In this document: positions 1-54,918 of the stretch, in pieces
Layout: every line of letters begins with the position of its first letter
How positions within the stretch are numbered: the first letter of the stretch is position 1
IMG/VR virus record: IMGVR_UViG_3300021957_000050
Span: 1-54,918 of that record
Strand: one strand, 5' to 3'
DNA length: 54,918 nucleotides
Source of the DNA: a virus
Made by a program: the position numbers and the translations under genes
The notes under the pieces: model-generated
What the model was told of the DNA's origin: nothing
The model's database searches: none
The model's input: the letters and a program-made list of their open reading frames with translations, nothing else

Positions 1-3000
1 TTAACCGAAGCAGCTAACAACGCTTTTGATGCTGATATGACTTTTGGATTACCTTATAACAATGGAAGTGGTGGTAGTACAACAAGAACAGCGTTAACTC
101 TAGACGGTGGTACTTTAGCAGCAACTTTTGCAGGTAATGTTAAAATACAAAAAAATACACCAATACTTGAACTAGGCACGTCAAACGTTTCTACTGGTAA
201 TTCTAAAATTACTTTCTTTAGTAAAAATAACAACGCTGCAAATGCTTACTCTTTACAGTTTAACAAAGATACTGGTATTGATAGATTAGAATTTATTGAT
301 GGTTCTGGTAATGCTAACATAAAATTTAACAATGGTGGTTCCGCAACTTTTGCAGGAGAAGTTAACACTGGTGGTAACATTGTAATGACAAAGTCTTCAG
401 GTAATAACCAGCTATATATAAACAGTTCAGGAGGTGGAGCGCCTGTTATGTACCTACAAGATCCAAACCGTAAATGGGGTCAATTTGTTTCGAACGGTCA
501 TTTATATTTTAAAGATGAAACTGCAAACGTAACTTCACTTAAAATAGATGGTGTTACTTCAAATGCAACTTTTGCAGGTTCAGTAACAGTTAATAGCTCA
601 CTACGAGCTGAGGATAATATATACTTGACTGACGCAGGTACAATTAGAGGTAAATTTGAATTAAATGCTTCCGATAGAGATGACTTAGACATCAAAGCAG
701 TATCCCTCAGCAGTAATATGAAGTTCTTTACTCAGGATGTTGAAAGAATGCGTATAAACTCTTCAGGTAACGTCGGCATAGGAACTCACAATCCAGTTTC
801 TGGCTTACATATTTCTACAAATACAACAGGAGACGTTAATAGGAATTCCACTACAGCCGGTATTACACTTACAAGATACAATCAAGGAACAGATTATAGA
901 GGTAGTAGCATTTTTCACGCATATCAGGGCATATCTGGAAGCGATAAAGAACTGCTAGCATTTGCTGTTGGACCAGGAAATAGCAATTCTCCATTTGATT
1001 TTGCTAAAACTAAAATGGTTATTACTGAAGCAGGTAACGTAGGTATCGGAACTACTAGTCCTAGCCAAAAGTTAGAAGTTGCAGGGAGTGTTGCTGTAAC
1101 TGGAACCAATGTAACAGTTGCAAATGCATCAAACCCTTATATATATATAAACGATACAAATGCTGGTGCTGGTATATTCCAGCAAGAAGGTAATACTACA
1201 AGAATAGGTTCTGACTCAAATACTCAAGTTGTACTTGTTCAAAACAATGCAACTGCAGTTACCATAGATACAAGTAAAAACGTAGGTATCGGAACTACTA
1301 GTCCAGGAGCTAAACTACATATTCAAGGAACAAATTCTACTAACGGAGGTATTCGCTTACACAATGCTGGCGGAAACCCATATAGCATTTGGTCTGACAA
1401 TAATAATTTTTATATCAGCCAAGGAAACGGTTCTACTACGGCTTTGGCTGTTACATATGGAGGCAACGTAGGTATAGGTACAGATAGTCCTGGTGCTAAG
1501 TTAGAGGTTGCAGGTACTGGTGAATTATCTTTTAAAATAAATAACACACAATACAGTAGATCACTAATTATAGAACAAGGTGGTGGTTATTCACATTTAA
1601 AAGCATCACATGTTTCAGGGATCGCTATTAATTACGGCCAAGGGAATCCTGGTATTCTTTCATTGTTTAACAACACAACACAAGCCGTAAAAATAAACAC
1701 GAATGGTGATTCATATTTTAACGGCGGTAACGTCGGGATCGGGACGACGAGTCCAACAGAGAAATTACACGTTGAAGGTAACATAGAACTTATAAACGGT
1801 GGCTGGATTGGGAGCCTTGATGGTAGTTACTGGCAAAGAATAAGATTTGAAGATGCAACTCCCGCTACGACTAATGCCTTCAATTTTGAAACTAGAAACG
1901 GCTCAGGAGCATTTGTAAACCACATGACCATTTTAAATAACGGAAACGTCGGGATCGGGACGACTAGTCCTGGAGTTAATTTAGTTGTAGCTGACGGCCC
2001 TAAAGCTACAAGCGGTACGTTAAGCAATAACTCGACTTTAGATATATATGGCATAGCAGCGACCTCAAGAACTGATGACGCAAGTGTGGATATGTTAAGA
2101 CTTCACAGAGCTGTTACTGGTGATAATAAAGGCTCTACTTTTGCCGTAGGATTATCTTACTATGCAGATCCAGGAAGTAATCTTCCCAGAACTAGAGTAG
2201 ATTTTAAAACAACAGAAAAAGCAGTTGATGATTCTGACGCTTCAAAAACTGTGATGTCTTTGGTTGATAGTGGTAACGTAGGTATCGGGACAGCTAGTCC
2301 GACTTACAAGTTAGATGTAGCTGGTAACATGAACATCTCTGGCACAGGCGGTTACTTAAGATGGAACAGTGGAGATATTGCAATTAAGAATGAAGGAAGC
2401 TACAAAATAGGGTTCCAGACTTATAACTCTACTTCAGGAACATTATCTACTAAAATGGTGTTGGATACTAACGGTAACGTAGGTATTGGTACGACTGCGC
2501 CTACTTATAGGCTTGTAGTTAATAAAACAAGTGTAGCGACACCTGCTTTAATGATAGGAGGAGCATATTACGGAGGACCAAGAATACAGACTTACGGTTT
2601 AGATGCAGACGCTAACGCTTGGATGGGATTAGGAACAGATATGGGCGTAGGAAGTTACGAACATTCAGTTTACTACCCTAATCATGCTAACGGTAAATTA
2701 ACATTCGGTACATATAACGGTACTACATACTCTACCAAAACTACCCTTCTTCAGAATGGTAAGTTTGGGATTGGTACTACTGTTCCAAGTCAATTACTAG
2801 ATGTTAATGGGACTATATTAGCTACTAGGTTCGTTCAGAATACTACTTTAGCTAATTCTAATACATGGGCGGAAGTAATTCTAGATAGTGCAGGAAGTAG
2901 CGACGATACAAATCTAGTTTTTGCAAAAGCAGGATCAATGGTTTGGGATATATACAATCATGCATCAACAGATAACTTACAGATTAATACTAAAAAGTCC

Positions 3001-4998
3001 GGAGGAGCAGGAGTAGTAGCAGAGTTTCAACAAGATGGTAAAGTAGCATTTAATGGATATTCCGGTGGTGGATGGTTGAAATCAAATGGATCTTTTAGAA
3101 TAGACATGGATGCAAATAATGACTCTACTGACAGAGCATTTATTGTATCAAAAAATAACGCCGGTGGAGATTTATTTAAGGTCTTAGAAACTGGTGAAGT
3201 AGGTATAGGTAGAACTCCTGAAACACGAAATGCTTTAGACATAGAGTATAATAGTACATCAGGTGCTTTCCAAACAAATAGAAACTACTCAGGGTTCTTC
3301 CTTAACAGGACTTATGCAGATTATAATAACGATGGTACCATTGTAGAATACCAAGAGAGAGTAGGTGTAGATGGTAATAAAGGAAGTATCGGTATGTATT
3401 CAAGCCATGCTTTCGCAATAAGAACAAATAATGTAGATAGAATCTATATTAGAAATGGAGGAAACGTAGGAATAGGTACATCTCTTGCTGCAGAAAAATT
3501 AGAAGTAATTGGAGGTATACAATTAACAGATGACTTAAAAGCAACAGGTAACAACTTAAAATTATTTGCCGGAGGTAATCAAATACTTAACCTAGACCTC
3601 AACGGTAAAGTATACCCTGCTGCACATAATTCAATGGATCTAGGATTTAGTGCAACTAATGCTTGGAGAAATATATACACAGGAAACCTTTATGCAAATT
3701 CTTACGTAGGGATAGGAACTACAAGTCCTTCTCAAGCACTCCATGTTAAAGGAGCCAATACAGTAGCTAAATTAGAAAGTTCTACTGGATACGTAGATAT
3801 GATAATGGTTAATTCTGGCAATACAGGGTTCTTAAATTTAGATACGAGTAAGATGAACTTCTATGTAGGCGGAGGTTCAGCTAGTAATCTTAAAATGAGT
3901 ATCACTAACGGCGGTAACGTAGGTATCGGAACGAGTAGCCCTATTTTAAAATTACACATTAAAGGAACAAACTCATTACCTGCCACATCAGGAACTACTC
4001 AAAATGGCGGTATAAGAATAGAGAACGGGGTTAATAACGGCGTTTTAGATATCGGAGCTTCAAACGCTACTGGCGCTCCAGGCTGGCTACAAGCTACTGA
4101 TAAAGCAGATTTATCGCAAGCGTATCAATTACTTTTAAATCCTAATGGAGGTAACGTAGGAATCGGGACTACTGCTCCTAATGCAAAATTAGAGGTCGCA
4201 GGTGATATTACTAGTACTGGTTTGACAGTTGACTACACGGGTAACCGTACTGGTGATGCTGGTATTTTAGTAACTAACGACAATGATGATTGGGGTATAA
4301 AAGTAGATAAAGACGGTACAACTGACTACGGTATCTTATCGCAAACAGATGGTGAAAATGCAATAGTTGTAAGGAACGCAGCTGGTGTTAATAAGATACA
4401 GCTACAGGGAGATGGTGACGCAAGTTTTGCAGGTGATTTAACAGTATCAGGTACATTAATAGCACAAGAGTTTAGAACTGAACTTACTACTTCAACAGTA
4501 TTATACGACTCAGGATCAACAAAGTTTGGAGATACATCAGACGATAATCATGACTTTACTGGTTCATTAAATGTACAAGGAAATGTAGAACATACAGGGT
4601 TAACAATGACATCAGGTACTGATATAGATCAACTATATACTACCACAAAGTCATTGACTCTAACAACAGATTGGCAAGATACAGGAATCAATGGAACAGA
4701 TCTAGCAACCGGTACCTATGTAGTAGCACTCTATGCACATGACAATGCAGTAGGTGGAGGACATTGGTCCGAAACTTACTCAGGTACTATGACCTGGTTT
4801 AGTACAAATACAAATAGCAACGATTCTGATGAAATTATATTACATAAAGCCGGGCATGCTTCAAGTAATAAGAATATTTATTTAAGAACAAAACGTACTG
4901 CAAATGCAGATACAGATGATTTAAAGTTACAAATAGCTCATACAGCAACATGTACAGGTAACTCTAATTATGTGTTTAAATTTAGAAGACTAATTTAA
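1..4998 (+). CDS. Giant repeat-rich tail fiber/adhesin protein, 5'-truncated by window edge
   Basis: The reading frame is open from base 1, so the gene starts upstream; the ATG at 37 is internal. The visible part is about 1665 residues. It is built from roughly 14 degenerate copies of a GNVGIGTTSP-type motif spaced 50-130 residues apart, the usual signature of phage fibers with beta-helical or triple-stranded shafts. TFAG and LEVAG strings recur beside them. Near the C-terminus (about 4430-4600) is an AQEFRTEL...SGSTKFGD module also found at the start of the fourth fiber gene. The last 120 residues (after about 4630) lack the repeats and look like a globular beta-rich tip. No peptidase S74 motif is present. 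The next gene starts 2 bases after the stop. The likely role is an extended adhesion fiber; its exact place on the virion is inferred. Confidence 0.8.
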   Translation, partial: LTEAANNAFDADMTFGLPYNNGSGGSTTRTALTLDGGTLAATFAGNVKIQKNTPILELGTSNVSTGNSKITFFSKNNNAANAYSLQFNKDTGIDRLEFIDGSGNANIKFNNGGSATFAGEVNTGGNIVMTKSSGNNQLYINSSGGGAPVMYLQDPNRKWGQFVSNGHLYFKDETANVTSLKIDGVTSNATFAGSVTVNSSLRAEDNIYLTDAGTIRGKFELNASDRDDLDIKAVSLSSNMKFFTQDVERMRINSSGNVGIGTHNPVSGLHISTNTTGDVNRNSTTAGITLTRYNQGTDYRGSSIFHAYQGISGSDKELLAFAVGPGNSNSPFDFAKTKMVITEAGNVGIGTTSPSQKLEVAGSVAVTGTNVTVANASNPYIYINDTNAGAGIFQQEGNTTRIGSDSNTQVVLVQNNATAVTIDTSKNVGIGTTSPGAKLHIQGTNSTNGGIRLHNAGGNPYSIWSDNNNFYISQGNGSTTALAVTYGGNVGIGTDSPGAKLEVAGTGELSFKINNTQYSRSLIIEQGGGYSHLKASHVSGIAINYGQGNPGILSLFNNTTQAVKINTNGDSYFNGGNVGIGTTSPTEKLHVEGNIELINGGWIGSLDGSYWQRIRFEDATPATTNAFNFETRNGSGAFVNHMTILNNGNVGIGTTSPGVNLVVADGPKATSGTLSNNSTLDIYGIAATSRTDDASVDMLRLHRAVTGDNKGSTFAVGLSYYADPGSNLPRTRVDFKTTEKAVDDSDASKTVMSLVDSGNVGIGTASPTYKLDVAGNMNISGTGGYLRWNSGDIAIKNEGSYKIGFQTYNSTSGTLSTKMVLDTNGNVGIGTTAPTYRLVVNKTSVATPALMIGGAYYGGPRIQTYGLDADANAWMGLGTDMGVGSYEHSVYYPNHANGKLTFGTYNGTTYSTKTTLLQNGKFGIGTTVPSQLLDVNGTILATRFVQNTTLANSNTWAEVILDSAGSSDDTNLVFAKAGSMVWDIYNHASTDNLQINTKKSGGAGVVAEFQQDGKVAFNGYSGGGWLKSNGSFRIDMDANNDSTDRAFIVSKNNAGGDLFKVLETGEVGIGRTPETRNALDIEYNSTSGAFQTNRNYSGFFLNRTYADYNNDGTIVEYQERVGVDGNKGSIGMYSSHAFAIRTNNVDRIYIRNGGNVGIGTSLAAEKLEVIGGIQLTDDLKATGNNLKLFAGGNQILNLDLNGKVYPAAHNSMDLGFSATNAWRNIYTGNLYANSYVGIGTTSPSQALHVKGANTVAKLESSTGYVDMIMVNSGNTGFLNLDTSKMNFYVGGGSASNLKMSITNGGNVGIGTSSPILKLHIKGTNSLPATSGTTQNGGIRIENGVNNGVLDIGASNATGAPGWLQATDKADLSQAYQLLLNPNGGNVGIGTTAPNAKLEVAGDITSTGLTVDYTGNRTGDAGILVTNDNDDWGIKVDKDGTTDYGILSQTDGENAIVVRNAAGVNKIQLQGDGDASFAGDLTVSGTLIAQEFRTELTTSTVLYDSGSTKFGDTSDDNHDFTGSLNVQGNVEHTGLTMTSGTDIDQLYTTTKSLTLTTDWQDTGINGTDLATGTYVVALYAHDNAVGGGHWSETYSGTMTWFSTNTNSNDSDEIILHKAGHASSNKNIYLRTKRTANADTDDLKLQIAHTATCTGNSNYVFKFRRLI

Positions 4999-5000
4999 TT

Positions 5001-8000
5001 ATGGCAATAAGGTTAAAAGACAAACTAAAATTAAGTAATGGTTTAAATACAACCAGTTCAATAGATGCAGGGACTATGGATCTATCTGGAATATTGACAC
5101 TATCTAAAAGTAATGGTTCTCTTATAAGCACCAGTAATACAACAGATGCCTTTGGTTATAATGCAACAGCAGGAAAAGGACATTATATAAGAGGTACCGC
5201 AAGCACTTATATTTATGGAGGTGGAACATTTTGGGATGGAAGCACAACACACACTCTTCTTCACGATGGGTCAACTATATCCACTGATCAAATATCTAAC
5301 TTAAGCGGTACAAATACAGGAGATCAAACACTACCAACTGATTTTGTATCTGCTGCAAATGGAGGGTCCTTTGCCAACTCAGTAAACATTGCTGACATAA
5401 TAGACGGTGAGTTTACAGCTCTTAGATTAATGAATCAAAAAACATACGGTTCAGGTACTGGTGTAAACGAAAAAGTAAGGTTTGTAATGGGTATATCTGA
5501 GAGTGGGTATGCTTATGATTCTAGAGAAGGTTTTGCAATAGATTTTGGAATTGGATCTGAATCTGACTCGAGTGACGGTGTTGTTGATTTTAAAATAAGA
5601 GATGGAGGTACATTAGGAACTTATCAAACAGTACAGGGATCTAATAAATCTGTTTCCTTCGTAAGTTTACTAACTGCTGGTAATGGTACACAAGGATCAA
5701 ACAGCGATGCAATGCTTACTTTAAGAGCAACTGGGTTTAGCGGATTAGACTTTAAATCAGCAAGAACTGCTGGAAATATAGGCGGTATAAGATTTTATGA
5801 CACAGCAAGTGATTCTATTCCAGAAGCACAGCTATTAGTTGAAGTCGATGGATCATATAACTTCTACAACGGTACTAATGGAGCACAGCTAAGATTTAAA
5901 GTAGCCTCTGATGGTAACGCAAATTTTAATGGAAATCTAAGCACAGATGCAAATCTTGATACCAGCGGTACCTTTACTTGGGCTAAAAATCAAGCTAACT
6001 CCTATACATACTCAGCAGCAGATGCTACTGGAATGTATATTGAAAGAGTTAGTACAGCAGGAGCAGGAAGCACACTAGCAGATATAAGACTTCAAGCAAG
6101 AAATAACAACTCAGGTACTTATTCAGTATTAAGAGTTAAAGGTTCAGATAACAAAATACACTTAACAGCAGCAAACACTTTGATCTCCGGCAACTTAGCA
6201 GTAGAAGGAAATAATCTATTTTTAGGTAAAAACGGTGCAGATCCACGAATAGATATGTTATATGTTGATCATGCATCAGGACCTGCATGGGACACTAGAA
6301 TTTTTATAGGTAAATCAGATAATCTTCCTGGAGCGTCAGGAACATTCCCTACTTATACACCTGCTGGAGCATATGGAATACAGTTTCAAGCAAACTCAGA
6401 TGGTGTATTTTTTGGTATGGAAGAGTACTCTACTGGTAACTATAGACCTATTATTCAATGGGGTGATGACAATACGGATACTCCTTTCAGAATTAAACAT
6501 GAAAACGGGAGCGAGTTAGAAGTAAGCATGGACGGACAAGTAACAGCAACAACTAAGTTTATTGCTCCTACATTAACATCCACAGTAGCAACCGGAACAG
6601 CACCTCTTACTGTAACATCTACTACCAAAGTTACAAATCTTAATGCACATTATTTTGATGGAGCTTCTAGTTCATACTTTTTAAATACTTCCTCTACCGG
6701 TCAAACAAAAACAGGAGCGTTAGACGTTGGAGCATTAAAAATAGACGGTAAAAAAGTACTGGATCTGTCAAGCAATGCCGGATCAGACAGGGGTCCTTGG
6801 AATCCTATAGTAACCTCTATTAGAGGAAGCGGTAAAACGCTTAATGTTGATGAAGAATTTTTATCCGGTAATAATGGTGTAAATGTATACAATAACCAAG
6901 GAGGAAACGGAGTAGTAATAACTAGAGAAACAGATGATACTACATTAGGAGCAACAGCTCCCAATAACTCTGGATATGTTTTAAAAATTGTACATAACGG
7001 CAATTCCACATCACCAGGACACGGAGGATTTGTACAAAATATTCCTTCTGAGGCCAATCATACTTTTGTGCAGATATTTCAAGCTAAATTAGATACAGGA
7101 AGGTCTTTAGCGTTAGCTGAAAATGCCCAAGGAAGTAATAACACTTCTTACTGGTTAACCGACACAGCAGGTACTGGAAAGTGGGAATGGTATGCTAGAG
7201 TATCACATTGTGGAAATACCGGCACATTTCATGGCGGAGGTCATGTATATGTAACAGGAGGAACATCTTCATTTACTTGGTATTTAGCTAGCTGTACCTT
7301 AATAGATGTAACAGATTCCAGTGGAGACTACTTACGTTTAACAGGTGGTGTTATGACAGGTAACGCACATTTTACGGATCCAACAACTGCCGGCACAAGC
7401 GCTAAGATTCAATTTGGTACTAATACAGGCTGGAATAACAACATCGGCATAGAATCATATTGGATGGTACTAGGGTCTAATCAAAACGAAGGATTTAAAT
7501 TTAAAGATAGCACTGGAAACATGCTCCTTCAATTAAACGGTGGGAATAGTACGGGCGGCAACGGAACTCTATCTTCTACTTTTGGAGGTTCGTTAACAGC
7601 TACAGGCGATGTTACAACAGAAGGTAATCTATTTATAGGAAGTACAGGGTCTGAAAACTTTATAGCATTTAAAGGAACTACTGGTGATTCTACAGCAGGA
7701 TATACTACAACTTATATCGGTGAATATCTTTACGGAGGCACCGAAAAATCTGAGTTAATACTCTACAAAGGAAACGATGGTCATTCATCTAGTTCTGGTT
7801 ATGATAGAATAAGAATGATAGGCGCTCATTTGTGTTTTGATGTATACAACACGGCTCAGAGTTATCCTACAACTTTAGCAGGTGTAGCTGGTTTGACTAC
7901 CACTAGAGCTATGACTATAATAGAAGATGGAAAGACTGGAATTGGTACAACTGATCCTACAACGACTTTAACTGTCAAAGGTACAAGTAGTAATGGTATA

Positions 8001-8567
8001 GCTGTTCAAGGTGTAGGTACGACTGCTAGCAGAGTATACGCTGGACTAGACTCATCAAATCACGGTTATTTATATTTAGCCGGTAGTTCTGGACAAAACG
8101 CAGCGCGTATTAGTGCCACAGGCGGTGATTCATACATAAGTGGAGGCAACTTCGGAATCGGGACGACAGCACCAAAAGGAGCTTTAGATGTTAAAGGTAA
8201 CTTTTTAGTTGACTCTAAAACAATGACAATAACAAATACATTTCAAGATGCTCTTACTGTTGTTTTGTCAAACCATAGAGGGTGCTACGTAAAAATTACA
8301 GCATTTGGAGATTGGAGTGGTCATAGCTCTGTATCTTATCTTGGAGAGTTCTTTTTAAATAATGGTGCAGATGGTTACAATGAACCGGGTATGATTATTA
8401 GACAAGTAGATGGGACTCATACTGACGCTATTGAAGCACAGATAGTAGATCCAACAGGAAATAGTGGGAATAGAGACTTTACAATACAATTAAAAGCAAC
8501 AGCAACAGCTTCATTCACAGCGTACTTAACTTATACCATCCAAGGGATGTTTGTTTCGGCTTCTTAA
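5001..8567 (+). CDS. Large tail fiber/adhesin protein without S74 domain
   Basis: This 1188-residue protein begins 2 bases after the preceding stop, in an AATT-ATG context with no Shine-Dalgarno sequence. It is rich in Gly, Ser, Thr and Asn and has no signal peptide or membrane segment. GNVGIG-type repeats are sparse (about 7930 and 8150); most of the protein is other beta-rich material. A cysteine- and histidine-containing segment lies around 7000-7320. The last 120 residues, after the repeat at 8150, form a separate beta-rich domain (GCYVKITAFGDWSGHSS region) suited to be a receptor-binding tip. No S74 SDxRxK motif is seen. It is co-oriented with the neighbouring fibers and probably co-transcribed with them. 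The fiber assignment is firm by composition and context; the receptor is unknown. Confidence 0.75.
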   Translation: MAIRLKDKLKLSNGLNTTSSIDAGTMDLSGILTLSKSNGSLISTSNTTDAFGYNATAGKGHYIRGTASTYIYGGGTFWDGSTTHTLLHDGSTISTDQISNLSGTNTGDQTLPTDFVSAANGGSFANSVNIADIIDGEFTALRLMNQKTYGSGTGVNEKVRFVMGISESGYAYDSREGFAIDFGIGSESDSSDGVVDFKIRDGGTLGTYQTVQGSNKSVSFVSLLTAGNGTQGSNSDAMLTLRATGFSGLDFKSARTAGNIGGIRFYDTASDSIPEAQLLVEVDGSYNFYNGTNGAQLRFKVASDGNANFNGNLSTDANLDTSGTFTWAKNQANSYTYSAADATGMYIERVSTAGAGSTLADIRLQARNNNSGTYSVLRVKGSDNKIHLTAANTLISGNLAVEGNNLFLGKNGADPRIDMLYVDHASGPAWDTRIFIGKSDNLPGASGTFPTYTPAGAYGIQFQANSDGVFFGMEEYSTGNYRPIIQWGDDNTDTPFRIKHENGSELEVSMDGQVTATTKFIAPTLTSTVATGTAPLTVTSTTKVTNLNAHYFDGASSSYFLNTSSTGQTKTGALDVGALKIDGKKVLDLSSNAGSDRGPWNPIVTSIRGSGKTLNVDEEFLSGNNGVNVYNNQGGNGVVITRETDDTTLGATAPNNSGYVLKIVHNGNSTSPGHGGFVQNIPSEANHTFVQIFQAKLDTGRSLALAENAQGSNNTSYWLTDTAGTGKWEWYARVSHCGNTGTFHGGGHVYVTGGTSSFTWYLASCTLIDVTDSSGDYLRLTGGVMTGNAHFTDPTTAGTSAKIQFGTNTGWNNNIGIESYWMVLGSNQNEGFKFKDSTGNMLLQLNGGNSTGGNGTLSSTFGGSLTATGDVTTEGNLFIGSTGSENFIAFKGTTGDSTAGYTTTYIGEYLYGGTEKSELILYKGNDGHSSSSGYDRIRMIGAHLCFDVYNTAQSYPTTLAGVAGLTTTRAMTIIEDGKTGIGTTDPTTTLTVKGTSSNGIAVQGVGTTASRVYAGLDSSNHGYLYLAGSSGQNAARISATGGDSYISGGNFGIGTTAPKGALDVKGNFLVDSKTMTITNTFQDALTVVLSNHRGCYVKITAFGDWSGHSSVSYLGEFFLNNGADGYNEPGMIIRQVDGTHTDAIEAQIVDPTGNSGNRDFTIQLKATATASFTAYLTYTIQGMFVSAS

Positions 8568-8577
8568 AATATAAAAA

Positions 8578-11500
8578 ATGGCAAATAAAACAAAACCAAG
8601 TATACAAGATTTAAACGGTAATATAGGTATTGGTGTAACTACACCTAAAACTATGCTTCATATTGGGCCACTAACAGGAGGCGTAAATGGTGTAGCACAG
8701 GAAAGACTTAGAATATCCGGCGATTACGCTGGTACCAGCACAGGAGCTCTTATAAGATTTACAAACCAGCATGATAATGGAACTAATCCAAATGTAGGAG
8801 AATATAATCTAGCTGGTATAAAAGCCTATGATTATAGATCAGATTGGGGTGGAGCTTTAGCACTACAAACTGCACCTAATACATCAGCTGGAGGTACCTT
8901 AGTAGACCGTATAACTATTCTCCCAGAAGGTTTAGTAGGTATTAATACAACAGGACCAACTTCACTATTAACTGTTAACGATGGTAATATTAAGATTATT
9001 AAAGGTCAGCTATCTGGAGGAACAGATTTTGATTTTTTACAATTATCCTTTAACGGAGGATGGAGTGGAAATGTAGGAGGTTTAGCATCTATTAACTTTA
9101 CTGACAGTGTAACATCAACCAATACAGTAGGAAGAATTGGCGTTACATATACCGGAAGTCAAGGTAAGTTTGTAGTCACAGATTTATATTCTGGAGGATA
9201 TGCTGCAAGTGGAGATGCTTTTACTATACAAGCGGATGGTAAAACCTATATTAAAGGTAACACCGGTATCGGAACAACTAGCCCTAGTACAAAATTAGAT
9301 ATTGATGGTGGGATAAATGCAACCGGTAAAAACTTCTTAAACCAATCAAATCTATATAATAACCCAACACAAGGAATAACAGGATTTGGAAATAAATCCA
9401 TGGACAGTAGTATATCGTATTACGATACTGGAAAAACTGTTGCCACAGCTGTTAGAGGAATCGTTTGGACTGGAAAACATTATATAGTTACAGACTACCA
9501 AGCGCAAACCGCTAAGTTCTACGATAGTAATTTTGATACTATGAATAGACCTACAGGAGGAACTATTAACTTACCTAATGATGGCAATACTGATCACCCT
9601 CATGGTGCTGCTTGGGATGGAAGGTATCTTTACTGTATTCAATATGGAGGAAGTGGAGCTAAAATAGTAGCTTATGATTTAGACAACGGTACAACAACCG
9701 CTTCCATAATGTTCACTAAAGCATTAAATAATACTACTGCAACATATGATGTAGAGTATGCTGAAGGGCATTTATACACAGTTACAGACGGTGCAGTTTC
9801 TAAATATAAACTAGACGGTAACAGAATAACCCATATAACCACATCTGGTAACATACTTAGCAGTTTAGAGGCACAGTCAATCACTTACGATGGTTCTTAT
9901 CTATGGATTACACAGAATGCTAATAACATGTACCAAGTTAGATTAGACTGTACTTTAAAAGCTACACTAACAACAGACATACCTCCAGAAAATGTTGCCA
10001 TGGCGTGGAATGGCCAAAACACAGTTAGTGTAAACCATACAAACGGTAAAGTATATGTTATTAATACAGCTCACACTAGATTCGATACCGAACAATTCTC
10101 TATAATGGGTGGTAACGTAGGTATCGGGACAACTGCTCCTATATCTAAGTTTCATGTAATTAACGCAGGTTTTCCGCAAGTTAGAATAAATGATGAGACA
10201 AATGCCGGAGAATCAGGTATTAGGTTCCGATCTAAAAATGCATCATCAATTGATTTTCATGGAGATATTTTTGTAGATGGTACAGGAGCTGAAACAGGAA
10301 GAATGGGATTCCGAGTCCCATGGAACGGTTCTGAAAAATTGACCATTCTGTCAGATGGTAACGTAGGTATCGGGACAACTAGTCCTGCATCACTTCTACA
10401 TATTAAAAAAACTCAAAGTTACGGAACTTTAAGAATAAGCCCTACATCCCAGAATGGAGAATCTGCCATGGCATTTTATCTCGATCCTGCAGGAACAACC
10501 ACAGGAACTTGCTGGGTTGTAGGACATGCAGGCTGGGGGAATACTGGTGATTTTGTTATAGGTAATCAAACAGCAGGAGGACCTGTAATGTTAATGCAAA
10601 ACGACGGTAAAGTAGGTATCGGGACAACTAGTCCTAACACTACATTAGAAATTAAAGGTTATATCCCGAGTGCAAATAGAACAATACCGTTAGATATCCT
10701 CACTATAACAGGTGAAGGAACTGGACTACCCTATACAGGTTCAGGTGGCGCAATAGTATTTAAGAATAGAACGTATACTTACGGATTACTCAAATCAGCT
10801 AGAATACGTAGTCAAATTGATTCTGACTCTGGATCAAATAGAGGAGCAGGATTAGTTTTTGAAGTTACTGATTCAAATCAAACATATAACCCTTCTTTAT
10901 TCTTAAAATATAACGGTAATATTGGTATCGGATCTACTAACCCAGGTAATACATTAGATGTTAACGGAGGCATAACAGCATCATCAGTTATAAATTCTAA
11001 GCATCATAAATACTGGAATAAAGGATCTATTTCCAATTCCTATGTAAAGATACTACAAGTAGGAACAAATAATGGCCAACTAGCATCGTCTTACACCCTA
11101 TCAGGGGTATCACACGGAAGCGGGCACGTAGGTAACTTTGTAGTAAAAATATTAGTCAACCACCATCAAGATGTTTCTATATACTCCACTTGTGGTGGTT
11201 ACACAGCAGGTACTTTCAAAGTAGAAAGTGATAGTAATGGTCAACACCACCTATCTTTTAAATCAAACTCCGGCAACGCAGCAACCTACTATTTCCATCT
11301 TGAAGGACATAGTGATTCATCAACCTTTACAGTCAACCCAACAAGCACGCCAAATACGAGTACTACTCATGAACATGTAATGAATCATGGTACAAATGCA
11401 ACATTTACTGGATTTACACCACTATATAAATTTAATGAAACTCTTCAAGCTAAAGTTTTAAGATCAGATGGTGATGTGATAGCTTACTATTCTTCTGATA

Positions 11501-11814
11501 AAAGATTAAAAGAAAATATTGTACCTATTAAAGATGCTATTGGAAAAATAAAACAACTAAGCGGTTATGAATTTGATTGGAACGATAAACAGGAGACATT
11601 TGAAGGTCATGATTATGGTGTACTAGCACAAGAAGTTGAAAAAGTTCTACCTGAATTAGTAAAGGATAGAAAAGATGGATTTAAAGGTGTTAGGTACGAA
11701 AAACTAGCAAGTGTTTTGATAGAAGGTATTAAAGAGCAACAGACCACGATCGAAAATCAACAAAAACAAATAGATGAACTAAAGGATCTAGTTGGAAGTT
11801 TGATTAAAAAGTAA
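8578..11814 (+). CDS. Tail fiber with beta-propeller-like region and C-terminal peptidase S74 chaperone
   Basis: This 1078-residue protein has seven GNVGIGTTSP-like repeats. Residues about 285-505 differ from the rest: repeated units of the type GIVWTGKHYIVTD, GAAWDGRYLYCIQ, SITYDGSYLWITQ and AMAWNGQNTVSVN suggest a beta-propeller, a common carbohydrate-binding fold. A His-rich domain follows at about 800-950. The C-terminus is a peptidase S74 intramolecular chaperone with SDKRLKEN. S973 and K978 have the same five-residue spacing as the Ser-Lys pair of endosialidase chaperones, so self-cleavage at S973 should release about 105 residues ending in a coiled coil (EQQTTIENQQKQIDEL). In this family the domain trimerises the fiber and then cuts itself off. 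The gene starts 10 bases after the previous stop. Confidence 0.85.
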   Translation: MANKTKPSIQDLNGNIGIGVTTPKTMLHIGPLTGGVNGVAQERLRISGDYAGTSTGALIRFTNQHDNGTNPNVGEYNLAGIKAYDYRSDWGGALALQTAPNTSAGGTLVDRITILPEGLVGINTTGPTSLLTVNDGNIKIIKGQLSGGTDFDFLQLSFNGGWSGNVGGLASINFTDSVTSTNTVGRIGVTYTGSQGKFVVTDLYSGGYAASGDAFTIQADGKTYIKGNTGIGTTSPSTKLDIDGGINATGKNFLNQSNLYNNPTQGITGFGNKSMDSSISYYDTGKTVATAVRGIVWTGKHYIVTDYQAQTAKFYDSNFDTMNRPTGGTINLPNDGNTDHPHGAAWDGRYLYCIQYGGSGAKIVAYDLDNGTTTASIMFTKALNNTTATYDVEYAEGHLYTVTDGAVSKYKLDGNRITHITTSGNILSSLEAQSITYDGSYLWITQNANNMYQVRLDCTLKATLTTDIPPENVAMAWNGQNTVSVNHTNGKVYVINTAHTRFDTEQFSIMGGNVGIGTTAPISKFHVINAGFPQVRINDETNAGESGIRFRSKNASSIDFHGDIFVDGTGAETGRMGFRVPWNGSEKLTILSDGNVGIGTTSPASLLHIKKTQSYGTLRISPTSQNGESAMAFYLDPAGTTTGTCWVVGHAGWGNTGDFVIGNQTAGGPVMLMQNDGKVGIGTTSPNTTLEIKGYIPSANRTIPLDILTITGEGTGLPYTGSGGAIVFKNRTYTYGLLKSARIRSQIDSDSGSNRGAGLVFEVTDSNQTYNPSLFLKYNGNIGIGSTNPGNTLDVNGGITASSVINSKHHKYWNKGSISNSYVKILQVGTNNGQLASSYTLSGVSHGSGHVGNFVVKILVNHHQDVSIYSTCGGYTAGTFKVESDSNGQHHLSFKSNSGNAATYYFHLEGHSDSSTFTVNPTSTPNTSTTHEHVMNHGTNATFTGFTPLYKFNETLQAKVLRSDGDVIAYYSSDKRLKENIVPIKDAIGKIKQLSGYEFDWNDKQETFEGHDYGVLAQEVEKVLPELVKDRKDGFKGVRYEKLASVLIEGIKEQQTTIENQQKQIDELKDLVGSLIKK

Positions 11815-11857
11815 AATAACTTAGTAAAATTGTAGAGGAGTAAACAATCTTCTGGTG

Positions 11858-11870
11858 CTATTTATTATAG
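11858..11870 (+). promoter_or_regulatory. Putative late-type promoter motif CTATTTATTATAG
   Basis: The element CTATTTATTATAG lies 35 bases before the start at 11906 and matches the intergenic TATTTAT-nATA series seen before the sheath, tube, tape measure and other genes. It is the only such element inside the fiber array and would begin a second fiber transcription unit. No promoter was tested; the call rests on recurrence and position. Confidence 0.5.
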
Positions 11871-11905
11871 AATCACCTTTTGGACAGTGAAAAAAGGATA
11901 CAATT

Positions 11906-14900
11906 ATGGCCAACGAATTTATAATTAGGAAAGGATATAAATCCCTATCCTCCTCAGAAGTTACAGGATCTTTAAAAGTCTCAGCTAATATACATTCACC
12001 TGATATAGTTATTGCTGGACACGGATCGGTAAGCGCTTCATTAAGTAGCATATTAGCAAACGACTTAGACGGTACTGGTACTACAAACTATATTTCTAAA
12101 TTTACAGATACAGACACTTTAGCTGATTCTATTATTTTTGACTCAGGGACTAATATAGGTATAGGTATATTAACAGATGCAACTAGCAAAAAACTAACAG
12201 TAGCTGGAGAAATAACAGGTTCAGATATTTTTATAAACGGATGGAATTCTATATCTAGTTCACTTTCATTTATCAACACAACTCATACTAATTTCTCTGC
12301 TTCAGTTTCAACCAGGTTTGAAGGGCTAACAACAGACTATACTGAACTAGATAATATTCCTGATAATATAGTTTCATCGTCTTTACAGGTAGATCATGAT
12401 CAAACAACTAACTTTGTAGCAGGAGAACATTTTTTACAGTCAAGTATTACAACTGTAGGAACAGTAACAACAGGTAACGTAACTGCTATATTACCATCAA
12501 ACACAGTATCAAGTTCAGCTCAAATTGCTTCTGATATTTCAGGATCAATCACAAGTTTTTCTGGGTCTGTATCAGCAAGATTTGAAAACAATGAAAGTAG
12601 TATCGGATCACTTAATGGTGCTACCGGTTCGTATTTACTTAATACAACAGATACATTAACAGGAGATTTAACTGTCACAGGTACAGTAACAGCACAGGAG
12701 TTCCATACAGAGATTGTAAGTGCATCTATTATTTACGAATCCGGTTCTTCAAAATTTGGAGATTCTGCTGATGACAATCATGATTTTACCGGTTCTTTAA
12801 ATGTACTAGGATCTATAACAGGTACAGTAAACGGATACTTACCCCTTTCAGCTGGTTCAACAAATCCTTTAACAGGTGATTTATATATTGAAGAAGATTC
12901 TATATACCTATTAAATGCAAGTAATAACTACTGGAGAGTGCAAACTAATTCTTCTGGTAAACTTACTTTCAAACAAGGAACCACTCAAAGAGGTATATGG
13001 TCAAGCGGGGAGTTACAGTTAGCAAATAACTTAATTGTTGACGGCAAGGTAGGTATAGGAACTACTAGTCCTACTAAAGAATTAGAAGTAAACGGAACTG
13101 TTCACCTCGGAACAGGAGGTAATGATGTTACAATAGGAGCTAGTAATAGTTCGGTTATGTTCATGCTACGATCTGGATTTAACTATATCCAGGCAAGTCA
13201 TGCATCTGGTGCTTTAGTGTTTAGAACTGGAGGTGCTAATAACAGGATGATTATTGATTCATCAGGCAACGTAGGTATTGGGACGACTAGTCCTAGTGCT
13301 AAACTGGAGGTTAAGTCTTCAAGTCAAACTTTGTCTACAGCTAAGTTTGACTCTATAGAATTACAAACCTATGCGGTTAACAATTCTTGGGTTGGAGAAA
13401 ATTTATATTATGATGGATCGTTTAAATATAGAGCAAATGGATATGCTACTGCATTGTATTTTGACGGCAGTGGATTTGATATTAGAACTGCTCCAAGTGG
13501 AACTGCAGGTGCTGTAGCAACTTTAACAACAGCTTTTACTCTTTTAGAAAGCTCAGGCAACGTCGGGATTGGAACGACTGCTCCTGCTTATAAACTTGAT
13601 GTAAACGGAACTATAAGAATTGGATCAGGTGGGTCTATTCAACCATTATTATCAAGAGACAGTGCGACAGGTGGATTGATTGTTAGTTCAGTAGGGAATA
13701 GCGGAGATTTTATATTCAAAGGATCAGGTGGTAGCGAAAAGTTTAGAATAACAGACAGCGGTAACGTAGGTATTGGGACTACTAATCCTCAATCAAAACT
13801 ACATTTAGCAACCACAGGTAGCTCTACGTTAACAATTCAAAACACTACTAATTCAGGTAACGCTGCTTTGAATTTTAGAGACGAAGGAAATAATGATCAA
13901 TTTCAAATATATTATGCATTAGGGGCAAACAGAGCGTACAATCTTGTAAATGGTAACGGTCTTACTGTATATTCTTCTCAAGTTTCTGGAGAGATAGCTA
14001 GATTTGGAACAGCTACGGGATATACTGATTCTTACTTTACGGGCAAGGTTGGTATAGGCACTACTAGTCCTAGTACGCATCTCGATGTTATAGGTAATAT
14101 CAGAATAGGAACAGATAGTGAACACGCATTCCAAATTACTGATGATAGCACTAATAACTTCCTAATATTATCCTCTACTCAAAGAGCAACAGCATCCGCA
14201 GCTAGAGATATTAAGTTTAGAAGCTACGGAACAGATGCCACAGACAATGTACTTGTTATGGATATGTCGTCTGGTAACGTAGGTATTGGTATAGATACTC
14301 CAAATTACCCATTCGAGGTTAATGGTACATCTACTGTATCTATAGCGTATCAACGAACTGGAGTTTCTGCTAAAAAATGGGGCTTTCATTCGGATAATGG
14401 TAATACGTACTGGCAAAACTTAACAGACGGTAATCTTGCATTAACGATTTCTAATGCCGGGAATGTAGGGATAGGAACAACCGGACCATCTAGCTTATCA
14501 GCAAATACCACATCACTTAGTATAAATTCTACCAGATCTGATTTGACCGGAGGTATTTTCCTTAAAGCTAACGGCACTAACAAAGCTCAATACTATTGGG
14601 ATAGCTCAGGTCAAGTTAATGAAACACTAGCTGGAGATATTAGGTGGTTTGTTGGTAATACTGAAAGGATGCGTATTAAGAGTACCGGTAACGTCGGGAT
14701 TGGGAATTCAGCACCTCCTGTCAAGTTTGCTGTAAACAATGGAATTGTAAGAACAAACACCGCTAAAACATATTCAACGTTTATTCATACTAATGACACT
14801 GATGATTACAGGGTTGGATTAGCTACAGCTATTAAAGGAGGAGCAAATGCTGCTGCTAGGTACGTGTCTATTGAAGCTTCTTCTTACCGATTATCTACAG

Positions 14901-17900
14901 ATGCATTTACTAATGAATTTGACTTACTACTTAACCCAGTAGCAGGTAACGTAGGGATTGGAACAACTAGTCCTAGTGCTAAATTAGAGGTTAATGGGGT
15001 AATAAGGTCTAAAGGTGGAACATTTGTAGCAGATATTGATACCAGAACAAATGTTGGACTAGTAATACCTGAAAATGATTTTATATATACAGCTGATGGT
15101 TCTAGTTATTTGAGAAAATTAATTGGAAAAACAAGTGATATTATAACTATAGGAGAAGCGGGAACATCTCTTATAGACGGTATAAATTTACTACCTGGAG
15201 GTACAGGAGGTTATGTGCAGATATACAACAATAGTTCTATTGCTGCTAAATTTGTAGACGGTAAACTCGGTATTGGAACTACTTCTCCTACTATTAAATT
15301 TGAAGTAGTAGGTGATGGGACTGGAAATAGTGGTATAGGATTCAAGCAATCTGGTGCTCAAGAACATAGATTATACGCTGCTAACCAAACACAACATAAC
15401 GCAATAGGTTCTTCTGCTCCAATATGGAAATGGGGACAAAGCGATGCTACAGGTTCTATATCATCTCAAAAAATGCTATTAAACAATAGCGGACTAACAG
15501 TAACAGGAGATATAGATAGTGACGATATTACAATAGATGGTTGGGGATCAGTATCTAGTTCATTAGCATCAATAGCTACTGCTGGAGGAGTAAATGGATC
15601 TGGAACTACTAATGATCTAGTAATGTGGTCAGGAGCAAATTCTTTATCAGATGCGCCAATAGCAATTAGCGGTAATAACGCAACTTTTGCAGGAAATATA
15701 ACAGTAAATGGAAATACAAATTCAATTGCTACAGGGAACACTGGTACTTTCATAACAAACGATACAAGTAATTACCCTAGATTTACCTTAACAAATTCTA
15801 GTGCTCAAATAGGATTATTTAGAACAGGCGGAAATGCAGGAGGTATGTACATTGGAGGTTCATTAGATGGTTTCCGTATATACACAGCTGGTTTTTCCCA
15901 AAAACTTTTAGTAGACCAAAGTGGTAACGCAACTTTTGCAGGTACTCTGCAAGTTGACGGTTCTAACCTTGGAATAGGTGGAGCTCCTGCTAATGCTTCT
16001 TATGGAAGTATAGGAACCAAACTTGATATAAAAGGCGGAGCTGATTCAATTATAATTTTAAGAGGAGCCGCAGGCGGTACTGGAGCTGGAGCATATGTTG
16101 CAAGTGAATATGGTTTATACTCATATGATGGAGAATTTATGATTACAAGAACAAATCAAAATTCTTGGTGGACTTCTCCTGATCTTAAATTAAGTGGTGG
16201 AAATGCAACTTTTTCAGGTAATATAGTTGGGAATACTAATAACACCACAGAATTAGGTACATACTCTACAGGTGCTATAAAAAGAATTAGGATGTGCCAA
16301 GGTGGTGAATTACATTTTGGAGACACCACCACTAGCGCTCCTCTTGGTATAACTGAAGGTCAATGGAATAGTTTTACTGACCAAGATAGGTTAAGTATTT
16401 ATGGAAGAAGCTCAATCACCTTTTATGCAGGTTCAACTGCAGCAGTTTTAGCTGCTACATTACAATCAACAGGGCTTACATTAAACACTATAACAAATGC
16501 TACTACAGATACTGATAAATTCTTAGTATCAGACTCAGGTATAATCAAATACAGAACAGGAGCAGAACTATTATCTGATATTGGAGCAGTTACTCCTAGT
16601 ACACTTGGAAGTTATTTACCGCTATCAGCAGGGTCGACCAAAAAACTTACAGACACTTTATACATACAAGGTACTAACTCAACTGGAGCTGAAACTACGT
16701 TATTGAGGGGTATATCAAGTGCCGATAGTGATTGGTTAGGTAGTATAAGAACAGCAAACACAGGTGGTTACAACCAGGAAATGAGGTTTTATACATCTAA
16801 CGCAAATGGAACAACTAATGAAAATTTAACTTTAACTTTAGCTCCTAATTTAAACGCAACTTTTGCAGGTAGCGGTACTTTTAATACAAACCTAACGGTA
16901 AATGCACCCGATGGAGGAGGAGCACCAGCTATGACTGCTATACTAAACATGCACGGTTATGAAGGACGCGGTGTTGGTATAAAAATGAAAGACAATGTTA
17001 ATTCTGCAACCAGTAGTACCGATAGAGAATGGTTTGTTGGTACAGGGTATAATAGCTCTGGTTTTAACATTGGATATGCCGCTGATGGTTCACAATCTTC
17101 TTATAATGCACAAGCAAAACTAAGTATAGGAACAAATGGAGATGCATTATTTTCAAGAAATGTAACAGTAACAGGAGACTTAACGGTAAACGGAACAACA
17201 ACTACTATTAATACTGCTACTGTTGAGGTAGAAGATAATATAATAGTACTTAATAAAACTGCTTCGGATGGATCTGCAACTGCTGCTACATCAGGTATAT
17301 CTATCAATAGAGGTGGATCAACCTCAGATGCAAGTTTTATATTTGACGACGGAGATGATTATTGGGATTTAACTCATAACTTAAAGGTCGCCGGTATTGC
17401 CCAAGCAACAAAAATCGGTATCGGGACAGTTCCTACTTACGATTTAGATATACTTCAGAACAATGGTAGAATTAGAATACTAGGTTCAACCGGGTATGTT
17501 GCTTTAGATTTGCAGAATAATGGTGCTAGTTTTTACCTAGCTAGAGAAGGTGCCACAGCAGGTAACTTTGCAACCGGCAATAATGCTTACGCAGGAGTAT
17601 TGGCAGTACAAGGTAACTATGATTTACAGTTAGCCACCAATGGCGTTGTTAGACAAACTATCAATGGTTCTGGTGACACTACCTTTGCAGGGACTCTAAC
17701 TCTACCAGGAGAAGAATCAAATACTTTTAAAATAGCATTCACAGGTGCTTCTGCTAGTTCTGGTTTATCTACAGTAGATCAAAGTGGATCAGGATTATAT
17801 ATTGGAGCAAACTCAAGAGTAAATGCCTCAGGTAATGTTGTTTACCATGATTCAGCATTACCAAGTAGTGGTATCTATTTTGATGGTTGGAATGGTGATG

Positions 17901-19363
17901 ATATGGAGTTTTATACAGGTGCTTCAGGTAACCCTACTAAAAGACTTACAATCTCAGCAACAGGAGATTCAACTTTTACAGGAAATGTTTTAATTAATAA
18001 AGCATCAAACCCTACTTCTTTACAAATAGGGTCTAGTTTAGCTGATGACCCTTTTGTAGTATTTCAAACCGATGGCAATACAATGTCTATGGGGATTGAT
18101 AGAAGCGATAGTAATAAATTTAAAATCTCTGATAATAATACTTTAGGAACTAATGATAGATTAATAATAAATACCGCAGGCAACGTCGGGATCGGGAATA
18201 CTAACCCTGGAGCAAAACTAGTTGTCGGCGCAAATGTTAACACAAATGCTACAGGTATTGAAGTTAACGCTGGAACTGGAGGAGGAAATGTTATTTCTAA
18301 TGGAACTGCTGATAACTGGTTTCCTTATGTTGATAACAATAATTACTATAGTGCGCAAGATCATATATTTAGAAGCGAAACTAATTCTGCTACTCGTATG
18401 ACTATAAAAAGTTCCGGTAACGTTGGAATCGGGACTACTAATCCTACTAATACAGATTTCGGCACGGTAGTACCTAGATTACACGTAAAACAAAGCGATA
18501 CTAGTGGAGCATATAATCTTGTAGCTCGTTTCCAAGCAGGCGCTGATGCTAATGATACAGGTGGAGCTATATTGATTAACCATAGTAATGATCGCGGTCT
18601 GTTAATAGAAGGTGGAAGAGGAGGATCAGGAACAACTCCTGATGATGATGCAATTGCACATTTGGGATTAGTACAAAGTAATGGTACAAATACAAGAATC
18701 ATAACTCTTAAACAAAAAAATCCAAGTGGCACAATTTATGGCGTAGGTATAGGGACTACTATGCCTCAAGCTAAATTAGATGTAAATGGAGGAGTAAAGA
18801 TAGGCAACGATACAGATACAGCTTCAGTAGATAAAGTAGGTACAATGCGCTACCGAACAGGTACAGAGTATGTTGAGGTTGATGGGGTTGACCTAGTAAC
18901 AAATGGTGATTTTGAAGATGCGACAACGAGTTGGAGTTTTGGAACTGGCTGGGCAGTATCAAATGGAGGCGCCACGGTTTCAACTACTAGTATTACAAAC
19001 GACATAAGGCAAACACTTTCTTACGTAGCTAACATATCTGCTGCAACTAAGTTTAAGTATAGATTTGAAATAACAGACATTACAGCAGGATCATTAAGAT
19101 TATTTGTAAATAAACCAACTTTTACACAAATAGCAAATGTTAATGCAGTTGGAGTGTATGAATACGTGGTTGAAGTTAGTACTGGAAGTAATGGTATATT
19201 TTATCTATACTCCACAAGCAGTAGCGGTAGTACTTTTCAAGGAACTGTAACTAACGTATCAGTAATAGAAGTAACAGAAGAAGACGCAAGCTACGCAGAT
19301 ATGTGTATGCAAACAGGAGCATCAACATACGAATGGGTTAACATAGTAAGAAACACATATTAA
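11906..19363 (+). CDS. Giant tail fiber/adhesin (2485 residues) with C-terminal jelly-roll-like domain
   Basis: This is the largest protein in the window. A weak AAAGGA precedes the ATG by about 10 bases. The N-terminus (ANEFIIRKGYKSL) leads into helical/collar-like sequence with repeated SSS and SISS stretches. An AQEFHTEI...SGSSKFGD module at about 12690-12790 matches the end of the first fiber. At least 14 GNVGIGTTSP-type repeats follow, plus YLPLSAGS modules (about 12835 and 16615) and NATFAG repeats. Residues about 2325-2458 read TNGDFEDATTSWSFGTGW and resemble carbohydrate-binding-module jelly rolls that open with N-G-x-F-E and end with a beta-strand-rich region. There is no S74 motif; the next gene starts 2 bases later and does have one. 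The likely role is a long adhesin; sugar binding is inferred from the C-terminal domain. Confidence 0.8.
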   Translation: MANEFIIRKGYKSLSSSEVTGSLKVSANIHSPDIVIAGHGSVSASLSSILANDLDGTGTTNYISKFTDTDTLADSIIFDSGTNIGIGILTDATSKKLTVAGEITGSDIFINGWNSISSSLSFINTTHTNFSASVSTRFEGLTTDYTELDNIPDNIVSSSLQVDHDQTTNFVAGEHFLQSSITTVGTVTTGNVTAILPSNTVSSSAQIASDISGSITSFSGSVSARFENNESSIGSLNGATGSYLLNTTDTLTGDLTVTGTVTAQEFHTEIVSASIIYESGSSKFGDSADDNHDFTGSLNVLGSITGTVNGYLPLSAGSTNPLTGDLYIEEDSIYLLNASNNYWRVQTNSSGKLTFKQGTTQRGIWSSGELQLANNLIVDGKVGIGTTSPTKELEVNGTVHLGTGGNDVTIGASNSSVMFMLRSGFNYIQASHASGALVFRTGGANNRMIIDSSGNVGIGTTSPSAKLEVKSSSQTLSTAKFDSIELQTYAVNNSWVGENLYYDGSFKYRANGYATALYFDGSGFDIRTAPSGTAGAVATLTTAFTLLESSGNVGIGTTAPAYKLDVNGTIRIGSGGSIQPLLSRDSATGGLIVSSVGNSGDFIFKGSGGSEKFRITDSGNVGIGTTNPQSKLHLATTGSSTLTIQNTTNSGNAALNFRDEGNNDQFQIYYALGANRAYNLVNGNGLTVYSSQVSGEIARFGTATGYTDSYFTGKVGIGTTSPSTHLDVIGNIRIGTDSEHAFQITDDSTNNFLILSSTQRATASAARDIKFRSYGTDATDNVLVMDMSSGNVGIGIDTPNYPFEVNGTSTVSIAYQRTGVSAKKWGFHSDNGNTYWQNLTDGNLALTISNAGNVGIGTTGPSSLSANTTSLSINSTRSDLTGGIFLKANGTNKAQYYWDSSGQVNETLAGDIRWFVGNTERMRIKSTGNVGIGNSAPPVKFAVNNGIVRTNTAKTYSTFIHTNDTDDYRVGLATAIKGGANAAARYVSIEASSYRLSTDAFTNEFDLLLNPVAGNVGIGTTSPSAKLEVNGVIRSKGGTFVADIDTRTNVGLVIPENDFIYTADGSSYLRKLIGKTSDIITIGEAGTSLIDGINLLPGGTGGYVQIYNNSSIAAKFVDGKLGIGTTSPTIKFEVVGDGTGNSGIGFKQSGAQEHRLYAANQTQHNAIGSSAPIWKWGQSDATGSISSQKMLLNNSGLTVTGDIDSDDITIDGWGSVSSSLASIATAGGVNGSGTTNDLVMWSGANSLSDAPIAISGNNATFAGNITVNGNTNSIATGNTGTFITNDTSNYPRFTLTNSSAQIGLFRTGGNAGGMYIGGSLDGFRIYTAGFSQKLLVDQSGNATFAGTLQVDGSNLGIGGAPANASYGSIGTKLDIKGGADSIIILRGAAGGTGAGAYVASEYGLYSYDGEFMITRTNQNSWWTSPDLKLSGGNATFSGNIVGNTNNTTELGTYSTGAIKRIRMCQGGELHFGDTTTSAPLGITEGQWNSFTDQDRLSIYGRSSITFYAGSTAAVLAATLQSTGLTLNTITNATTDTDKFLVSDSGIIKYRTGAELLSDIGAVTPSTLGSYLPLSAGSTKKLTDTLYIQGTNSTGAETTLLRGISSADSDWLGSIRTANTGGYNQEMRFYTSNANGTTNENLTLTLAPNLNATFAGSGTFNTNLTVNAPDGGGAPAMTAILNMHGYEGRGVGIKMKDNVNSATSSTDREWFVGTGYNSSGFNIGYAADGSQSSYNAQAKLSIGTNGDALFSRNVTVTGDLTVNGTTTTINTATVEVEDNIIVLNKTASDGSATAATSGISINRGGSTSDASFIFDDGDDYWDLTHNLKVAGIAQATKIGIGTVPTYDLDILQNNGRIRILGSTGYVALDLQNNGASFYLAREGATAGNFATGNNAYAGVLAVQGNYDLQLATNGVVRQTINGSGDTTFAGTLTLPGEESNTFKIAFTGASASSGLSTVDQSGSGLYIGANSRVNASGNVVYHDSALPSSGIYFDGWNGDDMEFYTGASGNPTKRLTISATGDSTFTGNVLINKASNPTSLQIGSSLADDPFVVFQTDGNTMSMGIDRSDSNKFKISDNNTLGTNDRLIINTAGNVGIGNTNPGAKLVVGANVNTNATGIEVNAGTGGGNVISNGTADNWFPYVDNNNYYSAQDHIFRSETNSATRMTIKSSGNVGIGTTNPTNTDFGTVVPRLHVKQSDTSGAYNLVARFQAGADANDTGGAILINHSNDRGLLIEGGRGGSGTTPDDDAIAHLGLVQSNGTNTRIITLKQKNPSGTIYGVGIGTTMPQAKLDVNGGVKIGNDTDTASVDKVGTMRYRTGTEYVEVDGVDLVTNGDFEDATTSWSFGTGWAVSNGGATVSTTSITNDIRQTLSYVANISAATKFKYRFEITDITAGSLRLFVNKPTFTQIANVNAVGVYEYVVEVSTGSNGIFYLYSTSSSGSTFQGTVTNVSVIEVTEEDASYADMCMQTGASTYEWVNIVRNTY

Positions 19364-19365
19364 AA

Positions 19366-22300
19366 ATGAGTACAGGAAAAACATATTCAACTAAGTACAT
19401 TATTGACAACGACGGTAACAAAGGAGCTGCCGGTCAAATACTTACATCTACAGATACAGGTATAAACTTTCAAGATGCAGAAAAAAATGGACCTAATCAA
19501 ATTAAAGGTGCTATATTCAACTCTAAGGAAGTTCTTATGGATACTCCAAACGGAGGTCAACAAGTATGTAGAGTCATCACTGATGAACACGGGGAATGGA
19601 TTCAAGTAGGTAGATTTCAAGCAAATGCAGGTACAGCTATAAGAGGCACATGGGGATCTGTAACCGGTTTAAGCACATCAGAAGCTCAAAGCGCTACAAC
19701 TGCTTTCTCAGCTGACTTTGGGGACTGTTACCCTGAAGAGGTAAGGGTATTAGGGTCGACTGATTTTAAAAACTGGAGTAACAGTAAAACTGTAGATTTT
19801 ATATATAAAGTACCAAAAGGAAGAAAGTGGAAGAATTTCTTTAGTGGAGGAGCAGACAATGGTATGACCTATGGAGGCGCTTTTTCAACTAATAATGCTG
19901 CTAATAGATATGGAATGAGTATTTCTGGATCTTACGACGGTAGAGGTAGATGGCATAACAAAACACAAAACTTTGTTGGTATGTCCGATGTCAATCCTAC
20001 AAATCCATCTGCGGCATATACTACTGCTACAGCAAATGCTTTTGACTGGGGAACCGCAGGTAGTGACGCTAAACTTTCTGTACATGCTACTGAACATTAT
20101 AGCGGTCAGGATGGCAAAATAACATCTGGTTTTGGTGAAGATGATAATAACGCTTTCTTTATGGATCTATATCCTTTAGAATCTAATAATTTAGTTGGAA
20201 GTAATTCTGAGTATAGTTCTGCTGTATGGATATTAATTAAATTGCCAGGAGGTACTTCTGGAAATGGTGGAGGAAGTGGTACTTATTGGGCTGAAAATGG
20301 AGCAGATATTCACAATACCAATTCAGGAAACGTTGGTATCGGTACTAGTGCACCTGCTACTAAATTTTCCGTAGATACTGGAGAGTCAACATTCAATAGA
20401 GGAAACTCTGATGGAACAATTGCTACATTTAGAGGTAAGAATAACGTAAAAGCTGTAATCGGTACATTGGACTCTTACTTTGTTGGTAATGTCGGTATAG
20501 GAGCAACCACACCAGATGCTAAACTAGAAGTAGGCGGTGGATCAACAGGTATAATATTATCTAATTTAGGAGACTCCTCAGCTTACGATGCTATAAGAAT
20601 GACCTATACCGGTTATAATTCAGGCACACCAGAATTTATATTTCAACCTAAAACTGCCCCAGGAAGTGGTACTGCTAATACCTACTTTAGATTTAAAACA
20701 CAAGGTTCTAGCCCTGGGATAAATGTAGCTAATGTAACTGTTGATGGAAGAATAGGTATTGGAAATCTAACTCCTCAAGCACCGTTGTCATTTGCAACGG
20801 ATGTTGGACAAAAAATAGACTTTTACCATAACACCGCTTCTAGTGATAGATACGGTATTGAAGTACAGAGTAGTGAATTAAGGATACATAGTGGAGCGCA
20901 AGGAGATAGCACAGGAGGTATTACCTTTGGTAAAAAAACAACTACTGCTTTTACTGAAACAATGCGAATTAGAAATGACGGAAGAGTTGGAATCGGAACT
21001 TCCATTCCTGCATCTGTCTTGCACGTACATGGAGGATCAGGAGGTGCAAGTATGATTATAAGAGGTGATCAACCAACGGGTGCATACTACTATGGGTATA
21101 TGTACGACGGTACGAACTTAAAAGGTACTACTCAAACAAATATATTTTACGCTGGTGCTACTATAGCAGCAGATACAACTATTGCAGATTATGCAGGTTT
21201 AAGGATCGATGCACCAAACGTGTCAGCATCAAACGCTGTGATAACAAATAACTACGGTATCTACCAAGCAAGTAGTTTACAGAAAAACTACTTCGGTGGT
21301 AGTGTAGGAATAGGAAGCACCAGCCCTTCTAAAAAACTAAACGTAGAAGGAAGTGTTCAACTTGGTAGAAATGGAAACAACACCGCCGGTGATCCACACA
21401 TAACTTTAATCTCAGGACATGGTATAGAAGATGCATCCACAGGTAACTACTATGGATCTTATGGTTTTTTAGAATTCAATGCAAATACAAACTACACCGG
21501 TAGTGCTCGAAGATTTGCTTTAACAAATGGCTTTTTAGCTAATAAATTTGCTATACTTAGGAGTGATACTAATATGGCTACTATGGAATTATCCACTGCC
21601 GGAGCAGAACCATCCGGAGCAGTAGCAGATTTTGTAATAAACACTGACGGAAAAATTGGTATTGGAACAACTAACCCTAGTGAGCAGCTTGAAGTAGATG
21701 GTATTCTACAAATTAAAAGAAGCGGAGATCATCCAGCCATAAGATTTCAAGAAGATTCAACAACATTGGCTTATATGGGTTCAGGAGACTGGGCTATCAA
21801 CGGTTTATCAAATGGTGATTTTGGTATATCTTCTGCAAGCACAGGGTCATTAGCTCTCGGTACTAACTCAGGTAGCGGTAGAATGTATTTAATAGACGGC
21901 GGAAAGGTTGGTATAGGGGCACCAGCACCACTAGCAGTTCTAGATATATCAAATACAGCATCAAGTATATATCAACAATGGAGCTATGACAATCCCGGTG
22001 CTAATAATTATAATTTACAATTAACAGAAACAGTAACCTCTGGTAATGTTAGATTTGTATTCGATCAAAAAAATGCAGGTACTGTTTATTCGGATGTATT
22101 GGTATTCAATCAAGGTGAAATCGGAATGGGTACAGACGAACCTGATGGTAAATTAAATATAAGCAAAGGTACTGCATCAGGAATTAGCAACCTTTTAGTA
22201 CTAACTAACCATCAATATGCAGATGCAGATGATTCAGGTTCATCAATAAGATTCCAAGGTTATAGTTTATTTAATCCTGGTAGTTCTAACCCTAGATACT

Positions 22301-24924
22301 CTGAAATAATAGGAGTAAATGGAGGTAACAGTGTTCCTAAAAGAATCGATTTTAAATTTTATGCAGATACAGATATTAAAACACCATTATCTATTTTGCA
22401 ATCAGGCAGGGTTGGTATAGGTACTACTAGTCCTGCTAATTTAGTCGAATTAAAATCCGATTCAGGAGGTACAATTTTACGTCTAAGAAATGCAGACGGT
22501 TCTTTAACCGCTGCAGGGTCTGTACAGAATTCTATTGTAATGAACGGTAGATACTGGTCAGGAGCCGGATCCGATTTTGTTGAAACAAGAATAAATTCTG
22601 TGCATCAATTAGCTAACGGTAACGGAGGTTCAGCTTTAACCTTTATGACACAAACAGGAGGTAGCGCACCAACAGAAAAAGTTAGAATAGATAGAGAGGG
22701 TAAGGTAGGAATCGGAACGAATTCGCCTGGTAGAAAATTAACTGTAACTGGTGACGTATCAGGAGATGCGAATAATTTACTTTTAGTAAACGAAAATGAC
22801 ACAGATGGTGATTCTGCTAGTATTGGTTTTAGTATGCTTAGCAATAATACTTATGTCAAATCAGGTATTTTCTTTAAAAGAACAACAACGCAAGGTCGTG
22901 GAGATTTAATTTTTGCAAATAATAATGAAGTAAATGGTAACAATGTTACTCTATCAGATGCTAAAATAACAATACAACCTGGCGGCAACGTAGGTATAGG
23001 ACAAACCAACCCAGCTGACGGGTTACTTCAAGTTAGTCAAAACTCTTCTCAATGGATGGGGTACTTCTACAATACTAGTACTTCAGGTATTGGAGCACAT
23101 ATAGAAACTAATTCAAGCGGCACCCAACAAGTGTTGAGAGTTTCTTCTATTTTTGGAGGCAGCAATAATGCCGGATTTAGAGTATTGGCAAATGGTAATG
23201 CTTATTTTGGTAGAAATTCATCTGCACCATCTCAAGAATTATCTAATTCGGCAACACCAACTAACTTTGGTAAATATACTTCAGAAATTAGATTAATAAA
23301 AACTCCTAACGGAGGACTACAGAAATGTAGAGTAATTACAGATAATTACGGTGAATGGATACTGGTAGGTAGATTTGAAGCAAATGCTATGACATCCATT
23401 CAGGGAACCTGGAGTTCTGTATCAGGGCTAAGTACCTCAACATCTCAAAATACTACTACTGAATTCTCTGCAGATTTTGGAGATAGTTATCCAACTGAAG
23501 TAAGAATAATGGGAGCAACTGACTTTACTAAATGGAGAGATACAAGAACTATAGATTTTGTATACGGAGTGCCGGCAGCTAGAAAATGGAAATATTTCTT
23601 TTCTGGAGGAGCAGATAGCGGAATGGCATCTGTTGGACCAAATCATTCTGGAAATAATAAATTTGGGTGGACTATAAATGGTAGTTACGATGGATTTGGT
23701 AGATGGATTAACCCATCGCAAACATCAGTAGGAATGTCTGATGGTAATGTTACAAATCCATCCGCAGCATATACAACAGCAACGTCAAATGCTTTTACTT
23801 GGGAAAGTGCTCAAGATGCTAAGATTACTGTTTCTGCTACAAGAACTTTTAGTGGACAAGATAGTTATGAACATGCAGGTTTTGGTAACGATGATAATAT
23901 ACAAGGATTTTTTGATGAATATCCAACTGAAACAAACAATATGCAGGGTGGACAAGACTTTAGCTCTGCAGTATGGGTACTAATTAAACTACCTAAATCA
24001 GATAGTGGAGGAGGATCAGAAGGACCTTATTTACCTCTAACAGCTGGTTCAACATACCAACTGTCAGGAGAATTATTTATAAACGCAGCAGCAGGTGTAA
24101 ATGTACAAGGAACTTCAAATGATCTATATTTCCTACAAGGTAAAAGAACAGGAAACTCAGGACCTACTTTTTCAGTATACGATAACGCTTCTACTGCTTA
24201 CTTAAATTCATACCAATCAATGACCTTTCGTGCAAATCAGCACGGTGGTTCAGGAGGTAATTTTGCTTTTACTGGCGGAAACGTAGGTATAGGTACATCT
24301 TCACCTTCAACTGGTCTTTACATAGAAGGAGATTCTGCTAACTGGAATACAACAACACAAGGACCATCACTAGGTACTATACACTTAGATCCAGGAGTTG
24401 GTACTGATCATTTTGGTAATGCAATAACATTCGGAGCTAGTGATACCGGTGCAGGAGGTTCTGCCCAAGCAGGAATATATGTAAGATCAGATGGGTCTTA
24501 CGGTACTAAAATGTATTTTGCTACTACGAATTCTTATGCTGCAGGTTCTAAGACTGCTATGTGGTTAGACCATAATGGTACTTTAAGAGTAACAGCTGAT
24601 ATAGTAGCATACTACTCATCTGATAAAAGATTTAAAGACAATCTAGTAAAAATTAATAATCCTTTAGTTAAAATTAATAAACTTTCTGGTTACTATTTTA
24701 ATTGGAATGATAAACAAGACACTTACGAGAAAGGTAGTAAAGATATCGGAATTATAGCTCAGGAGATCGAGGAAGTGTTACCGGAAATAGTTCAAACTAG
24801 AGAAAATGGATATAAAGCTGTAAAATATGAAAAAATAGTAGCCCTTTTGATAGAAGGTATAAAAGAACAGCAACAAACTATTGAAAAGTTAGAAGATAGA
24901 TTAAAAAAGTTGGAGAGTAAATAA
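19366..24924 (+). CDS. Giant tail fiber with internally duplicated domain and C-terminal peptidase S74 chaperone
   Basis: This 1852-residue protein has about 12 GNVGIGTTSP-like repeats between two copies of a 240-residue domain. Copy 1 spans about residues 50-295 and copy 2 about 1304-1543. They share landmarks TPNGG.Q.CRVITD, GEW..VGRF, ADFGD.YP.EVR, FFSGGAD.GM, GSYDG.GRW, NPSAAYTTAT and SSAVW.LIKLP. The domain resembles globular receptor-binding heads rather than shaft. The C-terminus is a peptidase S74 chaperone with SDKRFKDN, S1752 and K1757 as the predicted self-cleaving pair, GIIAQEIEEVLPE, and a terminal coiled coil. Cleavage would leave a C-terminal piece of about 100 residues. The protein starts 2 bases after the preceding gene and closes the fiber array. 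Duplicated heads could give one fiber two binding sites; this is inference. Confidence 0.85.
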   Translation: MSTGKTYSTKYIIDNDGNKGAAGQILTSTDTGINFQDAEKNGPNQIKGAIFNSKEVLMDTPNGGQQVCRVITDEHGEWIQVGRFQANAGTAIRGTWGSVTGLSTSEAQSATTAFSADFGDCYPEEVRVLGSTDFKNWSNSKTVDFIYKVPKGRKWKNFFSGGADNGMTYGGAFSTNNAANRYGMSISGSYDGRGRWHNKTQNFVGMSDVNPTNPSAAYTTATANAFDWGTAGSDAKLSVHATEHYSGQDGKITSGFGEDDNNAFFMDLYPLESNNLVGSNSEYSSAVWILIKLPGGTSGNGGGSGTYWAENGADIHNTNSGNVGIGTSAPATKFSVDTGESTFNRGNSDGTIATFRGKNNVKAVIGTLDSYFVGNVGIGATTPDAKLEVGGGSTGIILSNLGDSSAYDAIRMTYTGYNSGTPEFIFQPKTAPGSGTANTYFRFKTQGSSPGINVANVTVDGRIGIGNLTPQAPLSFATDVGQKIDFYHNTASSDRYGIEVQSSELRIHSGAQGDSTGGITFGKKTTTAFTETMRIRNDGRVGIGTSIPASVLHVHGGSGGASMIIRGDQPTGAYYYGYMYDGTNLKGTTQTNIFYAGATIAADTTIADYAGLRIDAPNVSASNAVITNNYGIYQASSLQKNYFGGSVGIGSTSPSKKLNVEGSVQLGRNGNNTAGDPHITLISGHGIEDASTGNYYGSYGFLEFNANTNYTGSARRFALTNGFLANKFAILRSDTNMATMELSTAGAEPSGAVADFVINTDGKIGIGTTNPSEQLEVDGILQIKRSGDHPAIRFQEDSTTLAYMGSGDWAINGLSNGDFGISSASTGSLALGTNSGSGRMYLIDGGKVGIGAPAPLAVLDISNTASSIYQQWSYDNPGANNYNLQLTETVTSGNVRFVFDQKNAGTVYSDVLVFNQGEIGMGTDEPDGKLNISKGTASGISNLLVLTNHQYADADDSGSSIRFQGYSLFNPGSSNPRYSEIIGVNGGNSVPKRIDFKFYADTDIKTPLSILQSGRVGIGTTSPANLVELKSDSGGTILRLRNADGSLTAAGSVQNSIVMNGRYWSGAGSDFVETRINSVHQLANGNGGSALTFMTQTGGSAPTEKVRIDREGKVGIGTNSPGRKLTVTGDVSGDANNLLLVNENDTDGDSASIGFSMLSNNTYVKSGIFFKRTTTQGRGDLIFANNNEVNGNNVTLSDAKITIQPGGNVGIGQTNPADGLLQVSQNSSQWMGYFYNTSTSGIGAHIETNSSGTQQVLRVSSIFGGSNNAGFRVLANGNAYFGRNSSAPSQELSNSATPTNFGKYTSEIRLIKTPNGGLQKCRVITDNYGEWILVGRFEANAMTSIQGTWSSVSGLSTSTSQNTTTEFSADFGDSYPTEVRIMGATDFTKWRDTRTIDFVYGVPAARKWKYFFSGGADSGMASVGPNHSGNNKFGWTINGSYDGFGRWINPSQTSVGMSDGNVTNPSAAYTTATSNAFTWESAQDAKITVSATRTFSGQDSYEHAGFGNDDNIQGFFDEYPTETNNMQGGQDFSSAVWVLIKLPKSDSGGGSEGPYLPLTAGSTYQLSGELFINAAAGVNVQGTSNDLYFLQGKRTGNSGPTFSVYDNASTAYLNSYQSMTFRANQHGGSGGNFAFTGGNVGIGTSSPSTGLYIEGDSANWNTTTQGPSLGTIHLDPGVGTDHFGNAITFGASDTGAGGSAQAGIYVRSDGSYGTKMYFATTNSYAAGSKTAMWLDHNGTLRVTADIVAYYSSDKRFKDNLVKINNPLVKINKLSGYYFNWNDKQDTYEKGSKDIGIIAQEIEEVLPEIVQTRENGYKAVKYEKIVALLIEGIKEQQQTIEKLEDRLKKLESK
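19513..20250 (+). repeat. Intragenic duplicated domain, copy 1
   Basis: This copy encodes residues about 50-295 of the last fiber. It pairs with 23275-23994 and shares an ordered set of motifs including CRVITD, GEW, FFSGGAD, GSYDG and LIKLP. The copies have diverged at the DNA level, so the duplication is not recent. Confidence 0.75.
23275..23994 (+). repeat. Intragenic duplicated domain, copy 2
   Basis: This copy encodes residues about 1304-1543 of the last fiber. It keeps the same motif order as copy 1 but lacks one of its cysteines (DCYPEE becomes DSYPTE). A Gly/Ser linker (SDSGGGSEG) and a YLPLTAGS module follow, leading to the S74 end of the protein. Confidence 0.75.
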
Positions 24925-24951
24925 ATTAACACTATATTAAAGTAAAAAGAA

Positions 24952-25497
24952 ATGGCAATACAACTAAAAGGAACATTAAAATCAGACTGGGGTAATACAG
25001 AAACAGCCTACATTAGAATAGAATTTTATAAAGTAAAACCATGGTTAGGTGAAGTAGAGTATAACCCTGTGGTATTCTTAACATCAAGCGATGCTCTTAG
25101 ATCTAAAAAATACTACTACCAAGATGAGTTAGTAAATGTAGCTTGTGTTCCAATGTATAATCTAGAATACGAATCTGGATCTATTACAGGTTCTTTAAAC
25201 TTGTCTGAACTTATTTCTTTCCCTTTAACAGGTTCTACAGAACAAGTCGCAAGAGAACATTGGGAAGAAGTATTCACTTCTTCAAGTCAAACCTATATAG
25301 ATTTTGATGATAATGGAAATGAAGTAGAAGAAACTAGATGGGTATCTAGTTCGGAATGGACATATATTAGTGAATCTATACTTGACGTTAACCGTATACA
25401 AATGGATAACTTAACTAATATTTACCAACAGTGTTACACGCATTTAAAAGGAGAACTGCAAAATTTAATACCTAGTTCAAGTTTATTAGACGTATAA
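24952..25497 (+). CDS. Hypothetical protein following the fiber array
   Basis: This 181-residue protein has no family I recognise. It starts MAIQLKGTLKSDWG, resembling the openings of the fiber proteins (MAIRLKDKLK), and is acidic, with many Tyr and Trp. The middle contains TGSLNLSELISFPLTGS, and residues about 115-135 are strongly acidic (FDDNGNEVEETR). There is no signal peptide or membrane helix. It lies 27 bases after the S74 fiber and 13 bases before the GT25 gene, so it may be a small fiber-associated or assembly protein. That role is inferred only from position. The start is the first ATG after an A-rich AAAGAA stretch. Confidence 0.6.
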   Translation: MAIQLKGTLKSDWGNTETAYIRIEFYKVKPWLGEVEYNPVVFLTSSDALRSKKYYYQDELVNVACVPMYNLEYESGSITGSLNLSELISFPLTGSTEQVAREHWEEVFTSSSQTYIDFDDNGNEVEETRWVSSSEWTYISESILDVNRIQMDNLTNIYQQCYTHLKGELQNLIPSSSLLDV

Positions 25498-25510
25498 ATT
25501 AAATTAAGTT

Positions 25511-26383
25511 ATGGATTTAGGTGTAGATATTATCTATGTTATTAACCTACCTACTTATCCTGAAAGGAAAGAAACTATTCTAAAGCTTTTTAACGATTTC
25601 AATATTACAAACTTTGAAATTATAGAAGCTATAGCAGGAGAGGGTTTACCAGATCAGAATGAATTAATAAATAACGGTATTTTAAATACTATTTTTATAG
25701 ATTCTAATGGTCTTTTAACTAAAAATATTATAGCTTGTGCTTTATCTCATAGATTAGCTTACGAAGCTTTCATTGATAGTGGATATGAAACCTGCTTAAT
25801 TCTAGAGGACGACGCATCCTTCAGTAAACAGATGTACAGTTATATAGGTTCAGGTAAATTTGAAGTATTAAAAAAACAAATAAAAGAAGTAGATTACGAT
25901 TTATTTATTTGGGGAAGAATGTATGATCCTATAATAGGTAAGAACAAAACGAATTTAAGCGAAATATATACACCAGACCTACTATCTGATAAATATTCAG
26001 CTCATGCTTACCAATTAAACAGAAACTCCGCCAAAAAACTGTTAAATAAAGCTTTACCTATAAGGTATGCAGCAGATGTGTTTTTAGAAACTCTAGATTT
26101 TAAAGTATTTTGCCCTAAACATACTTTATTTATTCAAAAAAGAGGTTATATCGATGAACATGAAATGGAAAGACTGCATTTAGCTATTTGGCAAGCTAAT
26201 GCTCCCCAACAGTGGCAAGGTGCTACAGCAGTAGAAGTAAGAAAAACAGATGATGAACCTTACATGGTACAAAACTGCAATATTGCTCCTTCTTTTGATG
26301 TAGATAAAGTTGTTTTTAAGCAATTTAAATCGTATCTTAGTAAGAAACCACAAAAGTGGGCGTATATACATTTAAATACTTAG
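25511..26383 (+). CDS. Glycosyltransferase family 25 (LPS-type) protein
   Basis: This 290-residue protein has the ordered GT25 signatures: IIYVINLPTYPERKE at the N-terminus (residues 7-21), ACALSHRLAYE in the first third, LILEDDASF with E99, D100 and D101 as the acidic sugar-nucleotide/metal site, and SAHAYQLNRNSAKKLL further on. GT25 enzymes transfer hexoses, typically galactose, in lipooligosaccharide synthesis or on hydroxylysine of collagen-like proteins. Length fits a complete enzyme with an extra C-terminal 70 residues. It is cytoplasmic, with no membrane segment. It heads a cassette with two further transferase-like genes, a radical SAM gene and an oxygenase, with the next gene starting one base after its stop. 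The acceptor may be a host glycan or a virion protein; the sequence does not decide. Confidence 0.85.
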   Translation: MDLGVDIIYVINLPTYPERKETILKLFNDFNITNFEIIEAIAGEGLPDQNELINNGILNTIFIDSNGLLTKNIIACALSHRLAYEAFIDSGYETCLILEDDASFSKQMYSYIGSGKFEVLKKQIKEVDYDLFIWGRMYDPIIGKNKTNLSEIYTPDLLSDKYSAHAYQLNRNSAKKLLNKALPIRYAADVFLETLDFKVFCPKHTLFIQKRGYIDEHEMERLHLAIWQANAPQQWQGATAVEVRKTDDEPYMVQNCNIAPSFDVDKVVFKQFKSYLSKKPQKWAYIHLNT

Positions 26384-26384
26384 T

Positions 26385-27377
26385 ATGAAAGGAATACATG
26401 TTAATTGGACCAAACCTTTTTTTCATAGAGAAAGATTAAGAGGACATGGATTTAGATCTACACGTGAATTACCAGGAGAATGCTATGATCAACCAACATA
26501 CCAGATACTTTACACTATTTTATCTGCAGGAATGTGGAAACATCACAATGGTACTATAAAACTCTACACAGATTCAATAGGTTTTAATTTTTATCAGCAA
26601 TTTGGTATTAATGAACTTTATGATGAAGTAGATATAAAGTTTTTAGATGGGTATTCGAAAACTAATATAGATCCAGCTTATTTTTGGACTAGCGGTAAAA
26701 TAAAAGTTCTAGCAAACCAAACTGAACCTTTTGTTTTTATGGATCAAGATATGATAATCAGACAACCTATACCAGATTATATGTTGGAAGGAGATTTAAC
26801 AGTTACTCATTGGGAAATACCTAGAGGATATTACTACTTTGAAAAAGAAGATTGGGAAAAAGAAATAAAGCATACTGAATTCCCAGACAATTACAACTGT
26901 AATGATCTTTGTCCAAATACTTCTTTTTTAGCAGTAAATAATATGAAATTAAAATCTGAATACTCTAATTGGCATAAAAAGTTAGTTGAAACAAATGGTG
27001 ACTATGTACCTGAATGGTTTTGGTTACTTACTGATCAAGGTATATTAGGACATGTTATTAGAGAAGGAGATTATAAAGCTAATACGTTAACTGATAAGGT
27101 GTTTTTAGCTAATAGTAACTACTCAGACAGCAAAGAAAGGTATAAAGGAAAATCAGAACAATGGTACTTACCTATCGGAGCATCAGATAAAAAAGATACT
27201 GATTTAATTTGGGAGCATGTATGGTTTAATAAAATACATTTTAATATGTTTCCTGAATTCTTAGCAAAAGAAACAAAAAGGTACTTTAGAGAATGTATTG
27301 AGCTTGGATTAGGTGAGTATTTACAACATTCAAGATTTAAAAAATATTGGGATGAATACAACAATACCGATAATTAG
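26385..27377 (+). CDS. Putative glycosyltransferase (GT-A-like, DxD)
   Basis: This 330-residue protein begins one base after the GT25 stop. It reads like a nucleotide-sugar transferase of GT-A type: an N-terminal Rossmann-like region, then EPFVFMDQDMIIRQPIP, where D120-x-D122 would be the metal-binding DxD. HWEIPRGYYYF and NDLCPNTSFLAVNN segments, the latter a likely acceptor-site loop, follow. No membrane segment is seen. I do not recognise a numbered GT family with certainty; it resembles a conserved uncharacterised family found in Bacteroidota genomes. Its 3' end overlaps the next gene's start by 26 bases, implying coupled translation. It probably acts with its neighbours in building one glycan. 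Alternative: a non-enzymatic GT-fold protein, less likely given the intact DxD. Confidence 0.65.
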   Translation: MKGIHVNWTKPFFHRERLRGHGFRSTRELPGECYDQPTYQILYTILSAGMWKHHNGTIKLYTDSIGFNFYQQFGINELYDEVDIKFLDGYSKTNIDPAYFWTSGKIKVLANQTEPFVFMDQDMIIRQPIPDYMLEGDLTVTHWEIPRGYYYFEKEDWEKEIKHTEFPDNYNCNDLCPNTSFLAVNNMKLKSEYSNWHKKLVETNGDYVPEWFWLLTDQGILGHVIREGDYKANTLTDKVFLANSNYSDSKERYKGKSEQWYLPIGASDKKDTDLIWEHVWFNKIHFNMFPEFLAKETKRYFRECIELGLGEYLQHSRFKKYWDEYNNTDN

Positions 27378-28122
27378 AACATACTGGGGGAAAAGGAATG
27401 AAACCAAAGCTGAAATTCCAAGATTCCCGGTAATGGAGAATCACTTAGTATACGTTTGGGGAAAGGAGAACGAAAACTTTTTAAAAGAAAGAGGGTACAA
27501 AACATTTTTAGTCAAAAATTCACATCCTTACTTTGAAACATATAATACCCAGTATGGAAAAAAATTAGTAGCATTAGACTTAGCTTTAAAGAAGTTTGAA
27601 AAAGTCATAATGTTAGATTGGGACTGTTATGCTTTAAGACCGTTAGATGAGAATTTTTATAAATTATTAGATAAGAATGAAACTTTATGTCCTTTGTATG
27701 CACAACATAAAGAAACAGTTGATTCGTTTAAAGAAACATTTGAAGGAAGATTAATTTTAGATTATAACCTAGAATATTTTAAAGTTTTAGAAAGAGAATT
27801 TAAAAAGTACAACTGGGACTTTGAAGAAGGATTAGCTTCTCCGAATTTTGGTTGCCTTTACACCTCAAATAGGAATTTAGGTAGAGACTTAATTGATATA
27901 ACAGTTAAGAATAAAATTGAAGGATGTATAGAAGAGCACGCTATGTTACTTTATGCTAATTGTTCTTTAGAAGAATATACAGATAGATACCAACCTACAT
28001 ATGTACAAGGGGTGAGTGATGATAGAACTGATCACTATTTTAAAATTAGCAAGATACAGAGAAAATTAAATAAATATATTAATAATAAGATTGATATGGA
28101 TATATACTTTAAACATATTTAA
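27352..28122 (+). CDS. Putative glycosyltransferase with DxD motif
   Basis: The protein has 256 residues from the ATG at 27352. A GTG at 27313 would add 13 residues but lies deeper inside the previous gene, so the ATG, still overlapping by 26 bases, is preferred. The core VIMLDWDCYALRPLDENFY contains D89-W-D91, matching the DxD region of sugar transferases that move hexoses in GT32/GT8-like enzymes, with a preceding LVALDLALKKFEKV helix. SPNFGCLYTSNRNLG and EEHAMLLYANC match the downstream acceptor and metal region. No membrane helix is present. The stop overlaps the next start by one base (TAATG). The family assignment is approximate and the substrate unknown. With the two preceding genes it makes three consecutive transferases. 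Confidence 0.65.
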   Translation: MNTTIPIIRTYWGKRNETKAEIPRFPVMENHLVYVWGKENENFLKERGYKTFLVKNSHPYFETYNTQYGKKLVALDLALKKFEKVIMLDWDCYALRPLDENFYKLLDKNETLCPLYAQHKETVDSFKETFEGRLILDYNLEYFKVLEREFKKYNWDFEEGLASPNFGCLYTSNRNLGRDLIDITVKNKIEGCIEEHAMLLYANCSLEEYTDRYQPTYVQGVSDDRTDHYFKISKIQRKLNKYINNKIDMDIYFKHI

Positions 28123-29147
28123 TGAAAGCACTTTGCAGCTTACCTTTTACTAGATTAAAAATAAACGAAGACGGTTCTTACCATTCCTGTTGCTTCCAGT
28201 CTTCTATGTACGGTAACATATTAGAAGACGGTATTGAAAAAGCTTTTAAAAATCCAGAACTAAGAAAAGTAAAAAACTCAATGCTACAAGGTAAGTTGGA
28301 TAAAGAATACTGTGATAATGATCGTTGTCCCTTAAGATTTTACGACCTTAGTAGAATACCACATAAAGAGGTTAAACTAACTAAGTACCCAATAGATTTA
28401 GAATTAAACATGCCTTCTACATTTTGTAACATTGGAGGTCTAAATCCCACACCGGAAACTGCTTGTATTATGTGCCCTAGAAGTAGCGAACAATTTATGA
28501 GCGGAGTAGGTACTGATATATTAGATGATATTTTAGAAGAAGTAAAGACAGCAATGCCTAATGTTCAGAACCTTTCTATCTTGGGTATAGCCGAACCTTT
28601 TTATAAGAACAGGATATTTGATGTTTTTGAAAAATTAGAATTTACTAAATATAGAGATGATATTTTATTTTGGACTTTTTGTAACGGTACAATTTTTACT
28701 GAAAGAGCTCAAGATAGGTTTTTAAATATAGTAAAAAACGTACATTTAGGTTTTTCTATAGATGCAGGAACCGCCGAAACATATATAAAAATCAGAAGAC
28801 TAGATTATTTTAATAAGATAAAAAAGAATTTAACTTCTTATTTCAAAAAAGTAAAAGAGAAAACAGAAATTAATGATAGGTCTTATACTACTAACAATAT
28901 TAACTTATATAATGTACATGAGTTAAAAGAAATGATAGATTTAGGTATTGAAGTAGGATCTAATAGTACTCAGTTTACATTAACTATGAAATACCAAGCA
29001 GACTTAAAGATAGATAATAGCAAACTTTGTAACAGTGACAACTGGAAAATTTTCTGGGAAGCTCAAAAAGATGCAGAAGAATATGCAAAAAGTAAAAACT
29101 ATAACGTAGACTTCTATGTACCTTTTCATAACGGATATTTAAAATAA
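28122..29147 (+). CDS. Radical SAM protein with N-terminal SPASM-like cysteines
   Basis: This 341-residue protein starts within the previous stop codon. Residues 1-75 hold a SPASM-like pattern (CSLPF, CCFQSSMYGNI, a CDNDRCP pair). The core begins at about residue 90 with ELNMPSTFCNIG; cysteines C102, C115 and C118 are arranged as CX12CX2C, a widened form of the usual CX3CX2C that binds the 4Fe-4S cluster. SILGIAEPF corresponds to the SAM-binding GGEP-like strand. Family members use a 5'-deoxyadenosyl radical for peptide or small-molecule modification, and those with SPASM domains often modify peptides. It sits between glycosyltransferases and a 2OG oxygenase, so it may alter a virion protein or a glycan. 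The substrate is unknown, and loss of canonical spacing needs testing for cluster assembly. Confidence 0.75.
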   Translation: MKALCSLPFTRLKINEDGSYHSCCFQSSMYGNILEDGIEKAFKNPELRKVKNSMLQGKLDKEYCDNDRCPLRFYDLSRIPHKEVKLTKYPIDLELNMPSTFCNIGGLNPTPETACIMCPRSSEQFMSGVGTDILDDILEEVKTAMPNVQNLSILGIAEPFYKNRIFDVFEKLEFTKYRDDILFWTFCNGTIFTERAQDRFLNIVKNVHLGFSIDAGTAETYIKIRRLDYFNKIKKNLTSYFKKVKEKTEINDRSYTTNNINLYNVHELKEMIDLGIEVGSNSTQFTLTMKYQADLKIDNSKLCNSDNWKIFWEAQKDAEEYAKSKNYNVDFYVPFHNGYLK

Positions 29148-29150
29148 CAT

Positions 29151-29858
29151 ATGAATTTCAAAAAACCACTAATAGAAACCTCAATACAAGACATTTATCA
29201 TTTAGCACCCATACCTCTATTTAAAAGAGTATTTGATGATAATATTACAACTTCAGTTTACAACTTAGGTAATAAAGTACTCAATGAACAACAGAAAAGA
29301 ATGGGTCAAGAGCTACCCGGACAGTATGATAAGGAAAGACAAGCTAATTACGATATAAATTACGATAGGCAGGAGGAATGGGTAGAAGAGCATGAACTTC
29401 AACCTATAGGAAGTAGATTCTTTACTCCACCGAATGATTTTCTACAAAATAAAGATGAAAATGTACAGGTAATAAAAAGACGTATAAAAGGTAGTTTCTG
29501 TAAATTAATTGACTCTATCGGAATAACACATAACAGCAAACCAGAGATTACAGAAAGTTGGCTGCAGTATTACGAACCTACCTCAGGTAGAGGCCATAAC
29601 GCTCACAACCATTGTAGATGGCATCATAGTGAAGCTAAACCATTAATGTTCTCAGGAGGTTATTACCTATCTGATGGAGACCCTATTAAAGACCATCCAT
29701 ATAGCGGGGTATTTTCTTTTCATATAAGAGGTATGAAACATTATATTAGACCAAAAAAAGGAATGCTACTTATATGGCCTTACGATATAGTACATTCAGT
29801 TGAACCTTTTTACGGTAAAACTCACAGAGCTGTTATTAACTTTAATATACAAATATAG
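29151..29858 (+). CDS. 2-oxoglutarate/Fe(II)-dependent oxygenase-like protein
   Basis: This 235-residue protein closes the modification cassette. The N-terminal half is helical and charged. The C-terminal double-stranded beta-helix is recognisable by HNAHNHCRWHHSE (candidate first iron ligands), GGYYLSDG, then LLIWPYDIVHSVEP with H215 as distal iron ligand, and THRAVINFNI with R226 as the expected 2-oxoglutarate-binding arginine. This layout matches the phage and cyanobacterial 2OG-Fe(II) family that has SGxYYL...FP..L.H.V.P...R.S..FN. Such enzymes hydroxylate amino acids, peptides or sugars. A GT25 enzyme in the same cassette recalls hydroxylation followed by glycosylation of the hydroxyl group, but that coupling is inference. 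The start is the ATG 3 bases after the radical SAM stop. Confidence 0.75.
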   Translation: MNFKKPLIETSIQDIYHLAPIPLFKRVFDDNITTSVYNLGNKVLNEQQKRMGQELPGQYDKERQANYDINYDRQEEWVEEHELQPIGSRFFTPPNDFLQNKDENVQVIKRRIKGSFCKLIDSIGITHNSKPEITESWLQYYEPTSGRGHNAHNHCRWHHSEAKPLMFSGGYYLSDGDPIKDHPYSGVFSFHIRGMKHYIRPKKGMLLIWPYDIVHSVEPFYGKTHRAVINFNIQI

Positions 29859-29875
29859 ATTTAGTAATCTAGCTG

Positions 29876-29892
29876 CTATTTATTTAATATAT
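29876..29892 (+). promoter_or_regulatory. Putative late-type promoter motif CTATTTATTTAATAT
   Basis: This TATTTAT-type element is followed by TATATATA, 37 bases before the start at 29929. It begins the tail module after the modification cassette. The call is by recurrence of the motif before virion genes. Confidence 0.45.
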
Positions 29893-29928
29893 ATACACAA
29901 TAACTAATTAGTAAAAAAAATTAAAATT

Positions 29929-30291
29929 ATGGCATTATCTTATTCTTGGCATGTTGGAGCATTAGACACATATCCAACAGCTTCAGATTCTCAAGACCCG
30001 GTAAATACCGAAAACGATGTAGTTTACAATGTACATTATACTTTAACAGCTTCTACAGGAAGTGACTCAGCTTCTATGATAGGAACTCAAGCAGTATCAA
30101 CAGAGGATTTATCTTCATTTGATTCTTTTGACTCTCTAGACAATGCAGTAGTATCTGCATGGATAACATCAGAAATGGAATCTGCAAATTCAGGATCTGT
30201 ACAGCAGTTAAAAAATGCAGTATCATCTTCTCTAAATTTACAGAGAAATCCAACAACTGTAGTTAAGTATTTAAGTACACCTGGAGAATAA
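29929..30291 (+). CDS. Small conserved phage protein, probable virion structural protein
   Basis: This 120-residue acidic protein contains YSWHVGALDTYP, then VVYNVHYTLTAS, typical of small beta-rich proteins found near tail genes of T4-like marine phages. The C-terminal half is Ser-rich (SSFDSFDSLDNAVVSAW) and ends with a helix. No catalytic motif, signal or membrane segment is visible. It starts in an AAAATT-ATG context after its own promoter-like element and is followed by another element, so it may be a separate transcription unit. Its position just before the sheath suggests a virion or tail-assembly role; the exact function is unknown. Confidence 0.6.
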   Translation: MALSYSWHVGALDTYPTASDSQDPVNTENDVVYNVHYTLTASTGSDSASMIGTQAVSTEDLSSFDSFDSLDNAVVSAWITSEMESANSGSVQQLKNAVSSSLNLQRNPTTVVKYLSTPGE

Positions 30292-30316
30292 ATTTAAATA
30301 AAAGTTGTCTTATAAG

Positions 30317-30334
30317 ATATTTATTCTTATATTA
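30317..30334 (+). promoter_or_regulatory. Putative promoter, composite TATTTATTCTTATATTA
   Basis: This element combines both recurring motifs, TATTTAT and TTCTTATATTA, followed by CTATTATAATAAA, 36 bases before the start at 30370. It may be two overlapping promoters or one of mixed type. Confidence 0.45.
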
Positions 30335-30369
30335 CTATTATAATAAATCGATTAATTAAAAATTAAATT

Positions 30370-30666
30370 ATGGCAAATCAAAAGTTAACTCAAGAAGAGC
30401 TTGACAAGTTACAAGAACTACAGCAAAAGAATGCTGCTTTGGTAAACGAACTAGGAGGTATTTCTCTAGCAGAAATCAATATCTCAGAGAGAAAAGAAGG
30501 AGCAAAATCATTTTTAGCTGAATTAAGAGAATCAGAAAAAGAGTTAGTAGACGCTTTAGAAGCATCTTACGGCGCTGGTTCAATTGACTTGAAGAACGGC
30601 GAGTTTATTCCTGCACCTAAAGAAGAAAAAGGTGTTGAAGAACCAGAGCTTGTAGAAGAAAAATAA
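30370..30666 (+). CDS. Small coiled-coil protein upstream of tail sheath
   Basis: This 98-residue charged protein is predicted to be helical: LTQEELDKLQELQQKNAALVNELGGISLAEINISERKEG reads as heptads, and the helix continues through FLAELRESEKELVDALEASYG. A short YGAGSIDLKNGEFIPA turn follows, then a very acidic tail rich in Glu and Pro. Similar LxxLQ...LGxIxL...YGxGxIDLxxGEF proteins occur in many T4-like phages near structural or DNA-metabolism genes without a known role. There is no membrane or signal segment. It is flanked by a promoter-like element before and a hairpin terminator after, so it is probably transcribed alone. Function unknown. Confidence 0.65.
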   Translation: MANQKLTQEELDKLQELQQKNAALVNELGGISLAEINISERKEGAKSFLAELRESEKELVDALEASYGAGSIDLKNGEFIPAPKEEKGVEEPELVEEK

Positions 30667-30690
30667 AGAATCTTTTACATACTTATAGTT

Positions 30691-30713
30691 AAGGAGGGTT
30701 TTACATCCTCCTT
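30691..30713 (+). terminator. Hairpin, probable terminator
   Basis: A perfect 7-bp stem (AAGGAGG / CCTCCTT) with a 9-base loop lies 25 bases after the stop at 30666 and directly before a promoter-like element. The following T-run is short (TTTCC), so rho-independent efficiency is uncertain. The left arm looks like a Shine-Dalgarno sequence but has no start near it. Confidence 0.55.
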
Positions 30714-30715
30714 TC

Positions 30716-30730
30716 CTATTTATTATAGAC
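30716..30730 (+). promoter_or_regulatory. Putative late-type promoter, distal to tail sheath
   Basis: The sequence CTATTTATTATAGAC is nearly identical to the element at 11858. It follows a hairpin and lies 78 bases before the sheath ATG. Confidence 0.5.
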
Positions 30731-30772
30731 AGATATAGTTAAAACATTAGTTCTGTTTTACATTCCTGAATG

Positions 30773-30788
30773 ATATTTATAATAAATT
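30773..30788 (+). promoter_or_regulatory. Putative late-type promoter, proximal to tail sheath
   Basis: The sequence ATATTTATAATAAATT lies 20 bases before the sheath start. It is nearly identical to the elements before the tube gene (32579) and at 43795. Two elements in tandem fit the high output expected for a sheath gene. Confidence 0.55.
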
Positions 30789-30807
30789 AAAATAAAATAG
30801 ACCAAAC

Positions 30808-32565
30808 ATGGCAGAATCAATCATCTCACCGGGTGTATTTGCAAGAGAAAACGATATTTCTTTTATCCAGCCTGCTCCAGTAGAAGCTGGCGCTGCAATC
30901 ATCGGGCCTTCAGTTAAAGGACCAGTAGAAGAACCAACCATCGTTACATCATACAATCAGTATGTACGTAATTTCGGAGAAACTTTTGTATCAGCATCAA
31001 CAAAGCAAGAATATTTAACTTCTATAGCGGTTAAAAACTACTTCCAACAAGGAGGTAATTCTGTATTGATGACAAGAGTAGTAACTGGATCTTTCACTCA
31101 AGCATCTTCAACTCACATTTCATCATCACTTAACGATAGTGTTCAACCTTTTGAAATTAAAACATTAGGAAAAGGAGCTATCTTTAATAACTCAGTCTCA
31201 GTAACTAACCCAGGAGCAGAAATTGCAGGATCTGGAGGAGCTTTAGTATCAGGTTCAGTTGATAATATTAGATGGCAAATCCAAAATGTCGATGCTAAAA
31301 AAGGTACATTCTCTCTTTTAATAAGAAGAGGTGATGACAGTCATAGTAATAAAGTAGTATTAGAGACTTTTAATAATTTAAGTTTAGATCCTAATTCTCC
31401 TAATTACATCGAAAGCGCAATTGGTACTCAGTTTAAAACAAAAGCAACAGACGGAACTAAGACATACGTTAAGAGTCAAGGAGACTATATAAACAAATCT
31501 AACTACATATACATTTCATCAGTAAATTCAGCAACAGTTGATTACTTACAAAACGATGGTGTATCAGTAGGAGTAGATGGAGATGGATCTTCTTATTCAG
31601 GATCTTTACCGATTGAAGAATCTGGATCATTCTACAATGCAAATGGAATCAATGCTGTAGCTAACGCTAACTACTTTGGATCTATATCAAATACAAACAC
31701 TCAAGGTTTAACATCTGGTAACTATACAGATGCTATATCAATACTAGATAATAAAGACGAATACATATTTAATATACTATCTGCACCAGGTTTAATTTAT
31801 AAACATGCTGATCAAGCAGGAGCATTAAATAGTGTAGTTACTTTAGCAGAATCTAGAGGAGACTGTATCGCAGTAATAGATCTAGAGTCTTATGGTTCGA
31901 CTGTAAGCAACATCACATCAACAGCAACAGGATTAAATAGTTCTTATGCTTCTTCTTATTGGCCATGGGTACAAGTTGTATCTGCTACGGGAAGAAACGT
32001 ATATGTCCCTGCTTCTTGTGTTATACCAGGAGTATATGCATTTACAGATAATAGTTCAGCACCTTGGTTCGCACCAGCTGGATTAGTAAGAGGAGGAATC
32101 GTTGGAGTAATTCAAGCAGAACAAAAATTAACAAGAGGTCAAAGAGACTTATTGTATGATGGTAAAGTTAATCCAATCGCTACTTTCCCTGGACAAGGTA
32201 TTGCAGTATTTGGACAAAAGACTTTACAGACTAAAGCATCAGCTTTAGATAGAGTAAACGTAAGAAGATTATTAATCGAGCTTAAGAAGTTCTTAGGAGA
32301 TCAAGCTAGAAACTTAGTATTTGAACAAAATACAGTAGCAACTAGAAACAGATTTTTATCTATAGTGAATCCATACTTAGAATCAGTAGTACAGAGACAA
32401 GGTCTTTATACCTTTAGAGTAGTAATGGACGATACAAACAACACCGCAGATGTTGTAGACAGAAACCAATTGGTAGGTCAAATATTTATTCAGCCAGCTA
32501 AAACAGCAGAATTTATAGTACTAGACTTCACAGTTGAACCTACTGGAGCAACTTTTAACGGATAA
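30808..32565 (+). CDS. Tail sheath protein (gp18-like)
   Basis: This 585-residue protein has the classic sheath opening SPGVFARENDISF, followed by AGAAIIGPSVKGPVEEPTIVTSYNQYVRNFG, the conserved N-terminal strand-swapping region. The C-terminal domain is well preserved: GVIQAEQKLTRGQRDLLYDGKVNPIATFPGQGIAVFGQKTL, then the helix VNVRRLLIELKKFL and the final FIQPAKTAEFIVLDFTV, which interlocks neighbouring subunits. The middle (residues about 120-330) is the variable outer domain. Sheath proteins form the contractile tube that drives the inner tube through the host envelope. Length is slightly below T4 gp18 (659). It is followed by the tube gene, the expected order. Confidence 0.95.
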   Translation: MAESIISPGVFARENDISFIQPAPVEAGAAIIGPSVKGPVEEPTIVTSYNQYVRNFGETFVSASTKQEYLTSIAVKNYFQQGGNSVLMTRVVTGSFTQASSTHISSSLNDSVQPFEIKTLGKGAIFNNSVSVTNPGAEIAGSGGALVSGSVDNIRWQIQNVDAKKGTFSLLIRRGDDSHSNKVVLETFNNLSLDPNSPNYIESAIGTQFKTKATDGTKTYVKSQGDYINKSNYIYISSVNSATVDYLQNDGVSVGVDGDGSSYSGSLPIEESGSFYNANGINAVANANYFGSISNTNTQGLTSGNYTDAISILDNKDEYIFNILSAPGLIYKHADQAGALNSVVTLAESRGDCIAVIDLESYGSTVSNITSTATGLNSSYASSYWPWVQVVSATGRNVYVPASCVIPGVYAFTDNSSAPWFAPAGLVRGGIVGVIQAEQKLTRGQRDLLYDGKVNPIATFPGQGIAVFGQKTLQTKASALDRVNVRRLLIELKKFLGDQARNLVFEQNTVATRNRFLSIVNPYLESVVQRQGLYTFRVVMDDTNNTADVVDRNQLVGQIFIQPAKTAEFIVLDFTVEPTGATFNG

Positions 32566-32578
32566 ATTATTAATTAAC

Positions 32579-32594
32579 TGTATTTATAATAAAG
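32579..32594 (+). promoter_or_regulatory. Putative late-type promoter before tail tube gene
   Basis: The sequence TGTATTTATAATAAAG lies 10 bases before the tail tube ATG. It matches the 30773 element at TATTTATAATAAA. The short distance means the transcript leader would be very short if this is a -10 element. Confidence 0.5.
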
Positions 32595-32604
32595 TAAATA
32601 GAAC

Positions 32605-33090
32605 ATGGCAATATTAGATCCAAACGAAATAATGTTTAAAGCTTTCGAACCGAAAGTACAGAACAGATTTGTAATGCTTATCGACGGAATTCCTTCCTTT
32701 ATGGTAAAGAATGTAAAAGCTCCTACCTTCACCGATAACGTTATCAAATTAGATCACATCAATTCATATAGAAAAATTAGAGGAAAAAGAGAATGGGACG
32801 ATATGACCATGACACTTTACGATCCAGTAACACCAAGTGGAGCTCAAGCAGTAATGGAGTGGGCAAGACAAGGTTACGAATCAGTAACTGGTAGAGCAGG
32901 ATACTCTGATTTCTATAAAAAGGATTTAACTCTAAATATTTTAGGACCTGTAGGAGACATCGTAGGAGAATGGATCATCAAAGGTGCTATTTTGTCAAAC
33001 GGAGACTTTGGTCAATATGACTGGACATCTGATGAAGCTGTTGAAATCAGCATTACAGTAGCAATGGACTACTGCGTATTAAACTACTAA
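32605..33090 (+). CDS. Tail tube protein (gp19-like)
   Basis: This 161-residue protein matches the T4 gp19 family in length and pattern: FEPKVQNRFVMLIDGIPSFMVKNVKAPTF at the N-terminus, KIRGKREWDDMTMTLYDP in the middle, and GAILSNGDFGQYDWTSDEAVEISITVAMDYCVL at the end. Tube proteins stack as hexameric rings inside the sheath and form the DNA conduit. It lies 39 bases after the sheath gene and is followed by a strong terminator hairpin at 33119. No unusual feature is seen. Confidence 0.93.
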   Translation: MAILDPNEIMFKAFEPKVQNRFVMLIDGIPSFMVKNVKAPTFTDNVIKLDHINSYRKIRGKREWDDMTMTLYDPVTPSGAQAVMEWARQGYESVTGRAGYSDFYKKDLTLNILGPVGDIVGEWIIKGAILSNGDFGQYDWTSDEAVEISITVAMDYCVLNY

Positions 33091-33118
33091 TACACACCTA
33101 CCTCTTATAAAGTTAATG

Positions 33119-33143
33119 AACCCGGATCTTTTCCGGGTTTTTT
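33119..33143 (+). terminator. Rho-independent terminator after tail tube gene
   Basis: An 8-bp GC-rich stem (AACCCGGA / TCCGGGTT) with a 5-base loop is followed by a run of six T, 28 bases after the tube stop. This is the clearest intrinsic terminator in the window and ends the sheath-tube unit. Confidence 0.85.
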
Positions 33144-33161
33144 AGTTGTTTCTAAAAGTTA

Positions 33162-33183
33162 TTTTTCTTATATTTATATATAG
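33162..33183 (+). promoter_or_regulatory. Putative promoter TTTTTCTTATATTTATATATAG
   Basis: This element directly follows the terminator and lies 26 bases before the start at 33209. It contains both TTTCTTATATT and TATTTATATATA. It begins the unit for the gp26-like protein and tape measure. Confidence 0.5.
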
Positions 33184-33208
33184 AATAAGTTATAAAGAAA
33201 TAAAATTT

Positions 33209-33952
33209 ATGGAATCAAAATTTAAACTACCTACTGAATCAGTAGAACTTCCTTCAAAAGGATTTCTCTACCCCGAAGATTCACCTCTAGCAAGCGGTAC
33301 ATTAGAAATGAAGTATATGACCGCAAAAGAAGAGGACATATTAACTAACCAAAACTACATTAAAAACGGTACAGTAATAGATAAACTATTACAATCTTTA
33401 ATAGTAGATAAAAGCATTAAACTAAACGAACTGTTGATAGGAGATAAAAATGCTATAATGATAGCAGCAAGAGTTTTAGCATACGGTAAAGATTACACTG
33501 TGACTTTTGCTGGAGAAAAAGTTACTGTAGACCTTTCAAAGTTAGACAATAAAGAATTAGACGAAACTCTCTACAGTGATAGAAAGAATGAATTTAAATT
33601 CCCATTACCTCATACAGATAATCAAGTTACTTTTAGATTATTAACTCATGCTGATGAAAAAAATATAGAAAAAGAAATAGAAGGTAGAAAAAAATTAAAT
33701 AAAGATTCAAGTACACAAGTTACCACAAGATTATCCTATATTATAACCAGTGTAAACGGATTAACAGAAAAAAAAGATATAAGAGAATTTGTTAATGATT
33801 ACTTATTAGCAAAAGATTCAAGAGCTCTTAGAGAATACTACAATACAGTTTCACCCGATATAGATATACAGCATACTTATACAGACGATGCTGGAAGAGA
33901 GGAGGTATTTGAGATCCCGATTGGGATTGACTTTTTTTGGCCTGACCTCTGA
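33209..33952 (+). CDS. gp26-like baseplate/tail assembly protein (putative tail assembly chaperone)
   Basis: The protein has 247 residues from the ATG at 33209; a start at 33146 would lie inside the promoter and terminator region and is rejected. The N-terminus FKLPTESVELPSKGFLYPEDSPLASGTLEMKYMTAKEEDILTNQNYI is the hallmark of T4 gp26-type baseplate proteins of marine T4-like phages, followed by IDKLLQSLIVD. The C-terminal half is helical and ends in IPIGIDFFWPDL. Its position between the tail tube and the tape measure is where long-tailed phages encode tail assembly chaperones. The last 65 bases overlap the next frame across a run of seven T at 33932-33938. gp26 is classed as a hub or assembly protein; a chaperone role here is inferred from gene order. 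Confidence 0.8.
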   Translation: MESKFKLPTESVELPSKGFLYPEDSPLASGTLEMKYMTAKEEDILTNQNYIKNGTVIDKLLQSLIVDKSIKLNELLIGDKNAIMIAARVLAYGKDYTVTFAGEKVTVDLSKLDNKELDETLYSDRKNEFKFPLPHTDNQVTFRLLTHADEKNIEKEIEGRKKLNKDSSTQVTTRLSYIITSVNGLTEKKDIREFVNDYLLAKDSRALREYYNTVSPDIDIQHTYTDDAGREEVFEIPIGIDFFWPDL

Positions 33953-34199
33953 TTATAGGCAGATAGTCTTTTCTCAAATACATGAAATAGTATTTCACGG
34001 CGGCGGTGGTTATTCATGGCCGGATGTTTATAATATGCCTATATGGTTACGAAATTTCACTTTTAATAAACTGAAAGCACATTTTGATAATGAAGCAGAA
34101 GCATATGAAAAATCTAATAAAACATCAAAGAGTGAATCAACACAAGTCGCTAGACCAAACATTAAACCAGCCTATACTACAAAAGGTTCTAACAAATAA
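33888..34199 (+). CDS. Small baseplate/tail assembly protein, overlapping frame after gp26-like gene
   Basis: The frame has 103 codons from the ATG at 33888, but the conserved part starts later, at DYRQIVFSQIHEIVFHGGGGYSWPDVYNMPIWLRNFTFNKL (after about 33951), a pattern seen in small proteins beside gp26 in T4-like marine phages. The first 21 residues simply read out of frame through the gp26-like C-terminus and look non-native (MLEERRYLRSRLGL). Expression may therefore occur by a +1 or -2 ribosomal shift at the T7 run (33932-33938), giving a C-terminally extended gp26-like protein, or from an internal non-ATG start. The C-terminal 30 residues are Lys/Ser-rich and probably disordered. A role with gp26 in tail assembly before the tape measure is inferred. 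Confidence 0.65.
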   Translation: MLEERRYLRSRLGLTFFGLTSDYRQIVFSQIHEIVFHGGGGYSWPDVYNMPIWLRNFTFNKLKAHFDNEAEAYEKSNKTSKSESTQVARPNIKPAYTTKGSNK

Positions 34200-34208
34200 A
34201 AGACTTTA

Positions 34209-34220
34209 CTATTTATAGGA
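34209..34220 (+). promoter_or_regulatory. Putative late-type promoter before tape measure gene
   Basis: The sequence CTATTTATAGGA ends 13 bases before the ATG at 34234. The AGGAAAG inside it could also act as the ribosome-binding site. Confidence 0.4.
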
Positions 34221-34233
34221 AAGAAGTACCTCT

Positions 34234-36516
34234 ATGGCTGAAGATAAAGAATACGAAAAGAAACGACAGCAAGCTAAAAAACAGACTCAAAAAGATGTTG
34301 ATGAGATAAGCGTGTATGTACAGGATACTATGATATCCGTTGCCGCTAAAATCGGAGAAACACTTAAAGAATCTGTAAATGATGCTATAGACGGCGCAGA
34401 TGCGTCCGTAATTAAATCAATAGGAAATGATCTTACTCGTCAATTCAAATCTGCTGCTAAATTCTCTGATACTTTAGCTTCTAATAATGCAAAATTAAAC
34501 CAAGGAATACTTACAGGTAAGGATATAGAGAAACAACAGTTTCAACTCCAGGAAAAAAGATCTGCTCTGGTCAGAAAGTTATTGCATGCTAAAAAGATGG
34601 GCGTGGAGTATAGCATGGAAGATAGACAACAAGCATTTGAAGCACTTAATATACAGGAGGAACAATTAAGTAAAGACAAAGAACGTGCAGACGGTATTAA
34701 AAAAGCATTAGGAGCAACAGGAGAAGTATTTACTAGAATCAGTAAAAATAAATTTTTTGGCGGTCTTTTAAATGCAGAAGAAGGTTTGAAGAAGATGAGA
34801 AGTGAAGCTGCTAAAAATGGAAAAGCTTTTTCTGGTCTAGGAGGGAAAATCAAACTTATAGGCAAAGGAATAGGTGCTGCATTTTCAGGAATAGAGTCTG
34901 CTACTATTATTTTAGGAGTCATAAAACTTATAGTAAAGGCTTTTAAATTTGTATTAGACTTAGCTTTAGGATTTCAGAAAAAAGTAGTAGAGACCGCACA
35001 AACATTCGGTGTAGCAAAAGAACAAGCCAGGAAAATGGTAGAAGAAGTTTCAAAAGGAGCAGATGCTTCTGGGAAACTCTACATGAATACATCTGCTGCT
35101 TTGGCTGCTCAAAAAGAACTAGTAAATTTATTAGATAGAGGCGGTAAATTTATGGCTGATTCTTTAACTTCAGTAACTTTTTTGCAACAAAGATTAGGGT
35201 TATCTTCCGATACTGCCGCTAAATTTGTTTCTAAGTTTGAAATGTTCGGTAAAAGCTCAGAAGCCGGTTTAGATAATATCTTAGCAATGAATAATTCAAT
35301 GATCAATGCTGGGCAGAGTACAGCCACGTTTGGTCAAGTTGTTAAAGGTGTTTCTGAAGCATCAGGACAAATCCAAGCATCATTTGGTTTTAGTGCCAAA
35401 TCTATAGCTAGAGGGTATCTTGCGGCACGTAAATTAGGGTTAACTTTATCTCAAACAAAAAGTGTATCTGAAAGTCTTTTAGACTTTGAAAGTTCAATCG
35501 CTGCAGAAATGGAAGCTGAATTATTCTTAGGTAGGGACATAGAGTTAGGTAAAGCTAGGACGTTAGCTATGCAAGGAGATATGGTAGGTGCTACTCAAGA
35601 AGTAATGAAGACTATGAAAGGGTTAACAAAAGAGGAAAGAAAACGTCCTTTTATTATGAAAAACCTTGCAAAACTATCAGGATTGTCAGTAGATGAACTA
35701 CAAGATGCTTATGCACTGGAACACGATAGAGGTAGACAAGCACAGCAACAAATTAAAAATCAAAGGGAATTTCTTAAGAGACAGAAAGAGATTAAAGAAA
35801 TGGTAGGTAAAACTGCTGAAGAAAAAGAAGAGTTAATTAAAAAGTTACAAGATGAGTTAGGAATAGCAAACGCCTCTAGAAAACAATTAGATGCTAACGT
35901 TACCGCTGGGCAAGCATTCCAAGAAGTAATAGAAAAAGCTAAAAATGCTTTGCAAAAATTTGTAGGTTCTGGAGCATTAGATAAATTAGTAGACTTACTA
36001 ACAGACTTTATAGATAGAGCAGCAAAAGTAGGATTCGCACGTGCAGCTTTCGGCGGCGGTGACGCAGAAATAGCAACAGATAATGCTAACGCACTTTTAA
36101 AACAACAAAATTTATCAAAACAAGCAATAGAAAAGATTAAAGAAACTCAAGAAGTAGCATCACAAGGATTCTGGTCCAAAGCATGGGCATTTACTAAAGG
36201 AGCAGCTTTTGGTGGCCCAACAGGTGTACTAATGGGTTCAATAAATGTAGCCAGAAAAAATGCTCAGATAAAAGGAGCTCAAACTGATCTCAAAACCCAA
36301 GCAGATGGACTTCCTAAAGAAGCAAAAGTTGAAGATTTTACTCTTAGGCCATTAGGAAAAGATACAATTACCATGGCAGGAGGTACAAAACTAGGAGGTA
36401 ATGTAGAAAAACTATTACAGGAGTTGATAAAGGTTGTAAAAGAGGGAGGAGATGTTTACTTAGATGGAGGAAAAGTAGGATCAGCATTAGCTTTAGGGGC
36501 TAGACTTACTAATTAG
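34234..36516 (+). CDS. Tail tape measure-like protein
   Basis: This 760-residue protein is mostly helical. The N-terminal 170 residues are charged coiled coil (EYEKKRQQAKKQTQKDVDE; QQFQLQEKRSALVRKLLHAKK). A hydrophobic stretch at about residues 225-250 (ATIILGVIKLIVKAFKFVLDL) is typical of tape measures, which insert in the host membrane during ejection. The middle holds an all-helical domain (FGVAKEQARKMVEEVSKG ... LSSDTAAKFVSKFEMFG). The C-terminus has the usual Gly-rich end (VYLDGGKVGSALALGARL). Tape measures run inside the tube, set its length, and exit first. At about 0.15 nm per residue, 760 residues predict a tail of roughly 110 nm. Gene order (after gp26-like, before baseplate) supports the call. 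Confidence 0.85.
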   Translation: MAEDKEYEKKRQQAKKQTQKDVDEISVYVQDTMISVAAKIGETLKESVNDAIDGADASVIKSIGNDLTRQFKSAAKFSDTLASNNAKLNQGILTGKDIEKQQFQLQEKRSALVRKLLHAKKMGVEYSMEDRQQAFEALNIQEEQLSKDKERADGIKKALGATGEVFTRISKNKFFGGLLNAEEGLKKMRSEAAKNGKAFSGLGGKIKLIGKGIGAAFSGIESATIILGVIKLIVKAFKFVLDLALGFQKKVVETAQTFGVAKEQARKMVEEVSKGADASGKLYMNTSAALAAQKELVNLLDRGGKFMADSLTSVTFLQQRLGLSSDTAAKFVSKFEMFGKSSEAGLDNILAMNNSMINAGQSTATFGQVVKGVSEASGQIQASFGFSAKSIARGYLAARKLGLTLSQTKSVSESLLDFESSIAAEMEAELFLGRDIELGKARTLAMQGDMVGATQEVMKTMKGLTKEERKRPFIMKNLAKLSGLSVDELQDAYALEHDRGRQAQQQIKNQREFLKRQKEIKEMVGKTAEEKEELIKKLQDELGIANASRKQLDANVTAGQAFQEVIEKAKNALQKFVGSGALDKLVDLLTDFIDRAAKVGFARAAFGGGDAEIATDNANALLKQQNLSKQAIEKIKETQEVASQGFWSKAWAFTKGAAFGGPTGVLMGSINVARKNAQIKGAQTDLKTQADGLPKEAKVEDFTLRPLGKDTITMAGGTKLGGNVEKLLQELIKVVKEGGDVYLDGGKVGSALALGARLTN

Positions 36517-36518
36517 TC

Positions 36519-36535
36519 CTATTTATATTATATAA
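36519..36535 (+). promoter_or_regulatory. Putative late-type promoter CTATTTATATTATATAA
   Basis: This element begins one base after the tape measure stop and lies 22 bases before the start at 36558. It matches the TATTTAT-nATA series and would begin the baseplate unit. Confidence 0.5.
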
Positions 36536-36557
36536 CAAACTTTAATAAATTATAAAC

Positions 36558-36803
36558 ATGTCATTATTAAACAAAGTAAAAGAATCAGTACTGAGCCTGA
36601 AAGGTCAAACACCTAGTAAAAGAGAAGGTGCTAAAATTACATCTACTCTACATGCTAATTCATCAATAACAGACAATCCAGATATTCTGGCACAACAGTC
36701 TAAATTGAGTTTAAAAGGTCTTAAACCGAGTAATAACTACTTAGACAATTTACCTGAAAAAGGTATACGTACTAGAGCTGTAGACGGAACTGGTAACAAT
36801 TAG
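36558..36803 (+). CDS. Small hypothetical protein in baseplate region
   Basis: This 81-residue protein is basic and low in hydrophobics, and is likely extended or disordered. It holds two copies of a short motif, LSLKGQTPSKREG and LSLKGLKPSNNYLD, 35 residues apart, which may bind two equivalent partner sites. There is no signal peptide, membrane helix or catalytic motif. It is preceded by a promoter-like element and followed after 24 bases by the putative tube-initiator gene, so it is probably a small virion or assembly component. I do not recognise a family. Confidence 0.55.
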   Translation: MSLLNKVKESVLSLKGQTPSKREGAKITSTLHANSSITDNPDILAQQSKLSLKGLKPSNNYLDNLPEKGIRTRAVDGTGNN

Positions 36804-36827
36804 AAATTAATACTTAAATTTTAAAGC

Positions 36828-38318
36828 ATGCCTTTAATAGATTTAAATACTAATCTTAAGTCTTTGACTTATGGTGAGTTTGGAAGTACTGAACCTTTAG
36901 TAATAAAGGATATAAATGCTAATCCAAGCCCTAATGGTATAGCCTTGGAAGGATCTAAAAGGGTAGATGATTTAAAAAGAATAAGTAAATTACTAACACA
37001 AACTCCAGCAGCATTAAAATTTGCTTCTAACCAAGCAGCATTAGGTCTCATAGAAAAAGGTATTCAAAACCCTGACGCTAGCTTTGGAAAAAAACTCTTA
37101 GGAGGAGTTGTAGGTACAGCTACTAAGTTAGCTTCTACTTTAGCACAAGTACCTATATCTGGAACTGGTCTACATTTTGTAGAGGGTTTTGCAGGTAAAA
37201 GAGGGTACATAACAGGGGTTAGAGGACATGTAGAGTATAAGAACAAAGTAGCAAATGGCCTTTACAGTGACGGTAAAAACAACATCACCTTAAAAGGTAA
37301 AATTGAAAAATCAAACGATACTACGCTAAAAGGTAAAATACTCACTACTTATGTAGATAAGTTTATTGACGATGGAGATGACGGATCAAAAGAAAGAGAT
37401 TTGTACCAACCTGATACCACAGCTCCAACTATTATAGCTCCAACACCTAGAAATGAACGAGATCAGTTAAATAAGAACAAAAAAGGCTCTGAATATAAGG
37501 TAATTTATGTTTCACAAGAAAAAAGAAGTCACGCAGCATATGAACAAGCTAATTTTGGTTTTGATAAAAACAAATATCTTATTAATCTGAATAATAAACT
37601 ACTAAGGGATAAGGATAGTGAAGATACTACTATAGAAGTAGTAGATAGAATAAGTGGGATAGGCCCTATAGTTGGAGATTTATCTAAAGGTACAACGATC
37701 ATTGATCCAAATGATTTTGAAAATCAATATTTTAAAGATTTAATTGATTTTAACTTTAAAGTAATAACCCCTAGAAAAGGAAAAGAAGATGACTCAGAAG
37801 TAACATACTTACCCTTTAGAGCTTTCTTAGATTCTTTCAACGATAATTTTGTAGCCAATTGGAATTCACATAAGTATATAGGTAGAGCAGAATCTTTTTA
37901 TTCTTACGGTGGTTTTGAAAGAACTATCTCTTTGTCCTTTAAAATTGCGGCTAGTAGTAAAGAAGAAATACTACCTTTATATCAAAAACTTAATCTCTTG
38001 GTAGGAGCTACTGCTCCGACTTATAAAGAAGGAGGGTATATGAGAGGCCAGATCGTAGCATTAACAGTAGGGGACTACCTAAATGATACCACAGGAATTA
38101 TAACAGCCATAGACCTTTCATGGAATACAGACTACATATGGCATACAGAAGGTATGGATATAAAAAACCCATCGTCTGCCATTGGTGCTCCATCCACTAA
38201 AAAACTACCTACTGTATTGGACGTGACTGTTAGTTTCACTCCTATACATCAAGATATACCAGAGTATGGTAGTGAGTTTATCGGAGCAGAGAATACGATA
38301 TTTAAATCAGAATTTTAA
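36828..38318 (+). CDS. Putative baseplate/tail-tube-associated structural protein
   Basis: This 496-residue protein has an N-terminal 100 residues that are helical with a Gly/Ala segment (GKKLLGGVVGTATKLASTLAQV). A charged linker follows. The C-terminal 200 residues carry a recognisable beta-rich tube-like domain: SHKYIGRAESFYSYGGFERTISLSFKIAASSKEEILPLYQKLNLL, then YMRGQIVALTVGDYLNDTTGIITAIDLSW, ending in VLDVTVSFTPIHQDIPEYG. This pattern occurs in baseplate proteins that sit directly before a LysM-like protein and the hub in contractile tails, analogous to T4 gp48/gp54 tube initiators. The next gene, 4 bases on, is such a LysM-like protein. The specific identity with gp48 or gp54 is not proven. 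Confidence 0.6.
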   Translation: MPLIDLNTNLKSLTYGEFGSTEPLVIKDINANPSPNGIALEGSKRVDDLKRISKLLTQTPAALKFASNQAALGLIEKGIQNPDASFGKKLLGGVVGTATKLASTLAQVPISGTGLHFVEGFAGKRGYITGVRGHVEYKNKVANGLYSDGKNNITLKGKIEKSNDTTLKGKILTTYVDKFIDDGDDGSKERDLYQPDTTAPTIIAPTPRNERDQLNKNKKGSEYKVIYVSQEKRSHAAYEQANFGFDKNKYLINLNNKLLRDKDSEDTTIEVVDRISGIGPIVGDLSKGTTIIDPNDFENQYFKDLIDFNFKVITPRKGKEDDSEVTYLPFRAFLDSFNDNFVANWNSHKYIGRAESFYSYGGFERTISLSFKIAASSKEEILPLYQKLNLLVGATAPTYKEGGYMRGQIVALTVGDYLNDTTGIITAIDLSWNTDYIWHTEGMDIKNPSSAIGAPSTKKLPTVLDVTVSFTPIHQDIPEYGSEFIGAENTIFKSEF

Positions 38319-38322
38319 AACC

Positions 38323-38625
38323 ATGAACAGGTATAAAGACATAAAAACATTAAAAAATTCTGAAGGTTTTAGTTACAGGAGAAATACTATATTCCCGGAA
38401 ATTAAAGAATCTTTAACAGACATTTACGTTATCACTACCGCAGGAGATAGATTCGATACTCTTGCTTTGCAGTACTACAGAGACTCATCTTTATGGTGGG
38501 TTATAGCAGGAGTAAATAAAAGTAAAAAAGATTCATTAGTTGTAACACCGGGTTTACAAATTAGAATACCTATGGACGTGGCTAACATTCTAGAAGAATT
38601 TAACGATCTTAATAATGATAGGTAA
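38323..38625 (+). CDS. Baseplate wedge gp53-like protein with LysM-type domain
   Basis: The protein has 100 residues from the ATG at 38323; an upstream in-frame start at 38266 lies inside the previous gene and is less likely. The core TTAGDRFDTLALQYYRDSSLWWVIAGVNKSKKDSLVVTPGLQIRIP is a LysM-like fold: a G-D-x-x-x-x-L-A start, a W-W-I/V-A middle and a P-G-x-x-I-x-I-P end. In contractile tails this domain belongs to gp53 of T4 or gpX of P2, which help join baseplate parts around the hub. The stop abuts the hub gene start with no gap, implying coupled translation. Confidence 0.8.
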   Translation: MNRYKDIKTLKNSEGFSYRRNTIFPEIKESLTDIYVITTAGDRFDTLALQYYRDSSLWWVIAGVNKSKKDSLVVTPGLQIRIPMDVANILEEFNDLNNDR

Positions 38626-41583
38626 ATGGCAGGTAACAGCATAAAATTCGAAGGTCCTTTAAACGCCAATTGTCTTAAACAGATAGAATTTAGACAAAAA
38701 ATAAATTCTAAACCTACAAAATCCATAGAAGAACTTTCTTTATTTAATAATAGAAGTGGGTGGGTTAAAGTAACTTCAGGAGTCAATCATATTGTCGGTG
38801 TAGACAATAAAGACCTAGCAAATAGAATATACGGTGAAGACACAGAAGACGCTAAAAAAGCCTTAATAGAGCATAGATCAGCAGGCGCTAAAGAAGCAAG
38901 TAATACTGTTTTAGTTGGAGGTATATTAAGGGAGGACCTGAAAGATGATGACGCTTCTTCAAAATATAGACAAGGTTTAAATTTTTTAGATGATAAATCT
39001 AGTAGTTACTCTAACTCAATAAGGGGATTTAAAGCAATGCCAGGAATAACGGACTTTTCAATTAAGTCCATGTCAATACAGAACGGCGCAATGAAACAAG
39101 TTGAGTTCAACTTAAAAGTAAACACAGTAGAAGACTTAGATATTATAGATACACTGTACTTCAGACCAGGGTATGACATATTGGTAGAATATGGTGCAAA
39201 TGTTTATATAGACGCTGACGGAGAAATAGAAAATCAAATTTATTCTGTTTCAAAAAAGTTTCTAAAAGGAGAAAGCTTATCACAAATAGAAGACCTAACT
39301 CAAAAATATAAAGAAAAAACAGGTGGTAACTATGAGGCAATATTTGGTAAAGTTGTTAATTTTTCTTGGGATTATAATTTAGATGGCAGTTATGATTGTT
39401 CAGTAAAAATAATTACCATGGGAGATTTAATAGAATCATTGGAAATTTTGGAACCTGTTACAAATGCTGAAATAAAAAAAGATGCTGAAGAAAACAGCAA
39501 TACAGGTTCAACAACAAAAGGAACTTATGATTGGTCTGATGCTATTTCTACAATGTTACTGGCACTTATGTGGGGTACTAAATCTGCTAGAAACCGTATA
39601 AAGAAAAAATATAATGTAGATGTTTTCAGATCAATAGAGTTAAAATCAGATAAAATACAAGGACAAGATGACGCAGAAAATAACTCTGATAAATCTAAAA
39701 ATTATCACTGGTATATTACATTAAGAGATTTTTTACACCTACTTAATGAGTATTTTATACCAGCTGGAACTAAACGTGACGGTAAACTTTTTAAATTTTC
39801 AACAGATTATTCGGAAAATGGATTTACCACTTTTCATGAACATATGTCAATTGATCCAGGAATATGCTTCCTTCCATATACTGGAACAGGAAAAGCTTGG
39901 TATTTTGATTCGGACAATTGGTTTTGGCGTAACAGCTTTTTTGATAACTTTTCAAATGCAGGAGGATTACCTCCTAAAGTATTTGTAGAAGGACATAAAA
40001 AACAAAAACAGAGATTTGGTGAAGACTATAATCCTAGAAGTCCACAAGCAATATGTTTAAACATAAACCACTTACTAGAAATTCAGAATAGTTTATTAGA
40101 AGAAGCAAAAAAGAACAGTAAAACCAAAATCTCAGTTTTCAATCTTCTAAAACAAATATTAGATGACTGTGAAACAGTTATGGGGGGTATTAACGATTTA
40201 GAAATTGTATACGATTCAGATAGAAACGAATGGAGCGTTAGAGATATAGGTATTCCTAAAAAAGTAACTAAAAAAACAGTACCTAAATTAAAAGTAACAG
40301 GTACAAGTTCTTTTGTTACAAATTTATCTATTAGGTCTAAAATTAGCAGTGCTATTAATAGTGCACTAGCAATAGCTGCAACTGCTACTAACGGATCATC
40401 CAGTAATACAAATTTATTACAGTTCAATAAAAACCTTTATAATAGGTACAATACGATTAGTCCAAACAGAACTGAAGTAACAAGAGCAAATGAGGGGGAG
40501 TATTTAGAAACTATTATTGGTCAAATTGGAGGAGCATTTGCAAGGTATGCTCAAGGACACTACGATAGGAGCAAATTCACAGATAATAACTCTAACTACT
40601 ACAGGTACTGCAAAGTCAGACTCGCAACTGAGCAAGATAAACAAAGAAGACAGTTTAGAGAAGTTGGGTTTCCTGGTGTTATACCTATAGAACTTTCCTT
40701 AACCGTAGACGGTATGACTAATTTTATACCAGCTGAATCATTTCAACTCAGCAAAGGAGTACTACCAGAACGTTATGACGATCAAGTATGTTTTAGGATT
40801 ACAGAAATAGGTCAAAAAATAAGTAATGATAATAAATGGTCAACTGAAATCAAGGGTATGATGACAATGCTAGCTACCAACAGCCCAATTTACCCTAAAC
40901 CAGTACGTGAAGAAAGACCAGCACCAGATACATCTAATGTTACGTACAGACCTAAAGAAACAACAAATAGAGGTGCTATAACACCTACTAATACTCCTTG
41001 GAGTGCAGCATTTATCTCCTACATAGCACTTAAAGGAGATTCAAATTTCCCGAAAGCTGCAGCACATACTAAATATGCACAAGCAGCTAGAAGTGCTCCT
41101 AACTGGAAAGCTTTACCTGCAAGTTCAACTTCACCTCAATTGGGTGATATAATAATTAAAGGAAGAAACGGTAACACTCTAAACTTTAGTTCTTCTAGAT
41201 GGAGCGGATATTCTCATGGAGATTTAGTTACTTATATATCTCAACCTACCAACTTTGTTGAAAAAGCAGGTAAAAAATACAATACAATAGGAGGAAATGT
41301 AAACCACACAGTTAAGAAAAAATTCTTTACAGCAGATTCTGACGGTTATTATGGAAATGGTATGGTTATAGTATTAAGACCACAAGCAGGTGTAAATGTA
41401 CAGGCTATGATTAATGCAGCTACTAAAGAATGGAAGGTATGGCATGAAGATACGAAGAACCAGAAGGTAGATCAAGAACATACGGCTAATAGAAGTGGAC
41501 CAAGATCTCCATTAATATTTGAAAGACTAAAAACATACTGGGCATCAGTAAACTATTCTAACTTCCAAAAAGATACAGCATAA
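38626..41583 (+). CDS. Baseplate hub protein with C-terminal DUF2272 wall-hydrolase-like domain
   Basis: This 985-residue protein has N-terminal 750 residues that read as a hub of gp27 type: beta-strand-rich domains, FRPGYDILVEYGANVYID, then IELSLTVDGMTNFIPAESFQLSKGVLP and FRITEIGQKISNDNKWSTEIKGMM, common to hub proteins of contractile tails. Residues about 785-925 match the DUF2272 pattern: TPWSAAFISYIA (W792), FPKAAAHTKYAQAA (H814), GDIIIKGR, SHGDLV (H864, D866), YNTIGGNVNHTV. DUF2272 resembles CHAP/NlpC-type peptidoglycan hydrolases, so this would be the tail's wall-cutting activity, in the place of T4 gp5 lysozyme. The expected nucleophile position reads Ser rather than Cys (WSAAF). The stop overlaps the next start by one base. 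Confidence 0.75.
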   Translation: MAGNSIKFEGPLNANCLKQIEFRQKINSKPTKSIEELSLFNNRSGWVKVTSGVNHIVGVDNKDLANRIYGEDTEDAKKALIEHRSAGAKEASNTVLVGGILREDLKDDDASSKYRQGLNFLDDKSSSYSNSIRGFKAMPGITDFSIKSMSIQNGAMKQVEFNLKVNTVEDLDIIDTLYFRPGYDILVEYGANVYIDADGEIENQIYSVSKKFLKGESLSQIEDLTQKYKEKTGGNYEAIFGKVVNFSWDYNLDGSYDCSVKIITMGDLIESLEILEPVTNAEIKKDAEENSNTGSTTKGTYDWSDAISTMLLALMWGTKSARNRIKKKYNVDVFRSIELKSDKIQGQDDAENNSDKSKNYHWYITLRDFLHLLNEYFIPAGTKRDGKLFKFSTDYSENGFTTFHEHMSIDPGICFLPYTGTGKAWYFDSDNWFWRNSFFDNFSNAGGLPPKVFVEGHKKQKQRFGEDYNPRSPQAICLNINHLLEIQNSLLEEAKKNSKTKISVFNLLKQILDDCETVMGGINDLEIVYDSDRNEWSVRDIGIPKKVTKKTVPKLKVTGTSSFVTNLSIRSKISSAINSALAIAATATNGSSSNTNLLQFNKNLYNRYNTISPNRTEVTRANEGEYLETIIGQIGGAFARYAQGHYDRSKFTDNNSNYYRYCKVRLATEQDKQRRQFREVGFPGVIPIELSLTVDGMTNFIPAESFQLSKGVLPERYDDQVCFRITEIGQKISNDNKWSTEIKGMMTMLATNSPIYPKPVREERPAPDTSNVTYRPKETTNRGAITPTNTPWSAAFISYIALKGDSNFPKAAAHTKYAQAARSAPNWKALPASSTSPQLGDIIIKGRNGNTLNFSSSRWSGYSHGDLVTYISQPTNFVEKAGKKYNTIGGNVNHTVKKKFFTADSDGYYGNGMVIVLRPQAGVNVQAMINAATKEWKVWHEDTKNQKVDQEHTANRSGPRSPLIFERLKTYWASVNYSNFQKDTA

Positions 41584-42413
41584 TGTGGTTACCTATATTT
41601 AAATATCTGTTAAAATTTGCTAAATTAGGAATGTTCGCATTCAAAGGTACTGGGCAGGAATACCAAGGCCCGTATGTTGAGACGAATACCGGTAAATTGT
41701 ACGCTGGAGAATCCCCAACAGATACTGGACTTGAACTAATTTCAATAGACAATAACGATACATTGACTATAGGAAACGTATCAACTCCTTTTGAATCTGA
41801 AACAGTATTCCCTACCCCTGAAGACTATGCAAGAGGTTTTATGTTAAGGTATTTCCTTAAAAACCTCACTACAGGTAAGATAGTAGAAGTAAAAAATAAC
41901 AGCTATACAAAATTAATCAAAAAGAATTACTATAAAGGGGATATTTTAAAATGGATTCTAACCAAACCAGCTAAAGACATATTTAGCCAAGGCTACTTAT
42001 ATAAAGGAGCTATTACTAGAAATAAATCTAATACTAAACAAATATCCTTTAATATAACAGGATTAGATACCTTTATCACAGAGTATGATAAATTCGTTAA
42101 TATAGAATCTGATATAAAAGGTTTTAAATTTGAAGAACTTCCTAAAAAAGAGAAGATTAGAATAATTAAGCAACAGAGACCTAACATACAGAGGCCTCCA
42201 AAAGTTAAACCAAAAGCATTCTTAAAACCAGAGCCTGTAAATAATGCACCCACTATCCCTATCTCCCAATCTAATTCTCCATCTGGTGGAGGATCTACCG
42301 GTGGCGGTGGTGGAGGATTAAATCAATCCTTTGATGAAGTAATAAGTGACTCTGATAATTCATCAATGGGCAACAACAATCTAACAAGTAATTCAGCAAA
42401 TAACTATTATTAG
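41583..42413 (+). CDS. Hypothetical baseplate-region protein with disordered Gly-rich C-terminus
   Basis: The protein has 276 residues, starting inside the hub stop codon (TAATG). The N-terminus has a short hydrophobic/basic stretch (WLPIFKYLLKFAKLGMFAF), too basic for a confident signal peptide. Residues 20-170 are a folded domain with GQEYQGPYVETNTGKLYAG and PEDYARGFMLRYFLKNL, which look like conserved pieces of phage baseplate proteins. The tail from about residue 200 is Pro/Lys-rich, then Gly/Ser/Asn-rich (GGGSTGGGGGG) and probably disordered. It ends the virion module; the next gene is replication-related behind its own promoter-like element. Function unknown. Confidence 0.6.
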   Translation: MWLPIFKYLLKFAKLGMFAFKGTGQEYQGPYVETNTGKLYAGESPTDTGLELISIDNNDTLTIGNVSTPFESETVFPTPEDYARGFMLRYFLKNLTTGKIVEVKNNSYTKLIKKNYYKGDILKWILTKPAKDIFSQGYLYKGAITRNKSNTKQISFNITGLDTFITEYDKFVNIESDIKGFKFEELPKKEKIRIIKQQRPNIQRPPKVKPKAFLKPEPVNNAPTIPISQSNSPSGGGSTGGGGGGLNQSFDEVISDSDNSSMGNNNLTSNSANNYY

Positions 42414-42430
42414 TTTGTAATTCAATTTAT

Positions 42431-42450
42431 TTTTCTTATATTATATAAAA
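42431..42450 (+). promoter_or_regulatory. Putative promoter TTTTCTTATATTATATAAAA
   Basis: This TTTCTTATATTA-type element sits 10 bases before the start at 42461, marking the switch from virion to replication genes. It matches the elements at 44269, 51475 and 53742. A short AAAGGTTATAAT leader recurs before 47295. Confidence 0.5.
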
Positions 42451-42460
42451 GGTTATAATA

Positions 42461-43786
42461 ATGTTTTATATAGTTGAAGAATCTTACAAGTTAGAACGCT
42501 TAGAAAAGCTAATGAGGCTTGGCTGCTATGTAGATATTATACCTACACATGATCTTCATCACCCTAAATTAACAACTACAGTAGCAGTTTACATAAGAAT
42601 ACTAAAAAGTCAACACGGCTATATAATTCCTATAGACCACGAAGAATGTATCAATGTAGATAAACAACGTATCTACGATATTCTTTCTAAATGCAATAAA
42701 CTATATACATTAGATAAGAAAAAACTACTCTATCATTTTAATTTACAGGGAGCAATAGATATATCTTTAGTATATAGTATGGTAAAATACGAAAGATTAG
42801 ACATAACTAAAACTAATTCCACAGTTAATTATTTTTATAATAAATTTAGGGAGTTTCCACATATTAATAAACTAATACCTATATCTAAACATTTCGAAGT
42901 TTGTGAAAAAGCATATGAAGCGGTAAGTCCTGTATTAGATATTGAAATCCCCTCTGGATTTGATTTTTATAATAATACGGCTACTAATGTATTTTTCTTA
43001 TTAGAGCAACATGGTATTGGAATAGATTATGATAAATTTCTGGAGAACTTTACTCCAAGAGATCCCGTATACAATATTAAGAACAATAAAGTTTTAACCT
43101 TTTATAATTTATATAATGCTACTTCCAGACCTACTAATGCTTTCAACAGCGTTAATTTCGCTGCTATACCTAAAAGTGAGCAGCATCGAAACTGTTTCCA
43201 CCCGACCAATGATTACTTTGTTGAGTTTGATTTTGATGGTTATCACCTTAGGTTACTTTGTAATCAGATTGGATATGAACTTACCCCTGAGTCTGCTCAT
43301 AAGCAACTAGCAAAACATTACTTTGGAACTGAAGATATTACTGATGAACAGTATATTGAAGCTAAACAAATTAATTTTCAAGCTATATACGGTAAAATAC
43401 CAGAAGAACATAAAAATTTAAAAATATTTAAACTAATACAGGAATATATTGATAATATGTGGGCAGTCTATAAAGACAAAGGAGTAGTAAGTAATCCTCA
43501 ATCAGGAAAACCGTTTACTAACAACCTTAAAGACACTCATCCAGCTAAGTTAATGAATTATATGATGCAATCGTTGGAAACCTCAAATAATATTCTTATA
43601 TTGAAAGAAGTACTGCGATACTTAAGAAATAAAAAGACTAAAATATCGCTTTATACATATGATGCTATCTTATTTGATTTTAGTAAAGAAGACGGCAAAG
43701 AGACTTTAAATGAACTGAAAGATATACTAGAAAGCGGTAAAAAATATCCAGTAAAATTTAAGTACAATAAAAATTTAGTTTTGTAG
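42461..43786 (+). CDS. Short, divergent family-A DNA polymerase-like protein
   Basis: This 441-residue protein carries the three PolA palm motifs in order. Motif A is FDFDGYHLRLL with D257 for the catalytic aspartate, but His replaces the usual Glu steric gate. Motif B is EAKQINFQAIYG with K302, Phe and Tyr at the expected spacing, though the conserved Arg four residues before Lys is Tyr. Motif C is TYDAILFDF with D401, reading Y-D-A instead of H-D-E. MMQSLETSNNILILKEVLRYL matches the Q-helix before motif C. The N-terminal 230 residues lack clear exonuclease carboxylates, though YHFNLQGAIDISLVYSMV resembles a decayed exonuclease motif. At half the usual length it lacks much of the thumb. It may be a repair or accessory polymerase, or inactive; T4-like phages normally use a family-B polymerase, not seen here. 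Confidence 0.75.
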   Translation: MFYIVEESYKLERLEKLMRLGCYVDIIPTHDLHHPKLTTTVAVYIRILKSQHGYIIPIDHEECINVDKQRIYDILSKCNKLYTLDKKKLLYHFNLQGAIDISLVYSMVKYERLDITKTNSTVNYFYNKFREFPHINKLIPISKHFEVCEKAYEAVSPVLDIEIPSGFDFYNNTATNVFFLLEQHGIGIDYDKFLENFTPRDPVYNIKNNKVLTFYNLYNATSRPTNAFNSVNFAAIPKSEQHRNCFHPTNDYFVEFDFDGYHLRLLCNQIGYELTPESAHKQLAKHYFGTEDITDEQYIEAKQINFQAIYGKIPEEHKNLKIFKLIQEYIDNMWAVYKDKGVVSNPQSGKPFTNNLKDTHPAKLMNYMMQSLETSNNILILKEVLRYLRNKKTKISLYTYDAILFDFSKEDGKETLNELKDILESGKKYPVKFKYNKNLVL

Positions 43787-43794
43787 AACAGTTT

Positions 43795-43807
43795 ATATTT
43801 ATAATAA
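43795..43807 (+). promoter_or_regulatory. Putative promoter abutting start codon (ATATTTATAATAA-ATG)
   Basis: The sequence matches the tail-gene elements at 30773 and 32579 but touches the ATG at 43808. If it is a -10 box, either translation starts downstream or the message is leaderless; it could instead be an A/T-rich translation-start enhancer. Confidence 0.4.
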
Positions 43808-44263
43808 ATGCGAGTAGATACGGATTTTTCAGTCGATTATGATTTCGACGACATTTTTTTAAGTGGTGATATGAGTAACAAATTGTTCTGTACGTTTTCG
43901 ACCCAAGAGAATTTAGAAAACGTCCTTACTTCAATACAGGAAAGATATAAGATTATATATAGTAAGATCTTTGTACTTTATTCTAAAAGTCAAGATGAAT
44001 ATATATGTACTTATAACGTTGATTTCGGTAATGTCTCAGCTTTCTTAGATAATACTATCTTGGTTCATAGAAAGAAAGAAACAAATACCCTCTACACAAT
44101 CAATGCTCTTAATACACTCATAAAACAGCTCAATGGCGGACAGCTTGACTCTTCTTATAGGATCAATTGGGCGGATTACAGAAACTGCGTACTTTTAACC
44201 AAAGGACCAGAATTAAAAAGGATAAATACTAAATTATTTAACATAATAGAGTTGGATAATTGA
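43808..44263 (+). CDS. Conserved hypothetical protein upstream of gp32
   Basis: The protein has 151 residues. The N-terminus is acidic (MRVDTDFSVDYDFDDIF), followed by an alpha/beta domain with NLENVLTSIQERYKIIYSKIFVLYS, EYICTYNVDFGNVSAFLDNTILVHRKKETNTLYTINALNTLI and a C-terminal YRINWADYRNCVLLTKGPELKRINTKLFNIIEL. The strict ILVHRKKETNTLYTINALN stretch looks under strong selection. There is no metal site or membrane helix. T4 places gp33 and gp59 next to gp32, but I see no convincing similarity to either. The position between the polymerase-like gene and gp32 suggests a replication or transcription accessory role, which is inference. Confidence 0.6.
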   Translation: MRVDTDFSVDYDFDDIFLSGDMSNKLFCTFSTQENLENVLTSIQERYKIIYSKIFVLYSKSQDEYICTYNVDFGNVSAFLDNTILVHRKKETNTLYTINALNTLIKQLNGGQLDSSYRINWADYRNCVLLTKGPELKRINTKLFNIIELDN

Positions 44264-44268
44264 TTTTT

Positions 44269-44286
44269 TATTCTTATATTAATAGA
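44269..44286 (+). promoter_or_regulatory. Putative promoter TTATTCTTATATTAATAG before gp32
   Basis: This TTCTTATATTA-type element lies 26 bases before the gp32 start and just after the previous stop. It would drive the gp32-uvsX-rnh unit, whose genes then overlap or nearly abut. Confidence 0.55.
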
Positions 44287-44312
44287 GTAATACATTTAAA
44301 AATTAGTTATAT

Positions 44313-45110
44313 ATGGATATTAATGCAATCAAGGCTAAACTAGATGCCTTAAACAACAACGGTCAGGATAGAGAAAAGACTGACTACTCCAAGATTTTTT
44401 GGAAACCACAACTGGGCAAACAAACGTTACGTATTGTACCGTCTGCTTTTGACCCTGCATTTCCTTTTAAGGAATTGAAATTTCACTACGGAATCGGAAA
44501 GTATCCGATGGTAGCACTATCTAACTTTGGTAAGCAAGACCCTATTGAAGAGTTTGTTAAAGAGTTAAGAAAAACGAATGATAAAGATAACTGGTCTCTA
44601 TCAGGGAAAATCAGTCCTAAAACTAGGATATTTGCTCCAGTAATCGTTAGAGGAGAGGAGGACAAAGGAGTTCGACTTTGGGGATTCGGAATTACTATTT
44701 ATAAAGCTTTATTAGCTTTAGCAGAAGATGAAGACATCGGAGATTTTACAGATGTAATCAACGGATGGGATATGGTAGTTGAACAAACTCAAGGTAACCC
44801 TTACCCTGAAACTACAGTTAGGATTAAACCTAAACAAACTCCCTTATCAGATAATAACGACTTAGTAGATACTTGGTTAAAAACTCAACCTAACCCAGTA
44901 GAAGTACATAGTCAATACGATTATGATTTTATTAAAAAACAACTTCAAAACTATCTAAACCCAGGTTCAGGAGACGAAACGACTGAAACACCTGCTAAAG
45001 ATAAACTGCCAGAAAGCTTAGGTCAACAAAAAACTGACTTTACTTTGGAAACAGCTACGGCTGGCAACAAAGACACAGTAAGTAAATTTGATGATCTATT
45101 TAACGAATAA
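44313..45110 (+). CDS. Single-stranded DNA-binding protein (gp32-like), without zinc ligands
   Basis: This 265-residue protein starts with a short helix (MDINAIKAKLDAL) equivalent to the self-assembly arm. It continues with YSKIFWKPQLGKQTLRIVPS, FPFKELKFHYGI, an OB-fold core (TRIFAPVIVRGEEDKGVRLWGFGITIYKALLAL) and NPYPETTVRIKPKQTPL, all as in T4-type gp32. The C-terminus is acidic and ends KFDDLFNE, the partner-binding tail. T4 gp32 (301 residues) has a zinc site made of one His and three Cys after the FHY region. This protein contains no cysteine at all, so it must fold without zinc. It coats ssDNA during replication and recombination and leads the unit with uvsX, 2 bases away. Confidence 0.88.
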   Translation: MDINAIKAKLDALNNNGQDREKTDYSKIFWKPQLGKQTLRIVPSAFDPAFPFKELKFHYGIGKYPMVALSNFGKQDPIEEFVKELRKTNDKDNWSLSGKISPKTRIFAPVIVRGEEDKGVRLWGFGITIYKALLALAEDEDIGDFTDVINGWDMVVEQTQGNPYPETTVRIKPKQTPLSDNNDLVDTWLKTQPNPVEVHSQYDYDFIKKQLQNYLNPGSGDETTETPAKDKLPESLGQQKTDFTLETATAGNKDTVSKFDDLFNE

Positions 45111-45112
45111 AC

Positions 45113-46186
45113 ATGGCAAAAAAGAAAGAAGAAGTAAAAGCAAGAGCGACTGCTGCTGTACAGAAGTCGTTTAATTTAGGAAATTTTAAAAAGAAAAAAG
45201 GTTTTTCGAATGCTTCCGTAAAGTTTAAAGAGCAAGGATGGATTCCTTTATCTAAAGCTTTTCAAGACATTACCTCTCTTCCCGGTATTCCAACTGGTCA
45301 CATAACTCTCTTAAGAGGACATAGTGATACTGGAAAAACAACAGCTCTAATTGAAGCAGCAGTCAATGCCCAGAAAATGGGTATACTGCCTGTCTTCATT
45401 ATTACGGAGATGAAATGGTCATGGGACCATGCTAAAGAGATGGGCTTACAGTTTGAAGAGACTAAAGATGAGCATGGTAATGTTACGGATTACGAAGGAC
45501 ATTTTTTATATGCAGATAGAGGTCAATTAAATACTATCGAAGATGTAGCAGTTTATATTGCTGATCTTATGGACGAACAAGCTAAAGGTAACTTACCTTA
45601 TGATATGTGTTTCTTCTGGGATAGTATTGGTTCTGTACCTTGTGACTTATCAGTACGTTCTAATAAGAATAACAACGAATGGAATGCTGGTGCGATGTCT
45701 ACTCAATTTGGTAATAATCTTAACCAAAAGATTCTATTATCTAGAAAAGAGAATTCACCGTATACAAATACTATGGTAGCTATTAATAAAGTCTGGACTA
45801 TGAAACCAGAACACCCTATGGGACAACCTAAATTGCAAAATAAAGGAGGTATGTCTATGTGGTACGATGCTACTCTAGTAATTACTTTTGGTAATATCAC
45901 CAACCCAGGAACTTCTAAAATAAAAGCAATTAAAAACGGTATGCAAGTTGAGTTTGCTAAACGTACTAACGTTCAAGTAGAGAAAAACCATATCGGAGGA
46001 GTACAGTCTAGAGGTAGAATTGTAATGACTCAACACGGCTTTATTGAAGATGATAAGAAAGCAATTGATAAGTATAGAGATGCTCACAAAGCTCACTGGC
46101 TAAAATTAGTTGGATCTGTAGACTTTGATCTTATTGAAGAAGGAGATTTAGAAGAAACACCAATATCTCCTAATTTACTAGATTAA
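45113..46186 (+). CDS. uvsX: UvsX-like RecA-family recombinase
   Basis: The protein has 357 residues. A Lys-rich N-terminus leads into TSLPGIPTGHITLLRGHSDTGKTTALIEA, where G69-T77 is the Walker A loop with K75. ILPVFIITEMKWSWDHA, YDMCFFWDSIGSVPCDLS (Walker B aspartate) and NKVWTMKPEHPMGQPKLQNKGGMSMWYDATLVI (DNA-binding loop region) are in UvsX order. UvsX pairs homologous DNA strands in phage recombination-dependent replication and works with gp32, encoded immediately upstream. Length is close to T4 UvsX (391). The stop overlaps the RNase H gene start by one base. No loader (UvsY) is recognised in the window. Confidence 0.92.
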   Translation: MAKKKEEVKARATAAVQKSFNLGNFKKKKGFSNASVKFKEQGWIPLSKAFQDITSLPGIPTGHITLLRGHSDTGKTTALIEAAVNAQKMGILPVFIITEMKWSWDHAKEMGLQFEETKDEHGNVTDYEGHFLYADRGQLNTIEDVAVYIADLMDEQAKGNLPYDMCFFWDSIGSVPCDLSVRSNKNNNEWNAGAMSTQFGNNLNQKILLSRKENSPYTNTMVAINKVWTMKPEHPMGQPKLQNKGGMSMWYDATLVITFGNITNPGTSKIKAIKNGMQVEFAKRTNVQVEKNHIGGVQSRGRIVMTQHGFIEDDKKAIDKYRDAHKAHWLKLVGSVDFDLIEEGDLEETPISPNLLD

Positions 46187-47214
46187 TGGCATACGAAAAT
46201 ATACTCAACAATTTAAAAGAGACCCCACCCCGTGAGTTGAACGATCATATCTTGATCGTAGATGCTATGAATATGTTAATTCGTAGTTTCTCTCTTCTCA
46301 AGGCGATGAACCCATCAGGCGCACATATCGGAGGCCTGGTGGGCTTCCTTCGCTCTTTAGGGTATGTTACCAGAATATTCGATCCTACCAGAGTGATAAT
46401 AGTTTGGGATGGTAAAGGAGGTTCTGCTAATAGAAAGAACATTGACCCTAATTACAAAGCTCAAAGAGCAACCAGTAGGATAACCCACTGGGGACTTTAT
46501 GACAGTAAACAGGAAGAAATGGAAGCTCTTATTGGACAATTGCATAGAACGCAAGACTATCTAGATTGCTTACCAGTCCAGCAGTTAATGATGGAGAAAT
46601 TAGAAGCAGACGATATAATAGCATATATTGCTAAAAGAGCTTCAATTAGTAATGTTAAAAAGTGCACTATTATTTCATCAGATAAGGATTTTTTACAGTT
46701 AGTGGATGATACTGTTGAAGTATATGCACCTATCAAAAAGAAAACCTTTACTGAGAGTAATATATTCGATGAACTTAAGGTATTACCGGAAAATTACAAC
46801 ATAGTTAAAGCGTTATTAGGAGATAATTCCGATAATTTAGCAGGAGTAAAAGGATTAGGTATAAAAACCATACTTTCAGAGTTCCCTAAACTAGCTAAAG
46901 AACCTAATATGAGTCTAGAGTACGTATACGATGTATGTGCTGAAAAATTAGAAGAGAAGAAGTTTAAGAAAATATTTCCTAAAATTATAACGGAATGGGA
47001 TAGAGTTGAAACCAACTTTAAACTTATGGACTTGAATGTCTCTGATTTAGACGATAAAGAGAAGGAGTATGTTATGGATGTTCTTAGAGCATCACTTCCG
47101 GACTTGCAAACAGGTGCTTTTCTAAGGCAGTTAGAGCAGGATAAAATTGAAGGTATTACAAAAAATACCGAAGGATGGTTAGAGAACTTCAGAGGACTCA
47201 CAACAGTAAAATAA
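46186..47214 (+). CDS. RNase H / 5'-3' exonuclease (FEN-like, T4 Rnh family)
   Basis: The protein has 342 residues, starting in the uvsX stop codon. FEN/PIN landmarks are in order: DHILIVDAMNMLIRSF with the first metal aspartate, RVIIVWDGKGGSANRKNIDPNYKAQR, KLEADDIIAYIAKRA with the central acidic cluster, KCTIISSDKDFLQLVDD, and GDNSDNLAGVKGLGIKTI, the helix-hairpin-helix DNA-binding turn. These enzymes remove RNA primers and 5' flaps on the lagging strand. T4 Rnh has 305 residues, so a modest C-terminal extension is present. Its promoter is shared with gp32 and uvsX. A 12-bp inverted repeat follows the stop. Confidence 0.88.
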   Translation: MAYENILNNLKETPPRELNDHILIVDAMNMLIRSFSLLKAMNPSGAHIGGLVGFLRSLGYVTRIFDPTRVIIVWDGKGGSANRKNIDPNYKAQRATSRITHWGLYDSKQEEMEALIGQLHRTQDYLDCLPVQQLMMEKLEADDIIAYIAKRASISNVKKCTIISSDKDFLQLVDDTVEVYAPIKKKTFTESNIFDELKVLPENYNIVKALLGDNSDNLAGVKGLGIKTILSEFPKLAKEPNMSLEYVYDVCAEKLEEKKFKKIFPKIITEWDRVETNFKLMDLNVSDLDDKEKEYVMDVLRASLPDLQTGAFLRQLEQDKIEGITKNTEGWLENFRGLTTVK

Positions 47215-47250
47215 ACTGCTCTTTTAGTAAATATATACACTAAAACAGTT
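47214..47250 (+). terminator. Inverted repeat after RNase H gene, possible terminator or operator
   Basis: Arms AACTG-(CTC)-TTTTAGT and ACTAAAA-CAGTT pair over 12 bases with a 3-base bulge around a 10-base A/T loop (AAATATATAC). The left arm begins at the stop codon. It lacks a following T-run, so it may be a processing or regulatory hairpin rather than an intrinsic terminator. Confidence 0.45.
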
Positions 47251-47294
47251 GCTTATTAAATTAAAATTAACTATATTGAAATAAAGGTTATAAT

Positions 47295-48653
47295 ATGACA
47301 TTAAAGAGTTTACAACAATACGGAAAGGGGTTTCAATTAAAAGTTTTAGGGTCATTACTGACAGATAAAACGTTCTTATTAAACGTAAGAGATGTTTTAA
47401 CTGAAGACTACTTCGATTCAGATGCACATAAGTGGATTATTAACGAAATTATGAGATATTTCGACAACTACCACACTACTGTGACTATGGATGTTTTAAA
47501 AGTAGAGCTTCAAAAACTAGATAATGATATCCTACAAGTAGCTTTAAAAGAGGAATTGAGAAATTCTTATGCTGCTTCCCAAGATGATTTAGAGTACGTT
47601 CAAGAAGAGTTTACTAACTTCTGTAAAAACCAAGAAATGAAAGCAGCAATACTTAATTCTGCTGATTTACTTAAAGAAGGTGATTTTGACGGTATCAGAA
47701 ATGTAGTAGAGAAAGCTATGAAAGCTGGTATGGATAAAAATATTGGACATGAGTACAATAAGGATATAGAAAGTAGATATAGAGAGAATTATAGACCAAC
47801 TATACCCACTCCTTGGCCGGTTCTTAACGAAGGAATACAAGGTGGGTTTGGACCAGGAGATTTAGCTATTGTTTTTGGTAACCCAGGTGGTGGAAAGAGT
47901 TGGACTTGTGTTGCAATGGCTGCTCATGCAGTAAAGATGGGTCATAACGTTAACTACTATACTTTAGAATTAGGAGAAGATTATGTTGGTAAACGATTTG
48001 ATTGCTACTTTACAGGTTACTCTATAGATGAAGTAAACAGCCATAGAAAAGACGTACAGAAAAAAGTTGACGGCTTGAAAGGTAAGCTTATAGTTAAGGA
48101 ATATCCACCAAAAGGAGCAACTGTAAATACTATAAAATCTCATATACAGAAATGTATAGATATGGAACATAAACCAGATTTGATTGTAATTGATTATGTT
48201 GACTACTTAAGAGCTCCCTCTAAAGGTAAATTCTCAGAACGTAAAGATGAAATTGACGATGTATTTATCGCTACTAAAGGATTAGCTAAAGAATTCCAGA
48301 TACCAGTAATTACTCCTTCTCAAGTAAATAGAATGGGTGCTAAAGATTCTGTAATTGAAGGAGATAAAGCTGCTGGTTCGTACGATAAGATGATGGTAGC
48401 AGATATGTGTTTTTCTTTATCTAGAATGAAAGAAGATAAAGTGCTAGGTACAGGTCGATGGCATGTTATGAAAAATAGATACGGTATGGATGGTATGACG
48501 TATAATCTTAAGATGGATACTAATAATGGACATATTGAATTTGAAGGAAAAGCTGATATGGAAGATCTAGAGCCTAATGCTAATGGCGTCACTTCTACTC
48601 ATAAAGAGCTTGCAAAGAAATTTTTCAGTGTAGAACAAAGTAATAATGAATAA
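47295..48653 (+). CDS. Replicative DnaB-family helicase (gp41-like)
   Basis: The protein has 452 residues. An N-terminal helical domain (LTDKTFLLNVRDVLTEDYFDSDAHKWIINEI) precedes a RecA-fold motor: GPGDLAIVFGNPGGGKSWTCVAMAAHAV with Walker A G195-S202 (K201), YYTLELGEDYVGKRFDCYFTG, PDLIVIDYVDYLRAP with Walker B D300, and ITPSQVNRMGAKDSVIEGDKAAGSYDKMMVAD, the DNA-loop and Gln-sensor region. It matches T4 gp41 (475 residues). It would form a hexamer on the lagging strand with a primase not found here. It starts 80 bases after the RNase H gene, with AAAGGTTATAATATG before the start. Confidence 0.9.
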   Translation: MTLKSLQQYGKGFQLKVLGSLLTDKTFLLNVRDVLTEDYFDSDAHKWIINEIMRYFDNYHTTVTMDVLKVELQKLDNDILQVALKEELRNSYAASQDDLEYVQEEFTNFCKNQEMKAAILNSADLLKEGDFDGIRNVVEKAMKAGMDKNIGHEYNKDIESRYRENYRPTIPTPWPVLNEGIQGGFGPGDLAIVFGNPGGGKSWTCVAMAAHAVKMGHNVNYYTLELGEDYVGKRFDCYFTGYSIDEVNSHRKDVQKKVDGLKGKLIVKEYPPKGATVNTIKSHIQKCIDMEHKPDLIVIDYVDYLRAPSKGKFSERKDEIDDVFIATKGLAKEFQIPVITPSQVNRMGAKDSVIEGDKAAGSYDKMMVADMCFSLSRMKEDKVLGTGRWHVMKNRYGMDGMTYNLKMDTNNGHIEFEGKADMEDLEPNANGVTSTHKELAKKFFSVEQSNNE

Positions 48654-48657
48654 GAGG

Positions 48658-48671
48658 CATATTTATAAAAG
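48658..48671 (+). promoter_or_regulatory. Putative promoter CATATTTATAAAAG before nrdB
   Basis: This TATTTAT-type element lies 4 bases after the helicase stop and 71 bases before the NrdB start. A stable hairpin lies between it and the gene, so any transcript from here would carry the hairpin in its leader. Confidence 0.4.
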
Positions 48672-48672
48672 T

Positions 48673-48706
48673 ATCCTCAAGATCTTTCTGACTGACTCTT
48701 GGGGAT
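48673..48706 (+). terminator. 10-bp hairpin between helicase and nrdB genes
   Basis: Arms ATCCTCAAGA and TCTTGGGGAT pair over 10 bases with one G-U pair and a 14-base loop. No T-run follows, so it is either a weak terminator for the helicase gene or a leader structure for nrdB. Confidence 0.5.
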
Positions 48707-48742
48707 TCATTGTCTCAACAACCTAATAATATATAAAGATAT

Positions 48743-49720
48743 ATGAGTTTACTAAAAGAAAGGATAGTTTACAAACCGTTTGAATATCCACAAGCATACG
48801 ATTACTGGTTAAAACAACAACAAGCTCATTGGCTGCATACAGAAGTGCCGATGGCGAACGACGTAACTGACTGGAAGTCTAATATGACCACTAGTGAAAA
48901 AAACGTTGTAGGTCAAATTTTAAAAGGATTTGCACAAACAGAAACAATTGTTAATGACTACTGGTCTACCTTAGTTACTAAGTGGTTTAGAAAACCAGAA
49001 GTAATAATGATGGGGACTACTTTAGGTTCCTCAGAAACTATTCATGCAGAAGCATACTCGTTGCTAAATGAACAATTAGGGTTAGATGACTTTTCAGAAT
49101 TTCTTGAAGATGAAGCTACTATGGCTAAAATAGAAGCTTTAATGAATGTTAGAGATAATCACGATGGTACTCCTAACTGGCATGAAAGAGCTAAGTCTTT
49201 AGCAATTTTTTCTGCGTTTACGGAAGGTGTGAATCTTTTTTCTTCCTTTGCAGTATTACTATCATATAAAATGCGTAACCTACTTAAAGGTGTAGGTCAA
49301 ATAGTAGAATGGTCTGTAAGAGATGAATCCTTACACTCAGATGCAGGCTGTTGGTTATTTAGAACTCTGATGGAAGAACATCCAGAATTCAAAACTCCTG
49401 AACTTATAGCTGAGATAGAGGAAGCAGCACATTTAGCTTTAAAACTAGAGTTCGATTTTATTGATAAGGTATTTGAAATGGGTGACTTAGAGAATCTAAG
49501 CAAGACAGAGTTAAAGAATTTTATCAAACATAGAGTTAATACTAAAATGGGAGATCTGGGCTTAGATCCAATTATTCCATCATCTGATATTGATAAAGGA
49601 GCTTTAAAAACAATGAAATGGTTTGATGCAGTTATAGCTGGTAAACAACAGACAGATTTCTTTGCAAGCAGAGTTACAAATTACAGTAAAGGTCATATTG
49701 ACTGGTCTAACGCATTTTAA
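48743..49720 (+). CDS. nrdB: Class I ribonucleotide reductase beta subunit (NrdB)
   Basis: The protein has 325 residues. The metal ligands are all in place: E67 (QTETIVNDYW), E98 and H101 (SSETIHAEAY), E161 (AFTEGVNLF), and E195 and H198 (VRDESLHSDAG). The radical-bearing tyrosine is present at Y105, four residues after H101, so this is a tyrosyl-radical type. The C-terminus ends in NYSKGHIDWSNAF, where the family keeps the peptide that docks on NrdA. The first ligand is Glu rather than the Asp of the E. coli enzyme. It makes deoxyribonucleotides with NrdA, encoded 10 bases downstream. Confidence 0.93.
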   Translation: MSLLKERIVYKPFEYPQAYDYWLKQQQAHWLHTEVPMANDVTDWKSNMTTSEKNVVGQILKGFAQTETIVNDYWSTLVTKWFRKPEVIMMGTTLGSSETIHAEAYSLLNEQLGLDDFSEFLEDEATMAKIEALMNVRDNHDGTPNWHERAKSLAIFSAFTEGVNLFSSFAVLLSYKMRNLLKGVGQIVEWSVRDESLHSDAGCWLFRTLMEEHPEFKTPELIAEIEEAAHLALKLEFDFIDKVFEMGDLENLSKTELKNFIKHRVNTKMGDLGLDPIIPSSDIDKGALKTMKWFDAVIAGKQQTDFFASRVTNYSKGHIDWSNAF

Positions 49721-49729
49721 AAAAAACTT

Positions 49730-51442
49730 ATGAGCATAATTGTAGACACTTCTTCCTGGGAATCAGGTAAGGACTACCCAGAATGGATGAATGAAATATC
49801 AATTGCTACTATATCAAAAGGGTATCTTTTAGCAGATGAAACACCAAAAAAAGCTTTTAGAAGAGTTGCTTCCACAATAGCAAGAAGGTTAGATAGACCG
49901 GATATGGAAAATAAGTTCTTTAGGTATATGTGGAAAGGTTGGTTAAACCTGGCTTCACCAGTTTTATCTAATACTGGAACTGATAAAGGACTACCAATCT
50001 CCTGTTTTGGTATTGATACCCCAGACTCTATTAGAGGTATCGGTTTGACTAATGCAGAACTTATGAGATTAACTTCTTTAGGTGGAGGAGTTGGAATCGG
50101 TTTAGGTAAAGTTAGAGGAAGAGGTGAAAAAATAGGAAACGGAGTAGGTCAATCAGAAGGTATAGTACCTTGGGCTAAAATTTATGATTCTACTATCATA
50201 GCTACTAACCAAGGAGCAGTTAGAAGAGGAGCAGCATCAGTAAACTTAGACATCAATCATCCAGACATAGAGGAGTATCTAGAAATACGTAGACCCAAGG
50301 GAGACCCTAACAGACAGTGCCTCAATTTACATCAATGTGTAAATATAGATGATGCTTTTATGCAACGTTTAGAACATAGAGATGCAGAAGCAATGGAATT
50401 ATGGATAAAGATTCTTAAATCTAGAATGGAAACCGGAGAACCCTACATTATGTTTGGTGATACAGTAAATAATGCAAATCCATTAGCATATAAGAAAAAT
50501 AATCTAGATGTTTCTATGACTAATATTTGTTCTGAAATTACTTTACATACTGACGAAGAACATAGCTTTATATGTTGCTTGTCTTCAGTTAACCTTACCA
50601 AATACGATGAATGGAAAAACAGTGATTTAATAGAAACTGCTATATACTTTTTAGACGGAGTCTTAGAAGAATTTTTAGCTAAGACATCTGGAAGAGATTC
50701 ACTTATTAGAGCTCATAGATCAGCTAAGAAAGGAAGAGCAATAGGATTAGGAGTATTAGGTTGGCATACGTTACTTCAAAACGAAAGAATACCATTTGCC
50801 TCAATTGCTGCTACATCACTAACTCACCAGATATTTTCAGATATTAAGCAAAAAGCAGAAAATGCTTCTAGAAAATTAGCAAATGAATATGGGGAGCCAT
50901 TATGGTGCAAAGGTACTGGAATGAGAAATACACATTTGATAGCTGTTGCTCCTACAGTTTCTAATAGTACTATAGCTGGAGGAGTATCTGCAGGAATCGA
51001 ACCTGTACCTGCTAATGTTTATACTTTTAATTCTGCCAAAGGTACTTTCATCAGAAAGAATTCTGCTTTAGAAAGCTACTTAGAAGAATCAGGACATAAC
51101 ACAGAAGAAGTATGGGATGAAATTATGAAGGATAGAGGTTCAATTGCTAATCTACCCGAAGATATTATGCCAGCAGAAGATAAACCTATATTTTTAACCT
51201 TTGCAGAAATTAACCAGCTTCAATTGGTTGAGCAAGCTTCTGCTAGACAGAAATATATAGATCAAACACAATCTTTAAATTTAGCATTTGACCCAACAGA
51301 TAGTCCTAAGTTTATTAACGAAGTACATCAAGCAGCATGGAGGTTAGGAGTTAAAACTCTATACTACCTAAGAACAGACTCAGTAATCAATGGAGATATA
51401 GGTAGCAGGACTTCCACAGATTGTTTAAGTTGTGATGGATAA
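49730..51442 (+). CDS. nrdA: Class I ribonucleotide reductase alpha subunit (NrdA), short form
   Basis: This 570-residue protein has a complete catalytic set: C92 (LPISCFGID), N265-I-C267-S-E269 (the radical cysteine with its Asn and Glu), C282 and C283 (ICCLSSVNL), Y545-Y546 (KTLYYLRTDS) on the radical path, and a terminal C565-L-S-C568 pair that passes electrons from thioredoxin. It is about 190 residues shorter than E. coli NrdA (761). The N-terminus opens at the start of the catalytic barrel, so the ATP cone that lets dATP shut the enzyme off is missing. The specificity region GGGVGIGLGKVRGRG is intact. A thioredoxin gene follows after 48 bases. Confidence 0.93.
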   Translation: MSIIVDTSSWESGKDYPEWMNEISIATISKGYLLADETPKKAFRRVASTIARRLDRPDMENKFFRYMWKGWLNLASPVLSNTGTDKGLPISCFGIDTPDSIRGIGLTNAELMRLTSLGGGVGIGLGKVRGRGEKIGNGVGQSEGIVPWAKIYDSTIIATNQGAVRRGAASVNLDINHPDIEEYLEIRRPKGDPNRQCLNLHQCVNIDDAFMQRLEHRDAEAMELWIKILKSRMETGEPYIMFGDTVNNANPLAYKKNNLDVSMTNICSEITLHTDEEHSFICCLSSVNLTKYDEWKNSDLIETAIYFLDGVLEEFLAKTSGRDSLIRAHRSAKKGRAIGLGVLGWHTLLQNERIPFASIAATSLTHQIFSDIKQKAENASRKLANEYGEPLWCKGTGMRNTHLIAVAPTVSNSTIAGGVSAGIEPVPANVYTFNSAKGTFIRKNSALESYLEESGHNTEEVWDEIMKDRGSIANLPEDIMPAEDKPIFLTFAEINQLQLVEQASARQKYIDQTQSLNLAFDPTDSPKFINEVHQAAWRLGVKTLYYLRTDSVINGDIGSRTSTDCLSCDG

Positions 51443-51474
51443 AAATTAAATTATAGTTGTTAATTAAAATAAAA

Positions 51475-51489
51475 TTTCTTATATTATAG
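51475..51489 (+). promoter_or_regulatory. Putative promoter TTTCTTATATTATAG abutting thioredoxin start
   Basis: This TTTCTTATATTA element ends one base before the ATG at 51491, with no room for a leader. Either the message is nearly leaderless, or the motif works at the RNA level. The same motif stands 14-26 bases before other starts. Confidence 0.5.
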
Positions 51490-51490
51490 T

Positions 51491-51748
51491 ATGGTACAAG
51501 CAATAAAATTTTACGCAGATTGGTGCGGACCTTGTAAAGTCTACGATAGAGTATGGACCAAGGTAGAAAGTGAATTAAATGAAAAAGTTAAGTTTAAAAG
51601 TATTAATATAGAAAAAGACACCTCAGGACTAGCAGCAGAGTATAAAGTTAGATCAATACCTTTTACAGTTATAATTAATGAAGAAGGTACAACTACTACT
51701 AAAACAGGCTTAATAAAAGAAGAAGAACTCAAAGAGTTATTAAAATAA
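51491..51748 (+). CDS. Thioredoxin
   Basis: This compact 85-residue thioredoxin has the active site W11-C12-G13-P14-C15 (FYADWCGPCK) and the cis-proline loop VRSIPFTVI. It lacks the N-terminal strand of cellular thioredoxins (about 105 residues), as phage glutaredoxin/thioredoxin proteins commonly do. It probably reduces the C-terminal cysteine pair of NrdA, encoded just upstream. It has its own promoter-like element touching the start codon, so it can be expressed apart from nrdA. No signal peptide. Confidence 0.9.
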   Translation: MVQAIKFYADWCGPCKVYDRVWTKVESELNEKVKFKSINIEKDTSGLAAEYKVRSIPFTVIINEEGTTTTKTGLIKEEELKELLK

Positions 51749-51773
51749 GTAATCAATAAAATAAGTTATATAA

Positions 51774-52073
51774 ATGTTACGAAAACCAGATTCAATCCCT
51801 GCTAACGATACTATCGTTCAGGACCCTAGTATGGAACCTTTCTTTATCAGTAAATCCTCTACAGGAGGCTATACAGTATATGAAAGAGTAATTAAAGGAG
51901 ATAATAATACAGAGTATATTAAAACTGTGTGTTACCCTGCTAATTTTTCTTATGCTTTAAAGAAAGTCGCAGAAGAAAAGTTAAATCAAAAGAAAAGTTA
52001 TAATTCTATAAAAGAGTATGTTAATACATACGAAAATATTAGTAAAACTATGACTAATATAATTAATATCTAG
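51774..52073 (+). CDS. Small conserved hypothetical protein
   Basis: The protein has 99 residues. The N-terminal half (PSMEPFFISKSSTGGYTVYERVIKGDNNTEYIKTVCYPANFSYALKKVAEEKL) reads as a small beta-sheet followed by a helix, the second half as a Lys-rich helix. There is no recognisable catalytic motif, metal site or membrane segment. It starts at an ATG preceded by AAATAAGTTATATAA, 25 bases after thioredoxin, and is followed by a 47-base gap before queC. I do not recognise a family with certainty; similar small proteins occur in phage early regions. Confidence 0.55.
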   Translation: MLRKPDSIPANDTIVQDPSMEPFFISKSSTGGYTVYERVIKGDNNTEYIKTVCYPANFSYALKKVAEEKLNQKKSYNSIKEYVNTYENISKTMTNIINI

Positions 52074-52120
52074 CGTTAGCCTATACGCGTAATACCTGGC
52101 AAATTTTAAATAAGTAAATT

Positions 52121-52912
52121 ATGGCACATTGTGTAGTAAGTTTAAGTGGTGGAATGGATAGCAGCACCCTATTGTTAAGAGCTATCGAGAAGTATGATAC
52201 TGTAACAGGTATCTCATTTGATTACGGTCAAAAACATAGAGTTGAACTTGAAAGAGCTCAACAATTGATTGATTACCTTGCAAGTAAAGGTCACAAAGTA
52301 AATTATCGTCAAATTAAACTAGACGGCTTAGTAGACCTATTAGATTCAGCATTAACTGAAGGCGGTAAGGATGTACCTGAAGGGCATTATGAGCAAGATA
52401 ATATGAAAGAAACAGTTGTTCCTAACAGAAACAAAATGTTTGCTTCTATTACACAAGCAGTAGCATTATCTGTAGCAAATAAAACAGAAGATGTCTGTGA
52501 TATTGCTTTAGGAATTCATGCTGGAGATCATGCAGTTTATCCTGATTGTAGACAAGAATTTAGAGATGCAGATGACGCAGCTTTTAGAATTGGTAATTGG
52601 GAGGCAGATAGAGTAGGGTATTTCACACCTTATTTAGATACTGATAAGTTTGGTATTTTACAAGATGGATTAAATTTATGTGAGGTTCTAGATTTAGATT
52701 TTGATGAAGTCTATAAAAGAACAAATACATCATATAAACCTTACCCATCAGGAAATAGCGACTATAAGTCAGCATCTTCAGTAGAACGTATTGAAGCATT
52801 TATAGCATTAGGGAGACCTGATCCAGTACAGTACGAAGATGAAAGCGGTCCTGTATCTTACGAAGTAGCAAAAGCATCAGTTGTAAAAGTACTTGCAGGT
52901 TATGGCAATTAG
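52121..52912 (+). CDS. queC: QueC-like 7-cyano-7-deazaguanine synthase lacking the zinc-binding cysteines
   Basis: This 263-residue protein has the ATP-pyrophosphatase loop S9-G-G-M-D-S-S15, FDYGQKHRVELE, VVPNRNKMFASITQAVALS, LGIHAGDHAVYPDCRQEF and YFTPYLDTDKFGI, all QueC signatures. QueC makes preQ0 from 7-carboxy-7-deazaguanine (CDG) by way of the amide (ADG), using ATP and ammonia. The usual C-terminal zinc site (TCY ... CGxCxxC) is replaced: S204, D214, S217 and S220 stand where the four cysteines belong, while the flanking TSY and VERIEAFIALGRPDP are kept. The protein may fold without zinc or stop at another product such as ADG. In phages these genes usually feed 7-deazaguanine modification of DNA. 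It overlaps the following small gene by 11 bases. Confidence 0.88.
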   Translation: MAHCVVSLSGGMDSSTLLLRAIEKYDTVTGISFDYGQKHRVELERAQQLIDYLASKGHKVNYRQIKLDGLVDLLDSALTEGGKDVPEGHYEQDNMKETVVPNRNKMFASITQAVALSVANKTEDVCDIALGIHAGDHAVYPDCRQEFRDADDAAFRIGNWEADRVGYFTPYLDTDKFGILQDGLNLCEVLDLDFDEVYKRTNTSYKPYPSGNSDYKSASSVERIEAFIALGRPDPVQYEDESGPVSYEVAKASVVKVLAGYGN

Positions 52913-53045
52913 TGACCAAACAAACGGAAATACTCAATTAAATTCTGAAAGGAATAAATTTAATAATCGTATAGAAAAATTATCGATGCTGAGTAAAACA
53001 AAAAAAGTGAAATGGGACGGTATGAGAAGACACCGTAATATTTAA
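52902..53045 (+). CDS. 47-residue basic protein overlapping queC end
   Basis: The small frame begins ATGGCAATTAGTGACC, overlapping the queC stop by 11 bases in another frame, which suggests translational coupling. The product starts MAISDQTNGNTQLNSERNKF and continues into a strongly basic C-terminus (LSKTKKVKWDGMRRHRNI), with about 13 Lys/Arg/His in 47 residues. The frame fills almost exactly the gap between queC and the glycosyltransferase gene. Such a basic tail could bind nucleic acid; function unknown. Support is positional and compositional only. Confidence 0.5.
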   Translation: MAISDQTNGNTQLNSERNKFNNRIEKLSMLSKTKKVKWDGMRRHRNI

Positions 53046-53063
53046 AATACTAAAAATATAAAT

Positions 53064-53738
53064 TTGCAAAAACAATTAAAAATAGTATTTTGTCTACCAG
53101 GACGAACTTTTTCAAATAATTTTTTGACTAGTTGGAGTAATCTTCTACAGTACTTACCTAAGTATGGAATTACTCCAATTCTGTCAAATAGTTATAGTCC
53201 ACTACTATACTACGTTAGAAATCAATGTTTAGGAGGCGCATCAGTAAAAGGAAAAAATCAAATACCTTTTGATGGCCAAGTAGATTATGATTACATAATG
53301 TGGATAGATTCAGATATGGTATTTGAAGTTAATGACTTTATTAAGTTACTTAACATGAATAAGGATATTGCTTCCGGAATATATAAAACTCAGAACAATT
53401 CTAACTACGCTACAGTAGAAAAATGGAATAAAGAGTACTATGCAAAAAACGGTTCTTTTGAATTTTTAGATGATAAGTTAATAAATAAAAGAACTAAACC
53501 ATTTAAAGTTGAGTATACTGGATTTGGTTGGATGCTAATTAAAAAAGGTGTATTTGAGTCACTAGAGTATCCATGGTTTCAACCTCTTTGGGAAGAATTT
53601 AAGGTAGGAGATACCTCATTTAAAGAATTTACTATGGAAGATGTAGCATTCTGTAGAATGATAACAAAAAAAGGTTACGATATTTATGTCGATCCAACTT
53701 TAATAATAGGACATGAGAAAATGTTGGTTCTTAAATAA
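53064..53738 (+). CDS. Glycosyltransferase family 2-like protein, TTG start
   Basis: The protein has 224 residues. No ATG or GTG precedes the conserved N-terminus LKIVFCLPGRTFSNNFLTSW, and the first in-frame candidate is TTG at 53064, so a TTG start is chosen. The core contains YDYIMWIDSDMVFE with D82-x-D84, the GT-A metal/nucleotide site, and VEYTGFGWMLIKKGVFESL followed by FTMEDVAFCRMITKKGYDIYVDPTLIIGH, matching the acceptor-site ED and terminal His of GT2 enzymes. It lies inside the deazaguanine gene group, between queC and queD. It may glycosylate a base, a protein or a host glycan; only context hints at DNA. Confidence 0.7.
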   Translation: MQKQLKIVFCLPGRTFSNNFLTSWSNLLQYLPKYGITPILSNSYSPLLYYVRNQCLGGASVKGKNQIPFDGQVDYDYIMWIDSDMVFEVNDFIKLLNMNKDIASGIYKTQNNSNYATVEKWNKEYYAKNGSFEFLDDKLINKRTKPFKVEYTGFGWMLIKKGVFESLEYPWFQPLWEEFKVGDTSFKEFTMEDVAFCRMITKKGYDIYVDPTLIIGHEKMLVLK

Positions 53739-53741
53739 AAA

Positions 53742-53758
53742 TTTCTTATATTAATATA
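53742..53758 (+). promoter_or_regulatory. Putative promoter TTTCTTATATTAATATA
   Basis: This TTTCTTATATTA element lies directly after the glycosyltransferase stop, 14 bases before the GTG at 53773 and 44 before the ATG at 53803. It would drive the membrane protein, queD and queE. Confidence 0.5.
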
Positions 53759-53772
53759 ACAAATAAACTATA

Positions 53773-54042
53773 GTGTCACAGCACCACTTTAAAAACACGA
53801 ATATGAATAAATTAGGAAAAAAGGTTATAAATGAACTCTATAATAGAGAACATAGAGAGTACTTCGAAGGAATTAAGATCAATGATCATAAGATTCCAGA
53901 TCCAAAATTACACCAACAAATTAGCTTCATCAAATCAGGTATCCGTATTTTAGGTTATGCTGCATTGTGGTGGAGTATCGATATTGCTGCTATTTTGCTT
54001 ATACTATCAGAAATAGTAGGAATAGGAGAAGAATTAGTTTAA
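53773..54042 (+). CDS. Small conserved membrane protein
   Basis: The protein has 89 residues from GTG 53773; an ATG at 53803 would give 79 residues and is a credible alternative. The N-terminal half is hydrophilic (NELYNREHREYFEGIKINDHKIPDPKLHQQISFIKSGIRI). The C-terminal third is one hydrophobic segment (GYAALWWSIDIAAILLILSEIVGIGEELV), enough for one membrane helix or a tight hairpin. Very similar KLHQQISFIKSGIRI...EELV proteins are common in T4-like marine phages, with no assigned role. It lies between the glycosyltransferase and queD, 10 bases before the latter, and is likely co-transcribed with queD and queE. Confidence 0.65.
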   Translation: MSQHHFKNTNMNKLGKKVINELYNREHREYFEGIKINDHKIPDPKLHQQISFIKSGIRILGYAALWWSIDIAAILLILSEIVGIGEELV

Positions 54043-54052
54043 AAAATAAGTT

Positions 54053-54517
54053 ATGGGAAAATTTCAATCAACAAAAGTATTTGACGGATACTCTACTGTG
54101 TTTCGTCAATGGAAAGCAACAACTACACACTGCTCTAAATTACACGGATATGGAGTATCATTTAAACTCTGGTTTGAAGGTGAACTAGATGAAAGAAACT
54201 GGGTATGGGACTTCGGAGGTATGAAAAGAGCAAAAGGAACTATCGATGGTATGTCTCCAAAAGCATGGATGGATTATATGTTCGACCATACTTTTATAGT
54301 AGCAGAAGACGATCCGTATAAAGAATCATTTATGAAAATGGATGAAGCAGGAGTGGCACAAGTAAGAGTAATACCAGCAACTGGTGCTGAGAGCTTTGCA
54401 AAATTTATATTAGAAAAAGTAGCTCCCTTTATAAGTGAAGAAACTGAAGGTAGAGTTAAAGTAACAAAAGTAGAATTTAGAGAACATAGTAAAAATACAG
54501 CATCATATGTCGCATAA
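54053..54517 (+). CDS. queD: QueD/PTPS-like 6-carboxytetrahydropterin synthase homolog with altered metal site
   Basis: This 154-residue protein has the pattern THCSKLHGYGVSFKLWFEG, then DERNWVWDFGGMK, and MDYMFDHTFIVAEDDP, the T-fold pterin-enzyme order with catalytic Cys (C27) and the DH pair later. In E. coli QueD, zinc is held by H16, H31 and H33. Here H31 is present, but the HGH motif reads HGY (Y33) and the first position has no His (FRQWKA). H26 next to C27 could substitute. QueD makes 6-carboxytetrahydropterin for QueE. The gene starts 10 bases after the membrane protein and overlaps queE by 11 bases, so the two are probably translated together. Confidence 0.8.
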   Translation: MGKFQSTKVFDGYSTVFRQWKATTTHCSKLHGYGVSFKLWFEGELDERNWVWDFGGMKRAKGTIDGMSPKAWMDYMFDHTFIVAEDDPYKESFMKMDEAGVAQVRVIPATGAESFAKFILEKVAPFISEETEGRVKVTKVEFREHSKNTASYVA

Positions 54518-54918
54518 ACAATTAAAAAGAATAGAAGATTACGATAAGAATTTACCTATCGTAGAAATTTATACAGCAGTACAGTCTGAAGGGTCTAGAG
54601 CAGGGTATCCAACAGTAGTGATTAGAACAACAGGATGTACACATAGATGTTACTTCGGTGAAGGAGGATGGTGTGATAGTTGGTATACAAGTATACATCC
54701 GGAAAAAGGACATTTTAACTTTAAAGACATTATTGCAATGTATGAGAAAAATCCTCATATAAAAGAGATGATGTTAACTGGAGGTTCCCCTACTATGCAT
54801 CCAGCTCTAGTAAATGAATTAACACATTTTGCACATGAAAATAATATTTTTATTACTATCGAAACTGAAGGATCTCATTTCCTCCCCACTGACTATCCTA
54901 TTAATTTGCTATCTATCT
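54507..54918 (+). CDS. queE: QueE-like 7-carboxy-7-deazaguanine synthase (radical SAM), 3'-truncated by window end
   Basis: The frame is open from the ATG at 54507 to the end of the window (137 residues seen). It begins MSHKQLKRIEDYDKNLPIVE and continues with IYTAVQSEGSRAGYPTVVIRTTGCTHRC, the QueE opening that binds substrate and the cluster. The cluster cysteines are C44, C48 and C56, a CX3CX7C spacing; canonical radical SAM is CX3CX2C and some QueE enzymes use CX14CX2C. MMLTGGSPTMHP is the SAM-binding GGEP-like motif (GGSP here). QueE ring-contracts 6-carboxytetrahydropterin to CDG, the QueC substrate. The start overlaps queD by 11 bases. Confidence 0.88.
   Translation, partial: MSHKQLKRIEDYDKNLPIVEIYTAVQSEGSRAGYPTVVIRTTGCTHRCYFGEGGWCDSWYTSIHPEKGHFNFKDIIAMYEKNPHIKEMMLTGGSPTMHPALVNELTHFAHENNIFITIETEGSHFLPTDYPINLLSI

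Follow-up and report, generated by a model that had tools for sequence, protein, structure and literature searches.

A widespread class of QueC proteins without zinc cysteines in phages, archaea and bacteria

A phage QueC without the four zinc cysteines

The window, that is, the whole 54,918-base stretch of DNA analysed here, is a virus record from a marine phage, apparently a fragment, whose end falls inside QueE. An open reading frame at 52121-52912, intact over 263 codons from an ATG start, encodes a homolog of QueC, one of the few acid-to-nitrile enzymes, and is accompanied by the genes for two further enzymes of the pathway:

52121..52912, + strand: QueC (7-cyano-7-deazaguanine synthase) without zinc cysteines, 263 aa (Pfam PF06508, E 4e-38)
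52145..52162, + strand: ATP loop SGGMDS, residues 9-14 (SGG.DS invariant in the clade)
52223..52246, + strand: YGQKHRVE, residues 35-42, the catalytic YxQxHxxE motif (alignment; motif per PMC13329287)
52418..52432, + strand: VPNRN, residues 100-104, the catalytic VPxRN motif (alignment; motif per PMC13329287)
52538..52549, + strand: YPDC substrate motif, residues 140-143, cysteine retained (alignment; motif per PMC13329287)
52730..52732, + strand: S204, in place of zinc Cys 1 (alignment)
52760..52762, + strand: D214, in place of zinc Cys 2 (alignment)
52769..52771, + strand: S217, in place of zinc Cys 3 (alignment)
52778..52780, + strand: S220, in place of zinc Cys 4 (alignment)
54053..54517, + strand: QueD (6-carboxytetrahydropterin synthase), an upstream pathway enzyme (Pfam PTPS, E 3e-14; PHROG 2389 QueD-like, E 1e-39)
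54507..54917, + strand: QueE (7-carboxy-7-deazaguanine synthase), which makes the QueC substrate CDG, cut by the contig end (Radical_SAM; TIGR03365 QueE, E 8e-14)

The protein passes the Pfam QueC cut-off, which places it within the PF06508/QueC-fold family, and matches the QueC-like PHROG 1550 (E 2.5e-42). It falls outside the NCBIfam equivalog TIGR00364, scoring 131.9 bits against a cut-off of 150.3, and the cellular cysteine-less QueC proteins described below score 114-131 bits on the same model. The truncated QueE is, as expected for such an ORF, below the cut-off of TIGR03365. Between QueC and QueD lies a TTG-start ORF (53064-53738) matching PHROG 1574, whose function is unassigned (E 2e-66), with a weak match to a glycosyltransferase family.

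The Cys motif is regarded as the hallmark of the QueC family, and zinc as required for its function (PMC13329287, July 2026). The motif, C(x)8CxxCxxC, is absent from the window protein, and alignment confirmed the reading of an earlier note that S204, D214, S217 and S220 stand at the four ligand positions; the protein is therefore classed as a zinc-less variant and not as a canonical member. S204 and D214 are spaced x9 where the motif has x8, and some relatives have a far longer loop here: the stretch at residues 205-213 (52733-52759) ranges from 9 to about 20 residues within the lineage, between invariant flanks. The same note had seen the ATP loop and the residues around the former ligands as preserved, and this holds for all of the published catalytic residues in the alignment (Y35-Q37-H39-E42, V100-P101-R103-N104, Y140-P-D-C143 and Y205). 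The last of these, which adjoins the Cys1 position, is the counterpart of E. coli Y189, an essential residue whose alanine mutant is dead (PMC13329287). Lys176 is invariant in the clade and is taken for the counterpart of E. coli K165.

Predicted structure

An AlphaFold2 model made with 79 sequences has a mean pLDDT of 92.5 and a pTM of 0.91, and blocks within residues 201-230, around the former zinc site, average 91-97. The top PDB match to the model is QueC 3bl5 (Z 19.0, rmsd 2.9, 191 residues), spanning residues 1-233 of the model, the former zinc region among them, followed by Cap9 (Z 18.4) and QueC 2pg3 (Z 18.3). The modelled fold is the known QueC fold, and the new metal-free fold once suggested for this protein finds no support. 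The window protein shares with canonical QueC (PF06508 cluster 1; E. coli, B. subtilis 3BL5 and Erwinia carotovora 2PG3) the fold, ATP loop, YxQxHxxE, VPxRN and YPDC motifs, the Tyr and Lys residues and the pathway context, but differs in having no C(x)8CxxCxxC motif and in carrying a helical C-terminal extension. Cap9 (type IV CBASS, 9NTO) and QatC (9Y01) also have the QueC fold but are protein-modifying defence enzymes that keep the cysteine zinc motif (PMC13329287).

Conservation and gene neighborhood in the phage lineage

A scan of IMG/VR returned at least 598 relatives, the best 80 of which were read; with the addition of Flavobacterium phage immuto and of viral contigs assigned to metagenome-assembled genomes (MAGs), the phage-lineage set came to 89 sequences. 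All 89 have S/D/S/S at the four positions. Across the 87 sequences in which codons were compared, S204 is written with six serine codons drawn from both Ser boxes while the amino acid is constant, and every scored residue from 202 to 223 is invariant. Constant amino acids despite synonymous codon changes indicate strong purifying selection at these sites, and leave no room for the sequencing error that the earlier note had named as a possible refutation. Among 281 aligned QueC sequences including the query, 170 have none of the four cysteines, 109 have all four, one has a single Cys and the last breaks off ahead of the site, a split beyond what chance would give. The cysteines are lost, the replacement residues are under strong purifying selection, and the catalytic motifs and fold are retained. 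Contigs L087-L093 of the phage lineage were binned into MAGs labelled Flavobacteriaceae, Pelagibacter and even Woesearchaeota, which reflects contamination or infected cells.

The named member of the lineage is Flavobacterium phage immuto_2-6A (NC_055915), whose QueC is 75% identical over aligned columns and also S/D/S/S; it differs by 18 residues inserted around position 60 and by its longer S204-D214 loop. Its genome encodes FolE, QueD, QueE, DpdA, a formyltransferase and QueF. Formylated dPreQ1 is reported for immuto DNA, and dCDG is also reported for phages (NAR 2023).

Each of 20 long phage-lineage records carries one QueC, and QueF is matched in 14, above cut-off in 13. In the QueF-bearing contigs the order, with small swaps, is QueC ... 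QueD-QueE-PRT-FolE-hydrolase-DpdA-formyltransferase-TMK-QueF. These contigs include the 92%-identical relatives of the window (L006, L008 and L011), which also encode FolE, QueD, QueE, DpdA and the formyltransferase; QueD and QueE in the window, with FolE, DpdA and QueF in its nearest relatives, thus supply the pathway and a preQ0 user. The phage QueF aligns with the solved Vibrio QueF 3bp1 (E 1e-47) across the NC..QPDW site, and the NC..QPDW and RRGGLDINP motifs are kept in all 13 sequences read. Phosphoribosyltransferase-like and pyrophosphohydrolase-like (PHROG 671) genes, at L001:31931-32326 and L001:33370-33894 with counterparts in L167-L186, are part of the preQ0 cluster in almost every long contig.

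Neither QueF nor the formyltransferase was found in six of the 20 long contigs, one of them 119 kb. These (L171, L176, L179, L180, L182 and L185) form a sub-lineage with cysteine-less QueC whose DNA base probably differs, and L182 carries, upstream of its QueC, a DpdA gene that differs.

A second variation concerns QueD, which reads HC...HGY in the window lineage, in Thiotrichales and in other phages with cysteine-less QueC, as opposed to LHGH in most QueDs (54053-54517 in the window; L095, L096, L307, L310, L318 and L319). The Tyr replaces the third zinc His, presumably His33 in E. coli numbering. Poseidoniales L105 QueD keeps HGH, and Cellulophaga phi47:1 has an HGY QueD alongside a Cys-bearing QueC.

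The cysteine-less form in cells

Cellular homologs were sought in 84,980 species genomes. The nearest (∼42-56% identical) also have no zinc cysteines and come from Poseidoniales archaea, from Pirellulaceae and related planctomycetes, and from Cysteiniphilum, Facilibium, another Thiotrichales isolate, Neomarinimicrobiota and TMED161; the idea of a phage-only oddity is rejected on this ground. Thiotrichales share S/D/S/S with the phages, while the archaea and planctomycetes read S/x/[ST]/D, with D220 in 63/63, S or T at 217 in 63/63, and position 214 free (S, H, N, D or A). One planctomycete, L143, retains only Cys1 (CTTD). Cysteine-less QueC was found in 16 of 19 low-scoring Thermoplasmatota sampled, and in none of 80 further proteins, of which 20 were Planctomycetota with low scores and 60 were the top scorers of Planctomycetota and Thermoplasmatota. 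A group of divergent, low-scoring PF06508 proteins from Planctomycetota (L259-L278) has a CxxCESC-type motif, is distant from QueC in the phylogeny and may be another functional cluster.

Each of 38 genomes checked for QueC copies, most of the cellular set being MAGs, has one full-length QueC; in 35 of them (34 without any of the four Cys, plus L143) that single copy is the cysteine-less form. A second, Cys-bearing QueC was sought in these genomes and in the 20 long phage records, and none was found, other matches being short, weak, partial PP-loop hits. TGT is present in 32 of the 35, and QueF is above cut-off in 23 of 24 bacterial genomes, TMED161 being the exception, and in none of 11 archaeal genomes. 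The latter is as expected, because the archaeal transglycosylase inserts preQ0 itself. One Poseidoniales (Thalassarchaeaceae) operon runs FolE-QueE-QueC-SelR-QueD, and in Thiotrichales L095 the QueD and QueE genes point away from QueC. From the genes they carry, these cells most likely use the cysteine-less protein to produce preQ0. The earlier note had held that close cellular homologs which also lack the cysteines and make preQ0 normally would undo its proposal of an altered phage enzyme; the absence of cysteines in homologs from ordinary queuosine/archaeosine genomes is borne out, and the preQ0 production is read from their genes.

At least two independent losses

The four cysteines are intact (CCCC) in 16 of 19 other named phage QueCs, and are absent from those of R5C (ATDT), RHEph06 (ATDS) and Pseudomonas Iggyvirus Pa-V (SVNN). 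In a QueC phylogeny from which the columns of the zinc motif were left out, these three proteins group in a clade of their own adjoining Cys-bearing QueCs. A single clade of all cysteine-less sequences was rejected (p-AU 1e-118), which rules out a single origin, while the main cysteine-less clade taken alone was not (p 0.36). QueC has thus lost its cysteines independently at least twice, and the count is two or three changes depending on where the main clade is placed relative to four Cys-bearing sequences from Bacteroidales and Spirochaetia. R5C encodes QueF and DpdA beside its cysteine-less QueC. Iggyvirus (Iggy) DNA is described as containing dPreQ0 (PMC11008142, which cites Olsen 2023).

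Discussion

The window protein is quite probably an ordinary two-step, ATP-dependent QueC that converts CDG to preQ0 and folds without the structural zinc. In the proposed reaction, ATP would activate the CDG carboxylate and ammonia would give the amide (ADG), after which a second ATP would activate the amide and departure of AMP would leave the nitrile (preQ0). In canonical QueC, the loop near the C terminus that carries the essential Tyr (Y189 in E. coli) is taken to be fixed near the active site by a ZnCys4 knot. In the cysteine-less proteins, hydrogen bonds among the former ligand positions, occupied by one acid and by hydroxyl groups, may instead hold the Y205 loop in place: S/D/S/S in phages and Thiotrichales, S/x/[ST]/D in archaea and planctomycetes, and A/T/D/[ST] in the second loss. 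The recurrence of one acid (an amide in Iggyvirus) in independent lineages fits this proposal without proving it. In the phages, QueF would act next on the preQ0, with DpdA and the formyltransferase after it, to yield a 7-deazaguanine base in the DNA. That cysteine-less QueC is the sole copy in many ocean archaea and planctomycetes suggests that zinc is probably not needed for QueC chemistry. We infer preQ0 synthesis, the absence of the metal, the hydrogen-bond network and the DNA product. Counting against this reading are the TIGR00364 score below cut-off, the six of 20 long contigs without QueF, and the published statement that QueC requires zinc (PMC13329287).

The earlier note had raised the idea of a changed product. 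In this reading, QueC would stop at the amide (ADG), or at CDG, and a different base would enter the DNA. Phage DNAs bearing dADG are known, and no nitrile-demanding enzyme was found in the QueF-less sub-lineage. QueF, however, needs nitrile preQ0, so its intact catalytic motifs in most long contigs, the nearest relatives of the window included, do not support an amide-stopping enzyme. The host itself could supply preQ0, so phage QueF is no proof that the cysteine-less QueC makes it. The changed product is further opposed by the presence of QueF in R5C, an independent cysteine-less phage, and by the use of the cysteine-less protein as sole QueC in cells with TGT and QueF. Campylobacter phage CPt10, in which all dG is reported to be replaced by dADG (PMC8306585), has a QueC that keeps CCCC in the alignment, so cysteine loss is not the mark of an ADG maker, and Iggyvirus (SVNN) is reported with dPreQ0. 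Taken together, we consider a changed product quite improbable. Repurposing as a protein deazaguanylase of the Cap9 or QatC kind, or for counter-defence, is very improbable, although the rank of Cap9 as second-best structural match could be cited for it: both of those enzymes retain their zinc motifs, cells use the cysteine-less protein as sole QueC, and the gene belongs to a preQ0/DpdA cluster. Neither CD-NTase nor QatB is annotated there or beside the immuto QueC.

It is also unlikely that the site binds a metal through oxygen or His ligands, whether Asp, Ser and Thr at the former cysteine positions or the nearby H133-x-x-D136-H137. In every cysteine-less lineage, an acid or an amide does occupy one or more of the former ligand positions, and H133, D136 and H137 are conserved. 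But one carboxylate with Ser/Thr makes a poor metal site, and the variability of position 214 in cells means that it is not a constrained ligand there. The GxHxGDH motif is equally present in Cys-bearing sisters (L160-L166), so H133, D136 and H137 are not a replacement for the zinc site. Finally, a decaying gene or sequencing error has nothing in its favor and can practically be dismissed, given the same residues in 89/89 relatives, the synonymous codon variation and the intact frame.

The preferred reading, a zinc-independent preQ0 synthase, agrees in part with the earlier note, which saw a lineage that dispenses with zinc. The joint loss of four ligands in a stable lineage does point to zinc independence of QueC; as a statement about the lineage it was too broad, since FolE retains its Zn ligands (C..HH and C) in the phage lineage, as it does in Poseidoniales L105, and zinc loss across the whole pathway is not supported. 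A further idea, tentative and on balance doubtful, is that a zinc-sparing 7-deazaguanine pathway, combining QueC cysteine loss with the QueD His33-to-Tyr change, arose at least twice, and that its main form has spread between ocean phages, Thiotrichales, archaea and planctomycetes, with the scarcity of zinc in seawater as a possible driver. If so, QueC would form its nitrile without requiring a metal in this position.

A literature search, largely of papers outside the subscription journals, found no report of a cysteine-less QueC. What appears new is a widespread zinc-less class, its activity and metal content both predicted, that stands against the view of zinc as a requirement. The pattern of a structural Cys zinc site lost with function kept has a parallel in ribosomal protein S4, with its zinc and non-zinc forms, and in GluRS with and without a zinc-binding motif (PMC3087516, PMC4381286); these proteins are unrelated to QueC, whose site instead lies beside the enzyme active site. 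Annotation by the Cys motif or by equivalog cut-offs can miss probably genuine preQ0 synthases, and a natural zinc-less class makes the role of the QueC zinc testable, as a structural clamp or as part of catalysis.
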